From NCBI GenBank assembly GCA_963920525.1, contig OY986435.1, positions 99,032,115 through 99,096,114 on the forward strand: 64,000 nucleotides of DNA. The letters are read 5' to 3'. The stretch is from Dichetophora obliterata. Taxonomy: Eukaryota > Arthropoda > Insecta > Diptera > Sciomyzidae. The notes beneath the pieces were generated by a model. It did no database searches. It was not told the origin of the DNA and saw nothing but the letters and a program-made list of their open reading frames with translations. Below, piece by piece: positions 1-64,000 of this stretch (position 1 is the stretch's first letter; the number at the start of each line of letters is the position of its first letter). The position numbers and the translations under genes were made by a program.

Positions 1-137
1 AAAACACGGCCGTGGGGTATTTTAACTTCGGTCCAGTCGAAGATAGTTCCTTACTAGTTTGTTTTGTCTCTGATTTTCTTAAATCCAATGGTTAATTAAT
101 TGCTGTTCTGTTGAATGTTTTTATTCACTCAACTTAC

Positions 138-273
138 CCTTTAGTCTAAGCGTCTTTTCCGGTTCCGATCCATCGTCGTGCAGCAGCAACTCGTTGCTTT
201 TTTGTGCATCCAAGCGTTCTGCGACAGGCTCCACTGTTACCAGTTCGAATATATTATTCGTTCGATTCAATAT
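138..273 (-). CDS. Gyc88E: Gyc88E-type soluble guanylyl cyclase, internal exon
   Basis: Internal coding exon of an atypical soluble guanylyl cyclase, which makes cGMP from GTP in the cytoplasm. Read on the minus strand, an AG acceptor at 275-274 is followed by ATA TTG AAT CGA and the exon ends in LRLKG before GTAAGT (donor 137-136), leaving one base of a split Gly codon. It encodes about 45 residues starting [16 protein letters not shown], which corresponds to the linker between the H-NOX domain and the coiled-coil/cyclase part of Drosophila Gyc88E. Frame and phase join cleanly to the exon at 401-524. The next exon, with the rest of the regulatory domain and the cyclase domain, lies beyond the left edge; positions 1-137 are intron. 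Confidence 0.88.
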
Positions 274-400
274 CTAAAAGTAAATCGAATAAAGCCAATT
301 AGAGCTATTTAAGCAAAATACGCAACAACTTATAAACTGTTAAAATAGAATCCACAATAAGTAAAACAGGTCATTTTCCTATACGCAATATAATACTCAC

Positions 401-524
401 TGTCTGGTATTTGAAGGCAATCAGCGGCCGCACCAAATCGAACCAGGCTGTTATTTTTTTCCCCAGTAGATCCGGTAATATAACCATTAAAGAGTTGCCA
501 AGACTGCGCACAACCATGTCACCA
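401..524 (-). CDS. Gyc88E: Gyc88E-type soluble guanylyl cyclase, internal exon (end of H-NOX)
   Basis: Coding exon of 124 nt with an AG acceptor at 526-525 and a GTGAGT donor at 400-399. The first base completes a Gly codon split by the upstream intron; the exon then reads 41 codons including [17 protein letters not shown] and ends FKYQT in phase 0. This is the C-terminal part of the H-NOX domain and the start of the H-NOX-associated region in Gyc88E-like cyclases. The introns on both sides have GT/AG ends, and the three exons in this window splice without frame loss. Paralogue identity (88E rather than 89Da or 89Db) rests on remembered sequence similarity. Confidence 0.88.
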
Positions 525-1807
525 CTTCAGTTGCCATGGCAGATAGTAATGCAAAGAGAAACAACAAAAAGTTAATCGGATCAGATTTGAAAACACTTGA
601 CAGGATATGAAAATGCATGATTACTCAAAGTAACAGTAAGATTTCAACAGTGTTGCGCATCCCATTTTAAAGAATGTAATTTAAAATTTTCTTCAGGACA
701 TTATGAGTTTCTTTAAATGTTGGCAATTAATCAGCTTTGGTATTAAAAATATAATATATTTTGATGAATCTTCCTTCATTGGGTCAATAAAACAGTGTGA
801 CAAAAAAAAGAACAAACTAAAATGCATGCACTTTTAAAATAACCTCATGTAAGTTCTAGGTCTGGTCGCGTAAAACACAAAATGAAGCATAAAAGTTGTC
901 TGACATCCTAAAAAATTTTGACGTACTCTTTAAAAACTGATTCACGCATGCATTTTACAGTAATTTAATAAGTTATCAACCAATTCAAGATTTCATGACA
1001 GTTTTAGATTTTTGTCGTACAGACTCTTGAAACGATATGTAATATTTTGTGGAATTTATATAGTTGCTACATGCATTTAAAAGGTTAATTTTTTGGCTTT
1101 TTCCAATTTATTCATATTGCCAATTTTTTTTAAGACAGTTTCTTCAAAAAGCTTTACAATTGTATTGATATGAAGAAATGCATTTTTCTACGAGTAAAAT
1201 GGTGTGTTTGTTATTCATAATCGACAAGCAGTTGATGAAGTTCCAAGTCCAAAATAATTTTTTTAAAATTTATTTAATTTTTGCATTACTTGCTGAATTT
1301 ATTTATTTCAAATAAATTGTGAAGTTGAATAAATTGGAAAACGAATTTCAGCCCGTTTTTCAGTACTGGTTGAACTCAGTTTGTAGTTGTTACTTTGTTT
1401 AAACTATGTACGAATTATTTGAGTGGATTTAAAACTGAGGTTACACTTATGGCTCTCTTGAGAAAAAAATAGTGACCTCTAAAATTAAATCATGTTCTTT
1501 TCTCGAAAATGTTGAATTAAAAAAAAAAGAAAAAATTGGCAGAAATAGGGCAGAAAAAACATTTTTTTGAGAAACGTCAACGCCATTAGTTTAAGTGCCC
1601 AATATTGAGAGTTTAAATTTTGTTTAACTTGCCATTTTATTTTGATAAATGATTTCATGTCAGAGTAGGATTTGTCGATAGAATTTGTGAAATAAACATT
1701 GACAAGAGATGTTTTAGTCGAAGCTTACTTCTAAGTCTACCCGCCAATTTCACACCATTTTACAAAGCAATTGGCGGAGTTCGTCATTCATTACTCTTTA
1801 AACTCAC
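525..1807 (-). other. Gyc88E intron
   Basis: Intron of about 1.28 kb between two Gyc88E exons, with GTGAGT donor at 1807 and AG acceptor at 525 on the minus strand. It is AT-rich with several A- and T-runs (for example near 1500-1560). I see no coding potential, RNA gene or recognisable repeat in it. Confidence 0.8.
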
Positions 1808-2295
1808 CCAAAAACGATGCAAAATGGAAATATCTCGAATAACACATGTGCACTTATGGGCAGGTGCTGCTCCTCGCGTGTCATCGCCAGCGATGCCAGC
1901 GTAAAGGCTCGATTATCGAATGTCAGCTGAAAGGTTACGTGCACTGTATCGAAAAGAATCTCCTCGCGTATCAGTTCGATATGCATTTCTTTGTTGTAGA
2001 AATGACGAGCCACTTCACGTATCTGGCCCATGGTGTAGAAGACGAAGCCGCGTCTTTTCGATCGATAATGTAGAGTCAGTCCTTGTTTCGTTTCGTTTTC
2101 ACAAATAAAAGATGGCGCTCGCATTCGTGGATAGGAAAATTTTAAATATTCATGTAGATTATCGAGTCCATTGAGAAAATCACGCATATGTCGTCCCAGC
2201 ACAGAGAGTACACGATCGTAGCCATATTGACCAACGAACCCTACAAAATAGACGCCCATTTGATCCATAAACTCACTCTCCGGAATGCCTAGCAC
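1808..2295 (-). CDS. Gyc88E: Gyc88E-type soluble guanylyl cyclase, H-NOX exon
   Basis: This exon encodes most of the haem-binding H-NOX domain of a soluble guanylyl cyclase beta-like subunit. On the minus strand it follows a TTTTCCTAG acceptor and starts with GTG (Val), so no initiation codon is here; it ends at GG|GTGAGT. Exon residue 48 is the His of LDNLHEYL, the expected proximal haem ligand, and residues 77-81 are YRSKR, the Y-x-S-x-R haem-propionate motif. The stretch [19 protein letters not shown] is the family signature. Gyc88E-class proteins in Drosophila are atypical cyclases reported to sense oxygen more than nitric oxide; I transfer that by similarity only. The preceding exon with the initiator Met was searched for up to about 6.5 kb and not found. 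Confidence 0.93.
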
Positions 2296-2740
2296 CTAGG
2301 AAAAGTAGAAGAGAAATAGAATTTAAGTTACATAAATTTAACAGAGTACCTATTCTTTTAATCATTATATTAATTCGCTAAGAACGAAAGTTGTACACTT
2401 TTTTAACATTTATTATATAAGCTGAAAAAACGAATTAGGCATTTTAGTCCTTAAAAGGACTTTGACCGAGCTACTATTGATCAATTGTGTTGTGCGTGTT
2501 ACTGCATCTTTATGTAAAACAAAACGAAGGCATAACGTCGTGAGAGAAACGAGCAACAATATTTTTTGATATAGAAAAATGTATTGCTTACCATGTCTCG
2601 CACCACGTTTAGTCTTCGTTTATTTATACATAAAAATGCATTTATAAAGTGCTTGAACACAAATGGTCTAAAAACTGGACCTACGAGTTGTATGCCAACA
2701 TCACAGTGGTAAATGGACATATCTACCTTACACAGTAAGC
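2296..2740. other. Gyc88E upstream intron or flank
   Basis: AT-rich sequence upstream of the H-NOX exon. It must be intron at least next to 2296, because that exon starts mid-protein. I see no exon, motif or element here; the short open frames are not gene-like. Confidence 0.5.
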
Positions 2741-3236
2741 GACGATGGGAGTAGGTAAGCACAAGATAGAAGAGTACAAAAAAATGACGCACAAAACTGG
2801 AGAAAACACAAATAAATTGAACGAAAATCCTCTATACGCCAAAAACATAACGCAAACGAAGAACACACCGAAAAGAAGGAAACAAAAGCAAATGACGCCA
2901 CAAATTATCTTCACAATTTTTAAAACTTAATAAACGAATTTATTACCTGTTATAGAGCATTTCAGAATAAATGTTTAATAATATTTAGTTACATATTTTA
3001 TGCATTAAACTTTATTCTGGTTTAAACATAGAGAATAATAATTTTCACAAACACACTTCACTGCAAAACTTCCTGTTAGAAAACGCGATGTTGCTACACA
3101 GACGAATAAAGTCAAACTGTGTTTTGAACAAAGAAAAGAAAATAGTGTGAGCACAAACGAGAAGTGAGTTCAGACAAGATTTTGTTTCCGCTTACAGTTC
3201 TGCATTACAATGTCATCACTGACAAATTTGTACAAG
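2741..3236 (+). repeat. Direct repeat, left copy (about 0.5 kb, period 705)
   Basis: Left member of a direct repeat pair. It starts GACGATGGGAGTAGGTA, continues through a block with ATGACGCACAAAA, then ACTTCCTGTT and GAATAAAGTCAAACTGTG, and ends at TGTCATCACTGACAAATTT. The same blocks recur in the same order about 705 bp downstream. The copies are clearly diverged, with substitutions and small indels. No long ORF and no terminal inverted repeat was seen; the element type is unknown. Confidence 0.75.
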
Positions 3237-3445
3237 TAATATCAGTTCGTGTATTTTAATTCGTTAATTTTAAGTACAAAAATTCAAATTAGGGTTGTGC
3301 TTTTTTGTGTTTTGACATACTATTACATATAATGCAACTGTGCCACCAATCATAGCATAACCACCAAACAAACATTTCAGCGAATAGAACAAATTAACAA
3401 AAATGAACACCGAACATGTTTGGCTAGCATAACCACGGCATAAGA

Positions 3446-3943
3446 GACGATGGGAGTAGGTATGTACAAGATAGGAGAGAACAAAAATATGACGCACAAA
3501 AATGGAGAGAACACAAATAAATTTAACGAAAATCTTCTCTACGCCAAATACACAACGAAAACGAAAGAGAAGTTACCGAAATGAAGCAAACAAATGCAAA
3601 TGACGCCACAAATTATTTTCAAAATAATTTTTACAATTTAATGAACGAATTTATTACCTTTTACCTAGCACTTCAAAGTTAATATTTAATAATACTTTGT
3701 TATTTTATACATAAGCCTTTGTTTTGGTGTAAACATAAAGATTAATAGTTTTCACAAACATAATTCACTGCAAAACTTCCTGTTTTAAAACACGATTTTA
3801 CTACACGGACGAATAAAGTCAAACTGTTGTTTGAACAATGAAAATGAAATAATCTGAGCACAAGCAAGAAGTGAGCATAAACAAGATTTTGTTTCCGCTT
3901 ACAGTTCTGCACTACAATGTCATCACCGACAAATTTTTACAAG
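3446..3943 (+). repeat. Direct repeat, right copy
   Basis: Right member of the pair described at 2741-3236, with the same order of blocks and similar length. The intervening 3237-3445 does not match either copy, so the arrangement is either a tandem duplication with a non-repeated spacer or two insertions of one dispersed element. Confidence 0.75.
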
Positions 3944-4436
3944 CGGGTTAGTTCACTTAAAAAAATGAGTAAAAATGAAAGAGTGAACCTGGACTTCTGT
4001 GGTTCCTTAGCATATGAACCTTGTATGTCTTCCGGGAACATGCCTCGGAAGGACAGCAGACATGCTCTCCTAAATACCCGCTTGTATCTTTTTTCTATAG
4101 GCATGTCCTAGGACGGCATGTCTGCCAAATAAGCTGACTGAGTAGCAATGCACAAAGCGTCTTATGGTATGAATGCAGAAGAGATACATGTCTGCCAAAC
4201 AAACTGCCCTAGCAGAAATGCTGCATGCATCTCACGGGATTAATGCTGCATTCATACCATGAGATGCATGTTGCATTGCGAATAAACGTACGAGCACAGA
4301 GTAAGAAAATTAACGCGTTTGCTTTGTTATTATAAGCAATTAATGCAAAAAACAGAAAAAAATCAAAGCAAAAAATAAAAAAATAAAAAAAAAAACAACA
4401 AACTAAAAAACAAAACCAAAACAAAACTAAAAGCCG
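3944..4436. other. Unassigned sequence with short diverged repeats
   Basis: Contains a short motif, CATGTCTGCCAAA, at about 4115 and again at about 4188, each followed by a similar stretch with an imperfect inverted GCAT-rich segment. The rest is A-rich, with a strong poly-A/AAAC tract at 4375-4430. No gene is supported. Confidence 0.4.
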
Positions 4437-4520
4437 TTAAAAAAAAATTATGTCACTGATGGGATTTAAACCCACTACTCAAGATGCCAAACTAAATGAA
4501 TTAAAACTAAAGCCCTAGCC
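4437..4520 (-). repeat. tRNA-like SINE or tRNA-derived remnant (left part)
   Basis: Read on the minus strand, this holds a T-arm-like hairpin, TGGG-TTTAAAT-CCCA with a 7-nt loop resembling a pol III box B, and an upstream TGGCTAGGG segment that loosely fits box A once the inserted element at 4521-5689 is removed. It is followed by a T-run, as at a pol III terminator. The acceptor stem does not pair, so this is not a functional tRNA. A SINE or tRNA pseudogene fits best. Confidence 0.4.
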
Positions 4521-5689
4521 CATGGCAGAATAACCAGGTAGATGCAATTCGGAGAGCAAAAAACGAGAGAGCAAAGCATTGGCTTAACTAAAATGTCACT
4601 ATTGACAATTTATGTTTATTCCTTCAGCCATAGGGATGTTTAATTTACTTGTAACCGTATAAATCAATTGAGTACCCAGATTTTATGTATGAACATGAAA
4701 AAAAAGTAAACAAAAATCTTAAAAATTTTATAAAATGAGCCGTGTTTTAAGATATAATATATAACTAATTGTAGTTTTGCCTTAAATGAAGCAAATTAAA
4801 GTTTACTTTTAATATAATTTTCATTCGACTACTTATTTCGATTGTTCAGTAACCAATTTATTTGTAAAGCTATGTACGGCTGACAAGTGAAATTGCTGTT
4901 TGAAAAAATTCAATTTATTTAATGAAATCGACGATTGTTTGTTTATTTGCCAACAATTGATGAATTGTTTTGGAATTATCGCGACGGGAGGAAGTTATAG
5001 GGTATCCAGTAAAGCCGTTGTCAAACCTGAGTTGTCGGTTAACATTTGCAGTTAACGCAATTGAAATACTCAAGATAAACTGCTTGGGAGTACATGCTAT
5101 TTACGTTTAAGTCCACCGGAATGGAAACGGATGTGCTAAATTCAAGAAACAATCTTAAAATAATTATGTGTATTGTGTTGCAAGTAATTGTGCTCTGTGT
5201 AATTTTCAAATTGTAATGTTTAAAATGTAATTAATAACTTGCTGGGACTTTGAAAAAATAAATTAAATTAATTGTCCTTAAGATTTCAGCTACGTTTTTA
5301 ATTCGATCCGATCGGCAATAAGTAACATGCGAAATTACTACATTAAAGGCCGTTTTCTCAATGTCCGGTTAAGCACTAATCGGAACTTTGACCGGCTGTT
5401 AGCAAGAAAGCATTTTCTCAATGTTCGGTTAGGTCTTAAGTGCCGCTTGAGTTAATGGCAAGTTGAGGTACCGGTTAGTTGCTAATCGGAAGAACAGCTG
5501 TGTAGTGCAAAAAATAATTATATATTTTATAATTAAGAATTGATTATAATTGATAATCATCCAATAAAAAAGTCAAAATTGATATCATTTTCAAAGCAGC
5601 TCATTTTGACATTATAATTACGCCTTTGTTATTGTTTTGTTGTCGGAGAGAGCGTATTTCTAGTGCATCTACCTGGTTATTCTACCATG
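4521..5689. mobile_element. Non-autonomous P-like DNA transposon with 8-bp target duplication
   Basis: Element of 1,169 bp with terminal inverted repeats. The left end reads CATGGCAGAATAACCAGG; the right end read inward is CATGGTAGAATAACCAGG, and both continue GTAGATGCA. The flanks are a perfect 8-bp direct repeat, CCCTAGCC, at 4513-4520 and 5690-5697. An 8-bp duplication plus ends starting CATG..GAATAAC resembles the P superfamily, whose ends begin CATGATGAAATAAC; a hAT relative is the main alternative. No transposase ORF is present. Inside, 5350-5450 carries a duplicated TTTTCTCAATG-CGGTTA motif. Confidence 0.8.
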
Positions 5690-6540
5690 CCCTAGCCAAT
5701 CATTCGCAATGTTGTGATTTTGTTGAAATAATATATATAACAACTTTGTTGCTATCAAAAGTGCTTTGACTTCAAAATAAATTTAATTTGTAAGGTAAAA
5801 AATAAAACTCAGAAAAAAGTACATGTTTTGCCTTTGCTATTCTAGGCAAAAATGTTAGTCTCCTTAAATTTATTTTGCTTATTCCTAATTTTATTTTCTT
5901 CTACATAATTTGCCTTAATTTAAATTACAATTTATCTTGCTTTGCCACTGTTTAAAAAACAATAACTTTTTCACTGAAACGCACCACGCAAAAGTCAGCT
6001 TAAAACTGATTTAATTTGGTACATTTCGTCACCAGCGTAAAAGAAACGGTCTAAGGAAACGTAGACAAGCATGCACAAAGAAGACAAAATATGCAAAAAA
6101 TATAACAGAATGATGCTTTCCTTTCATTCCTTCTTTTTTTCACATTCAAAGTGTGCGAGAAAATAATAAACTTAACTTTTGTGCTCGGATTCAGCATACA
6201 TCGAGTACATTGGCGTCCGCAAGGAGAATGGGCCACTTGCCCCCCACCCCCCTAGGCAGTGAAATTTAATTATATATCTTCATAATAAATCAAAAAGGCT
6301 GTAAGCTTATATTAAAAAATTTTAAGAGAGAAGCAAAAAACTTTCTAAATTGTAAGTTGAGCTTAAACTTAAGACTTTGAGAACTTTGTTAATAAAAACG
6401 TCCTTTTTAGACGTAGAAGTGTAAAATTTTGCGAAAGACATATTTTGATAAGGTGTACCATAATCAATCATAAAGTCGATTTTGAATTTTTTGTAACTTA
6501 CGGTTTTTTTAATTTCATATGACGATATGTTCATTATATA
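5690..6540. other. Intergenic sequence
   Basis: Begins with the second copy of the 8-bp target site and the other part of the tRNA-like remnant. The rest is AT-rich, with a C-run (CCCCCCACCCCCC type) near 6241. No gene or element ends recognised. Confidence 0.45.
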
Positions 6541-6592
6541 TTTCAGTCTTCGTCTGATCGTTGGCAGAAACACATTCGCCTAGTCTCTAATC

Positions 6593-6904
6593 ATGTACGC
6601 ATGCGCGGCGTGTAACACTCAATTTGACACACTTAATCTAATCACATGTGGTTATTGTTTTAAAAAACTTCATAAAAAGTGCATCAATCTTGATGAAAAC
6701 TGTTTAAATCTAGTAAACAATAATGACAATATATTTTTTAGATGCGATCATTGTGCAAATAAGTCATTTTCTGACATTCTTATTAAAATTGAAAATGCAC
6801 TTAAATCTGTCCAAGAAGTTAAAGACTTGTTTGAATCTGTGGTAAATGTTAATCTCGTGCCCACAGAGAGTAATAAGAAAGGGTCGAACATGGTAGAAGG
6901 ATAG
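6593..6904 (+). pseudogene. LINE ORF1, N-terminal PHD-type zinc-finger fragment
   Basis: Open frame of 103 codons starting MYACAACNTQFDTLNLITCG. Cys and His residues follow the pattern CxxC...CxxC...HxxC...CxxC (CAAC, CGYC, HKKC, CDHC), a PHD/RING-like finger of the kind found at the start of ORF1 proteins in CR1-like insect LINEs. The frame ends at a TAG two bases before the MITE insertion. The C-terminal half of the same ORF1 lies at 7424-8398. I infer that the two were once one frame; it is broken by the MITE and by further damage at 7280-7420. Confidence 0.65.
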
Positions 6905-6909
6905 AGGTA

Positions 6910-7277
6910 CACCCAAAAAAAAGTTTCGTACTATGTACAAAATAATTATTATATTCTACAAAGCTGTTTGTTCTTTTCAGCCTACGAATGACTTTGTGAA
7001 TAATACAAATGACCGTTTGTACATTGTACAAAAAAATATTTGCATATTTTCCAAACGCATTCGTTTCATCTACAAAGATACGAACAAATATACGAACGTT
7101 GCTGCCATTGCTTTGTATATTATAAAGCAATGTTCGTTCAGTTCACATATTTATACATTATAGATTTTTACAAACTAGCGTTTGTAGAATGTACAAAGTT
7201 ACGAATTCAAAATTTTTTTTCATGTGGCCAACACTACAAATTTTATTCGTAATTTTATCCTAAATATTTTTTGGGTG
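6910..7277. mobile_element. MITE (Tc1/mariner-like) inserted in LINE ORF1
   Basis: Element of 368 bp bounded by inverted ends: CACCCAAAAAA at the left and TTTTTTGGGTG at the right. Both sides carry TA (6908-6909 and 7278-7279), the target duplication of Tc1/mariner-type elements. The inside is AT-rich with many TACAAA/TTTGTA words and no usable ORF. It sits between the two halves of a LINE ORF1, so it is younger than that LINE copy. Confidence 0.75.
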
Positions 7278-7423
7278 TATATGCAGCGCTGACTGTGCTC
7301 TCTTTCCATACTGCCGTGTCTGTCAAATTTAGCTGTATGGTGAATGGAAACAAAAGAAAATAAATAAACACTTTTACATCGTTTTGACATTTCCGGCAGT
7401 ATGCTCTCATCTGGTGCATCTAC

Positions 7424-8398
7424 TTGTATTCTTCTATCATGGGGTCGAAAGCAAAAGCTGATACTCAAATTCTCACGCGATCTAAAGCTAAATATGCAGA
7501 GGTTGCTCGTTTGCCAAATGTCTTGCATCATAGTGATTCTCTTAGTTCCCCCGCTCAATTTGATAAAACACATAAAAGTGATCGTAATATACCGAAAAAC
7601 AATCGCGCTCCCAAAGCATCCCAGAATGTTTTGTCTTGCTCAAGCAGTAAATCTGCATTTTTTGATAATACTGAGAATCTCTCTTCTAACACCGTTGCTG
7701 TAATTACTGGTGCTGGTGCTGTTAACGCTAATGCTGGTAATGCTATTCCTGTTGTTGTTGCCGACTCTCTGATTGGTGATGCTGTGTGTGCTCTTAAAAA
7801 TGCAAATGCTGCCGCTTATTCTAATGCTGTTAATGCTGTTCCTATTGTTGTTACTGACTCTCTTAGTGAGGTTTCTGCGATCGATAGAAATAATGCAATA
7901 ATTGGCACTAAGGTTAATGAACAAAACGAAGGTCAGTGCTTCTCCGTTTCTAATGCTCCCGTTCGCTCCAATGACAGTGGGACAACTCATGAATTTTTGT
8001 CATCAAAACCTATCTCACATATAAATAAACATAGCAATAAACATTCAGAAATAATTAAACCAATTATTGGATGTAATGACTATGTTGGCGAAAACTTTGA
8101 TGTTATAAAGCGCCGAAAGTGGTTTCATGTATCAAATTTAAGATCAACTACAACATATCAAGCGATTCAAGAATATGTGTCATCAAAAGCAAATATAGCT
8201 TCAACGGAAGTTTCCTGTTTTAGTTTAACTAAAAAAGATCTTTCGGACTCAAAATTTATAAGTTTTAAAATAGCCATACCTGCAGCATTTGTAAGTTTGG
8301 TCTACAATTCAGATTTTTGGCCATCAGGGGTGCGTGTGAAACCTTTTTATGTTTCAAAAAACTACGTGCGCCCGCCAAAACAAACTCAGCGCACTTAA
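7424..8398 (+). pseudogene. LINE ORF1, C-terminal part
   Basis: Open frame of 324 codons. The first 200 residues are low complexity (Ala/Asn/Val-rich repeats such as NANAGNAIPVVV). The last 110 form a compact domain: KRRKWFHVSNLRSTTTYQAI, then a Cys/Phe strand CFSLTKKD, then AAFVSLVYNSDFWPSGVRVKPF. The final FWPxGVxVxPF motif is typical of ORF1 proteins of CR1-like LINEs, where this RRM-like region binds element RNA. The stop lies within the first codons of the overlapping ORF2 frame. The start used is the first ATG; upstream coding is lost to the MITE and damage. Confidence 0.7.
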
Positions 8399-9179
8399 AA
8401 AAACTATCTAATAATGTTAGTATTTTATCGAATAATGGCGGCATTTTGAGTCCTGTCAATAAATGTCTACAACTTTATTACCAAAATTCGGGAGGCCTCC
8501 ATACAAAGTCCACTCAGTTTTCTTTAAATATTATGGATTGTTCTTTTGATGTTATCGCTTTAACGGAGACTTGGTTACATCAGAGCATCTATACATCTGA
8601 ATTCTTTGATGAAACGTTCGAGGTTTTTCGCCGTGATCGATCATTGACATCAACTGGCTTAACAAGAGGAGGTGTTGTCTTAATTGCTATCCGTGCAGTT
8701 TATCGTTGTCAGCAGATATCATTGCTAAACACATCCTATCTCTTGGAACAAATATGCGTTCGTGTAGATTGCCCTTGGGATGGTGATGGTTCTAACTATA
8801 TTAAAAGTATATATATATTTGTATCTTATATTCCACCTTGCTCTTCAAGTGAAGTTTATTCTATGCACTTTATTAATATTTTGAACGCAATTGATAGGCT
8901 CAAAGATAATGAATACCCGATTGTATTGGGTGATTTCAACTTAAGTAGTGTAAATTGGACTTATTCTAAGGATCTTTTAAGTATGATTCCGAACTCGATG
9001 TGCAACAATTTGGAAATCGATTTTTTAGACTCTATATATTCCTTGGGTCTGATTCAAATTAACTCTGCCACAAATAGCTTGAACAAAATCTTAGCTCTTA
9101 TTTTTATTGATAATGAGCTTAATGCCAATTGTGTTGAATCGGATTTATTTCTTTCAAATAATAGTTTTCATCATAAAGC
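8317..9179 (+). pseudogene. LINE ORF2, endonuclease domain only
   Basis: Open frame that becomes protein-like at about 8450 (KCLQLYYQNSGGLHTKSTQF) and continues with an APE-type endonuclease: LTETWL (about 8558), RRDRS, RGGVVLIA, the SYIPPCSSSEVYS strand and VLGDFNLSSVNW with the catalytic Asp/Asn pair (about 8925). It stops being LINE-like at 9179, where an RTE tail begins, so the final SDHxx motif and all of the RT are missing. The conceptual frame runs on to 9453 only because it reads the antisense of the RTE. It belongs to the same broad clade as the fragment at 53.4-55.9 kb but is a different family. Confidence 0.75.
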
Positions 9180-12100
9180 TTACTTACTTACTTACTTAGT
9201 TGGCGCTACAACCGTATGTCGGTCTTGGCCTCATCTAAGAATTTGCGACAGCCATTTCTGTCTTTCGCTTGCTGGCGCCAGTTGGAAATTCCAAGCTTCG
9301 TCAGGTTGTCCTCTACTTGGTCTTTCCAACGAAGATGCGGTCGTCCTCTTCTGCGTTGACCGCCGCTGGGTACCGAATCGAATGTTTTCTTCACTGGAGC
9401 ATCGTCTTTCATGCGCTGAACATGACCAAGCCAGCGAAGCCGCTCGATTTTAATGCGCTTGACTATGTCGCTGTCAGCGCACAGCTTATACAGTTCATCA
9501 TTCCACGGGCATGATGAGCGATTTATAGAGCGTGATTTTCATTCGTCGAGAGAGGGCTCTGCTTCTCAATTGCCTACTGAGTCCAAAGTAACACCTGTTG
9601 GCAAGAGTTATTCTTCGCTTGATCTCAATGCTGATGTCGCTGCTTGAGTTAATGCTGGATCCCAGATAAACGAAGTTCTTCACAACCTCGAAGGAGGTAT
9701 TGTCAACGGTAACGTGGGTTCAAAGACGCTGGGACTGTTTGTTTTTTGACACTAAGTATTTCGTCTTATATGCATTCACTGCCAGACCCATTCGACTTGA
9801 CTCTCTTTCTAATCTGGAAAATGCTGCACTGACTTTGCGCGTATTATGGCCAATGATATCGATGTCATCAGCATACGCAAGCAGCATAACACTCTTGTAG
9901 AATATTGTGCCACTACGTCTCAGATCAGCAGCTCGGATGATCTTTTCCATCATTAGGTTGAAAAAGTCGCACGATAAGGAATCACCTTGTCTGAAACCTC
10001 GTTTGGTAATAAATGGTGGGGAGAGGTCCTTCCCGATTTTAACTGCGCTGCTGGTGTTGCTCAGTGTCATCCTGCAAAGTCTTATTAGTTTTGCAGGAAT
10101 ACCAAATTCAGACATGGTGGAGTACAGGTGCTTCCTTATTGGGCTGTCGAAGGCGGCTTTGTAGTCGACAAAAAGATGGTGGATGTTGACTTGTTTTTCT
10201 TGAGTCTTCTCCAAGATTTGTCGTATCGCGAAAATCTGGTCGATGGTGGACTTTCCAGGTCTGAAGCCACACTGATAAGGTCCGATCAGTTCGTTTACAA
10301 TGGGCTTCAATCTTTCACATAAAACGCTCGACAGGACCTTATATGCGATATTAAGAAGGCTTATCCCACGGTAATTGGCACAGATAGTGCGACCGCCTTT
10401 CTTGTGGATTGCGCAGAGCACACTGGGATTCCAATCGTTCGGAATGCATTCTTCCGACCATATTCTGCATAGAAGCCCGTGAATGCATTTAAGTAGAGCT
10501 TCGCCTCCATTCTTAAAGAGCTCAGCAGGTAAGCCATCAGCTCCCGTGGCTTTGTTATTTTTAAGCCGAGCTATAGTTGTCAGAACTTCATCATAGTCGG
10601 GCAGCGGAGCCTCGACGCTGTCATCCGAAATTGGGGTTTCCGGAATATCATCTCTATTGGCGGGTTTGTTGTCAGCGTCGCCATTTAGAAGCTTAGAGAA
10701 GTGTTCCTTCCATAACGTCAGTGTACTCTGGACATCTGTCACTAGATTCCCGTTTTCATCCTTGCAGGAAGAGGCCCCGATTTTAAAACCATCGGCAAGG
10801 CGTCTTATTTTTTCGAAAAATTTTCTAGCCTCATTCCTGTCACCATACATCTCAATCTTTTCTTGCTCGCGCTTTTCTGCCTCTCTTTTTTTCCGCCTGA
10901 AAATACGTCTCTCTTCCCTCCTCTTTTCTTTGTATCGCTCCTTAGCAGCGCGCGTTACAACCGACTGCAGGGTGGCTTTGTAGGCGGCGTCTTTCTCTGC
11001 AGTGACGTCGCGACACTCCTGGTCGTACCACTGGTTTCGGCGAGGGCGTTGGTAGCCAATCACCTCTTCAGCAGCCGCACGAAAGAGTTGGATATGTGTG
11101 TCCACTGAGCGCGTATATCATCGATTGGAGGAGTGCTTTGAAGCAGGAGTGAGAGTCGAGTGGCAGAGCATCGGCTGTCTGTTTCGATTGCAGCTTGTCG
11201 ACGTCTCGCTTTTTCTGTGTAGGGTTGCGTGTATTCTTAGCTGCGCACAGACGTGTACGGATCTTGGCTGAAACAAGATAGTGATCCGAGTCAATGTTTG
11301 CACCACGAATCGTGCGTACATCCAATACACTGGAAGAGTGCTTTCCGTCGATCAAAACGTGATCAATTTGATTCTTGGTTTTTTGATCAGGGGACATCCA
11401 GGTGGCTTTATGAATATTGATATGCTTGAATCTAGTGCTACTTATGACCATGTTTCGTGCTGCGGCGAAGTCAATCAGCCTCATTCCGTTATCGGAGGTG
11501 TTGTCGTGGAGGCTGAACTTTCCGACTGTTGGACCAAAAATATTTTCCTTGCGCACCTTAGCGTTGAAGTCACCAAGCACGCTTTTTACGTCGTGACGGG
11601 GGCAGAGCTCGTAAACATTTTCAAGGTGCTCGTAGAAAATTTCCTTGATCTCATCGTCCCTGTCTTCTCTCGGAGCGTGCGCACATATTAGGCTTATATT
11701 AAAAAATTTAACCTTGATGCGGATTATGGCAAGTCGTTCGATCACAGGTGTGAATTGCAGGACGTGGGGCCGTAGTCTCTTGCCAACTACAAATCCGCAT
11801 CCAAACTCGTGCTTCTTTGCATGGCCGCTGTAGTAGATATCACAGGGTGCATGCCGATTGCAACCCTGTCCCTTCCATCGCATTTCTTGGATAGCAGTGA
11901 TATCAGCTTTGTATCCTTCCAAGACATCAGTCAGTTGGATAGAGGCACCTTCCCAATTAAGAGTTCAGACATTCCAGGTGCATATCTGTAAATCATTATC
12001 AGTTTTTCGTTTGCGGTAGTCGTCATCAGATTTGGGGATCAGGTTTCTTCTATTCTCGTTTGTTTTCATTGAAATGGGTTTTCACGGGTGGGCTTTAAAC

Positions 12101-12300
12101 CCAACGCACAACCTATTTTAAGCCTAGGGACACCCGCCGCTCAGATTAGCCGCCAAACTAACGGTTGTCAGTTTGAAGTTGCCCAGGAAACACCACGTGG
12201 AGTTTTGAGTCGACTTGAGGCGATATCACAAAGATTATGCTAGCCTCGCCAGGTTGAGACAGTCAGACATGTTACATTGTAAAGGTTCGCCCCCAGATTC
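9180..12300 (-). mobile_element. RTE-clade non-LTR retrotransposon, degenerate
   Basis: Minus-strand LINE. Its 3' end is a short microsatellite (TTAC repeats on the plus strand, 9180-9198), the usual tail of RTE elements, directly after the C-terminal codons. The protein part spans 9206-12069. The 5' leader reaches to roughly 12.1-12.3 kb; its exact end was not determined. The insertion interrupts the CR1-like LINE at 9179. Confidence 0.85.
9206..12069 (-). pseudogene. RTE ORF: APE endonuclease plus reverse transcriptase, broken
   Basis: Damaged polyprotein for target-primed reverse transcription. It starts at an ATG (12069-12067), reads MKTNENRRN...TWNV, meets a TGA near 11975, then gives the endonuclease (AIQEMRWKGQG, VLGDFNAKV, DSDHYLV). 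A frameshift near 11.07-11.15 kb leads into the RT with NKATGADGLPAELFK, CANYRGISLLN, QCGFRPGKSTIDQ, FVDYKAAFD and LLAYADDIDIIG. A TGA at about 9719-9717 follows QSQRL; coding then resumes in frame (FVYLGSSINSSSD). Near 9500 about 50 residues are missing, and the frame shifts into the C-terminal motif RWLGHVQRM and RGRPHLRWKDQVE. At least four lesions: not functional. Confidence 0.88.
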
Positions 12301-12813
12301 CCCCACATTACGTTACTTCTATTATAATTGGACCTTAACATAATCACATAAATGTTTCTGTTTACAACCACATTCTCATACCCATTTCAGTCTCAAAATT
12401 TGTGAAACAAGGAAAAAATATGAACATTGTAGCAAGGGCATGTGAAAGAAAGAGAACCCTTTTAAACAAATTTTTGCATATCCGGCATTGTATTTTAACA
12501 ATCTTGGTTTTGATAATAATAAAAAAATTAAAAAAACCTGAAACTGCATACTGTTGTAACGCGGCTGCCCTTATAAAGAAGGATGCGCCAATGAGCACTT
12601 GTCAATATCAATAAAGCGGTGAGTATTTCAACATTCGCCACATCTAATTTTACGCCCAAAGTCTACGCCACAGAAGTGGCTTACTGAAGCAGCACCAACA
12701 ATAATAACAAAAACAACAATACAACTTTTATAATAAATCAAAATCATTTCTTTTAAAACACCAACAAATTAAATGCATTTTTATTCTTAAAGTAGTACGT
12801 TAGACTACGATAA
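12301..12813. other. Penelope upstream region or flank
   Basis: AT-rich sequence between the RTE leader and the first Penelope-like codons. It holds a TTATAAAG box near 12572 and several CAA/ACA-rich runs. It probably includes the truncated 5' part of the Penelope-like element, but I cannot place the boundary. Confidence 0.4.
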
Positions 12814-14367
12814 ATGCAAGTAATATTGAGAAACGGATGGACGTACAAAACAATAAAAAGAGACCCAACTTTAACTTTACAACAAAAAAACAATATGTTT
12901 GTTGACACACTGTTTAAAAATGATATTATAAATAAGCTAGAGAAGCTGAAAATGACAACATACACGGCAACTATACCAAAAATCTACGAATTGCCAAAAA
13001 CACACAAAATCGACACACCACTACGACCTATTTGTTCGTCAATAAATTCACCATCATATGCTTTCTCTAAATACATGGTGAACATCTTAAAATCTTTGAC
13101 GGTGGACTCCAAATATAACACAAAAGACGCTATTGAATTTAAAAACAAAGCTAATAATTCTTACATATACAATAACGAGCGGATGGTGTCATTTGATGTT
13201 GTTTCTCTTTTTCCAAGCATACCGGTAGAATTTGCACTCAGAACAATAAAACGACAGTGGGACAAAATCGAAAAACAAACAAAAATTCCAAAAAAGTTAT
13301 TTATGGAAATTCTTTTATTTTGTATTAAAGAAAATAATTATTATACTTACAATAACAAAATTTACAATCAATTAAAAGGGATGCCAATGGGTTCACCAAT
13401 ATCGCCAATAATTGCGGATATTGTTATGGAGGAAATTTTAGATATATTTATGGAAAATATGAGCCACAAACCCAGACTACTTACTAAGTACGTAGACGAC
13501 ATTTTTGCAATTGTAAAAGAGGAACAAATAGGCAATACATTAAACACACTAAATAAGTGCAACAAATGCATACAATTTACGCTAGAAGAGGAACAAGACT
13601 GCAGGTTACCATATTTGGACGCCGTTGTCATCAAAAAGAACAACGTATTGAAAACGAACTGGTACCAGAAACCTACGGCATCGGGTAGATTAATTAATTT
13701 TCATTCCAAGCACCCCAAAAAAACAATTTTTAACACCGCGAAAAACTTCATTGAGAGAGTTTTTAATATCAGCGACGACAGTTTTCACAAAAACAACATT
13801 TCAAGAATCAGATAAATTCTTGAGTCCAATGACTTCCCCCCACATACCGTTACGAGATTGATAAAAACATTCAAGAACAACAACATTAAGCATAATAATA
13901 ACGAACAAGCAACTGAACTAAAAAGGTACAAAGGTATCACTTATGTTCCTGGGTTTACGGAAAAATTTAAAAAGACTGACATATATAACAAAAACAATTA
14001 CGTACTGGCTCCAAAAACAAACAACACTTTAAAAATTCTTCACAGTAAGACAAAAAGTAATTTGCCAGATATGGACAAATGTAATCTGGTTTATGAAATA
14101 AAATGCAATGGTGACGAGTCCAATATATGCAACAAGGTATATGTTGGCACAACAAAATTAAAACTAAAAACGAGACTATCAGCACATAAAACAGATTTAA
14201 AATCCAACCATGCACACAAAACAGCACTTGCGGCCCACTGTATACAAAATAATCACTCACCGAACTTCGCTACAACAACCATTCTTCAACAAGAGAAGAA
14301 CTACGGGAGAAGGTATACATTAGAGATGCTCCATATACTAAACACACCAAAACCAAAACACGATTGA
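12814..14367 (+). pseudogene. Penelope-like element ORF: reverse transcriptase plus GIY-YIG endonuclease
   Basis: One frame of 518 codons interrupted only by a TAA at 13813-13815. The first part is a Penelope-type RT: YELPKTHK, LRPICSSINSPSY, VSFDVVSLFPSIP, KGMPMGSPISPIIADIVME and TKYVDDIFAIV with the catalytic DD. The second part has the GIY-YIG nuclease signature as VYEIKC...KVYVGTTKLKLKTRLSAHK, followed by AAHCIQNNH. The usual Penelope protein is about 800 residues; the N-terminal portion is missing, so the copy is 5'-truncated. The stop falls in the linker between the domains. No host role is implied. Confidence 0.88.
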
Positions 14368-14790
14368 ACTACAAAACAGACACCGACAATTGCTCGCATA
14401 TTTATAAATATTTGACAAAACATAAACTTAGTGGACGATGAAGGTGGTTCGACGCGGCTTAATTAAATGTATATATTGTTAAAATTAAATGTCCTTATTT
14501 TTCTATCGACAACTTTTACTAGTGTTTTTAAATATCTAAATGTTTTAAAGAAAACAACTTGTGTTTAACTTTCATGGTAATATTCTTTTGTGATGATTTT
14601 GTGTAAATGTATCAATGTTACATGTATTTAATTTTTAGCCCTGATGAAGGCCCACAACGTGAGCCGAAATATCGGAAAATAACAAATAAAAAACAAAAAT
14701 TTAAAAAGTTTTGTCTTTTTATACGGCCAAAGCCCAATTTATTATATTTACATATTTCTTTAAAAGATTTCTTTGGATACTTGACATGAA
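14368..14790 (+). mobile_element. Penelope-like element 3' region
   Basis: Non-coding 3' part of the Penelope-like element, AT-rich, containing the hammerhead-like motif at 14641-14669 and a terminal ACGGCCAAAGCCC-type segment near 14722. The end is placed only roughly. The next 300 bp to the LOA-like element are AT-rich with nothing recognised. Confidence 0.55.
14636..14685 (+). ncRNA. Hammerhead-ribozyme-like motif of Penelope element
   Basis: CTGATGA (14641-14647) is followed by a short stem GGC/GCC (14649-14651 with 14663-14665) and then GAAA (14666-14669), the order of the conserved hammerhead core: CUGAUGA, stem II, GAAA. Penelope-like elements are known to carry such type I ribozymes near their ends. 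Stem III would be very short (UAU/AUA type), and I could not establish the cleavage site or stem I with certainty. Confidence 0.55.
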
Positions 14791-15176
14791 ATTAGCGCGC
14801 TAAGGTTGGAAGCTATAATAAGATACTTTTATACTTAAAAAAATCTAATGAAAAGTTCAGAAAAACTACACAAAACTATTTCTTTAAAAGGACTTTAAAT
14901 TGTTTAATTTGGTATGGATTTAAGTTGTTTAGTTTTTGTGTTATTTTATTATCAAATCAAATAGTTTATAAAAAGTTTTTTAAATGAATTATTAATAAAT
15001 CATTGAAAGTAGCTTTTTGCATTTTACTAATATTTTTCTCTTTAAAAAATTGGTAACGCACCATATTGTATAATGTTGCTATATAAAAATTACTTAGTAA
15101 ACTAGTAGGGTAGGGCGGATAATGGGGATCTCTGTCCGTCCGGTCCGTATACTTCTCCCCAACTCGTGGGATTTTC

Positions 15177-16463
15177 ATGGAAAATAAAAATAAAAAAAAG
15201 GAAGGGTGCGCTGAGGTAACGAGTCCTGAAGCGGTGGAGTCCCAAAAGGATTTAATCGTGGAAGGGTGCCGGAAGCCGCAAGGTGACCTGCCGGGCCTGG
15301 TGGACGATAAAACTCCGAAAGGAGTGGAATTGTCAGCCAGTCCCGTCGGAGCTTCAGCGATAGGGAACGACGCTGATTCCGAGGCAAAGCGACTCCGTGT
15401 TAGGGAGAAGCAGAAGCGGAGGAGGAAGCGAAAGAGGGAGGGCACAACCGCTGGGGAGAATGCTTTGGAGTCCCCCGTCAGTAAAATGGCGGACCAATTC
15501 CAAAGCATGTCATGCGATGAGTCAACCCCGGAGACGAACGAGCGGAAAAGATTCAGGGAGCAGCCTGGACCTTTCGGCGAAGTCGTTACAGGGACGACTC
15601 GAACCGGTGAGTCGGAAGGTGGACAGCTTACGGCTGTTAGCTCTTCGGCTAAGGATGGGGATGGGGAAGGTGGACATCCTGTAAAGGTTGATAGCCTTCC
15701 ACATAAAGGAAGGACGATGGGAGCTGGTGGACGACCCTCAAAAGTCGATAGCCAGGGCAAATCGTGGAGGGCTGATAGCCAGAAACCGAGCGGTAGTAAA
15801 ACTTTGCCAAAACAAAGGGTTGCGGACGCGAAGTCGAAGGCTTTAGCTGGAGGAAGATCAAACCAGGTAGGGGTTATTGGAAGCTGCCGGACATCCTATG
15901 CTATGGTAGCAGAAAAAGACCTCTTAATGGGCATCGTAGATTGCTCCATCGATGGTCAGTTGGGAGAGTCTCAGTTAGCGGTCTTTAAATCCGCTCTCTT
16001 GGAGTCTCTCGACACCATCGATGAGAGTGATGGCGATGTAGGTTTTGTGGGCAATGCAAACTTGGAGGATGGAATAATTGTACTTAAGTGCAAGAACCCA
16101 TCATCCAAGGTATGGCTGTGCCGAAACGTGACAAAGCTCAAGAACTTATGGGAAGGGGCTGAGTTGCGGATCGACCGACTGTACGCATTGAAGGACGTTA
16201 GAAGGATGTTCATCTTTGTCTACGGAACTTCTGAAGGCAAGGAGGTCATCCTTAGGAGGTTGCAGACCCAGAACCGGTGCGTTGCAGACACTTCTAAATG
16301 GAGAGTTAGTAACGTAACGAAGTTCGGAGATGCAAAGAAAGGAGGCGTCAAGCTCACCGTGTGGTGCCGGAAGGATGAGATGGAGGCAATCAGGTTGGCA
16401 GGAGGGAAACTCAACTGCGGCCTTGATCAAGCTCTCATCAAATTCGAAAAGGATGCAAGGTGA
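15177..16463 (+). CDS. LINE ORF1 with DUF4780-like domain
   Basis: Open frame of 428 codons starting at MENKNKKKEG. The N-terminal half is basic and low complexity, with KRLRVREKQKRRRKRKRE near residues 76-95. The C-terminal half, from about residue 245 (GIVDCSIDGQLGESQLAVFK), reads as a compact domain with WRVSNVTKFGD and LAGGKLNCGLDQALIKF. It resembles DUF4780, found in many insect LINE ORF1 proteins that bind element RNA. No zinc knuckle is present. The stop TGA overlaps the likely ORF2 start in ATGCAAGGTGA, so ORF2 may be reached by stop-and-restart. The frame is intact. Confidence 0.72.
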   Translation: MENKNKKKEGCAEVTSPEAVESQKDLIVEGCRKPQGDLPGLVDDKTPKGVELSASPVGASAIGNDADSEAKRLRVREKQKRRRKRKREGTTAGENALESPVSKMADQFQSMSCDESTPETNERKRFREQPGPFGEVVTGTTRTGESEGGQLTAVSSSAKDGDGEGGHPVKVDSLPHKGRTMGAGGRPSKVDSQGKSWRADSQKPSGSKTLPKQRVADAKSKALAGGRSNQVGVIGSCRTSYAMVAEKDLLMGIVDCSIDGQLGESQLAVFKSALLESLDTIDESDGDVGFVGNANLEDGIIVLKCKNPSSKVWLCRNVTKLKNLWEGAELRIDRLYALKDVRRMFIFVYGTSEGKEVILRRLQTQNRCVADTSKWRVSNVTKFGDAKKGGVKLTVWCRKDEMEAIRLAGGKLNCGLDQALIKFEKDAR

Positions 16464-19221
16464 GTGCGATGGAACCCCTGGTACGGGGCTGGTGGGGAAT
16501 CCTGCAAGGGAAGAACCACCAGGGCGGGTGGTGGGCCCGTACCAGGAAAACCTCATTGTGTGTCAACTCAATCTACACCATAGTAGGGCAGCATCAGCAA
16601 TGATGATGCGTTGCATGGAGGAGGATGGAATTGACATAGCAATGCTTCAGGAACCTTGGATTCTTCACATTAGAATTAAAGGTCTCTCAGAGCGAAAGGC
16701 TACGCTGTACCAACCAGTAACAGATGGCAGACGACGGACTTGTATCTTGGTGAGACATGGTATACTAGCGGTACATATGCCACACCTATGTTCCCCGGAT
16801 CTCACCGTTGTGAGAATCGGGGACGGTACAGGTGCTTGTATGGTAGCTTCAGCGTATCTTCCCTACGACTCTCCAGACCAACCACCTTCAAAAGAGGTGG
16901 AGAATCTGGTAAAGTACTGTGAGGAAAGGAACATTGGAGTGATGATAGGATGTGATGCTAATGCGCACAATACTGCGTGGGGTAGCACCAACAACAACGA
17001 CAGAGGAGAGCAATTGCTTGAGTTTGTGGAGAGGTACAATCTGTTGGTAGCAAATAGAGGAGCACAACCGACTTTCGTTGATGCGAGGCAAGCGGAAGTG
17101 ATTGATGTAACTCTCATCTGCAGGAAGATTCTGAACAGAATAAAAAATTGGAGGGTCGTGGATAGGCTAACCATGTCGGACCACAGATCCATACAGTTTG
17201 AATTCAAGTACGGAATCCGACGCCAGCGGAATCGCAGGAAGGTCAGGATTCCCAAGAATACAGATCCTGCGAAATATAAGGCGAAGTTGAGGGAAACACT
17301 GACCCAAAAAGCGATAAAAGTACCAGGGAATACGGTGGAAGTAGAAAATCATGTCAAACACCTTAGCTCGGCCATGGTCGAAGCCTACGAGGTGGCATGC
17401 CCAATACTTTCAGTAGACGATGGTGATCCAACGCCATGGTGGTGCACGGAAATCGAATCTCTGAAGAAGAAGGTTAGAGGATGTCCCCAGGGCGGGGTGT
17501 TATCGCCAACCCTGTGGAACATAACTGTGGACTCACTACTGGTTAGACTAGATGAATCGGGCATACACACGATAGGGTATGCAGATGACATTACGTTGGT
17601 GGTCTGCGGCAAGTTCATTGACACCATCTCTGACATCATGAAGGGAGCACTCCGAATGGTGGAGGAGTGGTGTCGAGAACAAGGCCTTACCGTAAACGCA
17701 GGCAAGTCAGACAATATTCTCTTTACTAGAAAGAGGGTAGGCCTGAGTACAGAACCACTCAGACTTTTTGGAGCTGAAATCAACATGTCCACGAAAGTTA
17801 AATATCTAGGGGTAACCCTTGATAGCAAACTGAACTGGAACGAGCATGTAGAAGATAGGATTCAAAGAGCCAAGAGGGTTCTGTTCCAGTGCAGACGCGT
17901 TTGTGGTCTCAAATGGGGGCTAAACCCAGAGGCTATGAAATGGGTTTACACTATGATGGTTAGACCTGTCATCACGTACGCTTCGGTGATTTGGTGGACA
18001 AAAGTCAGCCAGAAAACCATTAAGAAGAGACTGGACAGAGTCCAACGGCTGGCGTGTGTTGGAATAACAGGTGCAATACGCACCACTCCAACAAGCGCAA
18101 TGGAGGTTCTGTTAGGTATGCTGCCGTTGGATTTAGAAATAAAGAAAACAGCGGCGCTGTCAGCCCTCAGGATGTTGCGAAATGCTACGTGGCATGGGGC
18201 AACGGCCCTGCATGGTCATATTCGCATCCTTGATATTGTACAGAGAGATGTCAGGGAGGCGTTTATGCCTATGGATGGAAGGCAGAGAGTAAAAATAACA
18301 GAAAAATGTTATAAAACTCTTATAACGGATGGAGCCGTTTGTGAAGAAATCGCTGGTAGCGATATCAGTATATTCACAGACGGCTCTCTGATGAATGGCC
18401 GGGCCGGGGCAGGCATGTACTCAAAAGAGTTAAGCCTATCCTGTGTACTGAGGTTGGGGAGGTTTGTGTCTGTATACCAGGCAGAAATGTTTGGCGTAGT
18501 GCATGCGCTGGACCACCTGATAGATGGCCGGATCAGTGGCAAGAAAATTGTCATCGCTCTCGACAATCAGTCTGTGATTAGGTGTATGCAACGGACAGAC
18601 ATCACTTCCAGGTTGGCCATAGAATGTCTTACAAAACTCAATAGGTGCGCCCAGACAAATGAGCTTACACTTATGTGGGTGAGAGGACACTCTGGCATAG
18701 AACAGAATGAAGAAGCTGATTCTTTAGCAAGAACAGGATCAGCAGAAGAATTCTGTGGACCAGAACCACGTATCGCCTTAGGCGACAATATGGTGGCAGG
18801 CCTTATTAAACAATGGACGGACTCGGAACACAGTAAAAGGTGGGAAGAAGCTGTTAATTGCAGGCAATCAAAGGCGGCCGTGAAGTGGTCTCGTAGTGAG
18901 GCAGCAAAAGTTATCCGATACAATCGAAGGACTTTAAGCTGGCTTACTGCACTGGTCACAGGACACGGTCCCTTCATGTACCATCTCGGGAAGAAGACTC
19001 TGACCGAGGACGATGCGTGTAGGTTATGCCTAGAGGAGCCGGAAACAGCAGCACACATTCTGTGCCAGTGTCCGGCGCTGGCAAGCATAAGATTGACCAC
19101 TCTGGGACGCCCATTTATTGGCGAAGCCGAGATTGGTCTACTAACCTATAAGGATATGCTTGAGGTGACAAAGGATGCTTACACGAGGAGCATGCTCACG
19201 TACGAGTACTCCGAGCAGTAG
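16330..19221 (+). CDS. LINE ORF2: endonuclease, partial RT, RNase H, Cys-rich end
   Basis: Open frame of 963 codons; the likely start is the ATG at 16453, which overlaps the ORF1 stop by 11 nt. The APE endonuclease runs from about 16549 (VCQLNLHHSR, MLQEPW, IGCDANAHN, MSDHRSIQFEF). At about 17460 the endonuclease tail (WWCTEIESLKKKV) passes straight into the second half of an RT (RGCPQGGVLSPTLWN, IGYADDITLVV), so the fingers and first catalytic Asp are missing. The rest has KYLGVTLD, an RNase H domain (IFTDGSLMNG, AEMFGVVHAL, ALDNQSVI, WVRGHSGIEQNEEAD) and CRLCLEEPETAAHILCQCP. The RT cannot work, yet the frame is open throughout. Confidence 0.85.
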   Translation: MQRKEASSSPCGAGRMRWRQSGWQEGNSTAALIKLSSNSKRMQGECDGTPGTGLVGNPAREEPPGRVVGPYQENLIVCQLNLHHSRAASAMMMRCMEEDGIDIAMLQEPWILHIRIKGLSERKATLYQPVTDGRRRTCILVRHGILAVHMPHLCSPDLTVVRIGDGTGACMVASAYLPYDSPDQPPSKEVENLVKYCEERNIGVMIGCDANAHNTAWGSTNNNDRGEQLLEFVERYNLLVANRGAQPTFVDARQAEVIDVTLICRKILNRIKNWRVVDRLTMSDHRSIQFEFKYGIRRQRNRRKVRIPKNTDPAKYKAKLRETLTQKAIKVPGNTVEVENHVKHLSSAMVEAYEVACPILSVDDGDPTPWWCTEIESLKKKVRGCPQGGVLSPTLWNITVDSLLVRLDESGIHTIGYADDITLVVCGKFIDTISDIMKGALRMVEEWCREQGLTVNAGKSDNILFTRKRVGLSTEPLRLFGAEINMSTKVKYLGVTLDSKLNWNEHVEDRIQRAKRVLFQCRRVCGLKWGLNPEAMKWVYTMMVRPVITYASVIWWTKVSQKTIKKRLDRVQRLACVGITGAIRTTPTSAMEVLLGMLPLDLEIKKTAALSALRMLRNATWHGATALHGHIRILDIVQRDVREAFMPMDGRQRVKITEKCYKTLITDGAVCEEIAGSDISIFTDGSLMNGRAGAGMYSKELSLSCVLRLGRFVSVYQAEMFGVVHALDHLIDGRISGKKIVIALDNQSVIRCMQRTDITSRLAIECLTKLNRCAQTNELTLMWVRGHSGIEQNEEADSLARTGSAEEFCGPEPRIALGDNMVAGLIKQWTDSEHSKRWEEAVNCRQSKAAVKWSRSEAAKVIRYNRRTLSWLTALVTGHGPFMYHLGKKTLTEDDACRLCLEEPETAAHILCQCPALASIRLTTLGRPFIGEAEIGLLTYKDMLEVTKDAYTRSMLTYEYSEQ

Positions 19222-19290
19222 TACCCTTTGTCCAATAGGGGACGAAAAGGGACCCACTGTGGTCTGCTTCGGCAAATCCCCAACTTATTA

Positions 19291-20074
19291 TATATAATCT
19301 CTTTATCTCTGGTTTTCAGTACCTGTTTGTTGTCATTGTCATCTCAAGTGTAGACCACTCATGTCATGAAATTTTTCATATCATGAATTTTATCTCTTGA
19401 AATATGTTTCATGAGATGAGCTGTCACTTTCCAGTAAAATATGTAAGTTTGTGCATTTTTAAGAACTATTCAAGCAAAAAATACTGCAAAATCATTAAGA
19501 GTGAAAAAACATAAAATGGAATGACGAATGGAAGAAATTATTAATATAATTAACTTTTACAAACAATACCAAAATTAAATTTCATGATTAAATCTGAACA
19601 TCATGAAATTCAATTTGACAATTCGCATGCAATCAAATATTGTAAGTGGATTCAGTGCGTAACGCGCCTTTGCGATTTGGCCTTAAGTTTGTACGTTGTT
19701 TCTAACGACTTTTTGTTGTTTTAAAAAGAAGTGGCAATATATTTACTGTTCATTCGACATATAATTTTTATTGCATACTTAAGTTGCAATATTAATGTTC
19801 ACACGTTAGTGTGAAAAATATATTGCATTTCAACATTTTGCAATTCGCAACAACCCGTGAATACCTATATTGAATGCGATCCAGTATCGAAATTTTTATT
19901 GAACGTTTAGCACACAATATTGATAGATTGTGAACCAATATCGTAGAATATTTAAATCTGGATCGCGATCCTAAATTCAGAAAGGATTCGACATCCGCCA
20001 GGCGCCGAATTTGTGAAGTTCGCGAACGGTAATACCACCTTGGCGAATTTTACTTGTTTTCTAAAAACGTAAGG
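19291..20074. other. AT-rich sequence with TCATGA words
   Basis: No gene. At 19360-19425 the words TCATGAAATTT, ATCATGAATT and TTTCATGAGATG lie close together, and similar ones recur at 19580-19615 and 20965-20985. This suggests a degraded palindromic element, but I could not define its ends. Confidence 0.35.
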
Positions 20075-20312
20075 GGTAACGAGTGAAAACGTAAGTGTTC
20101 GGTTAAATACATATTAATGTTGTTACCCAAAATGAGCAAACGTAACGGCACGAAACTAAACGAAACAGTTTGACAAGACGTATTAAGGCCCAACCAAAAT
20201 AGACGTTTCGCTCCGTAACGAGTAAAAACTTAAGTGTTCGGTTAAATACATAATAATGTTGTTACCCAAAATGAGCAAACGTAACTCAACGAAACATTTT
20301 GACAAGACGTAT
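20075..20312 (+). repeat. Two direct copies of a 100-bp GTAACGAG...ACGTATT unit
   Basis: GTAACGAGT...AAGTGTTCGGTTAAATACAT...GTTGTTACCCAAAATGAGC...TTTGACAAGACGTATT occurs at 20075-20184 and again at 20215-20312. The copies are separated by the left inverted end of the MITE described next. It probably reflects a nested or duplicated subterminal part of that element. Confidence 0.75.
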
Positions 20313-20608
20313 TATTCCGTAAGAACCTAACTGCTAGCGTAGCAACTCGTCAACAACAGCTGTGCAGTTTTTATTTTATTTTCATCAATTTGTTTCAACT
20401 TCGCCATTATTTCACTCATTTTTCACAAATCTTTATTAAAAACTACAAAATGCACTATATAAATAAATAAATAATACTTGATTGCCTACTGATCAGCTGT
20501 TTAAGGCGAGTTGAGCAAATCGTTTAATTTCAGGTTAAATCCGTAACGAGTGCAGACGTTCGACAAAATGCTATCGTCTCGTTTCGTCTATTTTGGTTCG
20601 GCCTTTAT
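20185..20608. mobile_element. MITE with AAGGCCSAACCAAAATAGACG ends
   Basis: Inverted ends of about 23 bp: left AAGGCCCAACCAAAATAGAC, right read inward AAGGCCGAACCAAAATAGAC, both continuing G. The flanks show a possible 4-bp TATT duplication (weak). About 420 bp long, no ORF. Superfamily not assigned. Confidence 0.65.
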
Positions 20609-20639
20609 TTATTTTTTTGCGGGGGTATCCCATTGAGAC

Positions 20640-20795
20640 TGATTTCATTTTTTTGTTGGGTGCTATTTTATTGCATTTGGGAGTTATGTCAGTAATTTTG
20701 AGTTTTTTAACTTTCGTTGGGCTTATTTCATTGGGTTTTATTTTATTGGGTCTTACTTCATTGGGGGTTATTTCAGTTGGGGGTTATTTCGTGGA
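20640..20795 (+). repeat. Degenerate TTCATTGGG simple repeat
   Basis: Several diverged copies of a roughly 15-18 bp unit (TTATTTCATTGGG and variants) in direct order. It produces a 105-codon hydrophobic frame at 20593-20910, which I do not regard as a gene. Confidence 0.6.
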
Positions 20796-20910
20796 GTCAA
20801 GACACGAGACTACTGAAAATCTTAAGCTGCTTTTCCATGTGATCTTTCAGTATCTTATCTTATTTTTAGTTAGAAAGAAAGAGCATGCGAGCCCTATCTT
20901 ACGGAATTGA

Positions 20911-21143
20911 CTAAAGTGAGTGTGGAAAATGCATAAATTTTCTATTTTTATAGCATGTGATATCCTGTCATTTCATGAGATACTAAAGGAGAGAAAAAGT
21001 GCATTATGCATTACTCAAAAGTCTTGAGCTATTAATCTTTTGCTTGCAAGCAACGAGCCGTTTGACAAGCAAGAAAGTCTCTAGTAAGGAAGTTACATTG
21101 ATCTAATTAAAAAAATAAAATTGTAAATAAATTCATTTTGTAT
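20911..21143. other. 3' flank of ZAD gene
   Basis: AT-rich, nothing recognised. The zinc-finger gene to the right ends on the minus strand at 21174, with a likely poly(A) signal at 21144-21149. Confidence 0.5.
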
Positions 21144-21149
21144 TTTATT
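21144..21149 (-). promoter_or_regulatory. Poly(A) signal of ZAD gene
   Basis: AATAAA on the minus strand, 25 bp past the stop codon of the zinc-finger gene. Confidence 0.6.
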
Positions 21150-21173
21150 GGTATAATCATCTTGTGCTTTAAC

Positions 21174-22002
21174 CTACGTATGGTTTTCTGCTGCACCAAT
21201 AAATCTATTTTTGACACGAATCTTCTCATATGGATCGAATGGTACTTCACTCTCCTGAAATTTGTGTTCCTTCAGCTTACGATGTGATTTTAATGCCGAT
21301 CCGCTAATAAATGCAATGCTACAAACATTACACTTGTAAGGTTTTTCGCCGGTGTGTCTCCTTAAGTGAATTGTCAAATCATTGGACTGCGAAAAACTAC
21401 GATCACATTCCGTACACTTATATGGCCGCTCTCCCGTGTGAATACGCAAATGCCTGGTAAGTTTGTTTGGGCGTGCAAATGTTTTGCCACAAACTGAACA
21501 GACGTGCGGTCGTTCGCCAGTGTGTTTCCTTTGGTGTATAGTTAGATCTTGCCGACGCGGAAATCCTTTATTGCAATCTTCGCATTTGTAAGGTGTTTCT
21601 CCAGTATGACGTCGTATATGAACAACGAGGCTGGCCTGAGAAAAGCTCTGCCCACAATAAGGACATAAGCCACGTTTGTACGTGTGCAGTTTTTTTCCAT
21701 CCATTGTTTTTTCCTGATCTTGATCTAGATTATGAACTAAAGAAGCGTGTCGTATTAGATTATCCTTACGTGCAAAAGTTCGAGGACACCTAATGCAAGT
21801 GAAATGCTCTTTTGGTGGATTTGGTATCATGGCTACAACGGCCGCAATTTCTTCCGGTGGAGCATATGTGTGCGCAATTTTAATATGCCGATGTAGTGAC
21901 TCAAGTCTTGCAAAATTCCGATGGCATTGGTCACATTTATGCCATGAGCTATTTGCCAATAAGTTTTTCGTATGTATACTTTGGTCGGATTGACTCGGCT
22001 TA
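21174..22002 (-). CDS. ZAD/C2H2 zinc-finger protein, exon 3 (seven fingers)
   Basis: Last coding exon, with acceptor GCAATAG ending at 22003 and stop TAG at 21176-21174. It encodes seven C2H2 fingers in sequence: HKCDQCHRNF, FTCIRCPRTF, GLCPYCGQSF, YKCEDCNKGF, HVCSVCGKTF, YKCTECDRSF and YKCNVCSIAF, each with HxxxH or HxxxxH ends. Fingers 3-7 are joined by TGE(T/R/K)P(Y/H) linkers, the mark of DNA-binding arrays; fingers 1 and 2 are set apart. The split Ser codon joins exactly with exon 2. The three exons give a 460-residue protein. It is a nuclear transcription regulator by family; the one-to-one Drosophila orthologue is not identified. Confidence 0.93.
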
Positions 22003-22053
22003 CTATTGCAAGTATGTAAAGAAAATTAATTAAAATTAAAAAATAAATTTTAC

Positions 22054-22460
22054 CTTGTTGTATTAGGCATCGAAATATGTCCACTTTCACATTGGTCAGC
22101 AACATTCACATTTTCGCTTGTATCAGTATCAATTGCATCCTCAGTGTTTTCTGCTTTCAAACTTTCCTTTGAAATTGATTTAATTTTTTCAATTTTAAGT
22201 TCGCTCTCCGAATGTGTTTCATATTTGCAAAAGCCTTCATCATTGAGCAAATCTTGAAAGTCGTCTTCTAGTACTTCCATTTCCTTATTATTGTCAGCTT
22301 CGTACAGATATTCCAAATAATATTTTCCGTCTGCGGGTATCTGTTCTCTCAAAATACTTTCAGATTTTGATACACGACACACAAATTGGTACGCAATCAG
22401 CATTGTTTCCGTGCAGTCACTGCAAATGTGCTTTGGAGCATTTTCTTCATTGTACAAAAC
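22054..22460 (-). CDS. ZAD/C2H2 zinc-finger protein, exon 2
   Basis: Middle exon with acceptor ATATTTAG before GTTTTGTAC and donor AG|GTAAAA. It starts VLYNEENAPKHICSDCTETM, giving the second CxxC pair of the ZAD dimerisation domain at protein residues 62-65 and the helix AYQFVCRVSKSE. It continues as an acidic linker (NNKEMEVLEDDFQDLLNDEG, ENTEDAIDTDTSENV). The intron to exon 3 is only 51 bp (22003-22053). TTG or internal ATG starts are not needed, because exon 1 at 24162-24308 supplies the start and the first CxxC in phase. Confidence 0.9.
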
Positions 22461-23039
22461 CTAAATATGAAATAAGATAATATAATCTATACTAACATAA
22501 TTAATAGAAAAAATCAGTCTACAATTATTGTGTTGCGAGTAAACTTCTAAACTATTTGTTGGATTGACGTGAAAATTTTTCAGATGTCTTTCACAACATC
22601 TTCTGAAGGAAATGGGTTTTGTAATATTTCGATTGCCAAAACACAGGATGGATTAAGTGACCTATTGTCACTAAAGACACATGAAAAAAATGTGTTAATT
22701 GTTTTTGCAAGTAATAATATACAACAATAAATTCACAATAACCATGTAAACACGGATACCCTACAATAAGATTTGCATTTGCTGAGACAGGACCCCAAGA
22801 TTAACGACCTACACCCCTTAAATGCGCCACAACATTCAAACGGTGTCAACTAAATTTCAATTAGTCAATCTTAAAAAAATTGCATCAGATTGCTTATATT
22901 TTAACTAAAAACAAAGTAAAGTTCCAGTGTTGTGACATGATATTTAAAATAAGTCCAGTATAATGACGGGTAATCTCTGCTAGTATAGTAGCTTACCATA
23001 CTTTTAGACGGTAAGCGTCCTGAAGACTTATCCCGAGAA

Positions 23040-24070
23040 ATAATTCAAGAATAGCAACAACTCTAACTTGAAATTTTTTTAAGACTATATGGATTTTGCC
23101 CTCCTTAATCCAAATCTGAATTAGTTCCAAAGTTATAGGGGCCGAAATTGTGAAAAATGAGTCTGAAACACAAGTTTTTTCCCTTTTATGTAAGCATTAT
23201 GTGTATCAAGATGAAGTTAATGTGGTTGCCTCATTTGCGACACATTAGGCCCATTGTGATACTAAGAATTAATTTTTCTTTATATTTTTAAACCAATTGG
23301 AGCTAAGATTCGGTATACCAAAGATCTCGAGTTTGTCAAGGTCATTGAAGAAAGAGCTTTTGAGTCAGCGTTGGGGAAGTACTGTATATTTTTCCTACTC
23401 TCTATCTCTACAGCTTCGTTGAGGGGTGTGTTCAACCTCTGAGCGTGTCTGCCAATCAGGCAATGCCCTGTAATGACCCCTACTGATGTGGGCTCTACTA
23501 AGGGAGATGAGTTCTTCTTAAAGCTTAAGTGTAAGTCTGGGCCAGATTTTCCGCGTTTTATTACACTTGTTTCCTGCTGACCACCTACTGTTGGTTTTAT
23601 TGCAGGATAGCTCATGTGTACCGAGTTTTCATATCGTTAGAGGAATAATACCCATTGTATTCGAGTAAAGAAAGGTTCTTTTATTGCCTAATCAACGAAA
23701 TATCAGCCACAAAAACCCATCGATAACTTTAGAATCTATGACATTCTGTTTGCAGTTATTTTCAATAGATATAATAGAAGCAAAAAAGTCGTAATGTGCA
23801 ATATTTTTCCTGTCTAAAAAGAGTTATATCTTCAAGAGTTATGCATTGATTTATTTTAAGCCTCGTTGAATGGATAGATAATCGCATTACCTTTTGATAC
23901 CCATGTTAAGTTTTGTTGAAAAACTGAAATACAAAGTTTTGTAAGCCAATTTTCCAAACTTTGGACTCCTTTAACTTCTAAACCAGATTAGACCGGCAAA
24001 GATTTTTAAGATTTGGATTAAGGGAGTCTACAAATTTAAAATTAGAGTTGTCGCTATTCTTGAAACGTTC
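23040..24070. repeat. Inverted repeat inside ZAD intron
   Basis: The left arm contains TCAAGAATAGCAACAACTCT and CCTTAATCCAAATC. The right arm, read on the minus strand, has TCAAGAATAGCGACAACTCT and CCCTTAATCCAAATC in the same order. The arms are about 80 bp and 85-90% similar, with a loop of about 0.9 kb. It may be the ends of an old transposon with a LINE fragment inside. Confidence 0.6.
23280..23615 (-). pseudogene. LINE C-terminal remnant (possible)
   Basis: Minus-strand frame of 111 codons containing VGVITGHCLIGRHAQRLNTP. This resembles the T-GHC..G.H...L segment that precedes the Cys-rich C terminus in RNase H-bearing LINEs of flies. The following Cys motifs are not recognisable. I treat it as a decayed fragment, not a gene. 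Confidence 0.4.
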
Positions 24071-24161
24071 CAGCGGTTATTGCCTTCGATTAGATCTTCG
24101 TTCTTCCCGACGGTCAAAACGTACAATTATAGTACTAAAAGGAAATTTTATTTGCCTTCAC

Positions 24162-24308
24162 ATTAGTCACCCGTGCTAGGACATCTGCTAAATGTATTTT
24201 CTCCTCTAATTCTACGGTATCAAAGAGAGAATGAGTTTTTTCGTGATTTTCCAGACAAACCCGGCATTTTTTAATATTAAAATTAAATATTGTTTCCACA
24301 ACAGCCAT
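24162..24308 (-). CDS. ZAD/C2H2 zinc-finger protein, exon 1
   Basis: Exon of 49 codons starting ATG at 24308-24306: MAVVETIFNFNIKKCRVCLE, then HSLFDTVELEEKIHLADVLA and RVTN, ending before GTGAAG. Residues 15-18 (CRVC) are the first zinc-binding pair of a ZAD domain, and IHLADVLARVTN followed by VLYNEENAPKHIC in exon 2 gives the normal ZAD spacing between the two CxxC pairs. It is phase 0 at its end, and the three exons sum to 461 codons with the stop. The ZAD domain dimerises insect C2H2 factors. The exon is too short to show up as a long ORF. Confidence 0.88.
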
Positions 24309-24347
24309 TAAAAAACACTATTATTTTGTAGAGTAGAGATGTCAAAC

Positions 24348-24376
24348 TATCGATGGCACTGTCGATGGTATCGATT
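24348..24376 (-). promoter_or_regulatory. DRE-like motifs in ZAD gene promoter
   Basis: Two TATCGAT words (24348-24354 and 24369-24375) lie 40-70 bp upstream of the ATG. TATCGATA-type DRE sites bound by DREF are common in core promoters of housekeeping and ZAD genes in flies. The position fits a TATA-less promoter; no TATA box was seen. Confidence 0.5.
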
Positions 24377-24418
24377 GTTTCATATTTTTAAAGTCCGAAC
24401 GCATTTGGACAACAAGCG

Positions 24419-24451
24419 ACATATCTCCATTCTGTCGTAATGGAGATATGT
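24419..24451. repeat. Perfect 13-bp-arm hairpin upstream of ZAD gene
   Basis: ACATATCTCCATT, a 7-nt loop CTGTCGT, then AATGGAGATATGT: a perfect inverted repeat about 110-145 bp upstream of the ZAD start codon. Function unknown. Confidence 0.85.
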
Positions 24452-25330
24452 AGAGCAACATGATTTTAATAAACGCGACAGCAACAAACTACAGCAGCAA
24501 ATGTTTTTAACATTTGATATTTACAATCAATTATTTTTAAGGATTTGTGCTCATTTAGTATATGTACGTAATTCTATCAATATAATTTGCAACATTTGTA
24601 GCACGAAAAAATGACAAATGTATATAATGGAAGAAGTTTCCTTTTGTTGCATTTCAAATTAGAATTAAATTAAAGCTGGCGACAACGGCATTCAATGCCG
24701 CGAGACAATGTCGTCGTAAGAGTCTTCAAGAATTCTTCCCATAAGAAATACATGCAAATGAAAAGTGACATTTAGCGTTTGCCGCCCGTCGCGAGCTATG
24801 TGTTCAGGCATTAAGACTATTCAGTAAAAGATAGTTTTCAGGGTATATTAATCTAGGTATTATGTATAAACTGTCAGTCATTATACGCATGGGAGCATAA
24901 CGTAAAACAGAGGAAATGACGATAAGCAATGTTGCTTCTGTACTAAAAACAAAAGCAGGGGCATTTTATTTTTTAATTGCACAGCTAATTTACATTTATT
25001 TTCAAGATCTTGGAATTGTTTGAAAGAAAATATTTGCAAATATAAATTTTTTATTAACCCTATGGCAAGTTGTATGATTTTATTATTTAAAATATTTTTC
25101 AATTAAGTAAGGGTTGATATAAAATGCAGTTGCAAATATGCGAAATTCAGCATTAAGGAAAATGCAATACTTAAAACAATAAATCTTAGGAAAAAATATT
25201 TTAAGAAAAGTTGGAGCTAAATCCAAAAAAAAATCCCCTTATTGGTTTGTATGGGCTTACATTACTTGGTTTTTGAAAAGCCTACAGCGCAGTCGCGTCT
25301 TATAGTACCTGGGTTAATATGCCTTGGTAG
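24452..25330. other. Intergenic sequence
   Basis: AT-rich, with one GC-richer stretch near 24676-24720 (GCGACAACGGCATTCAATGCCGCGAGAC). The minus-strand frame at 24881-25102 is not gene-like. Nothing else recognised. Confidence 0.45.
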
Positions 25331-25344
25331 CAAGGTTGCCAGCC

Positions 25345-25615
25345 AAAATTCGTAACAATTCCCACGAAAATTACCTTTTTCTCAAAGTTACATAAATTAA
25401 ATACCACCAAAATTCCCATGGTAAAGATAAACAAAAAAAAATTCCCACAGCAATTAAAAAATACCAAAAAAATCCCACGATGATTTCAAATCACCACAAA
25501 AATACCACGCGTTTTAAAAATACCACCAAAAATCCCATATGCATTTAAAAATCCCACAAAAAATCCCATACGTATTAAAAAATACCACGAAAAATCCCAT
25601 ATGTATAAGAAATTT
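25345..25615 (+). repeat. AAATACCAC/AAATCCCA degenerate array, left
   Basis: About ten diverged copies of a 25-30 bp unit built from AAAAATACCAC and AAAATCCCA, in direct order on the plus strand. Confidence 0.75.
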
Positions 25616-26837
25616 TAAGAAGTTTAGAAATACCAGAAATTTTTGCATTTAAATAAGCAGAAATAAATAGACACGTCTATAGTTAAAAATTTTGCATTTA
25701 TTGTCTTTGTTTCAAAACTATAACAAATAAATAACCCAAGTAGAATTTTGCGACCACAGGTTACTTAATACACATTTTTACATGACGACGTTGCAGAGAT
25801 ACCTATTTGGATAATATTTTATGGAAAAAGTTTGTAAAAATTCCTATTTGTAAAAATTCCTATTCTTAAATAAAGCCTTCAATGTGACTTTCCTTTTTAA
25901 TACTATTTTACCACTAGGTCACGGAATGTTGTAACGATTTATCAAGTTTTACCTTTAAAAAATGCATCACTCAACTGTAAGGACTAAAATTCCTACGTAA
26001 TTTTATCCCCACATGACTTCTTACTTTTATTTCCATTTTCAGTACACCTGTGAGCTCACGACTGGGTCGAGCACCGGTACAAAAGAGAGCAACTGCAACC
26101 CCGTAGGGATTGCAACGGTTCGACGGCGTAACATGTCGAAGCATTACCCCAAGCATAAGCAAGTGTGGCGGGTGTGACCTACACGAATATATATATGAGT
26201 TAGAATTAAGGGTAATGAATTCAAATTATACCCCATATTGTTCATTGAAACATCATTTATCCTACCTCGATGGTAGCAATAAATATAAGAAGAAATAACT
26301 TGCGTAAATGTAAGTGAGTTTGCGGGTTTTATTTATAATATTAGTGAAGGCATGGTGTCTTCTAAACAGCGGAGGCGAGTAGACCATCTACCAGTTGTTT
26401 GAGACATTAAGGTAGATATTCTAACCCGCCTGTGGAAATAAATATAGGTAATAAAATTATAGAATAAGAAGTTAAGATTTCCTTATATTTAGTTAGAATA
26501 CATTTTACTACGGGGTAGTTTTATACACCCAAATTTATTTAGTTTAAGCAACCAGCGATATACGGCTAGAAATGTCTTAGGTACTCCCATTTAACATTTA
26601 GGTATTCCACATAGGTTACCCAGGTCTGGTTCAGTGCTAAGTTTTCCTACAGGGACAGTCTACTCGTGTTAATGTGTTTTTATTTCTTTTCTTTGCATGT
26701 TTTGACGTAACGGCTCCAAGCTAACAATCATATAGCTAGCTAAACAAACGGCAACATCACGCGATATTCTAGAATAAACCACGAGAGAGAGAAACCACCG
26801 ACAAGACCAACAGTAACCTACGCGTGAGAGGAGGAGT

Positions 26838-26848
26838 ATTTAAGCCAG
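26838..26848 (+). promoter_or_regulatory. TATA-like box of unit A
   Basis: GTATTTAAG in a GAGGAG context, about 220 bp before the ACGTC block. Placement is by resemblance only. Confidence 0.35.
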
Positions 26849-27059
26849 AACTTAGCATCGAGGAAGTTTTGTTACAACTGTGGAAATAGACAGACGTGCC
26901 GGTCTGCAACCAGTGTACGCTAGTTTTCGTTGGTGGCAGACATAGCGCTGCCCATACCAACCGTCGACTTCAGAAGCAGCAACGAAGATAATATTTTACA
27001 GTATCACCGTCGCTAAGCGGAAACGTAGCATACATACGCTATAGTGCAGTAGCGACGAC

Positions 27060-27480
27060 ATTTACCACTTGCGGACGTCGTCAACTACGCCAACGTCGAT
27101 TTAAATACGTCCACAGCAGCAAGATACGTCAGCGTCGCTCAATACGTCCACGTCGATCTAAGACGTCAACGGCAGCAAGATACGTCAACGTCGCTTAATA
27201 CGTCCACGTCGATTTAAATACGGCAACAGCAGTAAGATACGTCAGCGTCGCTCAATACGTCCACGTCGATCTAAGACGTCAACGGCAGCGAGATACGTCA
27301 ACGTCACTTAATACGTCCACGTCGATTTAAATGCGTCAACAGCAGTAAGATTCGTCAACGTCGCTCAATACGTCCACGTCGATCTAATACGTCAACAGCA
27401 GCAAGATACGTCAACGTCGCCAAAAGACGTCTGCGTCGAGTTAATACGCCGACTTCAGCCGAATACGTCGACAGTAACAG
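27060..27480 (+). repeat. ACGTC-rich tandem repeat of unit A
   Basis: About seven units of roughly 58-60 bp, each with ACGTCAACG or ACGTCCACGTCGAT and a GCAGCAAGATACGTC segment. GATCTAAGACG and GATTTAAATACG variants alternate, giving a dimeric period near 118 bp. CG-rich and non-coding, within AT-rich surroundings. Confidence 0.85.
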
Positions 27481-28084
27481 CGCTTTGACCACCGCAGCAG
27501 CGACTACAGCAGCAGCGAACGTAGCGTATACTCCAGCAGCTCCGAGGACAGCCGGATAGCAACGTAACTAGTATCCCATTCTTTATTTTATTTTATTTAA
27601 TCATTATCATATGATATTATAATAACTTTTTATGCTAAGTATCATTAAAAATTATAGTGAAGGATTTCCTATATAATTTCGTTTCATCTCATTTAGCGAT
27701 TCATTTAGTTAGAGATTTCGTATAGCTAGTTTTAGGAATTTAATCAATTAAATACCTACTAGATTATCTCAACCCAATATTTAATAATAATTTCGTATTA
27801 TTAAAAATAATCATGATCAGATAATGTTTTCTACATAATTTAGGTTCACCTTATTTAGCGTTTTCTTTAGTTATAGATTTCATATAGCTAGGTTTAGGGA
27901 TTTGCTCAATTAAAGTTCTATTAGATAATCTCAAACAAACTTTTTAAAAATATTTTCTTTTGCACTCGCGGAGTGCCTCCTCACGTTATCGCGAAGCGTA
28001 CTTCCAGAAATCGGTTGCAATCACCCAACCAAGCCAGCAGTAGGTCAAATAGAGGTTGTGAAGAGTTCTAGGGTAACTTTGAGT

Positions 28085-28420
28085 CAAAAGCGGGCGATTC
28101 AGGGGGCCTAACCCCAATCGCTTTTGAACTCCATTCTCCCATCTCGGGACCAGGTCATTTAATACACCAGTAGAGTCTCTAGGGCTAGGTACCTGGCGAG
28201 GAGTTTTGATCAAGGCCGGGCGAATGGGCCTAACCATACTCGGGTTTGGTCAAACGCTCTGCAAATCGGAGTTGGGCGAATGGGCCTAACCATACTCGAT
28301 TTCGACTAGCCACCCCTCCAATCGGACCCGGGCGAATGGGCCTAACCATACTCGGGGTCGATTACTGCGTGCCTCGATCGGAGTCGAGCGAATGGGCCTA
28401 ACCATACTCGGCTTCCGACC
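28085..28420 (+). ncRNA. Tandem covarying RNA-hairpin array A
   Basis: Four hairpins with 56-bp spacing (centres about 28230, 28286, 28342, 28398) and a diverged one centred at 28108. The four share the loop CGAATGGGCCTAACCATA, which can itself form AUGG-GCCUAA-CCAU. The outer stems differ in sequence but pair: 15 of 16 at 28205-28254, 11 of 11 at 28266-28305, 11 of 12 at 28321-28362, and about 11 with one bulge at 28377-28418. The diverged unit keeps the GCCTAA loop but has GGGG/CCCC instead of AUGG/CCAU, and CAAAAGCG/CGCTTTTG outside. G-U pairs occur on the plus strand, so the transcript is likely plus. Confidence 0.7.
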
Positions 28421-28944
28421 AGCCACGTTTTAGCCTGAAATCATTCCTGAGAATGTTCGTATAGAGAGTTGTACCTTAGGACCGAGCGGTGTAGAGAATA
28501 GGACCAAAAGGTACCAAGGGCACCAAAGGGCACCAACATAGCAGGGGTTAGTCCAGATGAAACTCGTGTTTTCCCAACGCCAAGAGACGGTGACACTATT
28601 GTGACATACAACGTATAACGTGAGAAGGCTACTCTAACTAAGTAACGAGATAAGGTTATTTCTTACGGAATAACCGGCGAGAAAGTAGTTTAGGACTAGG
28701 TTTAAAAGAAGAGTAAACACCTAGGTAAGAAGACACTAGGGTACTAATTAAAACAAAAAGATTTTGTAGTCGAAATATATTATAACTATGTAAAATCATA
28801 ATACATGGAACTAGGCTAATACTTATTAATTATACTAGACAATAGGTTCACCAATACATACTTGAGACTCGCCTTCAGCGAAGTCAGGTACTAGCAGATA
28901 AGTCATTTTTTGTAAATTAGATTTAAGCGTATTAGCGATTGTTA

Positions 28945-28950
28945 AATAAA
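28945..28950 (+). promoter_or_regulatory. Poly(A) signal of unit A
   Basis: AATAAA about 120 bp before the right end of the LTR-like unit, as expected for an R/U5 boundary. Confidence 0.45.
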
Positions 28951-29085
28951 CATCATTGAATTCTAATACTGCTGTCTTTTGATTTGGTGTCCGTTTATTT
29001 TTATAAACGAACAAATATTTGCAACGGACCCTGGATCCGGCGAGCGCGTCCTCGGCCGGAATTTGGGTCGTTACACAACTATGGA

Positions 29086-29889
29086 ATAATAACTTAAGAT
29101 GTTATCATTTTGTAACGATTAGATAATTGCGACCCAAGTGTAGGCTCTTTCTATTTAAAATGGTGGCCGCAAATTATTATTATATTTTCCTAACAATAAA
29201 CATGAAATTGCTTTTATATTGTATTGTTAAGCTTTTCAACTATGTTTTATTGATTGCTTACATTAAAAACTATTACTGAAATTTGTGTACAATACTTTCT
29301 TCAGAAAACTTTTAAAAACATTTTTTATTAATATATGAAATTATTACAAAATTTTCTGAATTTAGATTGCGCTTAAATTTTTAAGAAGTTTAGGCTGTTT
29401 TTTACCGGAAATCTTCTTTCCCATCTACATTTAGCTCCAAAAATATCCAAAACACCTTATATTATGTTGTACTCTTATATTTTATATAAATTTTAATTAT
29501 AAAATAATTTATAATAATTATGGCTGTAAACAAAATTGGCAACTCTGTAATGCATTTATACTAAAATGTAATAAGTAACTTCAAAATAATTTTTACTAAA
29601 ACAATGTCGGCATTGTGTTGCACCACTTTCGAAAAATAGTGATCTCTGTAACGTAACCAATACATAACATCATGTCAATGTTGACACAAAAATAAACGCT
29701 ACGACGTCGCTGCAACCCAAATATGGACCATCAGTTCTAGTTGGGAACATACAAATTGTTTCACATAAAGTTAATTGTTACACATATCACATGTTTTCGT
29801 CTTATATTTGAGATCGTGAATTTTATTTGTATGTATCCATTTAATAATTTCTAAAACGATAGTGTGCTTATAAAAATAAAATAATAAAA
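29086..29889. other. AT-rich sequence
   Basis: No gene or repeat recognised between the LTR-like unit and the 150-bp tandem repeats. Short minus-strand frames here are not gene-like. Confidence 0.45.
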
Positions 29890-30355
29890 AATAAACAAAA
29901 TAAAATAAAAATATTGTTTTCAAAAATATTTCTGGTTTGTGAGGTGATAAGCAATTCATTTAAACACAACATGACTTTTCAAAAATTTAGGTACTTATTT
30001 CTAATATCTAATAATAAAAGTGACTTGAGAATAAAAAATAACCATAATAAAATATGTATACAGTTTTCAAAGATATTTGTGCTTTGTGAAGTGATAAACA
30101 GTGAATTTAACACAATATGATTTTTCAAAAAATTAGGCACTTATTTCTAATATAAAATAATGTCAGTGACTTCAAAAATAGAAAATAAACAAAATAAATT
30201 AAATATTAGTTTTCAAAGATATTTGTGTTTTGTAAAGAGATAAACAGTTAATTTCAACACAATATGATTTTTAAAAAATGTAGGTACTTATTTCTCATAT
30301 AAAATAATATACATAAGTGACTTCAGAAATAAAAAATAAACAAAATAAAATATAT
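29890..30355 (+). repeat. Tandem repeat, three copies of about 150 bp
   Basis: Units start near 29917, 30067 and 30215 with TTTTCAAAGATATTTGTG...TTTGTGAAGTGATAAAC. Each contains CACAATATGATTTTTCAAAAAAT, AGGTACTTATTTCTAATAT and AGTGACTTCA. Copies are about 85% alike. Non-coding. Confidence 0.85.
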
Positions 30356-30789
30356 ATAAATTTTTTATGGCAACTGTTATTTAATTTTGATTTTAAAAAA
30401 TAATTGCTGATTATTAGATTCGATAAGTAAACTTGCAAATATTGTCTATTATTATTTTGGTAGTCTTATATATTTAACTTTTTTGGACTTTTAAAATAAT
30501 TTTTGTAAGCTTAACGCTTGCATGAAATGTGGAATTTTCAGAAAGGTCAGAATTTTAAGTTAAGATTTTTTTCAAAAAAGAATGCGCTTTTCGTTTTTAT
30601 GCAATTTTGTGATGTCAACTTGTTCTTAAAACAAATATGTAATTTATTCATTTATATTAAGAGTAAGTTCGAATAAATGTACAGCGTAAACTTATAGCTT
30701 TACTCTACTGTATATATACGTCGATCATCTAATACTATGATTAAGATTTTGCTTAATTAAAGAGAAAAATAAACTTTTTAAGAAAAAAT
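30356..30789. other. AT-rich sequence
   Basis: Nothing recognised between the tandem repeats and the right TACCAC array. Confidence 0.4.
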
Positions 30790-30935
30790 TCCCAAATTCC
30801 CATGCAATTAAAAAATACCACGCTGAATTCCCACGCCAATTAAAAAATACCACGCTGAATTAAAAAATACCATGGGAATTCCCAAAAAAAAAATTCCCAA
30901 AACCAATTAAAAATTACCACGAATGGGATTTTTCC
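30790..30935 (+). repeat. AAATACCAC/ATTCCCA degenerate array, right
   Basis: Same word family as 25345-25615 and in the same orientation (TTCCCA..AATTAAAAAATACCAC), lying next to the right CTGGCAACCTTG end. Confidence 0.75.
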
Positions 30936-30954
30936 CACAATACTGGCAACCTTG

Positions 30955-31385
30955 TATGGATGTATGGTTATTAGGCGAACCCTTCTTGAAGCTGATTATC
31001 TATTCTTGTTGTTGTCGAAATCAGTGAAGATTTTGATCATCAAGCTGCTATGTGCCCGAGTAGGTATTCCGCCTGAATCCAGTTGGCGTAAGTAAATGAG
31101 GATTACTTTTTATTTTCCAGGTTTGAAAAATTTTCTGCTTTTGCTGCTTCAAAGGCGAAAAAGGAAAACTGTTGCAATTTGTTTCAAGTTTATATCAAGG
31201 CAATCAACGTTATTGTTCCACTTGGATTAACTCTCAAACTTATAAGGAACTTTATTTGAAATTGTTGACAATTTGCCACAAGAAAACCTCCAGCAGGCCG
31301 CTCAAACTTTTTCTTTTCCTTCCCACGTTTTTCTCCAGCCTAAAAATTCATTACCAAAATTTTTCAACCCCTTTTCACACAATCC
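30955..31385. other. Flank left of LTR retrotransposon pair
   Basis: Sequence between the repeat-bounded block and the truncated 5' end of the left gypsy copy. It does not resemble the LINE on the right side of the pair (53.4 kb), so the original left flank of the insertion has been lost. No gene recognised. Confidence 0.5.
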
Positions 31386-31479
31386 ATGTTTTTCGAGTTC
31401 ATTTAAATAAATTTTAGTTTTTTTTTATTAACCCAGTTTGGGCTCTCGTCACAATATGGCACCCAAATTCAATAAACTA

Positions 31480-31825
31480 AGCAGCAGCTGCCTATCGTGC
31501 TTTTTCGGAGTATCCATGCATAGAGCTGGCTTAGCCAGGGTATTCAAACTCTAGGCAAATTGCGCCTACGTAGGGATGCGGTGAAAGACCACAGATGAAA
31601 GCTGGTTAGCCATGTAATGCAATTGCATTTAAATCATATTTTTTTAGATATTCTTTTTGTTTAGCCGAATAACGCCGTATTAATAGGATAAGCTCAGTGT
31701 TAAACCCTGCTTCCTCATGATATTCTCCAGTAGTGCTGGCTTGGTTGGAGTAATTACACTCGAAGCCAATTGCGCCTACAGGAGAATACCTTGAGAAACC
31801 ATGGATGAAAATCTGAAGCAATAAA
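31480..31825 (+). repeat. Leader repeat units 2 and 3, left copy
   Basis: Two of the three tandem leader units found in the right copy (see 42318-42905). Each contains AATTGCGCCTA and a GGCTTAGCC or GGCTTGG segment. Unit 1, with the primer-site-like TGGCGCCC, is missing here because of the 5' truncation. Confidence 0.7.
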
Positions 31826-32450
31826 CCGAGTTGCTTCTATTCAATTCATATGATAAATTCAATCGTAGTTTTTTTTTGTATAACCAAAAATTTATCACAG
31901 AAGTGCAGACTAGAGAGTGAGTCCTTTTTGACGGAAGCTTAGCCAGTAGTTGGAAAACTGTAGTTAAATGTACGTTTGAGAAGAAAACAAAGCAACGAGC
32001 AATAGCATAATCTGAAGTGGAAAATTTCCATGAGGAGATTATTTGTATGGTACAAAAAGTTGCTTAAATCTTGGAGAAGAAGAAGTGAAGCGTTCAAATA
32101 AGGATTCTTATTTTGAGCTTAGTTCACGGATAGGAATTTACCAAATACCAAGCACAATAGCAGAAGAAGAAATGCGTAGAAAATAATGAATGAAAAACAA
32201 AATAAAGTTTTTGTATCACCAGGGTACCGACTTCGAGAATCGCACCCTGTATTTAAAACCCCCCACTCATCACCAATTTATTTATTTTGGAAAGTATTTT
32301 TGTTTTGATTAATTGAAATATCACTCGAGTGTTCGTGGTTTTTGCCAAGCGTGGTTTGAAAGTTGTTTTTGCATAAAGATTGATGCAAGAAGTTTAGATT
32401 ATATAAAACCAAAAATTTTTGGGTAAAAGATTGAATTTGTTTTTTTTGGT

Positions 32451-34169
32451 TTGCGGATGAGCTCCGAACGGATTAAACAAAAAAAGACTGCGTCTAAAAG
32501 ACGTCACATCACGTTCGACCTCAACCGGTCGTCTCCACAAGTAAAGTGGTTGAAAGAGAATACGCCGAAAAATAAAAATATGGAAGGAGATACGAATAGG
32601 GCACAACAGCAGAGCAGATTTTATGATCTGTCTAAAACCATAAGGCCGCTGGAGGTTCGTGGTGGGGAAGAAGCCAGTGGGCAGAGCAAAGATTATGGGC
32701 AAGGTGCTATACCTAAAAATGTAGAAGGCAGACAGTTTCCACCAGAGTTGTCTTTCCCTCCACCATTAAATAATGAAAATTCGAAGCAAATGGAAACATC
32801 AGAGATAGATGATGCTCACGATGAAGCTAACATCAACGCGGTGGTAGCCAAATCAGTAGCAGATTTTAAGGCGTCTATAGACAAGTCAATTCAAACAAGA
32901 ATAGAGGATGGTCTACGAGTGGGACTTCAAAGTATAATGGGAGAAATTAAAAATTTGCTACAACAGGATAGGTGCGAGCGTAGTCAAATGCAAAAAGACT
33001 CACCTAGGTATGAAGAGACTTTAGATGTAGGTAGAGGCAGTTCTAGGCAGGGTTCCAGTGGGAATGTAAATTTTCAGCCACGACCTGAAAAAAAAGAAGA
33101 GTCAATTTTAAATTTTGTAAATCGAAATCAGTCAAATCAGCGTGATCCAAATTATTTTTCTGACCGGTATGGAGGGCAAAGGCAGCCAACGACAGCAGCT
33201 AACGATCGTCATACAGGCAGCGCAGCAATGCGAAACCACTATGGTCCAAGCCAACCGAGTGTCACCTCATTCGCTGGAGCCATAAAAGTCGACAAGTGGG
33301 GCCTGATGTTCGATGGACGCAGCGGTAGCTTGTCAGTCGAAAATTTTGTTTTTCGCCTTGAACATCTTCAGGCACAATACGGATGCACCTGGGCAGAGAT
33401 ACTGAGGGACTTTCACCTGCTGTTGTCCAACGAGGCCAAAGAATGGTATTGGCTATACATCCAGACCAATTATGTGCCAGACTGGCCAACTTTGCGACAT
33501 GCAATCATGAGGCAGTACAGAACCAGCCGGACGAATTTCGAGGCGATGCGGGATTTAGTTGAGCGCAAGCAGCAATCAGGAGAGTCAATCGACGCATTCT
33601 TTCATGCTGTGTGGAAACTCAGGTCGAAGTTGATGCAGCCCCTGCCTGAGTACGAAGTAATCAAGATCATCAAGAGAAACCTTAAGGAGCACATCGGACG
33701 AATAGTGTATCCCATAACCGTGCACTCAGTGGAACATCTAAGAGATGAATGCAACGAAGTGGAGCGTACGTTTCCTCGGCGGGATGTGCGAGCCGTGCAG
33801 CAGCCGATAAGCAGATTCCAACGCAACGTAAGCGAGATAGCGATGCAAGCCATGGACGAGGCAAACAACGATGACAGCAGCGATCTGGTGCTAGTTGAAG
33901 AAGTGGAGGTGGCGGGTCCTCTGGGGACAAGTTTCCAGCAGCAGCAGTCCGGTAAACGAGTACTGGTCTGCTGGAACTGTCGTCAGCAGGGCCACGCGCT
34001 TAATGACTGCATGTCATTGCAGCAAAATATATTTTGCTATAAATGTGGATTACCCAACGTGATCACTCCGAAATGCCCAAAATGCGGATTGGGAAACGAG
34101 AGGAGGAACGCGGCGACGACGGGAGTGCCACGCTCCAGACCCGATCCCGAGGAGGTGAAGCGGATGTAA
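32451..34169 (+). CDS. gag: gag of left gypsy-type copy
   Basis: Open frame of 572 codons. The N-terminal 270 residues are polar and low complexity. A capsid-like region follows from about residue 275 (DKWGLMFDGRSGSLSVENFV, then LLSNEAKEWYWLYI). At about residues 506-545 there are zinc-knuckle motifs: CWNCRQQGHALNDC fits CX2CX4HX4C, followed by CYKCG and CPKCG pairs. The product would form the particle and bind element RNA. It overlaps pol by 127 nt, pol being in the -1 frame. It differs from the right copy by one codon insertion (Glu near residue 152) and a few substitutions. The start is the first ATG after the leader; nearby GTG or TTG starts were not considered. Confidence 0.88.
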   Translation: MRMSSERIKQKKTASKRRHITFDLNRSSPQVKWLKENTPKNKNMEGDTNRAQQQSRFYDLSKTIRPLEVRGGEEASGQSKDYGQGAIPKNVEGRQFPPELSFPPPLNNENSKQMETSEIDDAHDEANINAVVAKSVADFKASIDKSIQTRIEDGLRVGLQSIMGEIKNLLQQDRCERSQMQKDSPRYEETLDVGRGSSRQGSSGNVNFQPRPEKKEESILNFVNRNQSNQRDPNYFSDRYGGQRQPTTAANDRHTGSAAMRNHYGPSQPSVTSFAGAIKVDKWGLMFDGRSGSLSVENFVFRLEHLQAQYGCTWAEILRDFHLLLSNEAKEWYWLYIQTNYVPDWPTLRHAIMRQYRTSRTNFEAMRDLVERKQQSGESIDAFFHAVWKLRSKLMQPLPEYEVIKIIKRNLKEHIGRIVYPITVHSVEHLRDECNEVERTFPRRDVRAVQQPISRFQRNVSEIAMQAMDEANNDDSSDLVLVEEVEVAGPLGTSFQQQQSGKRVLVCWNCRQQGHALNDCMSLQQNIFCYKCGLPNVITPKCPKCGLGNERRNAATTGVPRSRPDPEEVKRM

Positions 34170-36553
34170 TCGCACAAACTGAGGCCGAAGTAGACGAAAG
34201 AGCAGATGATAAGGAGGCAGCCGAACCTGTAAAAGAGAGAAAAATTAATATTTTAAAAGGACTCACGGACTTTAATAAGAGCAGCAAAAACTTAAAAACC
34301 ATTAAACCCATAGAAGAGCGAATTCAGCATTATTATGAAGCCAGACAGCGAATTTTTAATGACAGCCAGCTGAATGGTAAACGTGAAGTCACCAGAAGGA
34401 TACAACGAGCTCGAGAGAATTGTGCAAAAAGAAGGATGATCCGGAGGCAGATAGTTGAAGCAGTGTGCCAAGCAGATGGAAAAGACCCACGAGCCTATGC
34501 TGACGTCGAGATAGGCGGCAAAAAAGTGCGTGGGTTGTTGGACACTGGCGCATCAGTAAGCATTCTTGGACGAGGTTCTCGAGAATTGATTGAAGAGCTG
34601 GGAGTCGATGTGGACCAATACTTTTCGATAGTGAAGACTGCGGGAGGACGTCAACACAACATTCTGGGCAAAGTTCAACTGAATGTGAAATTTAAAGAAA
34701 AAAATATTACGATTTTATTTTATATTTGTCCGTATTTGGAGCAAGAAGTTTACCTAGGGATTGATTTCTGGAGGGCTTTTGAACTAGCGGATGATGTCAT
34801 CGGAGTAAGCGAGCTGAGTATGGCCAACGTGCCAGCGCAGGGTGAATCAGCGGCAGCAAGCACGGAACACGAGCTGACAGTGGAGCAGCAAAAACGTCTA
34901 GCAGGCGTGATTCGACAATTCCGATGTTTTGAAGAGCATGGGTTAGGACGTACCCATAAGGAGCAGCACACCATCGAGCTGATTGAAAATGCAGTACCAG
35001 TTAAGGATCGTCATTATCCAATTTCTCCGGCGGTGCAAGAAATAGTCTATAAAGAAATAGATCAAATGCTAAAATTAGGCGTTATAGAGGAAAGCCAGAG
35101 CGCGTGGAGTAACCGCACAACTATAGTGCGCAAACCAGATAAAAACCGGTTTTGTTTAGATGCTAGAAAGCTGAATGACCGTATGGTGAAGGACGCCTAT
35201 CCTTTGCAAAACATCGATGGGATCCTGAGCCGTATCGATGAAACATATTTTATAAGCAGCGTAGATCTGAAATTTGCATTTTGGCAGGTTGAGCTGGAGG
35301 AAAAGAGCAAAGCGTACACTGCGTTTGCGGTACCAGGCAGACCGCTCTATCAATTTGCAGTGATGCCGTTCGGCCTCTGCAATGCGGCGCAACGTCTTTG
35401 TCGGTTAATGGACAAAGTGATTCCCCAGAGGTTGAAATCGAACGTCTTCACGTATTTGGACGATCTGTTGATAATAGCCGCAGATTTTGATACTCATATA
35501 AAAGTTTTAAGAGAGGTAGCTGAATGCTTGAAAGAGGCCAATTTAACAATCGGCCTCAAAAAGTCAAAATTCTGCTTCAAAGAGTTGAGATATTTAGGGT
35601 TTATCATAGGAGGTGGCGCGCTGAAAACGGATCCTGAGAAGGTGTCCGCGATCAAAAGAATTCCGATTCCGAGGTCACCGCGAGAAGTGCGAAGCTTCTT
35701 GGGCACGGCTGGGTGGTATCGGCGCTTCATCCATAACTTTGCCGCAATATCGGCGCCGCTTAGCGACACGCTAAAAAAAGGCTCAAAGTTCACGATGACC
35801 CCCGCTGCGATTGAGGCTTTTGGTCAACTTAAGACAGCGTTAACATCAGCCCCGGTTTTGAGACACGCCGATTTCAGCAAGCGTTTCTGGATTCAGTGTG
35901 ATGCATCAGACATTGGCGTAGGAGCAGTTCTTTTTCAAGTAGATGAAAACAAACACGAAAACCCCATAGCGTTTTTCTCGCATAAACTGAACGGCCACCA
36001 ACGCAATTACAGCGTGACGGAAAAGGAGTGCTTGGCAGCTGTTCTTGCAATTAAGAGATTCCGCCCTTACGTCGAGATGATGGCGTTCACCGTCATCACA
36101 GACCATGCCAGTTTGAAGTGGCTTATGTCATTTAAAGATTTAAGCGGTAGACTAGCCAGGTGGTCTCTGCAGCTGCAAGCGTTCGACTTCGAAATCGAAC
36201 ACCGGAAAGGCGCAGATAACGTCGTAGCCGACACACTCTCCCGCGCTGTAGAGGAACTGGAATTAAATGGCGACGAACTGCTTGATATCGAAACAATGGA
36301 ATTTTCTTCACCAGAATACGTACAGCTGATTGAAAGCATAAAAAGGAATGAGGACAAATTAATTGATTTGAGGATCGACAACGGCATGGTTTTCAAGAAA
36401 ACCGTATTTGATCACGAGGATACTGAAGTCGATAAAATCAAATGGAAACTGTGGGTACCCGAAGCGCTGACGTCGACTCTAATTTCTAAGGCACACGAGC
36501 CACCAGTGATGGCACACGGAGGAATCGCGAAAACCCTACACCGACTGCGATAA
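34043..36553 (+). pseudogene. pol: pol of left gypsy-type copy, 5' part (protease, RT, RNase H)
   Basis: Pol frame, -1 relative to gag, ended early by TAA at 36551-36553; the right copy has CAA at this codon. Protease: GLLDTGASVSILG near residue 165. RT: FCLDARKLNDR, SSVDLKFAFWQVELE, MPFGLCNAAQ and TYLDDLLI near residue 470. RNase H: FWIQCDASDIGVGAVLF near residue 615 and VTEKECLAAV. The stop falls inside the zinc-binding region that begins integrase (AHGGIAKTLHRLR), so protease, RT and RNase H remain encoded but integrase is cut off. One substitution in the RT (Met for Thr in NDR-VKDAYP) is also seen relative to the right copy. Confidence 0.88.
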
Positions 36554-37522
36554 TTTTATTATTGGCCAGGGATGACACGACAGGTGCGCAATTATGTAAA
36601 CAACTGTATCGCATGCAAAGAGAATAAGGCAACGAACATCGAACTAAGGCCTGGGATCGGTCAAGAGGTGATTACCGAGCGGCCATTTCAAAAGTTGTAT
36701 GTAGACTTTTTAGGGAAATATCCGCGCTCGAAAAAAGGAAATTGTTACATTTTTATCGTGGTCGACCACTTCTCCAAATTTGTAATGTTGAAAGCTATGC
36801 GTGAAGCTACCGCTGTAAGAGTTGTCGAGTTTTTAAAACATGAAGTTTTCTACAAATTTGGAGTGCCTGAGGTCATACATAGCGATAATGGAGTGCAATT
36901 TGCATCCAAAGAATTTCAAAATATGGTTCAGACATTTAAAATAAATCATTTGAGAACGGCAATGTATTCGCCGCAATCAAACGCGGCAGAGCGAGTGAAT
37001 CAGTCAGTGCTGGGGGCAATACGGACGTATCTCGAAGAAGATCATCGCGAATGGGATATGTATTTGCCCGAAATAGAATGTGCACTTCGAAGTTCTGTTC
37101 ACGCTGCTACCGGTGTAACGCCATTCTGCGCGCTATTTGGACATAATATGTTCCTCAGTGGAACGGACTACAAGCTGGCACGCCAACTCGGATCATTAAG
37201 CGAACCAGAAACAATGCTCCTGAATCGAAGCGACAGATTAACAATTTTACGCGAAAAACTGCAAAAGAACCTCCATACAGCGTACGAGCGGAGCGCGCAG
37301 CGATATAATCGTCGGAAGCGAGAAGTACATTTTTTACCAGGACAAGAGGTGTTCAAAAGAAATTTTACGCAAAGCAATTTCAAGCACAATATCAACGCAA
37401 AGTTCTGTAAAAAATTCATAAAATGTCGAATAAGCGAAGCCGTTGGCAACAACAGTTACAAACTTGAAAGTCTCAGTGGTAAGCCCCTAGGGACATTCCA
37501 TGCGAAAGACCTCAAACAGTGA
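36554..37522 (+). pseudogene. pol: pol of left gypsy-type copy, integrase part after the stop
   Basis: Same frame as the preceding pol segment, downstream of the nonsense codon. It contains CIACKENKA (the Cys pair of the HHCC zinc site), the DDE core residues in KLYVDFLGKY, VIHSDNGVQF and AAERVNQSVL, and a basic C-terminal tail ending FHAKDLKQ. It would be translated only by readthrough. Apart from the stop it looks intact. Confidence 0.85.
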
Positions 37523-38595
37523 AGCGACCAAGAAAAGAAATATATGAAATCTAACATTTGTGCTAAGCTTACCTTTTTTTTGTTTTTGCGGCGAGGGTGG
37601 AAAAATAAAGATGTTCCGAAAACGTATGGGCAGGTTGCGAAGCAGATGGTCAAGGTTGTTCGATAACGGCGCAGATCCGAACCTGGAAAAATAAAATAGA
37701 GAAAAAATTACAAAGTAATTGTTCTTTAGGGAAAACAACTTTTAGTGCATGTCAGAATAATCTAAAACTTCCCGGCATGAGTAGAGCTGCAACCGGAACC
37801 TTCAGAAAGTCGTATTTAAGAGAGTAGTAGAGGATGTAGATAATAGCAAAAAGATGGCCCGGCTAGCAATGTAGAGTATGAGACTCTTACGATCTCAGGG
37901 TGTGGGAAGTAGCCTGCGATGGGCTGAAGCGAATAAACAAGTAAAACGTTCACGAAAAAAAAAATTTTTTTTACAACAAAGTATTCGATGTCACGCACAC
38001 TGCCTTTGGCCAAATTAAAACTTTACCAAATGCAGAGTTTTGTTGCGTGTCAGATTTTTGAGAAAAATAAATAAAATTTACTGACCGGGTAAATTTGAGT
38101 AGCGCCCTGAATGCGGCCCTGTGCCACCATGAACCGGCGTAAACGACAGCTGCAGATGAATGCGTATTCTGAAATAGAAAAAAAAAAATATAGAAAAAAT
38201 AAATCAACACAAGATCACTAGCAATAAATCAACGATGAGTAAAATTTTATTTAATGTAGGTTTAAGAAACACAAGGATAATCCAACCAAAACAAGCACGG
38301 GAAAACAACAAAAATTCGCCAACACTCGAATCGCGTATTGGCATAGATTTGCAGTAGCTATTCACTTTGAATCTGTGCCAATATCACAACACGCGCACTA
38401 TTGGTACACACCACGGTTTAAGATTAAATTAATACACGCACTGGTTTTATATTTTTATTATATTATCTTAGAATTTTTATTTATTTACCATTCCATTTGC
38501 CATTCTGGCAGCCGATTGATGTTTTTTTTCACTAATTATCTCTGACACTTGTCAGATCGCATCGATCCTACGAGTGGGAGCGAGATGGAAGGAGG
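37523..38595 (+). other. 3' region of left gypsy-type copy
   Basis: Non-coding stretch between pol and the LTR. It contains A-runs and ends in purine-rich tracts: GAGATGGAAGGAGG at 38582-38595 and AAAGGAAGGGCGG at 38689-38701, either of which could be the polypurine tract. No env-like frame is present. Confidence 0.5.
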
Positions 38596-39529
38596 TGTGA
38601 TCAATTGACAGGTAGTGCGAAAAGTGGATTTTGTCTGGTGACTGCTATATCGACGATGAGTTCCACACCTAAGGTTCATGGAACGACTAAAGGAAGGGCG
38701 GTGTTTACACTCATTTTATAGCTGCAGGTCTAGAAAAGGTTCGAACCATGACGTTTTTGGGGGCGGAGTTATAAGATTATAGAAAAGTTAGAAGGTAGCC
38801 AGTGTTGGGACTTTTAAAAAAATAGCCGCCTATGCGTTCATGCGTGCCTAGGATGCGAGCCAACTTTTGAAGGCGGAAAATGGCCGAAATAATGGCCTTG
38901 ACAAGCGGTACGTGAGAGAAATTAGGCCAACGACCCTACAAAAATCTCAAGGTCTATCCCAGAACTGTAGAGGCTAGGTAGTCATTCACCCCGGGAAATG
39001 TAATGTTGACTAGAGGTTTGGTAGTTGTGTGGTGCAGGAAAACAAATTAGTAGGCAGGCTAAAGTTAGGTGAAGTCAGGGATTGAGAGTTAGTTACAAAA
39101 AAATATCAGGCAGTGCAAGTGTTGAAAAAGTAATTTGTTAAAAAAAAAAAATATATAAAGTGTTTAAGTTCCAGAGAAGTGCGGTATCCTGAAAAAAATA
39201 AAGAATATTGAAGGAGTATCCTTCATATTGTGAGTAGTTTTTTTATTGAAAAAAGTAAAAAAAAAAAAAAAAAATTAGTTTGGGCAGTGAAAATTGTGTT
39301 AGAGTAAAAGTGGTAATTTTCAAACAGGTCAGCGGGAAAAGGAAAACTCTGCAGGCAAGATAGAGGAGAAGTCCGGATTAGGAGGAAATATTGTCAGGAA
39401 GGAAAGGATTAAAAGGATTAAATACTTAACGTAGTAGTAGAAATGGCAAAGGACTAGGTAAGTCGGGCAGTTTTTGTTCATTAGTCAGATAGTGATCGTG
39501 CGCATTTTTCTACTAGGATTTTAAATTTT

Positions 39530-39775
39530 GTGAGAAATCAGCAGCAAGAAATCAGCATCAAGCTGAACGAAAACATCATCAAGGCAAGAAAATCGTCATC
39601 AAAAGCTGCAAAAATCTTCATAAAAAAAGTGGGAGAGTCATCATTGCAAGAAGCCACAGAAGACGCTGCAACACACCAAAATAAGTCATATCCGGTGGTC
39701 TGGAAAAAAAAAGATAAGTGCGATTCACGTTATTTAGTAGACTCACAAAAAAATCCGAGGTCCTTTGCATTTTGA
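39530..39775 (+). other. Short open frame in LTR, 81 codons
   Basis: Lys/Ser/Glu-rich frame (RNQQQEISIKLNENIIKARK...) that is identical in protein sequence at 50609-50854, with one silent difference seen. It begins just after an A-rich tract. I recognise no domain; the identity may simply reflect the recent duplication. Not claimed as a gene. Confidence 0.3.
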
Positions 39776-39936
39776 ATATCCTGCGCGGATAATGCCCAAA
39801 TTCATAGATATTTAAAATTTCAACCTTGCCAATATCTGGGACGGCCCATAGGCCAAATTAAAAAGATTCGGTGCGGATGGACAGAGTAGTCCATATATAT
39901 ATATATATATATAATGCATCATATTCGGCCGGGCTC

Positions 39937-39953
39937 CTATGCGTATATATAAA
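39937..39953 (+). promoter_or_regulatory. TATA box candidate in LTR
   Basis: ATGCGTATATATAAAG in the middle of the LTR; the same sequence occurs at about 51016-51032. It is the best TATA match in this LTR. Confidence 0.4.
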
Positions 39954-42191
39954 GAAATCGGAAAAATTTATCTTAGAATATTTGAAACTTTTAAAATAGA
40001 AAGGCAAAACGGATATAAGGTTTTGTAATGGTGTAGAATTTTTGTTAAAAATTTTATTTAAGATCTTAAAAAAAAAGGTTTTATTTAAAATCAGCCGAAA
40101 AATCCATTTTTAATCAGCTTTAAGAATCCGCCGAAAAATTCATTTTACCAATCTGCATAAAAAAATCAATAAAAATAAATTTAAATTCATTTTCAAGTCT
40201 GCCATAAAAATCAGCGAAAATTTGCATTAAAATTCCTGTTGGCTTCAAATCGGCATTAAAAGCAGTTAAAATCATGTTTTTTTAAAACATCAAGTTAAAT
40301 CTGTTTCAAAAGTTAATTTGAAATCCTGCATAATAAATAAAATAAAATTCGGAATCGGCAAAAACAATGGGCAAATCAAATTTTGTAAAAATTATTTTTA
40401 TTTAAAATAGTATATACATATCCTTAAATAATTTCCAATGTTATAATTGTTTAGTGTTAAGTGAAAAAAAAGGATCAATTTTTAATAAGTTAAGGAAAAG
40501 AAAATAAGTATCTTGACTAATAATTTTCGGTGGCTGTAAAACTCAGTCAGGAATAAATAGCAAGGCTTAAGTGATATTCTATATATTTAAAAAAAAAAAA
40601 AAATCCGTGGCATATTCATTTGCGCTAAGTGTTTGGATTTTGTAGCTAAACCTATTTGACCCACCCTAAGAGAGCTCCTTTAGGCAGGAAAAAAAAAAAG
40701 GTTTTTCACTTAACCAAAAGAATTCGGAGATCGAATCAAATAATAGAAAATAAACATTGTTTTTTTTAGTGCAGTGCACGCATATATTTTAGCCACAAAT
40801 CCTTGTGTATCCTATTCATATAATTTCACATTTTTCTTGCATATATATTATATTTTTTTATCAAATCATATTATATAAATTTATTAATCCATTTGTTTCA
40901 GAAAGTAAAAATGGTAACTTATGAAAATTGATATTTTTTTTCATATTAAACATTGTTTATCATTATGTATATAGATTAAGTTTTTTGCGGGAGTATATCT
41001 CCTATATATAATTAGTTTTTTTATTCCTGAATTCAGAAAATACAAGAAGTATTTACATTGTGATAGCGAACATTTTGTTTTTGGTTGTGTTTATAATGCT
41101 TAAATTTTTGTTCTTTTTGATTAATGGTTTTGCTAATGTTTAAGTACAATTAGTTGTGTTGATAGATACACTTAAAATTTCTCAAAAATTGTGAAAGAAA
41201 TTTTTTTAAATAATTATGTAGAACACGGTTGTTTTTGGTTCGTTTTTTTTTGTTATTATTACATACTTTTTCGTGAGTTTTGAATTCAGCTATAATTAGT
41301 TTTTTTATACTGTTTAAATTCTAGAATAGATAGGAAATTTTTAATTGATTATTCTGAACATTTTTGTAGTGGCGCTAATTCTTAAACATTTTTGTTTGTG
41401 ATACTTTTTTTTAAAATTAAATATTGTTTTTAAATTAAATACTAGAATACATGAAATTTTCATAAGAATACAGTGTTGGGAACCTAAAAAGAAAGGAAAT
41501 AAATTAATATTAAAATTTATGAATGTTCAAATGTAGCTAAAATTTTCTTGTAATAAAATAAGCTGAAACGAGAAAAAGAAAGACAAATTAGAAATTTATA
41601 AGAATATAGAATTAAAATAATTGTTTTAGTAATTTATACCTATTTGGCTGCTGGCTGAAAATAGAATAAGAAATCGTTAGGGTATTGAAATAATAAAATG
41701 TGAATAATGCTTAAAGTCAAAGTGATGGTTTGCTAATTCAATCCGTGGTGGGGGAGATAAATACAGGGGCGGTGCAAAAAGGGGTACGAGTGGTGATCAA
41801 GATGAGTTAAGCAAAAAGTTATTTTTGCGGTTTTTTTGTGTGTTTGTGGGGTTATCATAAATCGTGACACAAGATAACCAAGGATGGGAGGGCACGCAAG
41901 AGGATAACAGCTCCTCATTCTACTTTTGGCTTGTGTTTTGGTAAATTAGCTGAGATGGTAAATTCTTTGGGTTGGGAGTGTTTGATTTTGTTTTTTTTTC
42001 GGTGATTTTTGGTTTCGCTTTAGTTTGATTTTTTTTTATTTCTTTTAAATTTTATTTCTTTCGGTTTTATATTTGTTGTTTTTTTTTGTTAGTGCGGCCT
42101 AATTTAGTTTTCGGTCAACTTTTGTAGTTGCATACATTCTTTTTATTATTTGAATTATTGTTTCTTTTAGTTTTGTTTTTTTTTTCTCTTG

Positions 42192-42297
42192 CTTCCGGTT
42201 TGCACCGGAAGTTATTGTTGCATCCTCGACCTGGCCTGTCGGGTTGAGAACAGCGCCCATAAAGACCGTGAGCTAGTCGGTGTCATTCAGGCCAGGT
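42192..42297 (+). repeat. Nested inverted repeats at the LTR 3' end
   Basis: Hairpin CTTCCGGT-TTGC-ACCGGAAG (42192-42211), then a larger stem with 10-bp arms ACCTGGCCTG (42229-42238) and CAGGCCAGGT (42288-42297). Both are repeated exactly at the right LTR (53271-53376). They suggest a folded U5 RNA next to the primer site. Confidence 0.7.
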
Positions 42298-42317
42298 ACG
42301 ATCCCAAGGGACGCATA

Positions 42318-42905
42318 ACAATATGGCGCCCAAAGGATAAACCAAGCGACAGCTTGTATCATGTTTCTTTGGTGTATTCGTGCTTAGTGATGGCTTAGCC
42401 AAAGTATGTAAACTTAAGGCTAATTGCGCCTAGGTAAGAATACAGTGAAGAACCACTGATACAAGCCTGTTAGCCCAGAAGTTCATTTAAATAAATTTTA
42501 GTTTTTTTTTATTAACCCAGTTTGGGCTCTCGTCACAATATGGCACCCAAATTCAATAAACTAAGCAGCAGCTGCCTATCGTGCTTTTTCGGAGTATCCA
42601 TGCATAGAGCTGGCTTAGCCAGGGTATTCAAACTCTAGGCAAATTGCGCCTACGTAGGGATGCGGTGAAAGACCACAGATGAAAGCTGGTTAGCCATGTA
42701 ATGCAATTGCATTTAAATCATATTTTTTTAGATATTCTTTTTGTTTAGCCGAATAACGCCGTATTAATAGGATAAGCTCAGTGTTAAACCCTGCTTCCTC
42801 ATGATAATCTCCAGTAGTGCTGGCTTGGTTGGAGTAATTACACTCGAAGCCAATTGCGCCTACAGGAGAATACCTTGAGAAACCATGGATGAAAATCTGA
42901 AGCAA
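42318..42905 (+). repeat. Three tandem leader units of about 215 bp
   Basis: The motif AATTGCGCCTA occurs at 42422-42432, 42642-42652 and 42852-42862. Units 1 and 2 also share ACAATATGGC(G/A)CCCAAA at the start, a GGCTTAGCCA block before the motif and a ...CCACNGAT...NGTTAGCC block after it; unit 3 is more diverged. ACAATATGGCGCCCAAA at 42318 directly follows the LTR and is the likely primer binding site, and unit 2 repeats it as TGGCACCCAAA at 42541. Confidence 0.75.
42324..42336 (+). promoter_or_regulatory. Primer binding site candidate
   Basis: TGGCGCCCAAAGG begins four bases after the LTR end (42320). TGG-starting primer sites match the CCA end of a tRNA; the tRNA is not identified. Confidence 0.6.
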
Positions 42906-43534
42906 TAAACCGAGTTGCTTCTATTCAATTCATATGATAAATTCAATCGTAGTTTTTTTTTGTATAACCAAAAATTTATCACAGAAGTGCAGACTAGAGA
43001 GTGAGTCCTTTTTGACGGAAGCTTAGCCAGTAGTTGGAAAACTGTAGTTAAATGTACGTTTGAGAAGAAAACAAAGCAACGAGCAATAGCATAATCTGAA
43101 GTGGAAAATTTCCATGAGGAGATTATTTGTATGGTACAAAAAGTTGCTTAAATCTTGGAGAAGAAGAAGTGAAGCGTTCAAATAAGGATTCTTATTTTGA
43201 GCTTAGTTCACGGATAGGAATTTACCAAATACCAAGCACAATAGCAGAAGAAGAAATGCGTAGAAAATAATGAATGAAAAACAAAATAAAGTTTTTGTAT
43301 CACCAGGGTACCGACTTCGAGAATCGCACCCTGTATTTAAAACCCCCCACTCATCACCAATTTATTTATTTTGGAAAGTATTTTTGTTTTGATTAATTGA
43401 AATATCACTCGAGTGTTCGTGGTTTTTGCCAAGCGTGGTTTGAAAGTTGTTTTTGCATAAAGATTGATGCAAGAAGTTTAGATTATATAAAACCAAAAAT
43501 TTTTGGGTAAAAGATTGAATTTGTTTTTTTTGGT

Positions 43535-45250
43535 TTGCGGATGAGCTCCGAACGGATTAAACAAAAAAAGACTGCGTCTAAAAGACGTCACATCACGTTC
43601 GACCTCAACCGGTCGTCTCCACAAGTAAAGTGGTTGAAAGAGAATACGCAGAAAAATAAAAATATGGAAGGAGATACGAATAGGGCACAACAGCAGAGCA
43701 GATTTTATGATCTGTCTAAAACCATAAGGCCGCTGGAGGTTCGTGGTGGGGAAGAAGCCAGTGGGCAGAGCAAAGATTATGGGCAAGGTGCTATACCTAA
43801 AAATGTAGAAGGCAGACAGTTTCCACCAGAGTTGTCTTTCCCTCCACCATTAAATAATGAAAATTCGAAGCAAATGGAAACATCAGAGATAGATGATGCT
43901 CACGATGAAGCTAACATCAACGCGGTGGTAGCCAAATCAGTAGCAGATTTTAAGGCGTCTATAGACAAGTCAATTCAAACAAGAATAGATGGTCTACGAG
44001 TGGGACTTCAAAGTATAATGGGAGAAATTAAAAATTTGCTACAACAGGATAGGTGCGAGCGTAGTCAAATGCAAAAAGACTCACCTAGGTATGAAGAGAC
44101 TTTAGATGTAGGTAGAGGCAGTTCTAGGCAGGGTTCCAGTGGGAATGTAAATTTTCAGCCACGACCTGAAAAAAAAGAAGAGTCAATTTTAAATTTTGTA
44201 AATCGAAATCAGTCAAATCAGCGTGATCCAAATTATTTTTCTGACCGGTATGGAGGGCAAAGGCAGCCAACGACAGCAGCTAACGATCGTCATACAGGCA
44301 GCGCAGCAATGCGAAACCACTATGGTCCAAGCCAACCGAGTGTCACCTCATTCGCTGGAGCCATAAAAGTCGACAAGTGGGGCCTGATGTTCGATGGACG
44401 CAGCGGTAGCTTGTCAGTCGAAAATTTTGTTTTTCGCCTTGAACATCTTCAGGCACAATACGGATGCACCTGGGCAGAGATACTGAGGGACTTTCACCTG
44501 CTGTTGTCCAACGAGGCCAAAGAATGGTATTGGCTATACATCCAGACCAATTATGTGCCAGACTGGCCAACTTTGCGACATGCAATCATGAGGCAGTACA
44601 GAACCAGCCGGACGAATTTCGAGGCGATGCGGGATTTAGTTGAGCGCAAGCAGCAATCAGGAGAGTCAATCGACGCATTCTTTCATGCTGTGTGGAAACT
44701 CAGGTCGAAGTTGATGCAGCCCCTGCCTGAGTACGAAGTAATCAAGATCATCAAGAGAAACCTTAAGGAGCACATCGGACGAATAGTGTATCCCATAACC
44801 GTGCACTCAGTGGAACATCTAAGAGATGAATGCAACGAAGTGGAGCGTACGTTTCCTCGGCGGGATGTGCGAGCCGTGCAGCAGCCGATAAGCAGATTCC
44901 AACGCAACGTAAGCGAGATAGCGATGCAAGCCATGGACGAGGCAAACAACGATGACAGCAGCGATCTGGTGCTAGTTGAAGAAGTGGAGGTGGCGGGTCC
45001 TCTGGGGACAAGTTTCCAGCAGCAGCAGTCCGGTAAACGAGTACTGGTCTGCTGGAACTGTCGTCAGCAGGGCCACGCGTTTATTGACTGCATGTCATTG
45101 CAGCAAAATATATTTTGCTATAAATGTGGATTACCCAACGTGATCACTCCGAAATGCCCAAAATGCGGATTGGGAAACGAGAGGAGGAACGCGGCGACGA
45201 CGGGAGTGCCACGCTCCAGACCCGATCCCGAGGAGGTGAAGCGGATGTAA
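43535..45250 (+). CDS. gag: gag of right gypsy-type copy
   Basis: Open frame of 571 codons, matching the left gag. Differences seen: Gln for Pro near residue 37, loss of one Glu codon near residue 152, and HAFIDC for HALNDC in the first zinc knuckle, which keeps the CX2CX4HX4C metal ligands. Capsid-like region, knuckles and the 127-nt overlap with pol are as in the left copy. The frame is intact and would supply the particle protein for mobilisation of either copy. Confidence 0.88.
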   Translation: MRMSSERIKQKKTASKRRHITFDLNRSSPQVKWLKENTQKNKNMEGDTNRAQQQSRFYDLSKTIRPLEVRGGEEASGQSKDYGQGAIPKNVEGRQFPPELSFPPPLNNENSKQMETSEIDDAHDEANINAVVAKSVADFKASIDKSIQTRIDGLRVGLQSIMGEIKNLLQQDRCERSQMQKDSPRYEETLDVGRGSSRQGSSGNVNFQPRPEKKEESILNFVNRNQSNQRDPNYFSDRYGGQRQPTTAANDRHTGSAAMRNHYGPSQPSVTSFAGAIKVDKWGLMFDGRSGSLSVENFVFRLEHLQAQYGCTWAEILRDFHLLLSNEAKEWYWLYIQTNYVPDWPTLRHAIMRQYRTSRTNFEAMRDLVERKQQSGESIDAFFHAVWKLRSKLMQPLPEYEVIKIIKRNLKEHIGRIVYPITVHSVEHLRDECNEVERTFPRRDVRAVQQPISRFQRNVSEIAMQAMDEANNDDSSDLVLVEEVEVAGPLGTSFQQQQSGKRVLVCWNCRQQGHAFIDCMSLQQNIFCYKCGLPNVITPKCPKCGLGNERRNAATTGVPRSRPDPEEVKRM

Positions 45251-48200
45251 TCGCACAAACTGAGGCCGAAGTAGACGAAAGAGCAGATGATAAGGAGGCA
45301 GCCGAACCTGTAAAAGAGAGAAAAATTAATATTTTAAAAGGACTCACGGACTTTAATAAGAGCAGCAAAAACTTAAAAACCATTAAACCCATAGAAGAGC
45401 GAATTCAGCATTATTATGAAGCCAGACAGCGAATTTTTAATGACAGCCAGCTGAATGGTAAACGTGAAGTCACCAGAAGGATACAACGAGCTCGAGAGAA
45501 TTGTGCAAAAAGAAGGATGATCCGGAGGCAGATAGTTGAAGCAGTGTGCCAAGCAGATGGAAAAGACCCACGAGCCTATGCTGACGTCGAGATAGGCGGC
45601 AAAAAAGTGCGTGGGTTGTTGGACACTGGCGCATCAGTAAGCATTCTTGGACGAGGTTCTCGAGAATTGATTGAAGAGCTGGGAGTCGATGTGGACCAAT
45701 ACTTTTCGATAGTGAAGACTGCGGGAGGACGTCAACACAACATTCTGGGCAAAGTTCAACTGAATGTGAAATTTAAAGAAAAAAATATTACGATTTTATT
45801 TTATATTTGTCCGTATTTGGAGCAAGAAGTTTACCTAGGGATTGATTTCTGGAGGGCTTTTGAACTAGCGGATGATGTCATCGGAGTAAGCGAGCTGAGT
45901 ATGGCCAACGTGCCAGCGCAGGGTGAATCAGCGGCAGCAAGCACGGAACACGAGCTGACAGTGGAGCAGCAAAAACGTCTAGCAGGCGTGATTCGACAAT
46001 TCCGATGTTTTGAAGAGCATGGGTTAGGACGTACCCATAAGGAGCAGCACACCATCGAGCTGATTGAAAATGCAGTACCAGTTAAGGATCGTCATTATCC
46101 AATTTCTCCGGCGGTGCAAGAAATAGTCTATAAAGAAATAGATCAAATGCTAAAATTAGGCGTTATAGAGGAAAGCCAGAGCGCGTGGAGTAACCGCACA
46201 ACTATAGTGCGCAAACCAGATAAAAACCGGTTTTGTTTAGATGCTAGAAAGCTGAATGACCGTACGGTGAAGGACGCCTATCCTTTGCAAAACATCGATG
46301 GGATCCTGAGCCGTATCGATGAAACATATTTTATAAGCAGCGTAGATCTGAAATTTGCATTTTGGCAGGTTGAGCTGGAGGAAAAGAGCAAAGCGTACAC
46401 TGCGTTTGCGGTACCAGGCAGACCGCTCTATCAATTTGCAGTGATGCCGTTCGGCCTCTGCAATGCGGCGCAACGTCTTTGTCGGTTAATGGACAAAGTG
46501 ATTCCCCAGAGGTTGAAATCGAACGTCTTCACGTATTTGGACGATCTGTTGATAATAGCCGCAGATTTTGATACTCATATAAAAGTTTTAAGAGAGGTAG
46601 CTGAATGCTTGAAAGAGGCCAATTTAACAATCGGCCTCAAAAAGTCAAAATTCTGCTTCAAAGAGTTGAGATATTTAGGGTTTATCATAGGAGGTGGCGC
46701 GCTGAAAACGGATCCTGAGAAGGTGTCCGCGATCAAAAGAATTCCGATTCCGAGGTCACCGCGAGAAGTGCGAAGCTTCTTGGGCACGGCTGGGTGGTAT
46801 CGGCGCTTCATCCATAACTTTGCCGCAATATCGGCGCCGCTTAGCGACACGCTAAAAAAAGGCTCAAAGTTCACGATGACCCCCGCTGCGATTGAGGCTT
46901 TTGGTCAACTTAAGACAGCGTTAACATCAGCCCCGGTTTTGAGACACGCCGATTTCAGCAAGCGTTTCTGGATTCAGTGTGATGCATCAGACATTGGCGT
47001 AGGAGCAGTTCTTTTTCAAGTAGATGAAAACAAACACGAAAACCCCATAGCGTTTTTCTCGCATAAACTGAACGGCCACCAACGCAATTACAGCGTGACG
47101 GAAAAGGAGTGCTTGGCAGCTGTTCTTGCAGTTAAGAGATTCCGCCCTTACGTCGAGATGATGGCGTTCACCGTCATCACAGACCATGCCAGTTTGAAGT
47201 GGCTTATGTCATTTAAAGATTTAAGCGGTAGACTAGCCAGGTGGTCTCTGCAGCTGCAAGCGTTCGACTTCGAAATCGAACACCGGAAAGGTGCAGATAA
47301 CGTCGTAGCCGACACACTCTCCCGCGCTGTAGAGGAACTGGAATTAAATGGCGACGAACTGCTTGATATCGAAACAATGGAATTTTCTTCACCAGAATAC
47401 GTACAGCTGATTGAAAGCATAAAAAGGAATGAGGACAAATTAATTGATTTGAGGATCGACAACGGCATGGTTTTCAAGAAAACCGTATTTGATCACGAGG
47501 ATACTGAAGTCGATAAAATCAAATGGAAACTGTGGGTACCCGAAGCGCTGACGTCGACTCTAATTTCTAAGGCACACGAGCCACCAGTGATGGCACACGG
47601 AGGAATCGCGAAAACCCTACACCGACTGCGACAATTTTATTATTGGCCAGGGATGACACGACAGGTGCGCAATTATGTAAACAACTGTATCGCATGCAAA
47701 GAGAATAAGGCAACGAACATCGAACTAAGGCCTGGGATCGGTCAAGAGGTGATTACCGAGCGGCCATTTCAAAAGTTGTATGTAGACTTTTTAGGGAAAT
47801 ATCCGCGCTCGAAAAAAGGAAATTGTTACATTTTTATCGTGGTCGACCACTTCTCCAAATTTGTAATGTTGAAAGCTATGCGTGAAGCTACCGCTGTAAG
47901 AGTTGTCGAGTTTTTAAAACATGAAGTTTTCTACAAATTTGGAGTGCCTGAGGTCATACATAGCGATAATGGAGTGCAATTTGCATCCAAAGAATTTCAA
48001 AATATGGTTCAGACATTTAAAATAAATCATTTGAGAACGGCAATGTATTCGCCGCAATCAAACGCGGCAGAGCGAGTGAATCAGTCAGTGCTGGGGGCAA
48101 TACGGACGTATCTCGAAGAAGATCATCGCGAATGGGATATGTATTTGCCCGAAATAGAATGTGCACTTCGAAGTTCTGTTCACGCTGCTACCGGTGTAAC

Positions 48201-48603
48201 GCCATTCTGCGCGCTATTTGGACATAATATGTTCCTCAGTGGAACGGACTACAAGCTGGCACGCCAACTCGGATCATTAAGCGAACCAGAAACAATGCTC
48301 CTGAATCGAAGCGACAGATTAACAATTTTACGCGAAAAACTGCAAAAGAACCTCCATACAGCGTACGAGCGGAGCGCGCAGCGATATAATCGTCGGAAGC
48401 GAGAAGTACATTTTTTACCAGGACAAGAGGTGTTCAAAAGAAATTTTACGCAAAGCAATTTCAAGCACAATATCAACGCAAAGTTCTGTAAAAAATTCAT
48501 AAAATGTCGAATAAGCGAAGCCGTTGGCAACAACAGTTACAAACTTGAAAGTCTCAGTGGTAAGCCCCTAGGGACATTCCATGCGAAAGACCTCAAACAG
48601 TGA
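45124..48603 (+). CDS. pol: pol of right gypsy-type copy: protease, RT, RNase H, integrase
   Basis: Intact frame of 1,159 codons, -1 relative to gag, with the overlap at 45124-45250. Domains in order: aspartic protease (GLLDTGASVSILG, about residue 165); RT with the YLDDLL catalytic motif (about 470); RNase H (QCDASDIGVGAV, about 617); integrase with the HHCC zinc site (CIACKENK, about 855) and DDE residues in YVDF (about 886), HSDNG (about 946) and AAERVN (about 981). All catalytic motifs are present. Expression would need a -1 frameshift or similar from gag; no classical slippery heptamer was confirmed. It is an autonomous-looking polyprotein. Confidence 0.92.
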   Translation: MWITQRDHSEMPKMRIGKREEERGDDGSATLQTRSRGGEADVIAQTEAEVDERADDKEAAEPVKERKINILKGLTDFNKSSKNLKTIKPIEERIQHYYEARQRIFNDSQLNGKREVTRRIQRARENCAKRRMIRRQIVEAVCQADGKDPRAYADVEIGGKKVRGLLDTGASVSILGRGSRELIEELGVDVDQYFSIVKTAGGRQHNILGKVQLNVKFKEKNITILFYICPYLEQEVYLGIDFWRAFELADDVIGVSELSMANVPAQGESAAASTEHELTVEQQKRLAGVIRQFRCFEEHGLGRTHKEQHTIELIENAVPVKDRHYPISPAVQEIVYKEIDQMLKLGVIEESQSAWSNRTTIVRKPDKNRFCLDARKLNDRTVKDAYPLQNIDGILSRIDETYFISSVDLKFAFWQVELEEKSKAYTAFAVPGRPLYQFAVMPFGLCNAAQRLCRLMDKVIPQRLKSNVFTYLDDLLIIAADFDTHIKVLREVAECLKEANLTIGLKKSKFCFKELRYLGFIIGGGALKTDPEKVSAIKRIPIPRSPREVRSFLGTAGWYRRFIHNFAAISAPLSDTLKKGSKFTMTPAAIEAFGQLKTALTSAPVLRHADFSKRFWIQCDASDIGVGAVLFQVDENKHENPIAFFSHKLNGHQRNYSVTEKECLAAVLAVKRFRPYVEMMAFTVITDHASLKWLMSFKDLSGRLARWSLQLQAFDFEIEHRKGADNVVADTLSRAVEELELNGDELLDIETMEFSSPEYVQLIESIKRNEDKLIDLRIDNGMVFKKTVFDHEDTEVDKIKWKLWVPEALTSTLISKAHEPPVMAHGGIAKTLHRLRQFYYWPGMTRQVRNYVNNCIACKENKATNIELRPGIGQEVITERPFQKLYVDFLGKYPRSKKGNCYIFIVVDHFSKFVMLKAMREATAVRVVEFLKHEVFYKFGVPEVIHSDNGVQFASKEFQNMVQTFKINHLRTAMYSPQSNAAERVNQSVLGAIRTYLEEDHREWDMYLPEIECALRSSVHAATGVTPFCALFGHNMFLSGTDYKLARQLGSLSEPETMLLNRSDRLTILREKLQKNLHTAYERSAQRYNRRKREVHFLPGQEVFKRNFTQSNFKHNINAKFCKKFIKCRISEAVGNNSYKLESLSGKPLGTFHAKDLKQ

Positions 48604-49674
48604 AGCGACCAAGAAAAGAAATATATGAAATCTAACATTTGTGCTAAGCTTACCTTTTTTTTGTTTTTGCGGCGAGGGTGGAAAAATAAAGATGTTCCGA
48701 AAACGTATGGGCAGGTTGCGAAGCAGATGGTCAAGGTTGTTCGATAACGGCGCAGATCCGAACCTGGAAAAATAAAATAGAGAAAAAATTACAAAGTAAT
48801 TGTTCTTTAGGGAAAACAACTTTTAGTGCATGTCAGAATAATCTAAAACTTCCCGGCATGAGTAGAGCTGCAACCGGAACCTTCAGAAAGTCGTATTTAA
48901 GAGAGTAGTAGAGGATGTAGATAATAGCAAAAAGATGGCCCGGCTAGCAATGTAGAGTATGAGACTCTTACGATCTCAGGGTGTGGGAAGTAGCCTGCGA
49001 TGGGCTGAAGCGAATAAACAAGTAAAACGTTCACGAAAAAAAAATTTTTTTTACAACAAAGTATTCGATGTCACGCACACTGCCTTTGGCCAAATTAAAA
49101 CTTTACCAAATGCAGAGTTTTGTTGCGTGTCAGATTTTTGAGAAAAATAAATAAAATTTACTGACCGGGTAAATTTGAGTAGCGCCCTGAATGCGGCCCT
49201 GTGCCACCATGAACCGGCGTAAACGACAGCTGCAGATGAATGCGTATTCTGAAATAGAAAAAAAAAATATAGAAAAAATAAATCAACACAAGATCACTAG
49301 CAATAAATCAACGATGAGTAAAATTTTATTTAATGTAGGTTTAAGAAACACAAGGATAATCCAACCAAAACAAGCACGGGAAAACAACAAAAATTCGCCA
49401 ACACTCGAATCGCGTATTGGCATAGATTTGCAGTAGCTATTCACTTTGAATCTGTGCCAATATCACAACACGCGCACTATTGGTACACACCACGGTTTAA
49501 GATTAAATTAATACACGCACTGGTTTTATATTTTTATTATATTATCTTAGAATTTTTATTTATTTACCATTCCATTTGCCATTCTGGCAGCCGATTGATG
49601 TTTTTTTTCACTAATTATCTCTGACACTTGTCAGATCGCATCGATCCTACGAGTGGGAGCGAGATGGAAGGAGG
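48604..49674 (+). other. 3' region of right gypsy-type copy
   Basis: Non-coding, near-identical to 37523-38595. A one-base change in an A-run opens an 81-codon frame at 49191-49436 that is shifted in the left copy; this argues against that frame being a real gene. Confidence 0.55.
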
Positions 49675-52600
49675 TGTGATCAATTGACAGGTAGTGCGAA
49701 AAGTGGATTTTGTCTGGTGACTGCTATATCGACGATGAGTTCCACACCTAAGGTTCATGGAACGACTAAAGGAAGGGCGGTGTTTACACTCATTTTATAG
49801 CTGCAGGTCTAGAAAAGGTTCGAACCATGACGTTTTTGGGGGCGGAGTTATAAGATTATAGAAAAGTTAGAAGGTAGCCAGTGTTGGGACTTTTAAAAAA
49901 ATAGCCGCCTATGCGTTCATGCGTGCCTAGGATGCGAGCCAACTTTTGAAGGCGGAAAATGGCCGAAATAATGGCCTTGACAAGCGGTACGTGAGAGAAA
50001 TTAGGCCAACGACCCTACAAAAATCTCAAGGTCTATCCCAGAACTGTAGAGGCTAGGTAGTCATTCACCCCGGGAAATGTAATGTTGACTAGAGGTTTGG
50101 TAGTTGTGTGGTGCAGGAAAACAAATTAGTAGGCAGGCTAAAGTTAGGTGAAGTCAGGGATTGAGAGTTAGTTACAAAAAAATATCAGGCAGTGCAAGTG
50201 TTGAAAAAGTAATTTGTTAAAAAAAAAAAAAATATAAAGTGTTTAAGTTCCAGAGAAGTGCGGTATCCTGAAAAAAATAAAGAATATTGAAGGAGTATCC
50301 TTCATATTGTGAGTAGTTTTTTTATTGAAAAAAGTAAAAAAAAAAAAAAAAAATTAGTTTGGGCAGTGAAAATTGTGTTAGAGTAAAAGTGGTAATTTTC
50401 AAACAGGTCAGCGGGAAAAGGAAAACTCTGCAGGCAAGATAGAGGAGAAGTCCGGATTAGGAGGAAATATTGTCAGGAAGGAAAGGATTAAAAGGATTAA
50501 ATACTTAACGTAGTAGTAGAAATGGCAAAGGACTAGGTAAGTCGGGCAGTTTTTGTTCATTAGTCAGATAGTGATCGTGCGCATTTTTCTACTAGGATTT
50601 TAAATTTTGTGAGAAATCAGCAGCAAGAAATCAGCATCAAGCTGAACGAAAACATCATCAAGGCAAGAAAATCGTCATCAAAAGCTGCAAAAATCTTCAT
50701 AAAAAAAGTGGGAGAGTCATCACTGCAAGAAGCCACAGAAGACGCTGCAACACACCAAAATAAGTCATATCCGGTGGTCTGGAAAAAAAAAGATAAGTGC
50801 GATTCACGTTATTTAGTAGACTCACAAAAAAATCCGAGGTCCTTTGCATTTTGAATATCCTGCGCGGATAATGCCCAAATTCATAGATATTTAAAATTTC
50901 AACCTTGCCAATATCTGGGACGGCCCATAGGCCAAATTAAAAAGATTCGGTGCGGATGGACAGAGTAGTCCATATATATATATATATATAATGCATCATA
51001 TTCGGCCGGGCTCCTATGCGTATATATAAAGAAATCGGAAAAATTTATCTTAGAATATTTGAAACTTTTAAAATAGAAAGGCAAAACGGATATAAGGTTT
51101 TGTAATGGTGTAGAATTTTTGTTAAAAATTTTATTTAAGATCTTAAAAAAAAAGGTTTTATTTAAAATCAGCCGAAAAATCCATTTTTAATCAGCTTTAA
51201 GAATCCGCCGAAAAATTCATTTTACCAATCTGCATAAAAAAATCAATAAAAATAAATTTAAATTCATTTTCAAGTCTGCCATAAAAATCAGCGAAAATTT
51301 GCATTAAAATTCCTGTTGGCTTCAAATCGGCATTAAAAGCAGTTAAAATCATTTTTTTTTAAAACATCAAGTTAAATCTGTTTCAAAAGATAATTTGAAA
51401 TCCTGCATAATAAATAAAATAAAATTCGGAATCGGCAAAAACAATGGGCAAATCAAATTTTGTAAAAATTATTTTTATTTAAAATAGTATATACATATCC
51501 TTAAATAATTTCCAATGTTATAATTGTTTAGTGTTAAGTGAAAAAAAAAGGATCAATTTTTAATAAGTTAAGGAAAAGAAAATAAGTATCTTGACTAATA
51601 ATTTTCGGTGGCTGTAAAACTCAGTCAGGAATAAATAGCAAGGCTTAAGTGATATTCTATATATTTAAAAAAAAAAAAAAATCCGTGGCATATTCATTTG
51701 TGCTAAGTGTTTGGATTTTGTAGCTAAACCTATTTGACCCACCCTAAGAGAGCTCCTTTAGGCAGGAAAAAAAAAAAGGTTTTTCACTTAACCAAAAGAA
51801 TTCGGAGATCGAATCAAATAATAGAAAATAAACATTGTTTTTTTTAGTGCAGTGCACGCATATATTTTAGCCACAAATCCTTGTGTATCCTATTCATATA
51901 ATTTCACATTTTTCTTGCATATATATTATATTTTTTTATCAAATCATATTATATAAATTTATTAATCCATTTGTTTCAGAAAGTAAAAATGGTAACTTAT
52001 GAAAATTGATATTTTTTTTCATATTAAACATTGTTTATCATTATGTATATAGATTAAGTTTTTTGCGGGAGTATATCTCCTATATATAATTAGTTTTTTT
52101 ATTCCTGAATTCAGAAAATACAAGAAGTATTTACATTGTGATAGCGAACATTTTGTTTTTGGTTGTGTTTATAATGCTTAAATTTTTGTTCTTTTTGATT
52201 AATGGTTTTGCTAATGTTTAAGTACAATTAGTTGTGTTGATAGATACACTTAAAATTTCTCAAAAATTGTGAAAGAAATTTTTTTAAATAATTATGTAGA
52301 ACACGGTTGTTTTTGGTTCGTTTTTTTTTGTTATTATTACATACTTTTTCGTGAGTTTTGAATTCAGCTATAATTAGTTTTTTTATACTGTTTAAATTCT
52401 AGAATAGATAGGAAATTTTTAATTGATTATTCTGAACATTTTTGTAGTGGCGCTAATTCTTAAACATTTTTGTTTGTGATACTTTTTTTTAAAATTAAAT
52501 ATTGTTTTTAAATTAAATACTAGAATACATGACATTTTCATAAAAATACAGTGTTGAGAACCTAAAAAGAAAGGAAAGAAATTAATATTAAAATTTATGA

Positions 52601-53399
52601 ATGTTCAAATGTAGCTAAAATTTTCTTGTAATAAAATAAGCTGAAACGAGAAAAAGAAAGACAAATTAGAAATTTATAAGAATATAGAATTAAAATAATT
52701 GTTTTAGTAATTTATACCTATTTGGCTGCTGGCTGAAAATAGAATAAGAAATCGTTAGGGTATTGAAATAATAAAATGTGAATAATGCTTAAAGTCAAAG
52801 TGATGGTTTGCTAATTCAATCCGTGGTGGGGGAGATAAATACAGGGGCGGTGCAAAAAGGGGTACGAGTGGTGATCAAGATGAGTTAAGCAAAAAGTTAT
52901 TTTTGCGGTTTTTTTGTGTGTTTGTGGGGTTATCATAAATCGTGACACAAGATAACCAAGGATGGGAGGGCACGCAAGAGGATAACAGCTCCTCATTCTA
53001 CTTTTGGCTTGTGTTTTGGTAAATTAGCTGAGATGGTAAATTCTTTGGGTTGGGAGTGTTTGATTTTGTTTTTTTTTCGGTGATTTTTGGTTTCGCTTTA
53101 GTTTGATTTTTTTTTATTTCTTTTAAATTTTATTTCTTTCGGTTTTATATTTGTTGTTTTTTTTTTGTTAGTGCGGCCTAATTTAGTTTTCGGTCAACTT
53201 TTGTAGTTGCATACATTCTTTTTATTATTTGAATTATTGTTTCTTTTAGTTTTGTTTTTTTTTTCTCTTGCTTCCGGTTTGCACCGGAAGTTATTGTTGC
53301 ATCCTCGACCTGGCCTGTCGGGTTGAGAACAGCGCCCATAAAGACCGTGAGCTAGTCGGTGTCATTCAGGCCAGGTACGATCCCAAGGGACGCATAACA
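49675..53399 (+). repeat. 3' LTR of right gypsy-type copy
   Basis: Near-identical to 38596-42320, with scattered substitutions and A/T-run length changes (for example near 50220, 51350 and 52535). It ends CGCATAACA at 53399, then the LINE target. The left edge carries the same uncertainty as the shared LTR. Confidence 0.65.
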
Positions 53400-55932
53400 A
53401 CGTTCCTCCCAAGAGCAGTGTAGAGGTCTATGCAAGCCTTGCGGATTGCATAGAATTTATATTAAATTTACTTGACCTTAATGACGACATTTTATTGCTG
53501 GGCGATTTTAATTTGCCTGACTTAAAATGGTATTCTTCTGACGATGAAACACATTTTTGTGCATCTAATTCGAAGACATGCCAAGAACATATATTTGTTG
53601 ACGATATATGTTCGGACTTACAACAAGTTAGTTGTATTTATAATAGTCTGGAAAGGCTGCTTGACCTAGTCTTAACTACAGACAGTAACAATGTCACTGT
53701 TCAGAAGGAACTTCATGCTTTGACTACTATTGATAATTACCATCCACCTTTGAGTATTTGGTATAAATCCGATAGGGAGAATATGGTAAATTCAAGCTCT
53801 GTTGACACAGTTTATGAATTCAATTTCAAAAAAGCTGACTTTTTGGGGTTGAATCATTTACTTTATAGTAAATTAAATATAATTACAGAGTACATAAATA
53901 ATAATAGTCTTAATAGTTCAATAAATTTTTTCTATACGGAGCTCTTTGCTATGTTTTCTCAGTCTGTACCATATAGTCTCAAATTTGCGAAAAATTCTGC
54001 GTACCCTTGGTACACAAAGGATTTAAAGACTCTTCGCAACAATAGGAATAGGGCATGGAAGAAATATGTTTGTAGTTTTGACTCAAATGACCTAGAAACA
54101 TACAAACGTTTGTTTCTGGAATTTGAGAATTGCTCAGCTGCATTATATAATGAGTATTTGGATAATATGAAGCTGAGTATTTTGTCTGATCCAAGAAAAT
54201 TTTGGGGATTTATTAATGTTAAGAAGAAGACTGATGGATTTCCTTCTTCTTTCAAATTTCAGGATGGATTTACTGACGATTCCACCATTATTTGTGGCTT
54301 ATTTGCCAATCTTTTTAAAGAATCATTTTGTTCAGATTCTTTTAATCCTGATTTAGCGTATTTTGATTATATGAACAACGCATCCAGAGTTTCTTTGGGG
54401 CATATATCTTTTACCTCAGAGGATATTTTTAAGTATATTGAATCAATCGATGTGGATTTTAGCGCTGGACCAGATGGAATTCCTGCCGCTGTGTTAAAAC
54501 AATGCGGCTCCATTTTATGTCAGCCACTTTCGTTACTTTTTAATAAATCAATTAATGAAAGTAATTTTCCTTTTTTTTGGAAAAAATCTTATATCAGTCC
54601 TATTTACAAAAAAGGTTGCAGGAATGACGTCACTAATTATAGGCCTATCGCTAAATTGTCTTCGATTCCTAAACTTTTTGAGCGAATGGTGTACGATCGA
54701 GTGAAAATTCACTGTGGGCAAGTCATGACAACTCGTCAGCATGGTTTTGTTACTCGCAGATCCACTGTGTCTAATCTCCTTGATTTCACTGCATTCTGCT
54801 TAAAATCTATTGATTCTGATAGCCAAGTCGATTGTATTTACACTGACTTTGGCAAAGCATTTGATAAATTACCACATAATCTAATTTTATTTAAACTTAA
54901 ATTAATGGGATTTCCTTAATATTTTGTAAACTGGATCAAATCGTATTTGATGGAGCTATCTTATCAAATACGGTTCCGAGGCGTGTTGTCTTCTGAATTT
55001 GTTGCAGAATCAGGTGTTCCTCAAGGAAGCCACCTGGGTCCACTTCTGTTTATTTTGGCAATTAATGATGTTACCCACGTCATCAAACACTCTCATTTGC
55101 TTATTTATGCAGATGATATAAAAATATACAGAACAATTGATTCTAATGACAATTCAGACCTGCTCCAGTCAGACTTGACCCCTTTGAGGTTTGGTGTTCT
55201 AAAAATAACATGTTTTTAAATCCAGATAAATGCCAAACTATGACCTTTTCGCGTAAAAGGAACAATTTTATTTTTGATTACAAAATTAAAGATACTGCTT
55301 TAAGTCGTGTAACTACCGTCAAAGACCTTGGTATATGCATGGATTCTAAATTGTCGTTTAACATGCATATTGATACAATTTGTAAAAAAGCGTCTTCTAT
55401 GCTTGGTTTTATAAAACGGTGGGCCAAAGAGTTTGATAGCTTAATAACAACTACAACTCTTTACTATTCAATCGTGCGTCCTCACTTGGAGTACGCAAGT
55501 CAAGTATGGTCCCCACATTACAATGCGCATGTTGATCGTATAGAAAGAATTCAAAAACATTTTGTTCGGTTTGCTCTAAGAGGCTTGAGTGGAACTGACA
55601 CATTTAACCTTCCTCCATATGAGGATCGTTTGAAATTATTAAAAATGCAATCTTTAAGTGAGAGAAGAAAATCTGCTGATATCGTCTACTTACACCAACT
55701 CATAACTGGTGTATTCGACTCTCCAGAGCTTCTTTCTCTTTTAAATTTTAATACTAACCGTAGAAGCAGTAGAAACTCTAACAACTTGATTTATTTACCA
55801 TTTAGTAGAACAAATTATATGTTAACTGCTCCATTAAATCGCATGAGTACCTTTGTTAACAACTGTAACGTGTTTGATGTTAACTTGTCGAAAGGTCAAC
55901 TCAAAAGTAGATTAAAAACTAATGAAGGATAA
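53400..55932 (+). pseudogene. CR1-like LINE ORF2: endonuclease end and reverse transcriptase
   Basis: ORF2 resuming exactly at the LTR junction, mid-endonuclease: VPPKSSVEVYASL, LLLGDFNLPDLKW (about 53495), LDLVLTT. The RT follows: SAGPDGIPAAVLKQC (about 54465), NYRPIAKLSSIPKLFERMV, QHGFVTRRSTVSNLLDF, CIYTDFGKAFDKL. A TAA at 54917-54919 interrupts GFP-YFVNW; the same frame continues through SGVPQGSHLGPLLFILAIND and LLIYADDIKIY. A frameshift near 55180-55205 leads to the last frame (MFLNPDKCQTMTFSRKR...). Two lesions, plus the loss of everything before the LTR. It is related to but distinct from the LINE at 6.5-9.2 kb. Confidence 0.85.
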
Positions 55933-56424
55933 GATCTATGTAAACGCATGGTTAGTTGTTATGTCTTGTGTTTGTCCCTGAGCCCAACCCATATTATGGT
56001 GGGTAAATTTTTCTCCCTTTTGGTTTTTTTTTTGGACCACTTCTATCGATATCTTTGAGATATTTCAATGATATTTGGATTGGTTCTTAAAATGATATAT
56101 TGCGGAGAATGTGTGAAAAAGCTGTAGTAGCTGAACTCTATTGTTATTGCATGTTAAAAAAAAAATACCAGGAAACTGTTGGAGCCTAAATTGATTCGAG
56201 ATAAAGAAGTAAACAAAGAACAAAACAAAGAAGTAAACAAATAACGTAGCTATTGTTATTAAAGAAGTAAACAAAGAACACAACAAACAAATCTTTGCAG
56301 TGTAATAACCCAAAATTCTGCGAATTTTAGGTCTACATGCTAACGCCATAACTCTCTTCTTTTTTAGCGATCATTCATTATTAATCTATTTACGGCTGGG
56401 ATGCCAAGCAGCGGAGACTGGGGT
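55933..56424 (+). other. LINE 3' UTR and flank
   Basis: The LINE 3' UTR probably runs to about 56050 (CCATATTATGGTGGG, T-run). At 56205-56290 there are three copies of AAGAAGTAAACAAAGAACA-like units in direct order. Nothing else recognised. Confidence 0.5.
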
Positions 56425-56595
56425 CTTCGCTAATGCCCATATTACACGATGCTCGTTTGCTCGGCGTGCACATGGCCGTGTAATATGGTTGTTATTGTAT
56501 TCTCCAAAATTTTTGACAGTTTCGCATTGGAAGCAACAACAAAATTATCTGCTCGTCGAGCAAACGAGCATCGTGTAATATAGGCATAAGCGGAG
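56425..56595. mobile_element. Foldback MITE with about 38-bp arms
   Basis: The left arm contains ATATTACACGATGCTCGTTT followed by GCTCG; the right arm is its reverse complement, ending at about 56585. Including outer bases (TCGCTAATGCC versus CCGCTTATGCC) the arms reach about 38 bp with four or five mismatches. The element is about 170 bp long and can fold into a long hairpin. No target duplication identified and no ORF. Confidence 0.8.
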
Positions 56596-57247
56596 CCAGC
56601 CACCGAAGAATAGAATCACCGATTAGAGCAAACAGCAACAATCTAAGCAGTTATTCCCATAGAGGCTCTAGGGGAAGCCTAGGAGTAGCTTTGCGATCTA
56701 AGCAGGTTGTCGGCACTGTAGAAGTGCTTACGACACCAGGGTAGGGAGAGTAGGTGAGGCCTATGGGCCGGTGGGCAGGGCACGCGAGGACACCCCACCC
56801 AACGATGGTAATTATCGTCATTTAGCCTACACACCCGAAAAGCTACAATTATATAACTCAAGCGTAATATAATTGTGGATAAACAAGTATATAGATTATG
56901 TATTTGAATTAATTAAGTTATAGTTTTTAAGTATATACGTAGGTTAAGTCTTATAAGTTATGATAATAAAGTTATTGAAATATAACTAGAATATAATCAT
57001 AGTTTTATTTAATGATGGTTCGTGGTAATAGGTAGTCTTTTCCCTACTGGGTAACCTTTTAGTTATTGCATCAATAATATATTGTCTTATTTTATTTTCA
57101 TGGTCACGAGCCGATAGCGGCTATAGGACAACGGGACTCTAGCACGAGCTAGTTATTGCAAGCAGCAGGTGTCTTCACAAAGACTAGCCAGAACGGGAGA
57201 ATGGCGTGAGGGCAACAACAATGCTCATACATCGAGTCACGTCATAT

Positions 57248-57262
57248 GGAAATATATAAGAA
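57248..57262 (+). promoter_or_regulatory. TATA-like box of unit B
   Basis: GGAAATATATAAGAAC, about 340 bp before the GTCGAC block. Placement by resemblance only. Confidence 0.35.
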
Positions 57263-57589
57263 CTGTATAACGCACAAACAGAAGGAACATAAAGAGACTA
57301 AGAAGCTACCTCAGAGGGAAAAACCTTACATCATGTTGAGTCTGGTGTGAGCCATCGCGGAGTTAAGTTATATTCTAAAATCATCTCACAACAGAAGTAG
57401 CGCGACTTTCATTCGGTAACGTGAACAGTCAAGTTGGGCAGTATTCAAACGTGGGATCTACGTCAGCGTAGACAGCAAACTATCACCGTGCGCCAGCTGT
57501 ACTCGACAGCGATATCAATAACGTCGTCCAGCGTCGATCGTTTTTCTTCAGGTCGAACAGTCGCCAGGGAGTACGGCGACGTCGACAGC

Positions 57590-57770
57590 GTTGACCCATC
57601 GCGCAGCCAGCGTCCACAGAGGTGCCATACGGCCGCGTAGTCGCAGCAGCACAGCCACCGCCAACAGAGACGTCGACAGAGGCGTCGACAGAAAATTCGG
57701 CAGAGAGGTCGACAGATATGCAGGCAGAGACGTCGGCAGATAAGTTGGCAGAGAGGCCAGCTGCATCACC
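57590..57770 (+). repeat. GTCGACAG/GGCAGAGA repeat block of unit B
   Basis: Repeated short units such as GACGTCGACAGAGG, GGCGTCGACAG, GAGGTCGACAG and GACGTCGGCAG at intervals near 18-22 bp. CG-rich inside AT-rich DNA, comparable in position to the ACGTC block of unit A. Confidence 0.7.
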
Positions 57771-58069
57771 TTAGCAGTGCAATCCACACAGCGACCGCAG
57801 CAGAGGAGCTACTATATACGTAACCATAAAGAGGAGACCGGTATCACGTATCATTAGAGTTATTTAGTATTTTATTTTATTTAAAATAAATATAATTTCC
57901 CTTAATAGTAAGTTTATAATATCGTTTACACATAATCGGTGCTTATTAGAGTGGTTCAGCTGCGTGAATAGGAATTGGTCCTAAGAATACGCGTTGAAAG
58001 TATAATATTAGTGATAACAAACATCTGAGCGCAAATAACCGCTAAGATCCTTAATCCTCCCCGTGAAAC

Positions 58070-58521
58070 TGAGGGTGAGCGTAGTCGAATCTCGTTCATC
58101 ATCAGCCTCATCCTATCCCCCGTGTTGTAGTCGAATCTCATCTCGGTTCCTACTTAGATTTTTCCTTCATGTATTGATGGTGAGTGTTGTCGAATCTCAC
58201 GCATCATCAATAACTTCCAATTCCCCGGGGCGTGGTCAAATCCCACCCCGTATCCTATCCTACATACTTCTTTCGTGCTTTGGTGGTGAGAGTAGTCGAA
58301 TCTCATTCATCATCAACCACCTCTAAGCCCTGGGGTGTAGTTGAATCTCACCCCATCCTTTCGTCCTACCCCAAATATAGCGTATTAAGCGAAGTAGAAT
58401 AACAACTCTCTGGCGGGAGTCTGCCTGAATTCAACCCCTTACCTGGCTATGAGTTTAGTCGAATCTCACTCATCAGTTAAATACCTTATCCTACCCCTGG
58501 GTGTAGTCGAATCTCATTCAG
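58070..58521 (+). ncRNA. Tandem covarying RNA-hairpin array B
   Basis: Eight hairpins around the loop TAG-TCGAATCT (variants TGG-TCAAATCC and TAG-TTGAATCT). Paired positions counted from the loop: 58070-58104, 11 of 12; 58120-58146, 6 of 8; 58175-58209, 11 of 12; 58226-58250, about 6 of 7; 58281-58315, 11 of 12; 58331-58355, 7 of 7; 58449-58473, 6 of 7; 58497-58521, 7 of 7. Long-armed (TGATGGTGAG type) and short-armed (GGGGTG type) hairpins alternate, giving a 105-106 bp dimer. Stems vary while pairing is kept, including G-U pairs on the plus strand. The stretch 58381-58440 lacks the loop motif. Confidence 0.7.
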
Positions 58522-58899
58522 CTCCTCCAGAACGAATTCAACGAATTTCGCCAGAGGCGAATCGCTAAAGCGAACTATATTAGCGACCAATTCCATAATC
58601 ACAAAGCATGTTAAAATTAATATAATTTGCTACATAGATTTTGCAATGATTTTTAATTAATATTTCATTCTTTAATATCAAATCATTCGTAAGTTTGAAT
58701 AACCAGTACAATCTTCAGATAATAGAGTTAATAAGATAAGATTTATAGTGCGTTTATTTATTTATTTCAGTCAATGAACCAAGTTTTTACAGACTATACA
58801 GAGTTTATATAAAAAAACTTAAATTATTAAGGTAAATAAGGCATTACTTTAAAAATAACTGTTTAGTAATTGCTTCATAGTTAATTTAGATACAGAAAA

Positions 58900-61626
58900 A
58901 TCAATATCACTTTTGGACTCTATAGATTGAAATTGAATCTATAAATCTATAAATTGAAATCTATTTACTAGAGAATTAATGGCATAATTTGTTCTCCGAT
59001 CTGCTTAGCATTCTAAAAGGGATATTGAAGTTTATTAATTCAAGTAATGATAGACCACCCACAATAAGATCAAAAATGAATAAGAGTGGTGAAATTATTC
59101 TTCTATTTTGAAGAGATTTCAAATGGATAAGCAAACATAGTGCATTATATGACGAAATAGGATCTTCAAAATTTAGCCCTCTAAGTTCAAAACGAATAAA
59201 CGATTTTTGGTCAAGCCACAGAATTTGAACTTCATAAAAAAGGCTCCATGTGAAGGAAGCCTATTTCAATTTAGAGCGAACTATAGAAGTAAAAATAGAT
59301 TTCAATTTATAAGCATCTAAAAAATTTTAGCTATTCCTACGCATAAAAGCTAACAATGCATAGGATTAGGGAATAATATAATCCAAGTGGGCTACAAACG
59401 ACACTTTAGAGCAAAAAATAACACCCAGTATTTTTTTATTATGTATTAACAGGTCTTTCACCTCCTTTAACACAAGTTAATGGTTAGAAAAATTTTAAGG
59501 TCATCTGCAAAAAGTAAACATTTTGAGTGACACACAACATTAGTGATTTCATTGATAAATAATGAACCTTTTTCTCCGTATGCTTTATTCCTTCTAAACG
59601 GTTTTATTAAACGTCTTGAATATCACGAGAACAGGCTAATGACAAGTGTTCTTCATTCTCAACTTGGGTTTGATTGGTCGAACAGTTTATATATCTCTCC
59701 AGTTGAAGTTTTGCAAGAGAGCATAAATTCCCTATTAAACTGAAATGAATACCGTCTACCAGAGTTTTATTCTCATTCACTTCCATGTTCCAATAGGGGA
59801 TAGAATTTTTTTCTCTTTTTTGCATATATGTTGTTGTAGTTTAGTGTAATTATAAGTTATTTTTTTTTAAAGATCTCATACTTAGCTAACAAGCAGCCAT
59901 GAGCAATATAATCGCCTTAATATAATCGCGATAAAAAATTTTCTCAAAGGAACGGCAAGAAAAACGACTCGTATAGGGCATTACCGTTGCAGTCAAAATT
60001 AAATTCAAACAAGCAATCATGATACAATAGCTATTAGGTGTCATGAGAGCGTGTGTCGTTCAAAACTGTTGTGAACTGTTATGGTAGCGATACCTTAGTG
60101 AGCGATGCTTTTTTTCTGAATGTGTTTTGCTCTAAACGTCAGAAAAATTGTAAATTATGTAATTTAATTATTAATATTATGCAATTATATAAATAATTTC
60201 AGTGCAATTGTTGGCTCCGCCGAATGCGTTCAATGTGTGTGACACACCCGGTTTGTTTTGTTTTCTTTTGTTTAACATTCGATGGTCGCAGCTCGTGAGA
60301 AAACAGGTAGCTGTCATGGGTACCTAATAGTCATTGTATCAAACAAACAAAATATTCAAAAAATGAAATGACAGCTCAGAGAAATATACAGGTGCGACAC
60401 CTGTGTTTCAAATTTTTTTAAGGCTATATCACAATTTTATATGGATAGCAAAAATAATCCAATTTGTTATAGGATTATTATTTTTGTTTTTGCTTTGCAT
60501 GTAAAAAAAAATAATCTGGATTATTTTGAAGAGAATGGAACGCAGCTAATGTTTAATGTTTTTCTTCTTTCACACTTAATGCAAGCGAGTAGCGTAAAAA
60601 TTTATTTTTGATAAGAGTAATACTAATAGTTCTATGTTTAAGAGTAAGACACACATTGTTCATTTTTTATGTTTTTACTGAAGTCTCAATAAAGTACTTT
60701 CTTACATACTTACTTGATAAATATTAAAAATTACAAAGACCCTAAGATACTACCTTGCGGTACTCCAGATGTAACTGTGAAAGTAGGAGAACTATAATTC
60801 TCAATGCTTACAAAACTTTTTCTATTTTCAAGATATGTCTTTAACCACTTCAAGACCACAGAATGAAAACCAAGTTTGGCTAATTTTTTAATCAATAACG
60901 AATGTGAAACTTTATCAAAAGCCTTAGAAAAATTCGTGTATGCTGTATCAACTTCAACTTGCAAAAGTATGAAAAGCGGAGATACAATATTCTGAAAAGC
61001 AGACAAGATTAGTAACTGTCGAGCGAAAAGAGACAAAGCCATGTTGAAGTGGGGAGATTAAACTTTTGATCGCAGAAAATATCTTCTGCTTAACTATAGT
61101 TTCACAAAGCTTAGAGACTGTTGACAGTTTCTATAATTTGTAATAATATCTTTATTTCCAGCTTTATCATAGGTGTTATAGTTGAAATTTTCCAATCAGA
61201 TAAAAATATACCTCAATTAAGGGATCTATTAAACATAATTTGAAGTGGCTCGTCAAGGTACTGCAAACAATTTTTGAAAAAACACGCTGAAGCCCATTAA
61301 TATCTGACTTCATAGAGTTTTCGAATTCCATTTATAACATCTTGTTCAGACAGAAATAAAGAACCCAAGTCAATGGAATGCCAATCTACATTATCATATT
61401 CGCCAGCAGCAAAGTTATTTTGAAAATACTCTGCAAAAAGCTTAGCTCTATCAAGGGCCGAGTTCGAACATTTATTCTTGTAGAACATTGAAGTTGGAAT
61501 ATTAGATGCATTCCTTTTTGCGTTAACGTAAGTCCAAAACGCTTTCGGGCTAGAATTAATATTTGTTTCAACTTTTAAAATATATTGCTTGAAAATATAT
61601 TTACTAAGAAAATTAAACTCTCTCAT
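58900..61626 (-). pseudogene. LINE RT remnant, many lesions
   Basis: In order on the minus strand: FNFLSKYIFKQYILKVETN and AFWTYVNAKRNASNIPTSMF (pre-RT region, 61626-61297), LDEPLQIMFNRSL and LISPLQHGFVSFRSTVTNL in shifting frames, then NFSKAFDKVSHSLLIKKLAK and TVTSGVPQGSILGSL (to about 60731). After the insertion the RT resumes as FINEITNVVCHSKCLLFADD (the catalytic A-DD motif, about 59560-59500) and a C-terminal LIVGGLSLLELINFN segment that parallels the LINE at 53.4-55.9 kb. No frame survives for more than about 110 codons. Confidence 0.75.
59562..60713 (+). mobile_element. 5'-truncated retroposon with 10-bp target duplication
   Basis: Insertion of 1,152 bp flanked by perfect TTGATAAATA copies at 59552-59561 and 60714-60723. 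The right end has AATAAA (60689-60694) and then a TTAC-type tail (CTTACATACTTAC), so it is a plus-strand retroposon. It starts mid-frame with NEPFSPYALFLLNGFIKRLE and ...SPVEVLQESINSLLN, ending at 59743, followed by a 0.95-kb 3' UTR. The protein tail is not recognised; it could be a LINE C terminus or a retrocopy of a host mRNA. Confidence 0.75.
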
Positions 61627-61740
61627 AAAATGCCGATATTTGATGAAAAATCCATTTGATGAGATGCAGCATGCTTTTTATAAACTTTATTTCTAAGATT
61701 TTTCAACTTCACCAAACCTTCAAAACCTGTTTGAGCAGTT

Positions 61741-62231
61741 ATCGTGTTTAACAAGCCGGTTACACAGGCCTGTGAAAGTGCGAAAGAATACGTGTACTGT
61801 TCGAATGATTCGAAAAATTTCGCACTTTCATGCTAGTAGCAAGAGGAGCTACTCATGCACGTGAAAGTTCATTAAAGAATTCCATCGAATGCGAAGGTTC
61901 TCGCTGCTTTTGCAGTTTGCGTGTGCTTTACTTGTTGTTTTGTTTGCTTTTAATTATAAACAAGCTATCAGTGTTGCTTCCTGTACGAAATCGCCGAAAA
62001 CGCGAAATCAACCCACCAAAAGTAATTAAAAACAACACTGATATCCCCCTTTTTGACATACACTGGCCGCTGCTGTCAAAATCCACTGGCTCTGAAATTT
62101 CGTTGCCAATAGCAATGAAAGTGGCATGAAAGTGAATCCAGTGTAAGTGTATTTGTAAAATATTATGAATGTATTGAGTTTTTCGAACTACAGAGCCAGT
62201 ATACTGGCCTGTGTAGCATGCCTGTATGAGC
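61741..62231. other. Intergenic sequence
   Basis: Between the LINE remnant and a small MITE. TTACACAGGCCTGTG near 61760 and ACTGGCCTGTGTAG near 62203 form a weak inverted pair that could be element ends 450 bp apart. The two opposing 100-codon frames at about 61.9-62.2 kb are not gene-like. Confidence 0.35.
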
Positions 62232-62477
62232 CAAAACACGACTAACTTTAAGTTTTTTACCATAAAAAATTTTAGCGCGTTTTATTATAAAACACCATTA
62301 AAACACTGTAAAGGTCAAAACATATCATGGTAAAAAGGCTTAAAGGTCAAAACCTCAAGCTGTCAAGGCTTAATTTTTTCATGAACATTAGCAAAATAAG
62401 AGCAAAAATGGAACAGTAAGAAAACATAAACGTCAAACTAAAATGTGAAAAAGCGCTGTGTAAACAGTCGTGTTTTG
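62232..62477. mobile_element. Small MITE-like inverted repeat element
   Basis: CAAAACACGACT at 62232-62243 faces AGTCGTGTTTTG at 62466-62477: perfect 12-bp arms, 246 bp overall, no ORF. It lies about 420 bp upstream of the Aurora start codon. Confidence 0.55.
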
Positions 62478-62897
62478 AGATGAAACACAATAGCGATAAA
62501 ACGTGTTTTATTTTCGGTGTAAATGTATTATTATAAAATAATTTTATTTTATAATAATTTATTTAATAATAATATTTATTTCGGTGTGAAAGACAAAATG
62601 AAATTTGACGAAAATTTTTATGAGTGTGAACACTTTCGTGATAACACGATTTAACATAACATTTGATGAGTGATTTGAGGTTTGAACGAGCCTAATGTTT
62701 TTAACAGATTTAAATTTTGTGGCAACACTCCACACGTACATAATTTCAAAACGAGCTTTTGGCGCATTCGTATACAATTTCGATTTCAAACGGCGTTTCT
62801 TAATTTTATTGTATAAGTATTTTAATTGAAATTTTGTCAAAAATCATCATTTATTTTTACATTTCACAAAGCTTACTACAATATTAAACGAAAAGAA
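62478..62897 (+). other. Upstream region of Aurora gene
   Basis: AT-rich sequence with TTTATAATAATTTATTTAATAATAATATTTATT near 62535-62580. No clear TATA-initiator pair and no DRE site seen. The upstream in-frame extension to 62826 begins with TTG, so the ATG at 62898 is the likely start. Confidence 0.5.
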
Positions 62898-64000
62898 ATG
62901 TTTAAAAAACCATTTGTTGCTCTCAGCGGCAAAGAAAATCATGTACAAAAGACGGACCAGCCTAAAATTAAAGATCATCCGCCTAAATTAATTCCTACTA
63001 AAAAAGTTGGTTATTGTAATTTCGTATCACATTTACATTATATAGCATATATTGTAAATTGTTCACAGAATTCTCATGAAAACGCAATATGCAGTACTCG
63101 GGTAGATAAATCAACTAAGCCTGCTAATGCTCGTTCCACATGCGCTACAGCAACAGCAATCTCTGGCATTGTGTATAGAGCTGTATATTCTGCTAACCCA
63201 AGATCAACCGCAGTTGTACCGTCTCAGGCACAGAAAAAATTAACTACGTCCATCGTAAAATCACAATCTGAGAATGAAGGACACTATTGTTCAAATCCAA
63301 AAAACGAAATAGCAGATTGTCCTGATAATCTTCCTATCACTTCGGATCCTGGCTTATCACAGCTTTCATCTGTAAACGTCAAGAAAGAAGACTTGTCTGA
63401 TAACACAATTGACAGTGAAGATAACCAAAAAAGTGAGATTACAACTAAAAATATTCAGAAATACAATAAACTAGTAAAATTTTATTTAAAGGTTCCAAAT
63501 CAACTTCCAACAAAAAGGTATGGTCTCTTAATAATTTTGACATTGGACGTCCACTAGGGCGAGGAAAGTTTGGAAACGTCTACTTGGCACGCGAGAAAGA
63601 ATCAAAATTTGTTGTTGCTCTTAAAGTATTATTTAAACAGCAGATACACGAATCGAATGTGGAACATCAAGTTCGTCGCGAGATTGAAATCCAGTCTCAT
63701 TTGCGTCACCCACATATACTTCGCCTGTATGGTTATTTTCATGACGATGCCCGTATATACTTAATTCTAGAATATGCACCTAAAGGTACGCTTTTTAAAG
63801 AGTTACAAGCGCAGCCCTTGAAGCGGTTCGATGAACGCCAGTCTGCCATTTATATAAACTCCCTTGGTTCGGCTTTACGATATCTACATGAACGTGATGT
63901 CATTCACCGCGATATAAAACCGGAAAATTTGCTTCTGGGGTATAAAGGCGATTTAAAAATTGCCGACTTCGGTTGGTCTGTGCATGAACCGAATTCCATG
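62898..64000 (+). CDS. aurA: Aurora A kinase, 5' part (continues past window)
   Basis: Mitotic Ser/Thr kinase of centrosomes and spindle poles. The start is ATG 62898: [15 protein letters not shown], with a KEN degron at residues 12-14 as in other Aurora A N termini. A likely 63-bp intron (63006-63068) is followed by a low-complexity N terminus. The kinase domain reads from TGG at 63521: [20 protein letters not shown] (Gly loop), VVALKVLF (catalytic Lys), [45 protein letters not shown] and [15 protein letters not shown] at 64000. The Drosophila Aurora A sequence as I recall it is highly similar. The N-terminal frame and the kinase frame differ; a shift is needed between 63470 and 63520. The activation loop and C-lobe lie beyond the edge. 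Confidence 0.9.
63006..63068 (+). other. Probable 63-bp intron in Aurora A N terminus
   Basis: GTTGGT donor after CCTACTAAAAAA and TTGTTCACAG acceptor. The enclosed codons ([20 protein letters not shown]) are hydrophobic and unlike the polar surroundings, and 63 bp is a usual fly intron size. The length is a multiple of three, so the frame alone does not prove it; the donor is non-optimal. Confidence 0.55.

What the first reader, a model, noticed from the sequence alone, without database searches (positions are those of the whole stretch)
28085..28420. Second hairpin array with a different conserved loop (array A)
Four units at an exact 56-bp spacing share CGAATGGGCCTAACCATA, itself able to form AUGG-GCCUAA-CCAU. 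Outer stems of 11-16 bp differ in sequence but pair at 15/16, 11/11, 11/12 and about 11 positions, using many G-U pairs on the plus strand. A fifth diverged unit at 28085-28126 keeps the GCCTAA hexaloop but swaps AUGG/CCAU for GGGG/CCCC and has its own perfect CAAAAGCG/CGCTTTTG stem, a double compensatory change. Ordinary tandem duplication followed by drift would not preserve pairing this way.
Basis: partly seen in the sequence, partly recalled or inferred. Interest (0 to 1): 0.88.

Follow-up and report, generated by a model that had tools for sequence, protein, structure and literature searches.

The report
RNA hairpin array in retrotransposon LTR
The repeated hairpins appear to be a selected RNA structure inside the long terminal repeat of an insect-type retrotransposon, perhaps a row of docking sites for a protein that handles the element's RNA, and a related element family has a similar row with a different loop.

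Summary
Four units at 56-nt spacing, plus a diverged fifth upstream, can form hairpins with an AUGG-GCCUAA-CCAU tip on stems that differ in sequence. It is 1.2-1.55 kb downstream of a predicted start and upstream of a likely poly(A) signal.

For selection on RNA: diversity is lowest in the tips and highest in the flanks; the whole array is unusually stable on the sense strand only; stem pairing exceeds a tree-aware null, 3/500. Against: no single pair is significant, many private changes break pairs, and in the whole-array fold U2 and U4 pair with each other.

Array B in this window has the same design with another loop, in the LTR of a second family whose pol is 77% identical. Best explanation: a multivalent cis-acting RNA element, most likely a Gag docking or packaging platform (inferred); export or 3'-end processing is the main rival. 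Genome-wide searches for further families did not complete.

The parts
25976..29075 (+). Solo LTR (3100 bp, TGTAAGG...GTTACA) of a Ty3/gypsy retrotransposon that contains array A
   Evidence: Homology to other copies starts at 25971-25976 and ends at 29075. In full-length relatives the LTR is preceded by a purine tract (L009 5677-5686) and followed by a tRNA-Lys-type PBS (L004 2371; the tRNA name is recalled).
25972..25975 (.). Target-site duplication CAAC, left
29076..29079 (.). Target-site duplication CAAC, right
26837..26843 (+). TATA-like box (TATTTAA; TATATAA in relatives); predicted start about 30 nt downstream
   Evidence: start site inferred
27075..27470 (+). ACGTC(A/C)ACGTCG-type short-period tandem repeats in the presumed transcribed part of the LTR
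28085..28126 (+). Hairpin unit U0 (GGGG-GCCTAA-CCCC tip)
   Evidence: found by model R1, E 5e-6, although not used to build it
28207..28252 (+). Hairpin unit U1
28263..28308 (+). Hairpin unit U2 (alternatively pairs with U4)
28319..28364 (+). Hairpin unit U3
28375..28420 (+). Hairpin unit U4 (alternatively pairs with U2)
28945..28950 (+). Likely poly(A) signal AATAAA, kept in L003 and in the C7 copies L004, L006, L008; a similar signal is in family B (L057)
   Evidence: role inferred
56301..58732 (+). LTR (3' end not found here) of a second Ty3/gypsy family, with hairpin array B
58070..58530 (+). Array B: eight copies of the 11-nt loop TAGTCGAATCT or close variants, flanked by pairing arms

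Best explanation
Array A is a cis-acting RNA element in the long transcribed part (R, or R-U5 leader) of a Ty3/gypsy LTR retrotransposon. Five hairpins present the same small tip (4-bp stem plus GCCUAA loop; in U1-U4 on a CGA/A internal loop) on stems of differing sequence, so the tip is the recognised part and the stems are scaffolding. Shown: LTR context; sense-strand fold of the array; constraint centred on the tip; stem pairing above the null; the same design with another loop in a second family. Inferred: that the region is transcribed as R/leader, and that the row is a multivalent docking platform, most likely for the element's own Gag, marking genomic RNA for packaging or dimerisation; the loop would diverge between families with its protein. 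My split: selected RNA element in the LTR, 0.85; Gag docking or packaging in particular, about 0.4.
For: LTR boundaries, TSD, purine tract and PBS. Forty scored dispersed copies, a lower bound. Mean diversity over 35 copies: apical stem 0.0125, hexaloop 0.023, U0 0.025, internal loop 0.041, lower stems 0.073, linkers 0.085, flanks 0.12-0.23. 132 of 142 cores exact. The three 75-nt bins over U1-U4 are 94-97% identical among three copies; the next four bins downstream are 74-86%. Strand asymmetry of both whole arrays. Lower-stem pairing 82.7% vs tree-aware null 71.5 +/- 4.3%, 3/500 (inner 11 pairs: 5/500); array B inner 7 pairs 83.1% vs 61.6 +/- 7.9%, 0/500 (13 pairs: 2/500). Within U2, pair 28267/28304 is CG, TG or TA in different copies. 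Gag ORF of family A with one CCHC motif by pattern, CRLCGQKGHLPRQC. Families A and B: pol 77% identical over 457 aa, Gag only 36% over 182 aa and poorly conserved around the knuckle, different loops; model R1 has no hit in 12 family-B loci.
Against: No transcript, probing or binding data. R/U5 borders are predicted only. No single pair is significant in the tree-aware covariation test. 16 of 28 private stem variants break pairs. In the whole-array fold U2 and U4 pair with each other. Other LTR bins are as conserved as the array (26700-26774, 27525-27599, 28950-29075). No CCHC match in the ORFs of at least 100 aa of the family-B pieces L056/L057, though that copy's gag is in pieces. Nothing ties the loop to Gag rather than to a host protein. 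The register was read from the same sequences that were then tested.
Confidence: 0.45

Rival explanations
1. The array acts in nuclear export or 3'-end processing of the long transcript: an R-region element bound by an export adaptor, or folding that brings the AATAAA signal and cleavage site together, as described for the Rex-responsive element of HTLV-1.
For: Position between the predicted start and the likely poly(A) signal, so possibly at both RNA ends. Precedent in an LTR (PMC3504254, passages) and for export of retroelement RNA (PMC10309623, passages). The U2-U4 long-range pairing would fit a larger folded domain.
Against: Array A lies about 500 nt upstream of the AATAAA. No Rex-like adaptor was looked for or found. 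Repeated small tips fit multivalent protein binding better than one folding domain.
Confidence: 0.25
2. A host RNA-binding protein (repressive or exploited) reads the loops, or the array aids translation across the very long leader.
For: In L087 the gag frame opens about 1.4 kb after the LTR end, so with R the leader would be about 3.6 kb unless spliced (inferred).
Against: Loops differ between two related families in the same host genome, less expected for one host protein.
Confidence: 0.15
3. A DNA-level array (transcription-factor or insulator sites) whose hairpins are incidental palindromic overlap.
For: Conserved 14-nt dyad core repeated at near-constant 56-bp spacing.
Against: The array fold is strand-asymmetric, although U4 alone is not; stems outside the core differ yet pair, often by G-U, which a DNA site would not require.
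Confidence: 0.08
4. Neutral tandem duplication with chance hairpins.
For: Another short-period repeat lies 0.6-1.0 kb upstream in the same LTR and also scores 8-9 of 10 flanking pairs in a loose scan; single-pair covariation is not significant.
Against: Shuffle tests, constraint gradient, pairing above null, conserved unit number and spacing, same design in family B.
Confidence: 0.05

Closest known systems
Retroviral packaging signals with stem-loops in the 5' leader (e.g. MMTV, FIV, MPMV; search listing and start of abstracts only)
   Same: Structured leader RNA; several stem-loops; recognised by Gag there
   Different: Here the hairpins are tandem repeats at near-fixed spacing inside the LTR itself, with an almost invariant tip and divergent stems; no binding data
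HTLV-1/-2 Rex-responsive element (PMC3504254, passages)
   Same: Structured RNA element in the U3/R or R/U5 part of an LTR
   Different: That is one stem-loop element of 226-254 nt bound by Rex; here a row of small hairpins with no known adaptor
Long R regions with conserved stem-loops (PMC3601003, passages)
   Same: Conservation in long R regions linked to stem-loops
   Different: [quoted passage not shown] no tandem same-loop array in the passages seen

Membership tests
Ty3/gypsy LTR retrotransposon (host element of the array) | LTR with TG...CA ends and short target-site duplication | tested here: met
   25976-29075, TSD CAAC
Ty3/gypsy LTR retrotransposon (host element of the array) | PBS after the 5' LTR and purine tract before the 3' LTR | tested here: met
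   L004 2371 TGGCGCCCGAACAGGGAC; L009 5677-5686
Ty3/gypsy LTR retrotransposon (host element of the array) | gag, then pol in the order RT-RNaseH-integrase | tested here: met
   in relatives. The window copy itself is a solo LTR without genes.
Osvaldo/Ulysses clade | Clade placement by pol tree | not tested
   Resemblance and the tRNA-Lys PBS are recalled leads only; named Drosophila proteins among the 120 listed pol relatives (of 5710) are 58-68% identical
Retroviral-type packaging signal (psi) | Present in genomic RNA; binds Gag; needed for encapsidation | not testable with these tools
   Only position and fold known
Rex/CTE-type export element | Binds an export adaptor and promotes export of unspliced RNA | not testable with these tools
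   No adaptor known
Known Rfam RNA family | Match at or above the gathering score | tested here: not met
   0 matches in the window; for the LTR two matches far below threshold and outside the array
microRNA cluster or long hairpin RNA | Long precursor stems and processed small RNAs | tested here: inconclusive
   Stems 9-16 pairs plus a 4-bp tip, short for U2-U4, borderline for U1; small RNAs not testable here

The most novel reading that the evidence does not exclude
A recurrent kind of retroelement RNA element: tandem hairpins in the R region that display one family-specific loop on drifting stems. The loop would be a replaceable specificity module that switches between related families together with its protein partner.
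Probability: 0.3. Interest if true: 0.72.

Novelty: new variant of a known kind. Interest (0 to 1): 0.5.

Why it matters
Packaging and export signals of insect Ty3/gypsy elements are poorly known, to my knowledge. Two related families with the same array design and different loops give ready-made test RNAs: comparing binding of each family's protein to both loops would show whether the loop sets specificity. The design also gives a signature (conserved loop, drifting stems, fixed period) for finding such elements in other LTRs.

Tried and rejected
Rejected: match to a known RNA family; tRNA/tmRNA (none); copies in viral contigs (7 stretches with one exact 16-mer match each, not arrays, taken as chance; no relatives of pol or of the Ulp1 ORF); array A lying in the 11-kb gypsy pair at 31396-53400 (it lies outside).

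Tests that gave little or spoke against: per-pair tree-aware covariation (best helix pairs E about 0.1 over 18 tests; highest observed score 31.5, mean null maximum 38.9; non-helix pairs score as high); shared versus private stem variants on 21 copy groups (10 of 14 vs 12 of 28 keep pairing, P = 0.11; three positions without a majority pair left out, U4 inner 9 pairs only, U0 outer stem included); the number of pair types is reached by 22 of 500 shuffles; pair types are reached by 3/500 (A), 22/500 (B inner 7), 176/500 (B 13 pairs), and one slid register of B by 10/200; whole-array fold pairs U2 with U4. A first de novo detector missed array A in the window; a loose one lists the plain GTCG repeat, array A and array B as the only regions, and does not separate the plain repeat well by pairing. 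Array-B counts take loops with up to 2 changes and so include 7 GAGTCGAATCG sites that do not pair.

Literature: searches listed no paper on tandem same-loop hairpins in an insect LTR; only open-licence papers are held and the terms were few.

Not achieved: genome-wide count of the core motif and a search for further families by PBS or LTR end.

Full report
What is there. The region 28085-28420 holds four hairpin units at 56-nt spacing and a diverged fifth unit upstream. Each has a 4-bp apical stem with the loop GCCUAA (AUGG/CCAU in U1-U4, GGGG/CCCC in U0). In U1-U4 the tip sits on a CGA/A internal loop above a lower stem of 9-16 pairs that differs between units. Shuffles support each unit (0 to 5 of 300 reach the energy), and the array as a whole is unusually stable only on the plus strand (plus z -3.3, 0/150; minus z -0.6, 41/150), although U4 alone is as stable on minus. 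When the whole array is folded, U0, U1 and U3 form as described, while U2 and U4 prefer to pair with each other, so the five-hairpin picture is not the predicted minimum. A covariance model from U1-U4-type units finds U0 in the window (E 5e-6) and in six relatives' loci (E 8e-6 to 2e-4).

Where it lies. The window comes from a 1.31-Gb genome (G000, C1:99032115-99096114), insect-like by its genes and retroelements as I know them. The array has 40 scored matches there (77 candidates, so a lower bound), 87-100% identical. Comparing copies shows homology from 25971-25976 to 29075. That stretch begins TGTAAGG and ends GTTACA, is 3100 bp long and is flanked by CAAC on both sides: a solo LTR. In full-length relatives a purine tract precedes the LTR, a primer binding site of tRNA-Lys type (recalled) follows it, gag has a CCHC motif, and pol has RT, RNase H and integrase. 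On contig C7 seven array copies follow each other at 11.8-11.9 kb, as tandem elements sharing LTRs would. A TATA-like box at 26837 is matched in L002 and the C7 copies L004, L006, L008 but not in L003; an AATAAA at 28945 is matched in L003 and the same C7 copies, while the LTR in L002 breaks off before it. This places the array in the transcribed R or leader part, 1.2-1.55 kb from the predicted start. The placement is inferred.

Is the structure selected? Over 35 copies (L042 dropped), mean diversity is 0.0125 in apical stems, 0.023 in the hexaloop, 0.025 in U0, 0.041 in the internal loop, 0.073 in lower stems, 0.085 in linkers and 0.12-0.23 outside. Cores are exact in 132 of 142 units and spacing is 56 nt in 97 of 106. 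Among three copies, the bins over U1-U4 are 94-97% identical and the four bins after them 74-86%, but a few other bins, near the promoter and the LTR 3' end, are as conserved. On 47 distinct units, 9 of 18 pairs show changes on both sides and 86% of cells pair; 0 of 500 shuffles reach these, 22 of 500 reach the number of pair types, and slid registers give at most 53%. Shuffles ignore relatedness, so I simulated substitutions on the unit tree. Lower-stem pairing is 82.7% against 71.5 +/- 4.3%, reached by 3 of 500 simulations; slid registers are not significant on this measure. Against this: in a per-pair version no pair reaches E < 0.05, as variation is mostly between four unit lineages. Stem variants found in one copy group break pairs in 16 of 28 cases, while those found in two or more groups keep pairing in 10 of 14 (P = 0.11), a trend only.

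A second family. Array B (58070-58530) lies in a different LTR family, also dispersed (42 match rows from 40 scored candidates). Its LTR starts TGTAA(G/T)AACCCAAAATTCTGCG, like TGTAAGGACTAAAATTCCTACG in family A, and near the 3' end both have GGTGTC..CGGACC and an AATAAA, by eye. Pol is 77% identical over 457 aa, Gag 36% over 182 aa. In 28 copies there are 196 units, 116 distinct; 134 of 196 loops are exactly TAGTCGAATCT. Inner-stem pairing is 83.1% against 61.6 +/- 7.9%, 0/500, and the whole array is again unusually stable on plus (0/150), not minus (27/150). Model R1 has no hit in 12 family-B loci. So the design (tandem hairpins, one loop, drifting stems, similar LTR position) is shared, and the loop is not.

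How it most likely works. Constraint on the tip and loop, with drift in stems that still pair, is what a protein-read loop on a scaffold would give. Repetition suggests multivalent binding. Because loops and Gag both differ strongly between families whose pol is close, I favour an element-encoded reader, most simply Gag, acting in packaging or dimerisation (about 0.4). Caution: Gag often evolves faster than pol anyway, and the family-B gag compared is in pieces without a CCHC match. R-region export or 3'-end roles (about 0.25), with precedent in HTLV-1 (PMC3504254, passages) and the statement that long R regions keep stem-loops (PMC3601003, passages), are the main rivals. No binding, expression or probing data exist here.

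Novelty. No Rfam family matches, and the literature searches listed nothing on such arrays in insect LTRs, within an open-licence library. Structured leaders of retroelements are known; a same-loop tandem array inside the LTR with family-specific loops looks like a new variant of that kind. The genome tool was busy for all search requests of allowed form, so the number of families with such arrays is unknown.

Noticed in passing
L009:3882-5678 (C7): The array-A element carries, between pol and the 3' LTR, a 598-aa ORF with a Ulp1/SENP-type peptidase domain (Pfam Peptidase_C48, E 1.7e-27; best solved relative SENP7). One homologue, a fungal protein, passed among 7990 scored candidates. In family B an ORF at the same place (L056:3477-4598 minus) matches only a 59-aa stretch after the peptidase (E 4e-5) and has no Pfam hit. 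A gypsy element with a SUMO-protease-like gene is unusual to my knowledge.
   Followed up: partly
window 58070-58530: Array B: eight copies of an 11-nt conserved loop with pairing arms in the LTR of a second gypsy family.
   Followed up: yes
window 28765-28774: TGTAGTCGAA in LTR A matches the loop region of array B; its core GTAGTCGAA is found in the C7 copies L004, L006 and L008 but not in L002 or L003; possibly a trace of a shared ancestor or chance.
   Followed up: no
window 27075-27470: 19/57/113-bp tandem repeats of ACGTC-A/C-ACGTCG type in LTR A; LTR B has shorter GTCG-rich repeats in a similar relative place (57664-57754).
   Followed up: no
window 31396-53400: Two 99.8% identical stretches of about 10.9 kb in tandem, carrying another gypsy element with gag and pol ORFs.
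   Followed up: no
G000 C7:12168401-12239720: Seven copies of array A at 11.8-11.9 kb spacing: probably a tandem run of elements.
   Followed up: partly
window 56425-56595: Inverted repeat with 49-nt arms and 73 nt between, inside LTR B and missing from the family copies L056 and L057: a MITE-like insert.
   Followed up: no
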